The translations under genes were made by a program, and so were the position numbers. From IMG/VR virus record IMGVR_UViG_3300010148_000167, positions 1 to 20,405 of that record: DNA of 20,405 nucleotides, one strand, 5' to 3'. The stretch is from a virus. Of the stretch, positions 1-20,405 are shown piece after piece (within the stretch, counting starts at the first letter, position 1; each line of letters opens with the position of its first letter). The notes under the pieces are model-generated. The model did not search any database. It was not told the origin of the DNA and saw only the letters and a list, made by a program, of their open reading frames with translations.

Positions 1-6
1 ACTCAT
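1..6 (-). CDS. start of a further leftward gene (2 codons only)
   Basis: Only Met-Ser is inside the window. On the minus strand a GGAGG lies six bases before an ATG, and that ATG overlaps the TGA of the 101-aa gene as ATGA. This is the same coupling used by other genes in this operon, so the leftward operon continues beyond the edge. Nothing can be said about the product. Confidence 0.5.
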
Positions 7-308
7 GCTCCACCTCCGGACTTTCTGTTGTCTTTGATAGCAACAACCAAGTCTGATAAATGTTCGGCTCCTTGTTGAAAGTCGTCAACGCTTTCCACGG
101 ACAACCTAAGAATAGAGTCAAGATAATCTCGAATAGACTCAACCTCATCTAGACTTATAGCGTCTAGTCTTGTGACACTATCTACTCGAATAGACAATTG
201 TCTGCTTGTCCTCTTAATCACATCAACTGCCAATAGCAAGTCGTTGACTATATCTTTCAGAACTATACGTTCATCTATATATAACATTTCTTCTTTAACT
301 TTTGTCAT
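3..308 (-). CDS. 101-aa acidic helical protein of unknown function
   Basis: The product is not recognised. It is a short, charged, largely alpha-helical protein with many Leu, Val and Asp residues spaced as in a coiled coil or helical bundle (about residues 15-90), ending in a Gly-rich tail. It has no signal peptide, membrane segment or cysteines. The ATG overlaps the stop of the zinc-motif gene by four bases (ATGA), with AAGGAGG just upstream, so it is translationally coupled. It is probably a small partner in the leftward early or accessory operon. It sits in the mRNA segment that would begin at the leftmost hammerhead ribozyme. Confidence 0.75.
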   Translation of the reverse strand: MTKVKEEMLYIDERIVLKDIVNDLLLAVDVIKRTSRQLSIRVDSVTRLDAISLDEVESIRDYLDSILRLSVESVDDFQQGAEHLSDLVVAIKDNRKSGGGA

Positions 309-1033
309 GCTACACCTCCTTGCATTTCAAATTGTTTTTTAGTCGGATACGTTAACTGATACTTCTTAGCACAATGCTTTCCATATCCGTACGCTTTCGA
401 GATATCGTCAGACAATCTCCTCTTGCAGAAAGAACATTGACCGGTCAACTGTCCGAACTCTCGGACAACTTTCTCAGGGTCAAGGGCAATTGCATTTAGA
501 GTATTGACTGCTTCGTCTTTGATTGCTTGTTTCTCAAAGTCCAACTGAACATTAGAGTATCTAAAGTGAGGAAAGAACAATCCGTTCAAGTCCACTCTAC
601 CAAGATACTCTTTGCCATATTGAAAGTCAGGGTCACAACTGACGAGCAACTGCAACTGACCTTCAAACTTTGACTTGTCAGTAGCAATGTACATCTTCAG
701 AAACCAATCAGCATTTCCGGAACTACCTCCGGCAATCGGAACTGACATAGCAACTCTGATAGATGAAAAGTTAGGAACTCTGTTTAGGAACTCCAACACT
801 TTGCTTATCTCATTGACTTGAATAGTCTCTTTAGGTTTTGGAGGAGCAAGAACTTTGTCTCGTATCTTCGCAACCATAGTCCATTGTTTCTCGGACAAGT
901 TACCCTTCATGTCTAATTGATGTCTGACACTTCTTAAAAAAGAAACGTCCCATTTTGTGTGGTCGTCATGCTTACAAACCTCTGTAAACATTCCTTCTTT
1001 GGCTAACCACAACTGTAGTTTTAAATCTTCCAT
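305..1033 (-). CDS. 242-aa phage protein with C-terminal CxxC/HC zinc motif (DUF6011-like)
   Basis: The N-terminal 60 residues are helical and Trp-rich. The middle (about 65-185) looks like a mixed alpha/beta domain. The C terminus carries C200-x2-C203, then G216-Y-G, then H220-C221 followed by AKKY, the pattern I associate with the small zinc-binding domain DUF6011 found in phage and plasmid proteins. Function is unknown; nucleic acid binding is an inference from the zinc knuckle. The start is fixed by GGAGGT a few bases before the ATG. It is the first gene after the hammerhead at 1061-1118, so its mRNA leader would be ribozyme-cleaved. It overlaps the next gene by four bases. Confidence 0.8.
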   Translation of the reverse strand: MEDLKLQLWLAKEGMFTEVCKHDDHTKWDVSFLRSVRHQLDMKGNLSEKQWTMVAKIRDKVLAPPKPKETIQVNEISKVLEFLNRVPNFSSIRVAMSVPIAGGSSGNADWFLKMYIATDKSKFEGQLQLLVSCDPDFQYGKEYLGRVDLNGLFFPHFRYSNVQLDFEKQAIKDEAVNTLNAIALDPEKVVREFGQLTGQCSFCKRRLSDDISKAYGYGKHCAKKYQLTYPTKKQFEMQGGVA

Positions 1034-1060
1034 AGTACCTCCTATAAAGATTAAGTTAAT

Positions 1061-1118
1061 AAACTGATTTCATACTTTTGTAATCATTCAGACCAAGCAC
1101 ACACTTGATTATCAGTTT
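1061..1118 (-). ncRNA. type III hammerhead ribozyme, copy with core insertion (5' UTR of the 242-aa gene)
   Basis: Read on the minus strand. Stem III is AAACUGA (1118-1112) with UCAGUUU (1067-1061), plus U16.1 (1111) pairing the last A of GAAA. H17 is A at 1110, so cleavage would fall between 1110 and 1109. Stem I is AUCAAG (1109-1104) with CUUGGU (1097-1092), one U-G pair, loop UGUGUG. The conserved box reads CUGAAUGA (1091-1084), one base longer than CUGANGA. Stem II is UUAC/GUAU around loop AAAA, with a U-U mismatch at its base. GAAA is at 1071-1068. Both ends lie in stem III, hence type III. The fold is clear; catalytic activity is less certain because of the insertion. Confidence 0.8.
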
Positions 1119-1154
1119 TTTTAGAGGTGAAAATTTGCGTCCCGTGACTAACAT

Positions 1155-1188
1155 TAGAGAAAATATTTACTAGTAAATACTTTCTCTA
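1155..1188 (-). other. 15-bp hairpin with CTAG loop upstream of the hammerhead
   Basis: The arms 1155-1169 and 1174-1188 are complementary around CTAG at 1170-1173. The single non-Watson-Crick position is G-U on the minus strand but A-C on the plus strand, so the structure fits the leftward RNA. An outer 6-bp stem (1143-1148 with 1194-1199) encloses it. No U-run follows directly, so it is not a classic terminator. It would sit near the 3' end of the VWA mRNA after ribozyme cleavage and may protect that end or be an RNase III site (inference). Confidence 0.7.
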
Positions 1189-1241
1189 CAAGGGTCACGA
1201 AACACAAACTGTTACACATGGTGTAAAACTTTCGGGGAAAA

Positions 1242-1262
1242 GGTGTTCACTTAATGAACACC
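1242..1262 (-). terminator. hairpin over the VWA gene stop codon, followed by UUUU
   Basis: A perfect 8-bp stem GGTGTTCA/TGAACACC with a 5-base loop spans the last codons and the TGA of the VWA gene. On the minus strand it is followed by TTTTCCCC. The U-run is short, so it is a weak or partial intrinsic terminator. A second small hairpin (TTACAC/GTGTAA, 1212-1226) lies just beyond it. Confidence 0.5.
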
Positions 1263-2701
1263 CTCTCGCCAAAAGGCATATCCTTTTTTGGATTAGAAAA
1301 TCCATAGTAACCTTCAACAGTAAAGACATGAATAACCGGTAAGTTATCAGGCATTGGCTCGTCCAAGTCTTCCATTTCAAACTCGTCCTCTCCGTCCGAG
1401 AAGTGAATGAGCAAGTCGACCTCGTCTCTCTCTTCAAGCTTAGAAAGGAAAGCATTGAAACCGGCAACACCATAAGTACCACCGGAGCCATGACATGGGA
1501 ACGTATCCTTGTCCGGCATACAGTCTCCTTGAGTCGTGTCGAACAAGTCGAAGTATTCTCCTTGCTCATTTCTAAAATGGTTAGAGGCATACCTTCCGAC
1601 CCACAGTTTCTCAACTGCAAACTCCTCAAGCAACGTCATGGTTTCTGTAATGAATTCATCACGACACCATTCGGTACTGCCTGATACGTCATTGAGAATG
1701 ACAACGTTTTTTATTTCGTTCTCACGTTTCTTTGACGGCAAGATTAGTCCGGAGTGTTGATACTTTTTATTGAGTCGAGCGTAAGACCTCTTGTTGGATT
1801 TACGAGAGGTTAGTATCTCTCTCAAGTAATCATTCCATGCAACCTGAGGTCTTTTGATTTCTCCGGCTCTGCCTCCAAGGTAGTCAACGTTGCCTGAGTC
1901 TCCTTTCATTCCTTCAAGTTTATCTGCCATGAGAACTTGTTGGTCAAGTCTCGTTTGCTCCTCTCGAATTTCTTGAGGAGTGAGGTCTTGTCCGTCTTCG
2001 TCCTTCAAGTCAATGACACCACCAACCGGCTGAGGCAAGTCGTCAAGATTGACTCCACCTTGTCCGGACATTTGTCCTTCGGCTTCGTCCTCGTCCTCGT
2101 CCTGACTTTCGCCCTGACCCTGACCCTGACCCTGACCTTCGCCCTCGCCTGACTCAGACTCGTCTTGCTCAGACTCGCCTTGCTCGTCTGACTCTTGACC
2201 TAGTCCTTTCTCAACCTGAGACTTTGCCTTCTCCAACTCCTCGTCATTCGCATACAAGAAGTCATAGATTGCATTAGCCGACCATGACTGATACTTCCTA
2301 TCAAGTAGACCACCTTCCGGTAAATCTAAATTCAAGTCATACACAATGTATGAATTGATTGCATAGTCAGTAGCAATGTTCCAAAGCTTAGGGTGTCTTT
2401 CAAGACCACCTTCACACCTTCGAATATGATGTCCCCAAACAACGTGAAGTGACTCGTGAATAAGTACTCCTTTTATTTGCTCGAACTTCATAGACAAAGT
2501 GAAATCCGGAGAGTAAATAATACTCTTGCCGTCCGTAGCCATTGTCCCAATGGACTCGTCCTCTATGAGGTCAAGTCCTAAGAGAATAGAAGTCATGCCG
2601 GTAGCTGAGTCCATTAACTGTGACTTAGCTTTTGTTATGACTTGCTCTGCCGTTTGACCCATATACTCAGGTCGTCTTTGTGCAACGTTGTACTCACTCA
2701 T
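1247..2701 (-). CDS. VWA-domain protein with N-terminal HExxH metallopeptidase-like domain
   Basis: The 484-residue protein has two domains. The N-terminal part (about 20-160) carries H82-E83-S-L-H86-x4-H91, then a WNIATDYAIN segment near 107-116, matching the metallopeptidase-like DUF2201 N-terminal domain. A highly acidic Gly/Gln/Glu/Asp/Ser linker covers about 168-215. The C-terminal part (about 330-484) is a von Willebrand A fold with an intact MIDAS: D338-x-S340-x-S342, a GGT at 407-409 and SDGED at 435-439. Such proteins pair with MoxR ATPases, as here, and are thought to act in metal-dependent remodelling of partner proteins. The phage role is unknown. GGAGG just before the ATG lies inside the end of the upstream gene, with an 8-base overlap. 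Both active sites look complete, so it is not degenerate. Confidence 0.9.
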   Translation of the reverse strand: MSEYNVAQRRPEYMGQTAEQVITKAKSQLMDSATGMTSILLGLDLIEDESIGTMATDGKSIIYSPDFTLSMKFEQIKGVLIHESLHVVWGHHIRRCEGGLERHPKLWNIATDYAINSYIVYDLNLDLPEGGLLDRKYQSWSANAIYDFLYANDEELEKAKSQVEKGLGQESDEQGESEQDESESGEGEGQGQGQGQGESQDEDEDEAEGQMSGQGGVNLDDLPQPVGGVIDLKDEDGQDLTPQEIREEQTRLDQQVLMADKLEGMKGDSGNVDYLGGRAGEIKRPQVAWNDYLREILTSRKSNKRSYARLNKKYQHSGLILPSKKRENEIKNVVILNDVSGSTEWCRDEFITETMTLLEEFAVEKLWVGRYASNHFRNEQGEYFDLFDTTQGDCMPDKDTFPCHGSGGTYGVAGFNAFLSKLEERDEVDLLIHFSDGEDEFEMEDLDEPMPDNLPVIHVFTVEGYYGFSNPKKDMPFGERVFIK

Positions 2702-3650
2702 TGTCGCCTCCCATTAGTCCACCGAAGATAGAGTCGTTGAGACTTTTCTTCGCTGTAGTTATTTCTTCTTTCATAGACTCTCGGTTTTCAACTGCAAGGT
2801 CGTCCTTGCCTTTGAGAGACTCTATGCCGTTTGATACTTTGGTTAAGGTCGCAGTCACTTGAGATATCACACCGGACAATTTCTTACTGTTAAGAAGCTT
2901 GTCGTTGATACTCTGAGCGTCCTCAACTTTAGCCTTGAGGTTATCAAAGACTGCACGTTTAAAGAACGACCCTTTGTTGCCTTCCTTTTCCATTGCAACT
3001 AAGACATTGTCTAGAGCCTCAGTCAGTCCGGCTATTTGCTCTTTGGCAATCATGTTGTGAGTATCTTTGAAATTACTCGCAACTTGACTCTCAATCATTG
3101 AACGTTGCTCGGCTGACAATTGAACTCTAGCGTCATTAGAAAATGACACAGACTCGAAGGCTCCAAACTGTATTTCAAATTTGCACTTCGCTCTGAAAGT
3201 TTCTACATCATCATAGTTATTGATGTCGAAAGCTTCGCCCAATTTCTTCTTGGCATTTTCAATATGCCAATCATAATTTGAACAAAACGAGTCAACTGCT
3301 TTTTCAAACATTGCCTTGTGTTGCTTGTAGAGTTTCTCTAACTGAGTCACTTTGTCGTTAGGAATAATTCTCCATTGTGAAGAGTTAGTATCTCCGTCCG
3401 ACCAAGGATAAGACAACGGCTTAAACACAGTCGTCTCAAACGCTACAAAGTATTTCCTAAAATAGGAATTGATTTTCTCCGGAAACAAATAATCCGAAGC
3501 TGTGTGCATAGAAGGGTCAGAGTCAAACAACTTTGCTAACTCCTTCTTGCTCCTAGGATTGACCTTTTGGTCAGAGGGTAAACCTCTGCGAAAGACCACC
3601 TTAACAAACGAGTCTGAAAAGACAGACTCTAACGTTTTATTTTTATTCAT
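2694..3650 (-). CDS. 318-aa helical protein between MoxR and VWA genes (DUF3150-like)
   Basis: Almost entirely helical, with coiled-coil stretches in the second half. An N-terminal segment of Arg, Trp and aromatic residues (about 15-105) includes a WRIIP motif. Composition and position between a MoxR ATPase and a VWA gene fit the phage DUF3150 family; this is recalled resemblance only. An ATG at 3662 is possible, but GGAGG lies between it and the ATG at 3650, so the later start is chosen. The leader directly upstream is the canonical hammerhead at 3678-3737. It is probably the third subunit or substrate adaptor of the MoxR-VWA set (inference). No signal peptide, membrane segment or enzyme motif was seen. 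Confidence 0.85.
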   Translation of the reverse strand: MNKNKTLESVFSDSFVKVVFRRGLPSDQKVNPRSKKELAKLFDSDPSMHTASDYLFPEKINSYFRKYFVAFETTVFKPLSYPWSDGDTNSSQWRIIPNDKVTQLEKLYKQHKAMFEKAVDSFCSNYDWHIENAKKKLGEAFDINNYDDVETFRAKCKFEIQFGAFESVSFSNDARVQLSAEQRSMIESQVASNFKDTHNMIAKEQIAGLTEALDNVLVAMEKEGNKGSFFKRAVFDNLKAKVEDAQSINDKLLNSKKLSGVISQVTATLTKVSNGIESLKGKDDLAVENRESMKEEITTAKKSLNDSIFGGLMGGDNE

Positions 3651-3677
3651 ATATACCTCCATGAAATAAAAAATTTA

Positions 3678-3737
3678 ATAAACTGATTTCGTACTCTTGT
3701 ACTCATCAGACCGAGTCACACTCGGTTATCAGTTTAT
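3678..3737 (-). ncRNA. type III hammerhead ribozyme, canonical core (5' UTR of the 318-aa gene)
   Basis: Read on the minus strand. Stem III is AUAAACUGA (3737-3729) with UCAGUUUAU (3686-3678), all nine pairs Watson-Crick, plus U16.1 (3728) pairing the last A of GAAA. H17 is A at 3727, giving cleavage between 3727 and 3726. Stem I is ACCGAG (3726-3721) with CUCGGU (3715-3710), perfect, loop UGUGA. The core is CUGAUGA (3709-3703). Stem II is GUAC (3702-3699) with GUAC (3694-3691), loop AAGA. GAAA is at 3690-3687. Every conserved core base is present. Both ends are in stem III, so type III. The start codon of the downstream gene lies 28 bases beyond, after GGAGG. Confidence 0.93.
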
Positions 3738-3743
3738 GGGAGC

Positions 3744-3778
3744 GAGAGAAAATACTTTACTAGTAAAATATTTCTCTC
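3744..3778 (-). other. ~15-bp hairpin with CTAG loop upstream of the canonical hammerhead
   Basis: The arms 3744-3759 and 3764-3778 pair around CTAG (3760-3763) with one bulged base. One pair is G-U on the minus strand, again pointing to leftward RNA. It is closely similar in sequence to the hairpin at 1155-1188 (both have GAGA-rich arms and an ACTAGT centre). No U-run follows. It lies between the MoxR stop and the ribozyme, so it would end up close to the 3' end of the MoxR mRNA after cleavage. Confidence 0.7.
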
Positions 3779-3789
3779 ACTACCAAACA

Positions 3790-3819
3790 AATCAAGACCT
3801 ACAGAATTAGGTTTTGATT
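3790..3819. repeat. 12-bp inverted repeat over the MoxR stop codon
   Basis: The arms 3790-3801 and 3808-3819 are complementary except at one position, with a 6-base loop. The MoxR TAG stop is at 3799-3801. The odd pair is G-U on the plus strand and A-C on the minus strand, so strand sense is unclear. The VWA gene also ends in a hairpin over its stop, suggesting a shared 3'-end design. Confidence 0.45.
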
Positions 3820-4905
3820 ATCCACACGGAATTGACCGAACGCCTTGCTCTTCTCCAACTCCGGTCTTGCTCCAACACAAGAGCGAACGAAGTAGATACC
3901 GAACTCAGCCGTTGGGAATTTCTCAACATACTTGAGAGCATTTTCCCAATAGGAAACTAAGTCCTTGTCCTTGCACTCAGACAAGACCTTAACGAGTCCA
4001 CAGCAAGTCGCATATTGAAGACCAACTCCTTCCGGAACTTCCACGTCCTCGCCACTCACAATGTCGTCAAGGGACGGGACATTTTGCATGAGGTTAACGA
4101 ACGTTAAGAACTCAGACGTACTCTCTGAGCCGACACAACCACTCATTAACTTGCCGAAGATTATATTCGTTAAGTCATTCTCAAACTTACGAACTATCGG
4201 ACTAGCCATTGCCCAAGTCCTTGAGGAACTCTGACTCTCTTTCAACTTAGGGTCAAAGTTATTTAAGAACTGAGGCTGGTAGTTTATGAACGAAGTCACG
4301 AGAGGGTGTACGTTATTCTTAGTCGCCCAAGCCAACCAAGAATTAGTGTCGCCTTCCACGTGCATTTCAATCACTCGGTCTAGCAAGTGAGAGAGAATAG
4401 AATTGGCTCCGGCTCTGTCCGTTTGCCTATTACCGGCTAAGACAATTTTGAAACCCTCGGCAATTTTAGTCTCGCCAATTATCCTCTCACGTACACCACG
4501 TCCGGCAATCTTTTGCATTTCCGGAGTAGCTTGTGCGAACTCGTCAAGGAACAGAACTCCATTACCTGATACCGGTAAGTTTTGTAACTGAGCAAGTTTT
4601 TGTACCGGCTCTCCTTCGACCATATCAACTATAGGAACACCTCGTGTGTCTTCCGGCTCCAAGTCTGCAATTCTCAAATCAATGAGAGAGAACTCGTCTT
4701 CACTCGGATTTATTTTTCCGTAGACAAGCTTTCTACCATTAGCGAGAGTCTTCGCATATTGTTCGACAAGTGATGACTTACCGATACCAACTCCTCCAAG
4801 TAAACAAGGAACTAATTCTGTTCCGTCTTCACTCTTCAAGTCTTTGATTTCCAACATAGTCTCAAGGACTTCTGAGGGAGTATATGTTTTATCTTTTGCA
4901 CTCAT
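3799..4905 (-). CDS. MoxR-type AAA+ ATPase
   Basis: A 368-residue AAA+ ATPase. Walker A is G37-G-V-G-I-G-K43-S44. Walker B is VLFLDEF with D121-E122. Sensor 1 is the N159 of LAGNRQTDRAG. A candidate arginine finger is R177 in LLDRVIEMHV. The C-terminal lid is helical. Members of this family form hexamers and act as remodelling ATPases with VWA-domain partners; the VWA gene lies two genes downstream. AAAGGAGGT precedes the ATG, which overlaps the upstream TAA as TAATG. It is co-transcribed with the 41-aa gene behind the hammerhead at 5057-5110 and followed by two hairpins and the hammerhead at 3678-3737. The target in the infected cell is unknown. Confidence 0.92.
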   Translation of the reverse strand: MSAKDKTYTPSEVLETMLEIKDLKSEDGTELVPCLLGGVGIGKSSLVEQYAKTLANGRKLVYGKINPSEDEFSLIDLRIADLEPEDTRGVPIVDMVEGEPVQKLAQLQNLPVSGNGVLFLDEFAQATPEMQKIAGRGVRERIIGETKIAEGFKIVLAGNRQTDRAGANSILSHLLDRVIEMHVEGDTNSWLAWATKNNVHPLVTSFINYQPQFLNNFDPKLKESQSSSRTWAMASPIVRKFENDLTNIIFGKLMSGCVGSESTSEFLTFVNLMQNVPSLDDIVSGEDVEVPEGVGLQYATCCGLVKVLSECKDKDLVSYWENALKYVEKFPTAEFGIYFVRSCVGARPELEKSKAFGQFRVDNQNLIL

Positions 4906-5030
4906 TAGTACACCTCCTTTTTTGTAACAACTTCTGCTTCGAACTTGTTAAGTTTAAATTTCGCAATAGGTCTTTTTCTATTACGTCTGTTCAGTTTAGA
5001 GACATGAACGTCTGTCATTTGTATATTCAT
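4905..5030 (-). CDS. 41-aa basic protein upstream of MoxR
   Basis: A small Lys/Arg-rich protein with an NRRNRKRP stretch near the middle, not recognised. An in-frame ATG at 5093 would give 62 residues, but that extension lies inside the hammerhead fold, while AGGAGG sits a few bases before the ATG at 5030, so the shorter form is called. Its stop overlaps the MoxR start as TAATG. The positive charge suggests nucleic acid or acidic-protein binding, or simply a leader coupling translation to MoxR. Confidence 0.65.
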   Translation of the reverse strand: MNIQMTDVHVSKLNRRNRKRPIAKFKLNKFEAEVVTKKEVY

Positions 5031-5056
5031 ATTTCCTCCTAAGAAATATATTAAGT

Positions 5057-5110
5057 TAACTGTTTCTGCTTTCGCTTCATTCAGACTAGGCACACACCTA
5101 GTGACAGTTA
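5057..5110 (-). ncRNA. type III hammerhead ribozyme, copy with core insertion (5' UTR of the 41-aa/MoxR genes)
   Basis: Read on the minus strand. Stem III is UAACUG (5110-5105) with CAGUUA (5062-5057), plus U16.1 (5104) pairing the last A of GAAA. H17 is C at 5103, giving the classical GUC triplet and cleavage between 5103 and 5102. Stem I is ACUAGG (5102-5097) with CCUAGU (5090-5085), perfect, loop UGUGUG. The box is CUGAAUGA (5084-5077), the same one-base-longer form as at 1061-1118. Stem II is GC/GC capped by GAAA with an A-A mismatch at its base. GAAA is at 5066-5063. Position, strand and stem I loop match the other copies. Activity is uncertain because stem II is very short and the core has the insertion. 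Confidence 0.8.
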
Positions 5111-5113
5111 GAA

Positions 5114-5150
5114 ATTTGAAAGGGATAACAAAACGCTATCCCCTTCAAAT
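5114..5150 (-). other. 14-bp hairpin upstream of the rightmost hammerhead
   Basis: The arms 5114-5127 and 5137-5150 pair over 14 positions with a 9-base loop. The one imperfect pair is G-U on the minus strand and A-C on the plus strand, so it fits leftward RNA. Its sequence differs from the two CTAG hairpins, but it has the same place: just 5' of a hammerhead and 3' of coding-like sequence. A short run of U follows (TTTC), too short for a clear terminator. Confidence 0.65.
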
Positions 5151-5197
5151 AGTTTGGTTAGGAATTACTGTCGCAAAGAAAATTATTTAGGGTCTGT

Positions 5198-5528
5198 TTA
5201 TTTAACATCAAGACTCGGTCTTGTTGGAGCAATTGCTGTCACTTTGCTTTCAAGACCTACCGGTTTCGTATCTGTTTCAATACTCCATATACCGGTTAGG
5301 TAAGGGTGTTTGAGGTACGGCTAAAATTGTTCCACCAATCTATCATCACGACCTGACCTAGTTTTTGGGTTATAAAGAATACTAGGACGACCTTCACGGA
5401 GTCTGTACAAATAGACTACCGATAAAAAATTAAAACTACTTCTGTGTGAACACCTCCTCGAAAATTATGACGAGTTTGAGCCTCAAGTCCTTGCTTGATT
5501 TTTGGGTACTGAAAAACGTCATTGCCAT
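5198..5528 (-). pseudogene. damaged short gene (two frames plus an in-frame amber)
   Basis: Not recognised. The minus strand holds coding-like sequence in pieces. An ATG at 5528 opens 30 codons ending in TAG (5436-5438). In the +1 frame, an open stretch from about 5449 runs through Arg/Leu/Gly-rich sequence (YRLREGRPSILYNPKTR near 5323-5410) to an amber at 5321-5323. The same frame then continues for 40 protein-like codons (PYLKHPYLTGIW onward) to a TAA at 5198-5200. A GAGGAGGTG at about 5451-5460 has no ATG at the right distance. TAG is used as a true stop elsewhere here (MoxR, 72-aa region, 40-aa gene), so recoding is unlikely. The simplest reading is a decayed gene or sequencing errors. 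It occupies the place a gene should have, before a hairpin-hammerhead unit. Confidence 0.4.
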
Positions 5529-5534
5529 AAGTGG

Positions 5535-5543
5535 ATTATAGCA
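5535..5543 (-). promoter_or_regulatory. extended -10 promoter for the leftward operon
   Basis: The minus strand reads TGCTATAAT, a perfect extended -10. There is only a weak -35 about 17 bases upstream, which is usual for extended -10 promoters. Predicted initiation is near 5527-5528, at or beside an ATG. It is the best promoter candidate in the divergent region between the two arms. Confidence 0.6.
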
Positions 5544-5626
5544 AAACATACCCTTAAATGTACCTCTATTTAGCTATCAGTCTGTGGTCATTACGTGGGA
5601 AAAGGTTTACCGGTAAAATGTTTTGT

Positions 5627-6130
5627 ATGAGTGATGAGAAAAAACCAGACCTAAAAATAGTCGGCACGAAACCGAAACCAGAAACAGACCTTACTCCTAA
5701 ACAGAGAGCCTTCATTGAAGAGATAGTAAAAGGTAAAACAACTTACAAAGAAGCATACGCAAAAGTTTATGACGTGAAGTTAAACAAGAACGGCTCCATT
5801 CCTAAATGGGTAAATGTAGAAGCGAGTAAGATGTTAGCTAACCCTAAGATTTCCCTAAGCATACAACGTGCTATCAGTAAGCGAGAGGAGGGAGTAGTAG
5901 CTTCCTCTATCCGTACGAGGAGTTATGTTTTAGAAAGGCTCCATGCAGAGAGTAGAGGAGACAACGAGGACTCTACTCCGGCAAGTAGAGTTAGGTCTTT
6001 GGAACTACTAGGAAAAACTTCCGGTATGTTTACCGATACAGTCGAAGTAAAAGAACAGAGAGACTCCTCAACAATTGAGGCAGAGATACTCAGACTGTTA
6101 GAGAACGAAGTCGTAGACGACCACCACTAA
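5627..6130 (+). CDS. putative terminase small subunit
   Basis: A 167-residue charged helical protein. The N-terminal part has LTPKQRAFIEEIVKG followed by TYKEAYAKVYD, the signature of the helix-turn-helix DNA-binding region of many small terminases. Next is a NVEASKMLANPKIS segment, then helices likely to form the oligomerisation ring. In the family it recognises packaging sites and hands DNA to the large subunit, which is the next gene. Earlier in-frame ATGs at 5558 and 5618 exist. The one at 5627 is preferred because MSDEKK gives a typical soluble N terminus and the upstream residues are hydrophobic and atypical, but no Shine-Dalgarno site decides it (GGAAAAGG at 5598-5605 would suit 5618 slightly better). 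Confidence 0.75.
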   Translation: MSDEKKPDLKIVGTKPKPETDLTPKQRAFIEEIVKGKTTYKEAYAKVYDVKLNKNGSIPKWVNVEASKMLANPKISLSIQRAISKREEGVVASSIRTRSYVLERLHAESRGDNEDSTPASRVRSLELLGKTSGMFTDTVEVKEQRDSSTIEAEILRLLENEVVDDHH

Positions 6131-6447
6131 TAAGAGATTTCATTTCGCTATCATCATCTGAATTCCCAGATCATATTGAATTAACCTGTACCCAGTAATT
6201 GGGAAAGATAGGTACCACTTGAGCAAAATCAAAGTGAAAAATCTAGGCGACCCACACCCCCGTTGAGTAATTGGCAACTTGCTTGTCACTCTATACATAG
6301 TGATTCACTCATTCGATACCCAACTTTGGTAGACCCCCCCTATTATATAGCAAAGTGATAGCTTTTTTTGTTTGATATATATAATCGAATGTGGATTAAG
6401 GGTAGGAGTCCCATACCCCCCATAGTATATTTTTTTTTAATAAGTTA

Positions 6448-6476
6448 TTGCGTTGAATGTGAAGAGGGTATATTAT
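6448..6476 (+). promoter_or_regulatory. candidate sigma70-type promoter before terL
   Basis: TTGCGT (6448-6453) and TATTAT (6471-6476) are separated by 17 bases. The -10 matches five of six consensus bases and the -35 three. It would start transcription about 110 bases before the large terminase. In such AT-rich sequence a chance match is quite possible. Confidence 0.3.
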
Positions 6477-6511
6477 GTTAAAGTCTAGCAGTAGATATAC
6501 CTCCTATATAG

Positions 6512-6531
6512 TATATACCAAGTGGTATATA
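6512..6531. repeat. 8-bp inverted repeat in the terL leader
   Basis: TATATACC (6512-6519) and GGTATATA (6524-6531) are perfect inverted copies around AAGT. It lies about 60 bases before the large terminase start and downstream of the candidate promoter, so it could be an operator or leader hairpin. Confidence 0.35.
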
Positions 6532-6589
6532 TACCCATTAAGTTTTTTTAATAAGTAGATACTTACCTAGTAGATACTATGGATTGTTT

Positions 6590-8080
6590 ATGAATATATT
6601 AAATCAAGTGAAGAATTTAGACTCTGATAGTAAGTTAGAGCTTCTTGATTTGCTTGAGGAGTTAGAGTCTGCGAAGAAACGTGAGCTATCTCAAAACAAT
6701 TTTATGAATTTTGTTGGAGAGATGTGGTCAGCGTTTATTCATGGTAAACATCACGAGATAATGGCTGAAGCGTTCGAGAAGGTCGCTAGAGGCGATTTAA
6801 AGCGTTTAATTGTTAATATGCCTCCTAGACATACCAAGAGTGAGTTCGCCTCTTATTTGCTTCCTGCGTGGTTTCTAGGGCAATACCCTGATAAGAAGAT
6901 AATTCAGACTGCCCATACTGCAGAGTTAGCTGTCGGTTTTGGTAGGAAGGTAAGAAACTTAGTTAACAGTAAAGACTATAAAGCTATCTACCCTGATATC
7001 AGTTTGCAATCAGATAGTAAAGCTGCCGGACGTTGGAATACCAATAAAGGTGGCGAATACTTTGCGATAGGTGTTGGTGGTGCTGTAACCGGTAAAGGTG
7101 CTGACCTATTGATTATTGATGACCCACACTCTGAACAAGAAGGTGCGAGTGGCGATGTTAATGTTTTTAATCGTACCTATGAGTGGTATACCTCAGGACC
7201 AAGACAACGTTTGCAACCGAATGGCTCTATCATTATGGTAATGACAAGATGGCATCAAAGGGATTTAACCGGTCAAGTTGTTGACGCAAGTATTAAACGT
7301 GGTGGTGCAGACCAATGGGAAGTAATAGAACTCCCTGCTATCTTGCCTTCAGGTAATCCTTTATGGGAAGAGTTTTGGTCGCTTGATGAATTAACTGCTT
7401 TGAAAGCAGAGCTACCTAATAGCAAATGGCAATCACAATACCAACAAGACCCTACCTCCGAAGAAGGTGCTTTGATAAAAAGGGAATGGTGGAATGTGTG
7501 GGAAGGTAGAAACCCACCGGATTGCGAGTTTATTATTCAGTCTTGGGATACAGCTTTTATGAAAAATCAAAGAGCTGACTTCTCTGCCTGTACTACTTGG
7601 GGTGTTTTCTACAACGAAGATGATGAAGGTAAGTTTGTACCTAATCTTATTTTGTTAGACGCTTACCAAGAAAGACTAGAGTTTCCTGAGTTAAAACGAA
7701 AGGCTCAAGATAAATACAATGAATATAAACCTGATGCTTTTATAGTTGAGGCTAAGGCTGCAGGTATGCCTCTGATATTTGAGCTACGTGCCATAGGTAT
7801 TCCGGTACAAGAATACACACCTAGCAGAGGTAACGATAAGATTTCAAGAGTAAATGCTGTTTCAGATTTATTCAGTTCTGGTGTAGTATGGTGTCCTGAA
7901 ACAAGGTGGGGAGAAGAAGTGATAGAACAATTCGCAGGGTTTCCTAATATGGAACATGATGATTTAGTTGATAGCAGTACACAAGCATTACTAAGATTTA
8001 GACAAGGTGGGTTTATTCCTTTAGAGAGTGACGAGGAAGATGAGCCTTTAGAACATAATAAAGTCGCAGACTATTACTGA
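6590..8080 (+). CDS. terL: terminase large subunit
   Basis: A 496-residue packaging motor. The ATPase half has a variant Walker A at residues 77-84 (MPPRHTKS), typical of one large-terminase group, and Walker B LLIIDDP with D177-D178. A MVMTRWHQRDL segment follows as the coupling motif. The nuclease half has the RNase H-like acidic set: D320 in QSWDTAF, E387 in FIVEAKAAG, and D457-D458 in NMEHDDLVDS. The family translocates DNA into the prohead and cuts it. A TTG two codons earlier is possible; the ATG at 6590 is chosen, with only a weak GGAT upstream. It is complete, of normal length, and separated from the portal by eight bases. Confidence 0.95.
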   Translation: MNILNQVKNLDSDSKLELLDLLEELESAKKRELSQNNFMNFVGEMWSAFIHGKHHEIMAEAFEKVARGDLKRLIVNMPPRHTKSEFASYLLPAWFLGQYPDKKIIQTAHTAELAVGFGRKVRNLVNSKDYKAIYPDISLQSDSKAAGRWNTNKGGEYFAIGVGGAVTGKGADLLIIDDPHSEQEGASGDVNVFNRTYEWYTSGPRQRLQPNGSIIMVMTRWHQRDLTGQVVDASIKRGGADQWEVIELPAILPSGNPLWEEFWSLDELTALKAELPNSKWQSQYQQDPTSEEGALIKREWWNVWEGRNPPDCEFIIQSWDTAFMKNQRADFSACTTWGVFYNEDDEGKFVPNLILLDAYQERLEFPELKRKAQDKYNEYKPDAFIVEAKAAGMPLIFELRAIGIPVQEYTPSRGNDKISRVNAVSDLFSSGVVWCPETRWGEEVIEQFAGFPNMEHDDLVDSSTQALLRFRQGGFIPLESDEEDEPLEHNKVADYY

Positions 8081-8088
8081 GGTACTAA

Positions 8089-10569
8089 GTGGCAATAGAA
8101 AGAAATACTCCGGCTACCCCTATCGAGGGTACGGACGAACTTCCAGAACAGGAAGAGTTATCAATCTCCATAGATAATCCTGACTCCGTGGCAATAGCTA
8201 CGGAGGACGGAGGAATGATTATTGACTTTGACCCTGAGTCTGAAAATGTAATTCAATCTGGTTTTAATGCAAACCTCGCAGACTTGATGTCAGAAGATGA
8301 CTTGAATGTCTTGGGTGGTGATTTGATTTCCCAATATCAAGCAGACAAAGACTCACGTTCTGATTGGGAAGAAACTTATGTAAAAGGTTTAGACCAATTA
8401 GGTTTGAAGATAGAGGAAAGAACTACACCATGGGCAGGAGCTTGTGGAGTATTTCACCCTATGCTAAGTGAAGCAGTAATAAGGTTTCAATCGCAATCTA
8501 TTGCTGAGATGTTTCCGGCACAAGGACCTGTAAGAACAAAGATTGTTGGAAAGATAACAGAAGATAAAACCAAACAAGCAGGTCGAGTACAAGATTATCT
8601 GAACTTCTTGTTGACATATCAGATGTCAGAATACAGGACAGAAACAGAAAAGATGTTATTCTCTTTGCCACTTGCCGGCTCTGCTTTTAGAAAAGTTTAT
8701 TATGACCCGAACTTAGAAAGACCTGCTTCTTTATTTGTTCCGGCTGAAGATGTAGTAGTTAATTATGGAGCAAGTGATTTAGAAACTTGTCAACGTGCAA
8801 CTCATGTAATGCACAAGTCTACCAATGAAATTAGAAAGAGTCAGGTAGCAGGATTTTATCGTGACATAGATATACCTGAGCCGTCTGATAATCAATCTGA
8901 TATACGCAAGAAGTATGACGAGATGACAGGCGAGAGCAATACTTACAACTTTGATGATAGGCATACTCTTTTAGAAATGCAGGTAGACCTTGATTTAGAA
9001 GGGTTTGAAGACATGGCTAATGGTGAAAAAACCGGAATAGCTTTACCTTATGTAGTCACAATAGATTTTCCAAGTGGAACAATACTTAGTATTAGAAGAA
9101 ACTATTACGAGAATGACCCTAAAAAACTAAGACGTATGCACTTCGTACACTATCAATACTTGCCGGGTCTAGGATTTTATGGCTTTGGTTTAATACACAT
9201 GGTAGGTGGTTTAGCTAAGTCAGCAACTTCAATACTAAGACAGTTGGTTGATGCCGGTACTTTATCTAACTTGCCGGGTGGTTTAAAAGCTAGAGGCTTA
9301 AGAGTTAAAGGAGATGATACTCCTATCATGCCCGGAGAGTTTAGAGATGTTGATGTCCCCGGTGGTGCAATTAGAGATAACATTACTTTCTTACCATACA
9401 AAGAGCCTTCTCAAACGCTGTATCAATTACTACAAAATATAGTTGAAGAAGGTAGAAGGTTTGCAAGTATGAATGATATGAAAGTATCTGACATGAATAA
9501 TCAAGCTCCGGTTGGAACTACCTTAGCTTTGTTAGAAAGAAACATGAAAGTTATGTCAGCAGTACAAGCAAGACTTCATGCTTCTATGAGAAAAGAGTTT
9601 GAAATTTTAGTTGGCATTGTAAAAGACTTTACTGAGCCTTCTTACCCATATGAGATGGACGAAGAAGAGTTTATAAAGGTAGAGGACTTTGATGAAAGAG
9701 TAGATGTACTACCGGTCTCTGACCCTAATGCTTCAACCATGGCACAAAGAATTATGCAGTATCAAGCTGCAATGCAGTTAGCTACTACAGCTCCACAGAT
9801 TTATAATATGCCTGAGCTACACAGACAAATGCTCGAAACACTTGGCATAAGAAACGTAGAAGATATCATACCTGATACAGATGATATTAAACCTGTAGAC
9901 CCTGTGACTGCAGTACAGAATTTAATTAATGGTCAACCGGTCAAAGCATTTCCGTTTCAAGACCATGACGCTCATATTGAAACTATTGTTGCAGCTCAAC
10001 AAAATCCTGAGGTTGCTGCAAGTATTGAGCAAAGTCCTAATGCACAAAGCATTGTGGCTAATGCCTCAGCATATGTTAATCAGCATTTAACTATGAAGTT
10101 TAGAAAACAAGTAGAAAGAGAAATGGGTATTGAGCTACCACCAGAGGGTCAGCCTATTCCACCAGATGTTGAGAAGCGTATATCTGAGTTAGTAGCTGAA
10201 GCTGCACAAAGAGTTGCTATAACTTCACAAGCTAAAGAGCAACAAGAAAGAATTGCACAACAACAGCAAGACCCATTACTGCAAATGAAAGATAGAGAGA
10301 TTGCAATTAAAGAAGCTGATATGCAAAGAAAGATTGCAGAGAGTTCTGCAAGGCTACAACTTGATGCAGAGAAAGCAATAAACAGAGATGAAATTGAAAG
10401 AGAAAGAATTCAATCTCAAGAACAAATAGCCGGAGCTAAAATAGGACAGCAAGTTGCTAGTGATTTGCTAGACGTTGAAGAAAGCAGAAAGTCTGAAGCA
10501 AGAGAGGATTTCCAAAAAGGTATTGACATAGCTAGACAAATAGTCGAAGATGTCAATAAGAATGAGTAA
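8089..10569 (+). CDS. portal protein
   Basis: The 826-residue product follows terL directly and has the layout of long podovirus-type portals (P22-like in size). It has an acidic N-terminal tail, a mixed core with TPWAGACGVFHPMLSEA near 115-130 and ETEKMLFSLPLAGSAFRKVYYD near 185-205, and long helices with SMNDMKVSDMNNQAPVGT in the wing/crown part. A Gln/Glu/Arg-rich coiled coil follows from about residue 690 to the end. Portals form the dodecameric ring at one capsid vertex through which DNA passes. The start is GTG, with GAGG five bases before it overlapping the end of terL. The long C-terminal coiled coil may form a barrel extension or be removed on maturation (inference). Confidence 0.9.
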   Translation: MAIERNTPATPIEGTDELPEQEELSISIDNPDSVAIATEDGGMIIDFDPESENVIQSGFNANLADLMSEDDLNVLGGDLISQYQADKDSRSDWEETYVKGLDQLGLKIEERTTPWAGACGVFHPMLSEAVIRFQSQSIAEMFPAQGPVRTKIVGKITEDKTKQAGRVQDYLNFLLTYQMSEYRTETEKMLFSLPLAGSAFRKVYYDPNLERPASLFVPAEDVVVNYGASDLETCQRATHVMHKSTNEIRKSQVAGFYRDIDIPEPSDNQSDIRKKYDEMTGESNTYNFDDRHTLLEMQVDLDLEGFEDMANGEKTGIALPYVVTIDFPSGTILSIRRNYYENDPKKLRRMHFVHYQYLPGLGFYGFGLIHMVGGLAKSATSILRQLVDAGTLSNLPGGLKARGLRVKGDDTPIMPGEFRDVDVPGGAIRDNITFLPYKEPSQTLYQLLQNIVEEGRRFASMNDMKVSDMNNQAPVGTTLALLERNMKVMSAVQARLHASMRKEFEILVGIVKDFTEPSYPYEMDEEEFIKVEDFDERVDVLPVSDPNASTMAQRIMQYQAAMQLATTAPQIYNMPELHRQMLETLGIRNVEDIIPDTDDIKPVDPVTAVQNLINGQPVKAFPFQDHDAHIETIVAAQQNPEVAASIEQSPNAQSIVANASAYVNQHLTMKFRKQVEREMGIELPPEGQPIPPDVEKRISELVAEAAQRVAITSQAKEQQERIAQQQQDPLLQMKDREIAIKEADMQRKIAESSARLQLDAEKAINRDEIERERIQSQEQIAGAKIGQQVASDLLDVEESRKSEAREDFQKGIDIARQIVEDVNKNE

Positions 10570-10768
10570 TGATGTCAAAGAGCAATCACTTTCACAGTTT
10601 TTAAAGAGAAGGCTAAATGATATCGTTAGGGAGCATGAACAACATATAGCAACAGGCAATCTAAAAGATTACCCTGACTATAAAAGATTATGTGGAATTA
10701 TCGAGGGGTTATCCCTCGCAGAGCGTGAGATGTCGGATTGGAAGAAAAGACATGAAGAACGTGAATAG
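10562..10768 (+). CDS. 68-aa helical protein after the portal gene
   Basis: A short charged helical protein with a YKRLCGIIEGLSLAEREM motif near the C terminus. It resembles the small unnamed proteins often found next to portal genes in marine phages (recalled similarity). It overlaps the portal stop by eight bases. An ATG at 10550 would add four residues. Neither has a clear Shine-Dalgarno site, so the start is uncertain and translation is probably coupled. It is likely a minor head protein or assembly factor. A small hairpin (CGACT/AGTCG, 10774-10788) follows its TAG. Confidence 0.75.
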   Translation: MSNDVKEQSLSQFLKRRLNDIVREHEQHIATGNLKDYPDYKRLCGIIEGLSLAEREMSDWKKRHEERE

Positions 10769-10797
10769 GTACTCGACTCCTAAAGTCGTGCAAATAT

Positions 10798-11202
10798 ATG
10801 AGTGAAGTAAAACTAGAAAATATCCCAGACCCAGAGAGTGTAAAAGCTCCACCCGTAAATGAAGATGTTAAGACACAGCTACCTGACCCTAAGGGTTGGA
10901 AGATATTAGTAGCTATGCCACAAGCAGATGAAAAGACGGAAGGTGGTATTATCAAAGCCTCACAAACAATCAAAGACGAAGAAGTATCTAATATATGTGG
11001 ATATGTCTTAAAGATTGGACCTGAAGCTTATAAAGATAAACAAAGATTTCCTTCAGGACCTTGGTGTCAAAAAGGAGATTGGGTAATCTTTAGAGCCTAC
11101 TCAGGTACTCGTATGGTCATGTATGGACAAGAGTTTCGTTTAATTAATGACGATACTGTGGAAGCAGTCGTTGATGACCCAACAGGAGTAGTAAGAGCAT
11201 GA
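10798..11202 (+). CDS. GroES-like co-chaperonin
   Basis: Residues 31-126 match the Cpn10 fold: PKGWKILVAMP as the first strand, EKTEGGIIKASQ as the mobile loop (with the GG-I-hydrophobic element that docks on GroEL), then GYVLKIGPEAY, KGDWVIFRAYSG and a closing DTVEAVVDD strand. An N-terminal acidic extension of about 30 residues is extra relative to bacterial GroES. Phage co-chaperonins (for example T4 gp31) redirect host GroEL to fold large capsid proteins. The position between portal and scaffold, upstream of the capsid gene, supports that role. It overlaps the scaffold start as ATGA. A missing dome loop or changed mobile loop cannot be judged by eye. Confidence 0.88.
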   Translation: MSEVKLENIPDPESVKAPPVNEDVKTQLPDPKGWKILVAMPQADEKTEGGIIKASQTIKDEEVSNICGYVLKIGPEAYKDKQRFPSGPWCQKGDWVIFRAYSGTRMVMYGQEFRLINDDTVEAVVDDPTGVVRA

Positions 11203-12227
11203 GTAATACTGAAATCATAAATGAAGAGCCGATTATAGATAGTCAACCTACCACGTCTGAAGAAGAAAAATTCTTTGGCAAAACAATGGAAGTTGATAAT
11301 ACAGTTCCAGAAGATTTATCTGTTGAGATTATAGATGATGTTCCTGCAGAAGATAGACGACCTCCACGAGATGAAAGCGTTGCAGAAGTAGAAGTTGATG
11401 ATGACACGCTAGATGCTGAGATAACCGATTACTCTAAGAGAGCCGGTGACAGAATTAATAAATTAAAATACGATTACCATGAGGAGCGTAGAGCTAAAGA
11501 ACAAGCTACTAGAGAGTCTCAAGAAGCAATACAAAGACTGTCTTCTCTTATTGACGAGAATAAAAAGCTACAAGCTTTAGTAGACCAAGGTGGAGAAGTA
11601 TTAAACAAACAAGCAGCTAACAATGCTTTGTGGGCAAAACAAAATGCACAAGCAATGTATAAGACAGCTTATGAAGCAGGTGATGCAGACAAAATGGCTG
11701 AAGCTCAAGAACAACTTTCTAAAGCAGTTCTTGCAGAGCAAACAGCTAACAATATGTCTCAGCAAGTACAAACACAAATACTTAATGACTTGCCGGTTGA
11801 GGAAACACCTGAACAACAACCTCAACAAATAGATGAAGATTTACAAAGGTGGGCAGCTAAAAACCCATGGTTTATGGGTACTGAGCCAATCCACAAAGAA
11901 ATGTCATCATATGCTATGTATGTTGACAACGCATTAAGAACTAATGGCATAGACCCTGCTAAGGAAGCAGAGAAGTATTATGCAGAAGTAGATAAAGAAA
12001 TGCGTAATAAGTTCCCGAATTTTTTTGGTATTCAACAAACAGCTTCGGAAGAAGTAGTTGAAACAAAAGATAAACAACCTCAAACAGTTGTTGCCGGTGC
12101 CACGAGGAACACCGGAAACTCTAAACCCTCGCAAGTACGTCTGACCCAGACTCAAGTTAAGATAGCTCGACAACTTGGTATAAGTCCGGAGCAGTATGCA
12201 AATCAATTATTAAAGGAGCAAGTATGA
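11199..12227 (+). CDS. capsid scaffolding protein
   Basis: The 342-residue protein has the usual scaffold layout: a disordered, acidic N terminus (1-85), a long coiled-coil rod (about 85-205), a Gln/Pro-rich hinge, a globular helical part with WAAKNPWFMGTE near 220-230, and a basic C-terminal helix (RLTQTQVKIARQLGISPEQY). The C-terminal helix typically binds the capsid protein during prohead assembly. It lies just before the decoration and capsid genes and overlaps both neighbours by four bases. No protease motif was seen, so scaffold removal must be by exit or by an enzyme coded elsewhere. Confidence 0.85.
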   Translation: MSNTEIINEEPIIDSQPTTSEEEKFFGKTMEVDNTVPEDLSVEIIDDVPAEDRRPPRDESVAEVEVDDDTLDAEITDYSKRAGDRINKLKYDYHEERRAKEQATRESQEAIQRLSSLIDENKKLQALVDQGGEVLNKQAANNALWAKQNAQAMYKTAYEAGDADKMAEAQEQLSKAVLAEQTANNMSQQVQTQILNDLPVEETPEQQPQQIDEDLQRWAAKNPWFMGTEPIHKEMSSYAMYVDNALRTNGIDPAKEAEKYYAEVDKEMRNKFPNFFGIQQTASEEVVETKDKQPQTVVAGATRNTGNSKPSQVRLTQTQVKIARQLGISPEQYANQLLKEQV

Positions 12228-12748
12228 CAGAGCAAGATAACACATCAAATGAAAATGAAGTGGAGGAAAGTTCTGTGAACTCCTCTGACCAAGAGCGTTC
12301 CCCTAGGGGATTAGATAGCCGAGAGGCTACCCAACGTTATCAGAATTGGGAAAACACAGCCAATCTACCTGACCCAGACCCACAAGAAGGGTGGGTTTTC
12401 AGATGGGTAAGAACTTCCTTAGTTGGAAATTCAGACAACCCTAATGTATCTAAAAGTTTTCGAGATGGTTGGTCACCTTGTCGTTTAGAAGACCACCCAG
12501 AACTACAGATACATATGCAAGACCATAATTCAGAATGGGCAGCAAAAGGTAATATAGAAGTTGGTGGATTGCTATTATGCAAAATGCCTGAAGAACGAGC
12601 AAAAGCACGTGAAAAGCATTTTTCAGATATGGCACAACAACAGGTTGAAACTGTTGATAACACTTACTTCAAAGACCAAGATAGTAGAATGGCAACTAAA
12701 CAAGTTTACGAACGCAAATCAAAAACGACTTTTGGTAAAGACTCATAG
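12224..12748 (+). CDS. 174-aa conserved virion-module protein, function unknown
   Basis: Not assigned. It has a Ser/Glu/Asn-rich disordered N terminus (1-45), then a Trp-rich central domain (WVFRWVRTSLVGN, DGWSPCRLEDHPE, EWAAKGNIEVGGLLLCKMP, about 57-125) and a charged helical tail. Similar proteins sit between scaffold and capsid genes in uncultured marine phages (recalled). The ATG overlaps the scaffold stop as ATGA. The stop codon lies in the loop-side of a hairpin that may attenuate transcription before the decoration/capsid genes. It could be a minor head protein or assembly factor. Confidence 0.75.
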   Translation: MTEQDNTSNENEVEESSVNSSDQERSPRGLDSREATQRYQNWENTANLPDPDPQEGWVFRWVRTSLVGNSDNPNVSKSFRDGWSPCRLEDHPELQIHMQDHNSEWAAKGNIEVGGLLLCKMPEERAKAREKHFSDMAQQQVETVDNTYFKDQDSRMATKQVYERKSKTTFGKDS

Positions 12749-12772
12749 AGTCTTTTAATTAATAATTTTTTT
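12737..12772 (+). terminator. terminator-like hairpin over the stop of the 174-aa gene
   Basis: AAAGACTC (12737-12744) and GAGTCTTT (12748-12755) form a perfect 8-bp stem with a 3-base loop containing part of the TAG. A TTTT run and, ten bases later, seven T residues follow. It probably gives partial termination or a stabilised mRNA end before the capsid genes. Confidence 0.45.
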
Positions 12773-12788
12773 CTGCAACTATTTGCAG
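12773..12788 (+). promoter_or_regulatory. hairpin abutting the decoration-gene ribosome binding site
   Basis: CTGCAA and TTGCAG form a 6-bp stem with a CTAT loop. The AGAGGAG ribosome binding site begins at its 3' edge (12787-12793), nine bases before the ATG. It may affect ribosome access or protect the mRNA 5' region. Confidence 0.4.
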
Positions 12789-12802
12789 AGGAGTAAATAA
12801 TT

Positions 12803-13390
12803 ATGGCTTCAACAGCTTCACCTATGGGTGCAAGACCAATGGGGTCGTTAGTATCGTGTGCTTACAATGCAAAGATTACTCACTATAAAATTAACAATGG
12901 CTTTGCTACTGATATTTTTTATGGTGACTTTGTTAAGTGGGCAGACAACAACCCAAACACTACAATCCAAAAGGATACAGGAACTACTTCCTTGACTCCT
13001 ATTGGTGTATTCTTAGGTTGTTCATATACTGACCCCTCAACCGGTCAAACTACTTTTAATCAATATTATCCTGCTAATACAGCAGCCGATGATATTATGG
13101 CATATGTTGCTTCTGACCCTTTTCTGATTATGCAAATGCAATCAGACGAGGCTTTAGACCAAGATGACTTAGGCAAGAACGTAGCAGTTATACAAACTGC
13201 AGGGTCTACTTCTATTGGCACAAGCAAAAATGCAGTAGACGGGAGTACAGCTAACACTACCAATACACTACCTTTGAAGATTATCGACTTTGTCGATGGT
13301 CCTGATAGTACAATTGGTGATGCAAAAACAGATGTACTTGTAATGTTTAACGTAGGACATCAGTTGCTTAATGCAACGGGTATCGGATAA
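12803..13390 (+). CDS. putative capsid decoration / head-stabilisation protein
   Basis: A 195-residue, beta-rich, Thr/Ser/Asp-rich protein starting MASTASPMGARPMG. Strand-like segments include YGDFVKWAD, TPIGVFLGCSY and LVMFNVGHQLL. Its place directly before the major capsid gene and its size and composition suit a capsid-surface decoration protein, but no defining motif is seen. AGAGGAG gives a strong ribosome binding site. It is probably expressed at the same high level as the capsid gene 13 bases downstream. A minor structural role is the alternative. Confidence 0.65.
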   Translation: MASTASPMGARPMGSLVSCAYNAKITHYKINNGFATDIFYGDFVKWADNNPNTTIQKDTGTTSLTPIGVFLGCSYTDPSTGQTTFNQYYPANTAADDIMAYVASDPFLIMQMQSDEALDQDDLGKNVAVIQTAGSTSIGTSKNAVDGSTANTTNTLPLKIIDFVDGPDSTIGDAKTDVLVMFNVGHQLLNATGIG

Positions 13391-13402
13391 GGAGAATAAA
13401 TT

Positions 13403-14314
13403 ATGGCTGCTATATCAAGAGCAAATGAGCTTAAACAGCTCCTACCGGGTCTTAACGCATTATTTGGCGAAGAGTACAACAACTACGAAAATGAGCACGA
13501 AGATATCTACGTGACTGAAAACTCTGAAAGAAGTTTCGAGGAAGAGTTAAAGTTATCAGGTTTCGGAGCTGCTCCTGTAAAAGATGAGGGTGCTGCTATC
13601 AGTTATGACACAGCTCAAGAATCTTTTGTAGCTCGTTACACTCACGAAACTATTGCAATGGGATATGCTATAACTGAAGAAGCAATGGAGGATAACCTCT
13701 ATGTTTCGCTTTCAGCTAGATACACTAAAGCCTTAGCTAGAGCTATGGCTTACACCAAACAAGTAAAAAGTGTTGTTCCTTTGAACAATGGTTTCACTTC
13801 GTTTAATGGTGGTGATGGTGTAACTTTATTTAGTACAGCACACCCATTAGTTAATGGTGGTACAAATAGTAATAGACCTGCCACAGGTGCTGATTTGAAC
13901 GAAGTATCTTTAGAAGATGCAATTATTCAAATCGGTGGATACACAGACGAAAGAGGTCTGAAAATCGCTGCCAGAGCAAGAAAGTTAATCATACCTTCTG
14001 CTCTTCAGTTTGTAGCAACTAGACTGCTACAAAGTGACTACCGAGTAGGAACAGCAGATAATGACATTAACGCTATTAAAACTAATGGCGTTATTCCAGA
14101 AGGTTTTTCAGTTAATCATTATTTAACTGACCCTAATGCCTTCTTCATTACTACTGACATTCCTGACGGAATGAAGCACTTTGTAAGAAGTCCAATGACT
14201 ACAAGCATGGACGGGGATTTTGACACAGGAAACGTTAGATACAAGGCTAGAGAAAGATATTCCTTTGGAGTATCAGACCCTCTAGGTATCTTCGGCTCTC
14301 CGGGGTCAAGCTAA
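13403..14314 (+). CDS. major capsid protein
   Basis: A 303-residue protein with the order expected of a compact HK97-fold capsid protein related to the Mu-like major head group. It has an N-terminal helix (MAAISRANELKQLLPGLNAL), an acidic E-loop-like region (25-60), AMGYAITEEAMEDN, a spine-helix region with LSARYTKALARAMAYTKQ, a STAHPLVNGG turn, a DERGLKIAARARKLIIPSAL P-domain strand, and a C-terminal ERYSFGVSDPLGIFGS. AGGAG lies nine bases upstream of the ATG. A strong intrinsic terminator follows, typical for a very highly expressed capsid unit. There is no cleaved prohead protease domain and no delta domain. Confidence 0.9.
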   Translation: MAAISRANELKQLLPGLNALFGEEYNNYENEHEDIYVTENSERSFEEELKLSGFGAAPVKDEGAAISYDTAQESFVARYTHETIAMGYAITEEAMEDNLYVSLSARYTKALARAMAYTKQVKSVVPLNNGFTSFNGGDGVTLFSTAHPLVNGGTNSNRPATGADLNEVSLEDAIIQIGGYTDERGLKIAARARKLIIPSALQFVATRLLQSDYRVGTADNDINAIKTNGVIPEGFSVNHYLTDPNAFFITTDIPDGMKHFVRSPMTTSMDGDFDTGNVRYKARERYSFGVSDPLGIFGSPGSS

Positions 14315-14319
14315 GAATT

Positions 14320-14346
14320 AAGGGAGGACTTCGGTCCTCCCTTTTT
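14320..14346 (+). terminator. intrinsic terminator with UUCG loop after the capsid gene
   Basis: AAGGGAGGAC (14320-14329) and GTCCTCCCTT (14334-14343) form a perfect 10-bp stem capped by TTCG, followed by TTTTT. It is the clearest terminator in the window. Downstream genes need read-through or a promoter in 14347-14431. Confidence 0.92.
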
Positions 14347-14369
14347 CTACATCTAGGATTAATTAACTT

Positions 14370-14409
14370 CTCTATCAACTGACCTAGCAGACAACCCAAG
14401 ATGATAGAG
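14370..14409 (+). repeat. 8-bp inverted repeat in the leader of the 151-aa gene
   Basis: CTCTATCA (14370-14377) and TGATAGAG (14402-14409) are perfect inverted copies spaced 24 bases apart. They lie between the capsid terminator and the AAGGAGGG ribosome binding site. It could be a leader hairpin or protein site. No clear promoter was found beside it. Confidence 0.35.
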
Positions 14410-14431
14410 TTTTTCCTTTAAGGAGGGAATA

Positions 14432-14887
14432 ATGGGAACTACAACATTCTCAGGACCTGTTAAAGCAGGGACTATCAAAGACACAACCGGAACTACTGTA
14501 GGTACTGATGTCGCTAATACCGGCTCAGTTGTTATGGCACAATCTGCAGTTGTAGATATTATTGGTGCAAGTCACTTAAACCAAGTAATAGCTACTGTAC
14601 CGGCTAATTCACAAATTATTGATGTCGTATTAAACGTTACTGTCGTTAATAACGATGGTGGTGCAGCTACTGTATCAGTTGGTACAGCAGCAGACGGAAA
14701 TGCTTTTATTAATGCACAAAATGTAAAAGCACTTGCAACAACAAGAGGTACTTTAGATACTGAAGCTACTGATGTTGGAACATCTGACATTCAAGTTCTA
14801 GCCGACTTTACCGGAGCAAATGGTGATGCAACCACCGGAGCTGCTACGGCAACAGTCTTATATATCCAAAACAACAATTTAAGTTAA
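14432..14887 (+). CDS. 151-aa beta-rich virion protein
   Basis: Starts MGTTTFSGPVKAG and is rich in Thr, Val, Ala and Asn, with regular short strands (SVVMAQSAVVDI, QIIDVVLNVTVV, TATVLYIQNN). It looks like a small all-beta virion protein and resembles proteins encoded after capsid genes in uncultured marine phages (recalled). It has few charged residues and no cysteine. AAGGAGGG lies just before the ATG. It may be a head fibre or decoration protein; no catalytic motif was seen. Confidence 0.7.
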   Translation: MGTTTFSGPVKAGTIKDTTGTTVGTDVANTGSVVMAQSAVVDIIGASHLNQVIATVPANSQIIDVVLNVTVVNNDGGAATVSVGTAADGNAFINAQNVKALATTRGTLDTEATDVGTSDIQVLADFTGANGDATTGAATATVLYIQNNNLS

Positions 14888-14896
14888 AGGTAAATT

Positions 14897-15298
14897 ATGG
14901 CAGATGCAGTCACAAGCCAGACTATTATAGATGGCGACAGAAACTGTGTTATGAAATTTACCAATGTAAGTGATGGCACGGGCGAAAGTGCTGTAGCTAA
15001 AGTAGATGTTTCTGCTTTATCTGCTAACTCTGCAGGGACAGCTTGTTCCGGAGTTAGAATAGTACGAGTAAGCCATGCCATTGTTGGTATGTCTGTTCAA
15101 TTATTTTTTAATGCTAACGCTAATGTTTTAATCATGGAGTTAGCTGAAAGTAGTAATGGACATATGGACTTTTCGGATTTTGGTGGTATTCCTAATAATG
15201 CAGGAACAGGAAAGAATGGTGACGTTCTTTTCACAACTAAGGGTGCTAGTAATGGGGATACCTATTCTGTTACTCTTGAAATGATAAAAACGTATTAA
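14897..15298 (+). CDS. 133-aa beta-rich virion protein
   Basis: Not assigned to a family. It is probably all-beta, with alternating strands (IVRVSHAIVGMSVQLFF, NVLIMELAESS, DTYSVTLEMIKTY). It has two cysteines, one in NCVMK and one in TACSGVRI. It begins nine bases after the preceding gene with AAAGG as ribosome binding site. Composition and place suit a small structural protein such as a decoration or neck component. It lies directly before the lysine-rich cluster. Confidence 0.65.
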   Translation: MADAVTSQTIIDGDRNCVMKFTNVSDGTGESAVAKVDVSALSANSAGTACSGVRIVRVSHAIVGMSVQLFFNANANVLIMELAESSNGHMDFSDFGGIPNNAGTGKNGDVLFTTKGASNGDTYSVTLEMIKTY

Positions 15299-15307
15299 GG
15301 AGTTAAT

Positions 15308-15607
15308 ATGGCAAGTAAGAAAGCAATAATTTCTACAAGTGGTTTTCCCCCACAGTATTTTGTTTTACAAGCAAATGATGAAGGTATTTTTGAAGTTGTA
15401 TTTGGACCTGACCCTGATTTAGTTGATGCTCAAAGAAAAGCAGATGAACTAAATGGTGTCAGAGCTAGAACAACAAAAGGTCACTATGTGGCTGATGACC
15501 CTTCAACACCTGATGTAAATGAAGCATATGTAGGTGGAAAAACACCAAAGAAAAAAACAACTAAGAAAAAACCCGTAGCTAAGAAAAAAGCTACTACAAA
15601 AAAGTGA
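15308..15607 (+). CDS. 99-aa protein with lysine-rich tail
   Basis: Residues 1-75 look folded (FPPQYFVLQANDEGIFEVVFG, then DAQRKADELNG). The last 22 residues are almost only Lys, Thr, Ala, Pro and Val in a KKK/TTKK pattern like a histone-type tail. It opens the series of small basic genes. AAGGAG precedes the ATG. DNA or acidic-surface binding through the tail is likely, but the folded part gives no family. Confidence 0.7.
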   Translation: MASKKAIISTSGFPPQYFVLQANDEGIFEVVFGPDPDLVDAQRKADELNGVRARTTKGHYVADDPSTPDVNEAYVGGKTPKKKTTKKKPVAKKKATTKK

Positions 15608-15614
15608 GGTAATT

Positions 15615-15770
15615 ATGCCCGGTGGAATGATGAAAAAGAAACAGCCACAAATGTATGGCGATGGTGGCAAGATGAAAAAACAAACTGCACAAACCTATAT
15701 GGGTGGTGGAGTTATGAAAAAGAAAGCACCTATGTCTGCAATGTTCCGTGGTGGTAAAACAGGCAAATAA
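15615..15770 (+). CDS. 51-aa Gly/Met/Lys repeat protein
   Basis: A 51-residue protein with a repeated GG-x-M-KKK unit (about residues 3-9, 17-22 and 30-37) separated by Gln/Tyr/Met-rich spacers, ending FRGGKTGK. GAGGT lies six bases before the ATG, and the TAA overlaps the next ATG as TAATG, which supports real translation despite the small size. Function unknown; similar tiny Gly-Met-Lys proteins occur in marine phage structural modules (recalled). Confidence 0.7.
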   Translation: MPGGMMKKKQPQMYGDGGKMKKQTAQTYMGGGVMKKKAPMSAMFRGGKTGK

Positions 15771-16063
15771 TGTCAGGAGCTAAGAAGGACTCTCGTTTAA
15801 AAAGAGCAGGAGTATCAGGTTATAACAAACCAAAGCGTACTCCTAGCCACCCTAAGAAGTCTCATATTGTTGTTGCCAAAGAAGGTAGCAAAGTAAAAAC
15901 CATTAGGTTTGGACAGAAAGGTGCTAAGACTGCAGGTAAACCTAAAGCAGGAGAGTCTGCAAGAATGAAAGCAAAACGAAAATCCTTCAAAGCTCGTCAT
16001 GCAAAGAATATTAAAAAAGGTAAGATGTCAGCAGCTTATTGGGCAGATAAGGTGAAGTGGTGA
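15770..16063 (+). CDS. 97-aa highly basic protein (DUF6321-like)
   Basis: Very Lys/Arg-rich throughout. Conserved-looking parts are AGVSGYNKPKRTPSHPKKSH (residues 13-32), TIRFGQKGAKTAGKPKAGES and FKARHAKNIKKGKMSAAYWA. This series is one I recall from many phage proteins of unknown function, named DUF6321 as best I remember. Start and stop overlap both neighbours (TAATG before, GTGA after). The compact basic fold with aromatic C terminus suggests nucleic acid binding, perhaps in the virion. Confidence 0.8.
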   Translation: MSGAKKDSRLKRAGVSGYNKPKRTPSHPKKSHIVVAKEGSKVKTIRFGQKGAKTAGKPKAGESARMKAKRKSFKARHAKNIKKGKMSAAYWADKVKW

Positions 16064-16248
16064 GTAGAGCAAAAAAATCAAAATCAAAAGTCAATGAGGC
16101 AGGAAACTATACTAAACCTACTATGCGTAAAAATTTATTCAACAGAATTAAAGCAGGTGGTAAAGGTGGTAAGCCGGGTCAATGGTCTGCACGTAAAGCT
16201 CAGATGTTAGCTAAACAATATAAAGCAAAAGGTGGTGGATATAAATGA
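16060..16248 (+). CDS. 62-aa highly basic protein
   Basis: Rich in Lys, Arg and Gly, with NEAGNYTKPTMRKNLFNRIK then KAGGKGGKPGQWSARKAQML, a pattern I recall from many marine phage proteins. The start is a GTG overlapping the previous stop as GTGA, with AAGGTG upstream; a second GTG one codon earlier is also possible. Ends GGGYK. Function unknown; the short helix-plus-glycine basic design suits DNA or RNA binding. Confidence 0.75.
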   Translation: MSRAKKSKSKVNEAGNYTKPTMRKNLFNRIKAGGKGGKPGQWSARKAQMLAKQYKAKGGGYK

Positions 16249-16544
16249 ATAAGAAACTTAGAGAAGTACCTGATAGCAATTCAGGATTAAAAAAACTTCC
16301 TTCTGATGTAAGAAATAAAATGGGCTACATGAAAGATGGAGGTCCAACTAAAAAAGCATCTTCAAAAAAAGTCTTAATAAAAGGAGCTGATGTTTCTGCT
16401 TTAACAAAGAGACAACAAGATACAATGAAGAAACATTCTAAACATCATACTAGTAAACATATGAAGTCTATGACTTCTATGATGAAAAAAGGTAAGACTT
16501 TTTCTCAAGCACATAAAGAAGCACAAAAGAAAGTTGGGTCTTAA
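16245..16544 (+). CDS. 99-aa basic, His/Met/Lys-rich protein
   Basis: The first part has LREVPDSNSGLKKLPSDVRN and KMGYMKDGG. The second (about 48-99) has ALTKRQQDTMKKHSKHHTSK, then repeated Met/Lys pairs and GKTFSQAHKEAQKK. Both halves resemble separate conserved phage small proteins (recalled), so it may be a fusion. The His/Lys cluster near residues 62-72 could bind metal or nucleic acid. It overlaps neighbours as ATGA and TAATG. Confidence 0.75.
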   Translation: MNKKLREVPDSNSGLKKLPSDVRNKMGYMKDGGPTKKASSKKVLIKGADVSALTKRQQDTMKKHSKHHTSKHMKSMTSMMKKGKTFSQAHKEAQKKVGS

Positions 16545-16783
16545 TGCCTTTAAAAAAATCACAAAGGTCTTTAAAAAATTGGACTAAACAAAAATGGAGA
16601 ACAAAGTCTGGAAAACCTTCAGGCAAAACAGGAGAGCGTTATCTTCCTGAAAAAGCAATTAAAGCTTTATCTTCTTCAGAGTATGCAGCTACAACGAAAG
16701 CTAAAAGAAAAGGAACTAAAAAAGGCAAACAGTTTGTTAAACAACCAAAGAACATTGCAAAAAAAACAGCGAGGTACAGATGA
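16544..16783 (+). CDS. 79-aa highly basic protein
   Basis: Contains PLKKSQRSLKNWTKQKWRTK near the start, GERYLPEKAIKALSSSEYAA in the middle and a basic C-terminal run ending KKTARYR. It resembles a widespread small phage protein of unknown function (recalled). About one residue in three is Lys or Arg, and there is no cysteine. It is coupled to both neighbours by TAATG and ATGA overlaps. Likely a structural or DNA-associated protein. Confidence 0.75.
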   Translation: MPLKKSQRSLKNWTKQKWRTKSGKPSGKTGERYLPEKAIKALSSSEYAATTKAKRKGTKKGKQFVKQPKNIAKKTARYR

Positions 16784-16902
16784 CAATAGCTAGAACTAAT
16801 ATGCGTGAACAGATTGACAAGTCTGGTAAAAAAAAACAAAAAATAGTAACCCAAGAAAAACGAGGAGACATAACAGTTATAAGAGTTAGATATGGCGACT
16901 AG
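16780..16902 (+). CDS. 40-aa basic protein
   Basis: A 40-residue ORF starting MTIARTNMREQI, with a GKKKQKIV centre and a TVIRVRYGD end. GAGGT lies just before the ATG, which overlaps the preceding TGA as ATGA. Its TAG lies eight bases inside the next gene. The overlaps on both sides favour a real gene rather than chance. Function unknown; it closes the basic cluster. Confidence 0.6.
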   Translation: MTIARTNMREQIDKSGKKKQKIVTQEKRGDITVIRVRYGD

Positions 16903-17581
16903 TGGAACTTACGGATTTAATTTAGACATTACAGAACTTATGGAAGAGGCATTTGACCTCTGTGGTTTATCTATAATGTCAGGTGGAGACTACAACACAG
17001 CAAAACGTGCATTGGATTTAATTTTTTTGGAATGGCAAAACAAAGGACTTAATCTTTGGAAAGTAGAACAAGGCAGTATAACTTTGACTGCAGGTACTAA
17101 TATATATGATGCAGATAGTACAGCATTAGAAATAGTTGATGCTGTAGTAAGGACTGATGCAGGAGATGTATCAGAACAATTTGACCAACGACTTACAAGA
17201 ATAAGTAGAACTGAATACAATCATCAAGCTAAAAAACTTTTACAATCTAAGCCAACACAATACTATGTTGATAAAGGATTAACATTAAAGATAGGGATTT
17301 GGGCAACACCTGACTCACAACAAACTTATACTTTAATATATGATTACATAAAAAGAATTGAAGATGCAGGAGTTAATGCAAGTATAAATCCAGATGTTCC
17401 TGCTAGATACTTACCATGTTTAACTTACGCTTTGGCATACAACATAGCTTGTAAGAATGACCAATCACAAAGTCGCATACCTATGATAAAGCAAAGGTAT
17501 GATGAATTATGGAAAGAAGTATCAGAAGCAGATAGAGAAAGAGCTGCTATAAGATTTGTACCTAATACTAATAGTTATTAA
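16892..17581 (+). CDS. putative head-tail adaptor (P22 gp4-like position)
   Basis: A 229-residue protein. The helical N-terminal region has LMEEAFDLCGL and AKRALDLIFLEWQNKGLNLWKVE (about 15-62). A beta part follows (SITLTAGTNIYD), then WATPDSQQTYTLIYDYIKRI and a helical C-terminal region with PARYLPCLTYALAYNIACKN. This pattern recurs in marine podoviruses, where I recall it being linked to P22 gp4-type tail accessory factors. It would join the portal to the tail. The ribosome binding site is weak, and translation may be coupled to the 40-aa gene it overlaps. Confidence 0.6.
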   Translation: MATSGTYGFNLDITELMEEAFDLCGLSIMSGGDYNTAKRALDLIFLEWQNKGLNLWKVEQGSITLTAGTNIYDADSTALEIVDAVVRTDAGDVSEQFDQRLTRISRTEYNHQAKKLLQSKPTQYYVDKGLTLKIGIWATPDSQQTYTLIYDYIKRIEDAGVNASINPDVPARYLPCLTYALAYNIACKNDQSQSRIPMIKQRYDELWKEVSEADRERAAIRFVPNTNSY

Positions 17582-17583
17582 AC

Positions 17584-18360
17584 ATGGCATATGCAGCAGG
17601 TAAAAAAGCAATTGGTATCTGTGACAGATGTGGTTTCACTTATAAATTAAGAGATTTAAAATACGAAGTACAAGACCAAAAAAAAACAGGTAGTAGAATA
17701 TGTCCGTCTTGTATAGACCCAGACCAACCTCAGTATAGAGTAGGAGAGGTTGATACTTCAGATAATATAGGTTTGTTTAATCCTAGACCTGACTCAGGCG
17801 AAAAGACCTCAACAACTTATTTTGGATTTAATCCATTAAATAGCACGGGTATGGTAATAAGAGGAGGTATAGGCTTTAGTAGAATTACAACAACTAATGC
17901 ACCTAGTCCTTCTCCTAGTCCTAGTCCTAGTCCTAGTCCTAGTCCTTCACCAAGTCCGGCTAATGTAGCAGTTCAATTAACACAAAATTTATTAACAACA
18001 AGCTTAAATGCTGTTAGTGCTTTAGCTGTAACAAACTATGTAGTTACAGTACAAGCTTATGGTGGAGGTAATCGTTATTATATTGACTCTGTAAGACAGC
18101 CTACATTAACTTTAGAAGAAGGTAAGACTTATAGATTTGACCAAGGTAATGCTAGTAATGGAACTCACCCATTAAGATTTTCTACAACTTCCGATGGAAC
18201 TCATGGAGGAGGAAGTGAATATACAACAGGTGTGACAACAAATGGAACACCGGGTAATGCAGGAGCATATACTCAAATTACTGTAGCTGTTGGAGCACCT
18301 ACTCTTTATTATTACTGTACCAATCATAGTGGTATGGGAGGACAAGCAAATACACCATGA
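17584..18360 (+). CDS. zinc-ribbon / (Pro-Ser)n / cupredoxin-like virion protein
   Basis: The 258 residues hold three parts. A zinc ribbon has C13-x2-C16 and C40-x2-C43. A Pro-Ser repeat runs over residues 108-126. A C-terminal beta domain (about 150-258) has THPLRFSTTSDGTHGGG and LYYYCTNHSGMGG. In the last part H195, C245, H248 and M251 have the order and spacing (C-x2-H-x2-M) of type 1 copper ligands in cupredoxins. I recall similar HPLRFS...YYYCTNHSGMGG domains in cyanophage structural proteins. The likely role is a virion or tail protein; copper binding is inferred. Only two bases separate it from the adaptor gene; no clear Shine-Dalgarno site. It overlaps the next gene as ATGA. Confidence 0.8.
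   Translation: MAYAAGKKAIGICDRCGFTYKLRDLKYEVQDQKKTGSRICPSCIDPDQPQYRVGEVDTSDNIGLFNPRPDSGEKTSTTYFGFNPLNSTGMVIRGGIGFSRITTTNAPSPSPSPSPSPSPSPSPSPANVAVQLTQNLLTTSLNAVSALAVTNYVVTVQAYGGGNRYYIDSVRQPTLTLEEGKTYRFDQGNASNGTHPLRFSTTSDGTHGGGSEYTTGVTTNGTPGNAGAYTQITVAVGAPTLYYYCTNHSGMGGQANTP
17902..17958 (+). repeat. hexamer repeat coding (Pro-Ser)n
   Basis: Nineteen alternating Pro/Ser codons, mostly the exact unit CCTAGT, with variant units at both ends. Near-identical DNA units mean copy number can change by slippage without breaking the frame, altering linker length between the zinc ribbon and the cupredoxin-like domain. Confidence 0.9.
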
Positions 18361-18998
18361 CATATAGTGAATTAAAATCTTTAATACAAAATTATTTAGA
18401 AAATAACGAAACTTCTTTTGTTTCTAATCTTCCTGATATTATCAAACAAGCTGAAGAAAGAATTGTTAAATCTGTAAAACTTCCAAACTTTAGAAAAAAT
18501 GTTACAGGTCAATTAAGTGCAGGTAATGAATATTTATCAACACCTTCAGACTTTTTAGATAATTTTTCTTTAGCTGTTTTAGATGGGCAATCTCAAAACT
18601 TTTTATATTTTCGTGATGTTAATTACATAAGAGAAGCATATCCAGATAGAACAGTAGCAGGAGCACCACAACATTATGCTCTTTATGACAATGATAGTTT
18701 CATAGTTGCACCAACACCTAATTTAAATTTAACAGTTGAGTTACATTATTTTTATAAACCTGCTTCTATTACAGCAGGAGCAGAAGGTGGAACAACATGG
18801 CTATCAGAAAATGCAACTAATGCTTTGTTATATGGTTGTTTAATAGAAGGCTATGTTTATATGAAAGGAGCACAAGATATGTTAGCTGAGTATGAAAAAA
18901 GATATTTTCAAGCTATATCTAGATTAAAGAATTTAGGGGAAGCAGATAATACTATAGATACCTATGCTGAAGGTATGCTAAGACAGAAGAGGACATAA
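18357..18998 (+). CDS. putative tail / head-tail adaptor protein
   Basis: The 213-residue product has an N-terminal helical region (TYSELKSLIQNYLENNE, DIIKQAEERIVKSV), a central beta-rich part (SAGNEYLSTPSDFLDNFSL, DDSFIVAP-like strand, LTVELHYFYKP), and a C-terminal helical region with TNALLYGCLIEGYVYMKGAQ. This is the pattern of a family of phage adaptor proteins that bind portal or tail tube, seen from memory in many marine phages. It overlaps both neighbours (ATGA, TAATG). Exact position in the connector is unknown. Confidence 0.6.
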   Translation: MTYSELKSLIQNYLENNETSFVSNLPDIIKQAEERIVKSVKLPNFRKNVTGQLSAGNEYLSTPSDFLDNFSLAVLDGQSQNFLYFRDVNYIREAYPDRTVAGAPQHYALYDNDSFIVAPTPNLNLTVELHYFYKPASITAGAEGGTTWLSENATNALLYGCLIEGYVYMKGAQDMLAEYEKRYFQAISRLKNLGEADNTIDTYAEGMLRQKRT

Positions 18999-19288
18999 TG
19001 TTTACAGTTGATATAGAAACAACTACAGGTACTGTTGGAGTACAGACAACAGAAAATAAAGGTTTAAGTCCTGAGTATTGGACAGATAGAATTGTTGAAA
19101 GGTTAGTTTCAATAAGTGATACAGCAGACCCTATGGTTAAGGCACAAGCTGAAGCATTTAAGGACTCTATACAACAACTTATCCTGCACTATCTAAAACA
19201 AGCAGTAGCTAGTGATAGAAGTACAGTCGCAGGTTTATTAGAAAAACAAGGTCATAAAGATATGGCTGAAATTATAAGGAGGCTGTAA
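18998..19288 (+). CDS. 96-aa helical protein of the tail module
   Basis: A conserved-looking small protein: a short beta-like N terminus, SPEYWTDRIVERLVSI, then ADPMVKAQAEAFKDSIQQLI and a C-terminal GHKDMAEIIRRL. It resembles an unnamed family common in marine phage tail modules (recalled). It is helical from about residue 25, with no cysteine or membrane segment. TAATG overlaps on both sides indicate coupled translation. Perhaps an assembly chaperone or minor tail protein. Confidence 0.7.
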   Translation: MFTVDIETTTGTVGVQTTENKGLSPEYWTDRIVERLVSISDTADPMVKAQAEAFKDSIQQLILHYLKQAVASDRSTVAGLLEKQGHKDMAEIIRRL

Positions 19289-19716
19289 TGGCAATTTCTC
19301 AAGCAATGTGTACTTCGTTTAAAGTTGAACTTATGACAGGTACGCACAATTTTACAAACAGTAGTGGTAATGCTTTTAAGTTAGCTTTGTACACAAGCTC
19401 GGCTACACTAGGTGCAGCTACAACTGCTTTCTCAGCAACTAATGAAGTTTCTGGTACAGGTTATTCTTCTGGTGGAGGAGCATTAACAAATGTGACTCCA
19501 ACTTCAAGTGGAACAACTGCATTTACTGACTTTGCTGATTTAACTTTTAGTAGTTCTACAATAACTGCTAATGGTGCTTTAATTTATAACAGCACTAATA
19601 GTAATAAAGCTGTATGTGTATTAGCTTTTGGTGGAGATAAAAGTTCTACCAATGGTGACTTTACAATACAATTTCCAACACCTGACGCTTCAAACGCAAT
19701 TATTAGAATAGCTTAA
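19288..19716 (+). CDS. 142-aa beta-rich tail/virion protein
   Basis: Rich in Thr, Ser, Ala and Gly, with repeated short strands (NAFKLALYTSSATLG, EVSGTGYSSGGGALTNV, TITANGALIYN, KAVCVLAFGGD). The same arrangement occurs in many marine phage virion proteins (recalled). It probably forms a beta-sandwich, as in tail or fibre-associated proteins. It is coupled to both neighbours by TAATG. No enzymatic motif was seen. Confidence 0.7.
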   Translation: MAISQAMCTSFKVELMTGTHNFTNSSGNAFKLALYTSSATLGAATTAFSATNEVSGTGYSSGGGALTNVTPTSSGTTAFTDFADLTFSSSTITANGALIYNSTNSNKAVCVLAFGGDKSSTNGDFTIQFPTPDASNAIIRIA

Positions 19717-20405
19717 TGGCATTTGTTCTTAACGATAGAGTTAAAGAAACAACAACAACTGCAGGAACAGGCACAGTAAATCTAGCAGGTGCTGAAACAG
19801 GTTTCGAGTCATTTGTTGCAGGTATTGGTAATTCCAATACAACTTACTATGCTATCGTTCATCAAAGTCTAGACGAGTTTGAAGTTGGTTTAGGAACTAT
19901 AACAGACGCAAGTCCAGACACCTTAGCGAGAACTACAGTCATTAGTAGTTCTAATTCTGACGCTGCAGTTAATTTTTCTGCAGGAACTAAAGATGTATTT
20001 TGTACATTACCTGCAAGTAAAGCTGTAGTAGAAGATGGCTCAGACAATATAGCATTAGGTGCTGCACCGACTGTTAGTAATGCTTCTGGAGATTTTACTT
20101 TTGACGTTGTAGGAAACTTAAACTTAGACGCAGATGGTGGCTCTATTACTTTTAAAGATGATGGATTGCTTACAGCTACTCTTGCAAGAAGCGTGGGAAA
20201 TTTTGAAGTCACAGTAAATCAAAGTGATGGCGATTTTGTACTTAAAGGTAATGATGGTGGGTCAGCTTTAACTGCTATTACTGTAGATATGTCTAATGGA
20301 GGTGAGGCAATATTTTATGGAGGTATTGATATAGCTGCAGGAACTGATATTGAATTAAATGATGGAACTTGGACAGGAGAAAAAGATAGAAAAATACAAG
20401 CACAT
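19716..20405 (+). CDS. tail or fibre protein, 5' part (runs off the window)
   Basis: An open frame from the ATG at 19716, overlapping the preceding TAA as TAATG, continues for 230 codons to the edge without a stop. The first 80 residues look like a small beta domain (AFVLNDRVKETTTTAG, YYAIVHQSLDEFEVGLGTI). After that come short repeated strands rich in Gly, Asp, Asn and Ala (SGDFTFDVVGNLNLDADGG, GEAIFYGGIDIAAGTDIELN) typical of fibre shafts that trimerise. The C-terminal receptor-binding part is outside the window. Likely a tail fibre or spike. Confidence 0.75.
   Translation, partial: MAFVLNDRVKETTTTAGTGTVNLAGAETGFESFVAGIGNSNTTYYAIVHQSLDEFEVGLGTITDASPDTLARTTVISSSNSDAAVNFSAGTKDVFCTLPASKAVVEDGSDNIALGAAPTVSNASGDFTFDVVGNLNLDADGGSITFKDDGLLTATLARSVGNFEVTVNQSDGDFVLKGNDGGSALTAITVDMSNGGEAIFYGGIDIAAGTDIELNDGTWTGEKDRKIQAH

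Follow-up and report, generated by a model that had tools for sequence, protein, structure and literature searches.

The RNA of a conserved phage operon is probably punctuated by composite elements in which a strong hairpin is followed by a hammerhead ribozyme and a ribosome-binding site, so that the transcript is cut into pieces with defined ends. We regard this as the best reading of the data and as likely (probability about 0.72); cleavage itself, the resulting RNA ends and any effects on stability and expression are inferred. What the analysis below shows directly is that the structures are conserved, that they occur in the operon sense only, that they are confined to the gaps of the operon and that hairpins and ribosome sites are their neighbours. 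The window, meaning the whole stretch of DNA that was analysed, comprises 20,405 nt (positions 1-20,405 of the IMG/VR virus record IMGVR_UViG_3300010148_000167).

Three hammerheads in the MoxR operon of the window

We scanned the window with a descriptor for type I, II and III hammerheads that was set a priori and untrained, and which served as an independent test. Exactly three hammerheads (A, B and C) were found, all on the minus strand. The same descriptor gave 0 matches in 1.0 Mb of Markov-shuffled sequence searched on both strands, and 1 match in 332 kb of reversed sequence. The features of the region, in the direction of operon transcription, are as follows:

5633-6130, plus strand: terminase small subunit gene, the next gene upstream of the operon and divergent from it
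5114-5150, minus strand: strong 16-bp hairpin, just 5' of hammerhead A
5057-5110, minus strand: hammerhead A, type III, predicted cut 5103/5102, 65.9 bits, also a descriptor match
4905-5030, minus strand: 41-aa ORF, with a Shine-Dalgarno site and ATG 25 nt past hammerhead A
3799-4905, minus strand: MoxR-like AAA ATPase gene (phrog_1297; AAA_5 below cut-off), its start overlapping the 41-aa ORF
3738-3784, minus strand: strong hairpin abutting hammerhead B with zero spacer
3678-3737, minus strand: hammerhead B, type III, predicted cut 3727/3726, 68.2 bits, z -4.1, also a descriptor match
2694-3650, minus strand: gene for a DUF3150-like protein (weak match), start codon 29 nt past hammerhead B
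1247-2701, minus strand: gene for a VWA/metallopeptidase-like protein (DUF2201_N)
1144-1198, minus strand: strong hairpin (inner 15-bp helix 1155-1188), about 25 nt 5' of hammerhead C
1061-1118, minus strand: hammerhead C, type III, predicted cut 1110/1109, 74.9 bits, also a descriptor match
305-1033, minus strand: gene for a DUF6011 protein, start codon 27 nt past hammerhead C
3-308, minus strand: 101-aa ORF, overlapping the DUF6011 gene

All three are real folds of the type III permutation, with loops closing stems I and II and stem III open, and their predicted cut sites are present in the sequence; self-cleavage is inferred. Hammerhead B meets the full criterion (three helices, C3-U-G-A-N-G-A9 ... 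G12-A-A, A15.1-U16.1 and H17) and is the sole window copy with a perfect consensus core, G-C at 10.1/11.1 and a 10-bp stem III. Hammerheads A and C fit the core criterion except for one A inserted after A6 (the A6a insertion; core CUGAAUGA in both) and a mismatch at 10.1/11.1, which is A.A in A, where stem II is 2 bp, and U.U in C. The A6a insertion has shown low activity in published tests, and from the cores B is predicted to cut fast and A and C more slowly. The folding energy of copy C is not exceptional (z +0.65 over 101 nt); its support is comparative, not thermodynamic.

A sequence-only reading of this region had claimed three type III hammerheads, one per intercistronic gap and each just ahead of a Shine-Dalgarno site, with cuts at the positions listed above. 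The folds and their placement held and are reinforced by the relatives described below, and the cut sites are present on the minus strand as predictions. The one-per-gap claim held in part: B and C are intercistronic, whereas A is an operon-leader copy ahead of the first gene, because the upstream terminase small subunit gene is divergent. No ribozyme is present at the VWA/DUF3150 or 101-aa ORF/DUF6011 junctions, where the genes overlap. That reading correctly gave B all conserved core bases. It overlooked that A and C depart from the consensus core and that a strong hairpin stands next to each copy, and it did not note the precedent already in print (Perreault et al. 2011; PMC3088659). The covariance check it had proposed against Rfam nominally failed: at gathering cut-offs none of the three window hammerheads was found, and in a search of 161 nt B alone matched RF00008, scoring 15.4 bits where the cut-off is 48.5. 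We attribute this miss to the poor fit of the RF00008 model to such RNAs rather than to a defect of the folds; Rfam gathering cut-offs can overlook an abundant ribozyme group. Everything else that Rfam returned, permissive settings included, was a chance match to an miRNA or snoRNA family and of no use. A search for tRNA genes as host clues found none.

Conservation in related phages

Hammerheads occur in 141 of 144 related loci, which represent 26 MoxR clusters at 80% identity. All 515 calls (375 type III and 140 type I; 305 distinct sequences) are operon-sense and 0 are antisense. In 25 of the 26 clusters hammerheads mark this one operon at the same gaps, with positions kept across phages at roughly 30-45% protein identity and with up to nine hammerheads per operon. 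In four near-complete genomes (57-59 kb) they are confined to the MoxR operon, with no copies elsewhere. Junctions of at least 85 nt are occupied in 114/123, 34/40 and 77/84 cases (225/247 overall) and shorter ones in 0/94, although some junctions longer than 85 nt appear empty in L148-L152. Orthologous gaps hold type III in some relatives and type I in others. Type III copies mostly lie about 30 nt ahead of a start codon; the median distance to the downstream start codon is 30 or 50 nt, and the copies lie in leaders, 16-50 nt ahead of it. Most copies have consensus cores. The slow-core variant CUGAAUGA recurs in 14 distinct copies with the identical insertion every time, and hairpins are inserted after A9 in L163, L168 and L177, though not in L202.

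Of the stem pair cells in alignments of 34 and 93 distinct copies, 91-92% are paired, compared with 34-48% in controls with slid partners, and the covariation score is 0.77-0.84 versus 0.05-0.16. The helices are thus maintained by compensatory change, and the covariation is strong. This bears out the sequence-only claim that stem sequences differ while pairing is kept. Since the MAFFT alignment shifted the cut site between rows, no covariance model was made from distant relatives only.

A DNA-pattern scan built on loop I and the core recovered the family along with unrelated contigs (L026, L036 and L043) in which no hammerhead copy was convincing. Among cultured phages, those closest by terminase (HTVC027P, HTVC023P, DSL-LC04 and 023Pt_psg01) gave no covariance model match genome-wide and had no annotated MoxR-VWA genes in the genome stretches examined. 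Bacterial-genome MoxR homologues (L229-L238) are likewise without hammerheads. The host phages belong to an uncultured, mostly marine family.

The majority of type III copies in relatives sit directly 3' of a strong hairpin, and in type I copies of the simple kind stem III of the ribozyme itself forms the hairpin. We scored adjacent hairpins by the folding energy of the neighbouring 50 nt, which has a median of -13.8 kcal/mol versus -5.8 to -6.9 kcal/mol in controls; an initial metric, nested pairs closing within 12 nt, separated poorly (74% vs 51-53%) and was replaced. In about 29% of type III copies, that interval contains no hairpin as stable as -10 kcal/mol. The hairpins show a G.U bias, which points to selection in the RNA sense and speaks against DNA palindromes. 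A U tract, defined as 6 or more T among the 8 nt that come next, follows 18/254 hairpins. None of the three window hairpins was flagged under the intrinsic terminator criterion of a G+C-rich hairpin with a U tract directly after it.

Proposed punctuation of the operon RNA and its precedents

The composite element runs from strong hairpin to hammerhead to Shine-Dalgarno site and start codon. In our proposal, the operon would be transcribed as a single long RNA, which is an assumption, and every hammerhead would cut itself. The 3' end of the upstream piece would then consist of the hairpin and a short tail bearing a 2',3'-cyclic phosphate, protected against 3' exonucleases, and the downstream piece would start with a 5'-OH, followed in type III by the folded ribozyme remnant, and carry its own ribosome site. 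Each cistron or overlapping cistron pair would gain its own ends and its own stability, and RNase III, RNase E, terminators or extra promoters would not be required for separate pieces. Given a fast B and slower A and C, cutting may be graded along the operon. The earlier claim that the polycistronic RNA is cut into defined pieces is thus supported as the best reading, with cleavage inferred.

Clustered phage hammerheads are already known. Perreault et al. (2011) described arrays flanking phage genes in (pro)phage operons of Clostridium scindens, Azorhizobium caulinodans and Agrobacterium tumefaciens (ardA array), proposed the same function and observed serial cleavage of three arrays in vitro and of one also in E. 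coli (PMC3088659). Our copies resemble those arrays in flanking phage genes with several same-sense hammerheads (three in the window) and in rare variants (A6a insertion, U10.1-U11.1 mismatch, 2-bp stem II). They differ in that the flanked genes vary in the published arrays, whereas operon and gaps are constant here, and in having a hairpin as partner, swaps between types I and III, and further hairpins inserted after A9. The conserved operon-wide form and the composite architecture appear to be new. The HHphage hammerhead of haloviruses HF1/HF2 also lies in a leader of a polycistronic phage transcript, 13 nt ahead of the start codon, with a mapped RNA 5' end no more than 3 nt from the cut site (PMC3088659); unlike ours, it occurs only once, has an insertion near C3 and comes from an archaeal virus of brine. 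Type III hammerheads of sTRSV-type plant satellite RNAs (RF00008) share the permutation, the core and a UGUG-like loop I facing a purine-rich tetraloop II, but process rolling-circle RNA rather than phage mRNA, and the Rfam similarity is weak, as the score of B indicates. In T7, early RNA is cut between genes at RNase III sites, leaving hairpins at 3' ends; there a host protein enzyme acts on the hairpin, whereas the window RNA would cut itself beside it.

Alternative readings

The copies could be regulated leaders in which cutting is conditional on a ligand, ion, RNA or protein, acting as gene switches rather than constitutive punctuation, with core deviations and post-A9 hairpins as control handles. 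The recurrent slow cores, the inserted hairpins and the position shortly before start codons fit this view, and Perreault et al. suggest controlled cutting for slow phage variants (PMC3088659). We consider it unlikely: a consensus core without any large inserted domain is the rule among the copies, nothing resembling a conserved aptamer was seen, and the identical element precedes genes of unrelated function. Also improbable is that the hairpins are terminators, promoters or operators that make separate transcripts, with hammerheads merely trimming 5' leaders. Copy A is indeed a leader copy and has a weak sigma-70-like site upstream (5182-5211), the HF1/HF2 hammerhead coincides with an RNA 5' end, and some hairpins carry U tracts. 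However, 236/254 do not, the sigma-70 scan found no promoter-like site in gaps B and C and fewer such sites in the region than in shuffles, the G.U bias disfavours palindromes, and the simple type I hairpin is part of the ribozyme.

Hammerheads can ligate, and serial copies would release segments with compatible ends, so the ribozymes might chiefly cut both flanks of a gene and rejoin the ends into circular or ligated RNAs. This is very unlikely, as Perreault et al. searched arrays of this kind for circular or spliced RNAs without finding any (PMC3088659), circles need no shared ribosome-site design, and the strong hairpin lies at the segment's 3' end. Selfish or drifting repeats without a phage function are just as hard to credit. 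Copies within a genome are alike (B and C share 89% identity over 35 nt), which indicates that duplication or conversion occurs, but the positions conserved between divergent phages, the uniform operon sense, the confinement to this operon in near-complete genomes and the exchange of ribozyme types at one site argue against it.

Beyond the punctuation reading itself, we lean, with reservations, towards a bolder joint claim: that in a large phage clade ribozymes serve as the general means of punctuating one operon, through a modular hairpin-hammerhead-ribosome-site cassette at nearly all non-overlapping junctions, which persists while stems vary in sequence, cores in speed and ribozymes in permutation (III or I), and in which self-cleavage replaces the RNase III sites, terminators and extra promoters of other phages. 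The role of phage and bacterial hammerheads has long been unresolved. Gains and losses, slow and fast cores and type I/III swaps in the same gaps are natural replicates that make the mRNA-punctuation idea directly testable, and the partner hairpin predicts which RNA end is protected.

Three hammerheads in the leftward operon

The left part of the 20.4-kb virus record is a leftward operon of six ORFs or genes (41-aa ORF, MoxR-like ATPase, DUF3150-like, VWA/metallopeptidase-like (DUF2201_N), DUF6011 and 101-aa ORF, in that order), and its right part is a rightward module for packaging and head (terminase, portal, capsid). The sequence-only reading had claimed three type III hammerheads in the operon, with cuts at 5103/5102, 3727/3726 and 1110/1109. 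All of these predicted cut sites were correct.

5057-5110, minus strand (operon sense): hammerhead A, type III
3678-3737, minus strand (operon sense): hammerhead B, type III
1061-1118, minus strand (operon sense): hammerhead C, type III
1247-2701, minus strand: VWA/metallopeptidase-like gene, DUF2201_N Pfam match

Hammerhead B is a textbook ribozyme, with CUGAUGA, stem II as GUAC-AAGA-GUAC, GAAA, a stem III of 10 bp and AUA at the cut. The core of A and C is CUGAAUGA, which has a single additional A after A6 (A6a), and positions 10.1/11.1 are A·A in A and U·U in C. The overlapping junctions (41-aa ORF/MoxR, DUF3150/VWA, DUF6011/101-aa ORF) lack a hammerhead. A descriptor for hammerhead types I, II and III, set a priori and run against control sequence, gave three matches in the 20 kb window, none on either strand of 1.0 Mb of Markov control, and one in 332 kb of reversed sequence. 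Rfam at gathering level matched none of A, B or C, and a short Rfam search matched only B (RF00008, 15.4 bits); Rfam models perform poorly on these hammerheads.

Two gene-level observations stand apart. The PHROG 1314 label for the DUF2201_N/VWA-like family of 1247-2701 (-), 'HNH endonuclease', is at odds with the Pfam match, and in the structural module a row of small ORFs, six or seven in number and very rich in lysine, lies at 15308-16783 (+).

Conservation among related phages

Related IMG/VR loci (L numbers) were reached through the MoxR and VWA proteins and alignments of them. Loci were chosen by protein, not RNA, except for a pattern-found set (L026-L043) from which L032, L034, L035 and L039 were counted. 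With the descriptor and a covariance model trained on 26 copies combined, 141 of 144 loci were found to carry hammerheads, in 375 type III calls (215 distinct sequences) and 140 type I calls (90 distinct), every one in operon sense. Neither method found an antisense hammerhead in these loci. The set is redundant, its MoxR proteins forming 48, 26 and 16 clusters at 95, 80 and 60% identity; hammerheads occur in 25 of the 26 clusters at 80%. A marine origin is inferred from terminase relatives in seawater, not from sample records.

Synteny is kept to ~30% protein identity. Where a gap measures 85 nt or more, a copy was called in 114/123 at MoxR>DUF3150, 34/40 at DUF3150>VWA and 77/84 after VWA (post-VWA, scored over a fixed 200-nt stretch); no hammerhead was found in the 94 junctions shorter than 85 nt. 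In several gaps scored as empty (MoxR>DUF3150 of L163, L168 and L177), visual inspection shows hammerheads that carry additional hairpins after A9. A similar ribozyme in L202 is free of the insert. The inserted hairpins might form a control domain or reflect a tertiary-contact variant. A few gaps, such as those of L148-L152, appear genuinely empty. A descriptor search for types I, II and III in four near-complete related genomes of 57-59 kb (G001, G003, G006, G007) found copies confined to this operon, and L162 carries nine, preceding nearly every non-overlapping gene.

Pairing is maintained through sequence change. In 34 distinct copies, standard pairs fill 91.1% of pair cells, compared with 34-44% when partners are slid, and both sides have changed in 186 cells; in 93 distinct copies, the majority from outside the model's training set, the values are 91.9%, 36-48% and 566 cells. 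Both alignments were fitted to the covariance model and are thus biased towards it. Conservation extends to loop I (UGUG) and to loop II, which is purine-rich, in line with the loop-loop contact by which natural hammerheads are accelerated.

Other features of the copies were recorded. The 8-nt core in distinct hammerheads of the 144 loci is invariably CUGAAUGA (14/14). Counted over distinct copies, the commonest state at 10.1/11.1 is U.U (91 of type III, 23 of type I), the consensus outside these loci being G-C. Hammerheads with at least one extra hairpin after A9, before stem II, also lie in post-VWA gaps at L017:9649-9734 and L018:8965-9050.

Flanking elements and exchange of hammerhead types

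The 50 nt upstream of type III copies fold with a median of -13.8 kcal/mol, against -5.8 for shuffled, -6.9 for random and -6.4 for downstream stretches; 71% reach -10 kcal/mol or lower, versus 20, 21 and 3%, respectively. By the best-hairpin measure, a median of 3 nt separates the end of the hairpin from the ribozyme that follows it. Hairpins fold better in sense than in antisense and contain more G·U pairs (536/3595 versus 171/2892), which argues for selection on RNA rather than a DNA palindrome. Few (18/254) have a terminator-like U tract. Downstream of the copies lies a Shine-Dalgarno site with its start codon, the start codon at a median of 30 nt (type III) or 50 nt (type I).

The MoxR>DUF3150 gap holds type III in most lineages and type I in others, including L034 and L118; type I occupies the DUF3150>VWA gap in L104 and L108, and the MoxR leader has either type, depending on lineage. 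In simple type I copies the long hairpin is stem III itself. Because the permutations replace each other at one site while the order of hairpin, cut and ribosome site stays, we infer selection for cutting, without which the swap is hard to explain; the cleavage itself is inferred, not measured.

Several side observations concern these elements. In the MoxR>DUF3150 gap of L093, L100, L119, L131 and L137, type I copies have a branched region inside stem III, in which a UUAAAC...GGUAUCGGUGACGA-like motif recurs. A/U-rich hairpins at window 1155-1188 and 3746-3780 and in L024 and L025 gaps have a common TTTACTAGTAAA- or TTTACCAGTAAA-like tip, a likeness across gaps and phages that exceeds the need of structure alone; a protein could conceivably bind them. 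In post-hammerhead leaders of L017, L024, L025 and L162, the Shine-Dalgarno site is frequently inside the loop of a tiny hairpin (such as TTGC-GGAGGT-GCAA or TGTCC-TTGGA-GGACA).

Proposed punctuation of the operon RNA

Hairpin, hammerhead and ribosome site all fit a single punctuation reading, whose cleavage and expression steps are inferred, not measured. The operon RNA would be cut at every junction by a hammerhead, the hairpin would cap the 3' end of the upstream piece, and the downstream gene would receive a clean leader carrying its own ribosome site. In phage T7, the RNase III sites in early RNA work alike; the window's element would differ in being self-cleaving. Hammerhead B is predicted to be fast, and A and C slower because the A6a insertion showed low activity in published tests (PMC3088659), where U·U at 10.1/11.1 was tolerated better than other mismatches. 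Since close relatives vary at gaps A and B in precisely these features (A6a, 10.1/11.1), cutting speed may be adjusted gap by gap.

Perreault et al. 2011 (PMC3088659) described hammerhead clusters flanking phage genes, proposed that cutting yields operon- or gene-length mRNAs, demonstrated cleavage for three arrays, and already recorded both variants, A6a and U·U. In HF1/HF2 haloviruses, a leader hammerhead has a matching RNA 5' end. We class the RNAs as hammerhead ribozymes, and the system that they form as a variant form of clustered phage hammerheads. The open-access literature searched, preprints excluded, yielded no description of a hammerhead system that spans an operon of such phages at conserved positions, nor of the partner hairpin or an exchange of types I and III at the same site; this absence is weak evidence of novelty.

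Copy A and its equivalents in relatives lie in the leader of the operon, facing the divergently oriented gene for the terminase small subunit, and so would trim the leader rather than separate two genes. Between the hairpin of hammerhead A and that gene, ~480 nt (window 5151-5632) have no ORF of at least 50 aa on the operon strand and are closely similar in the window and L009; this stretch probably contains divergent promoters, and perhaps an RNA.
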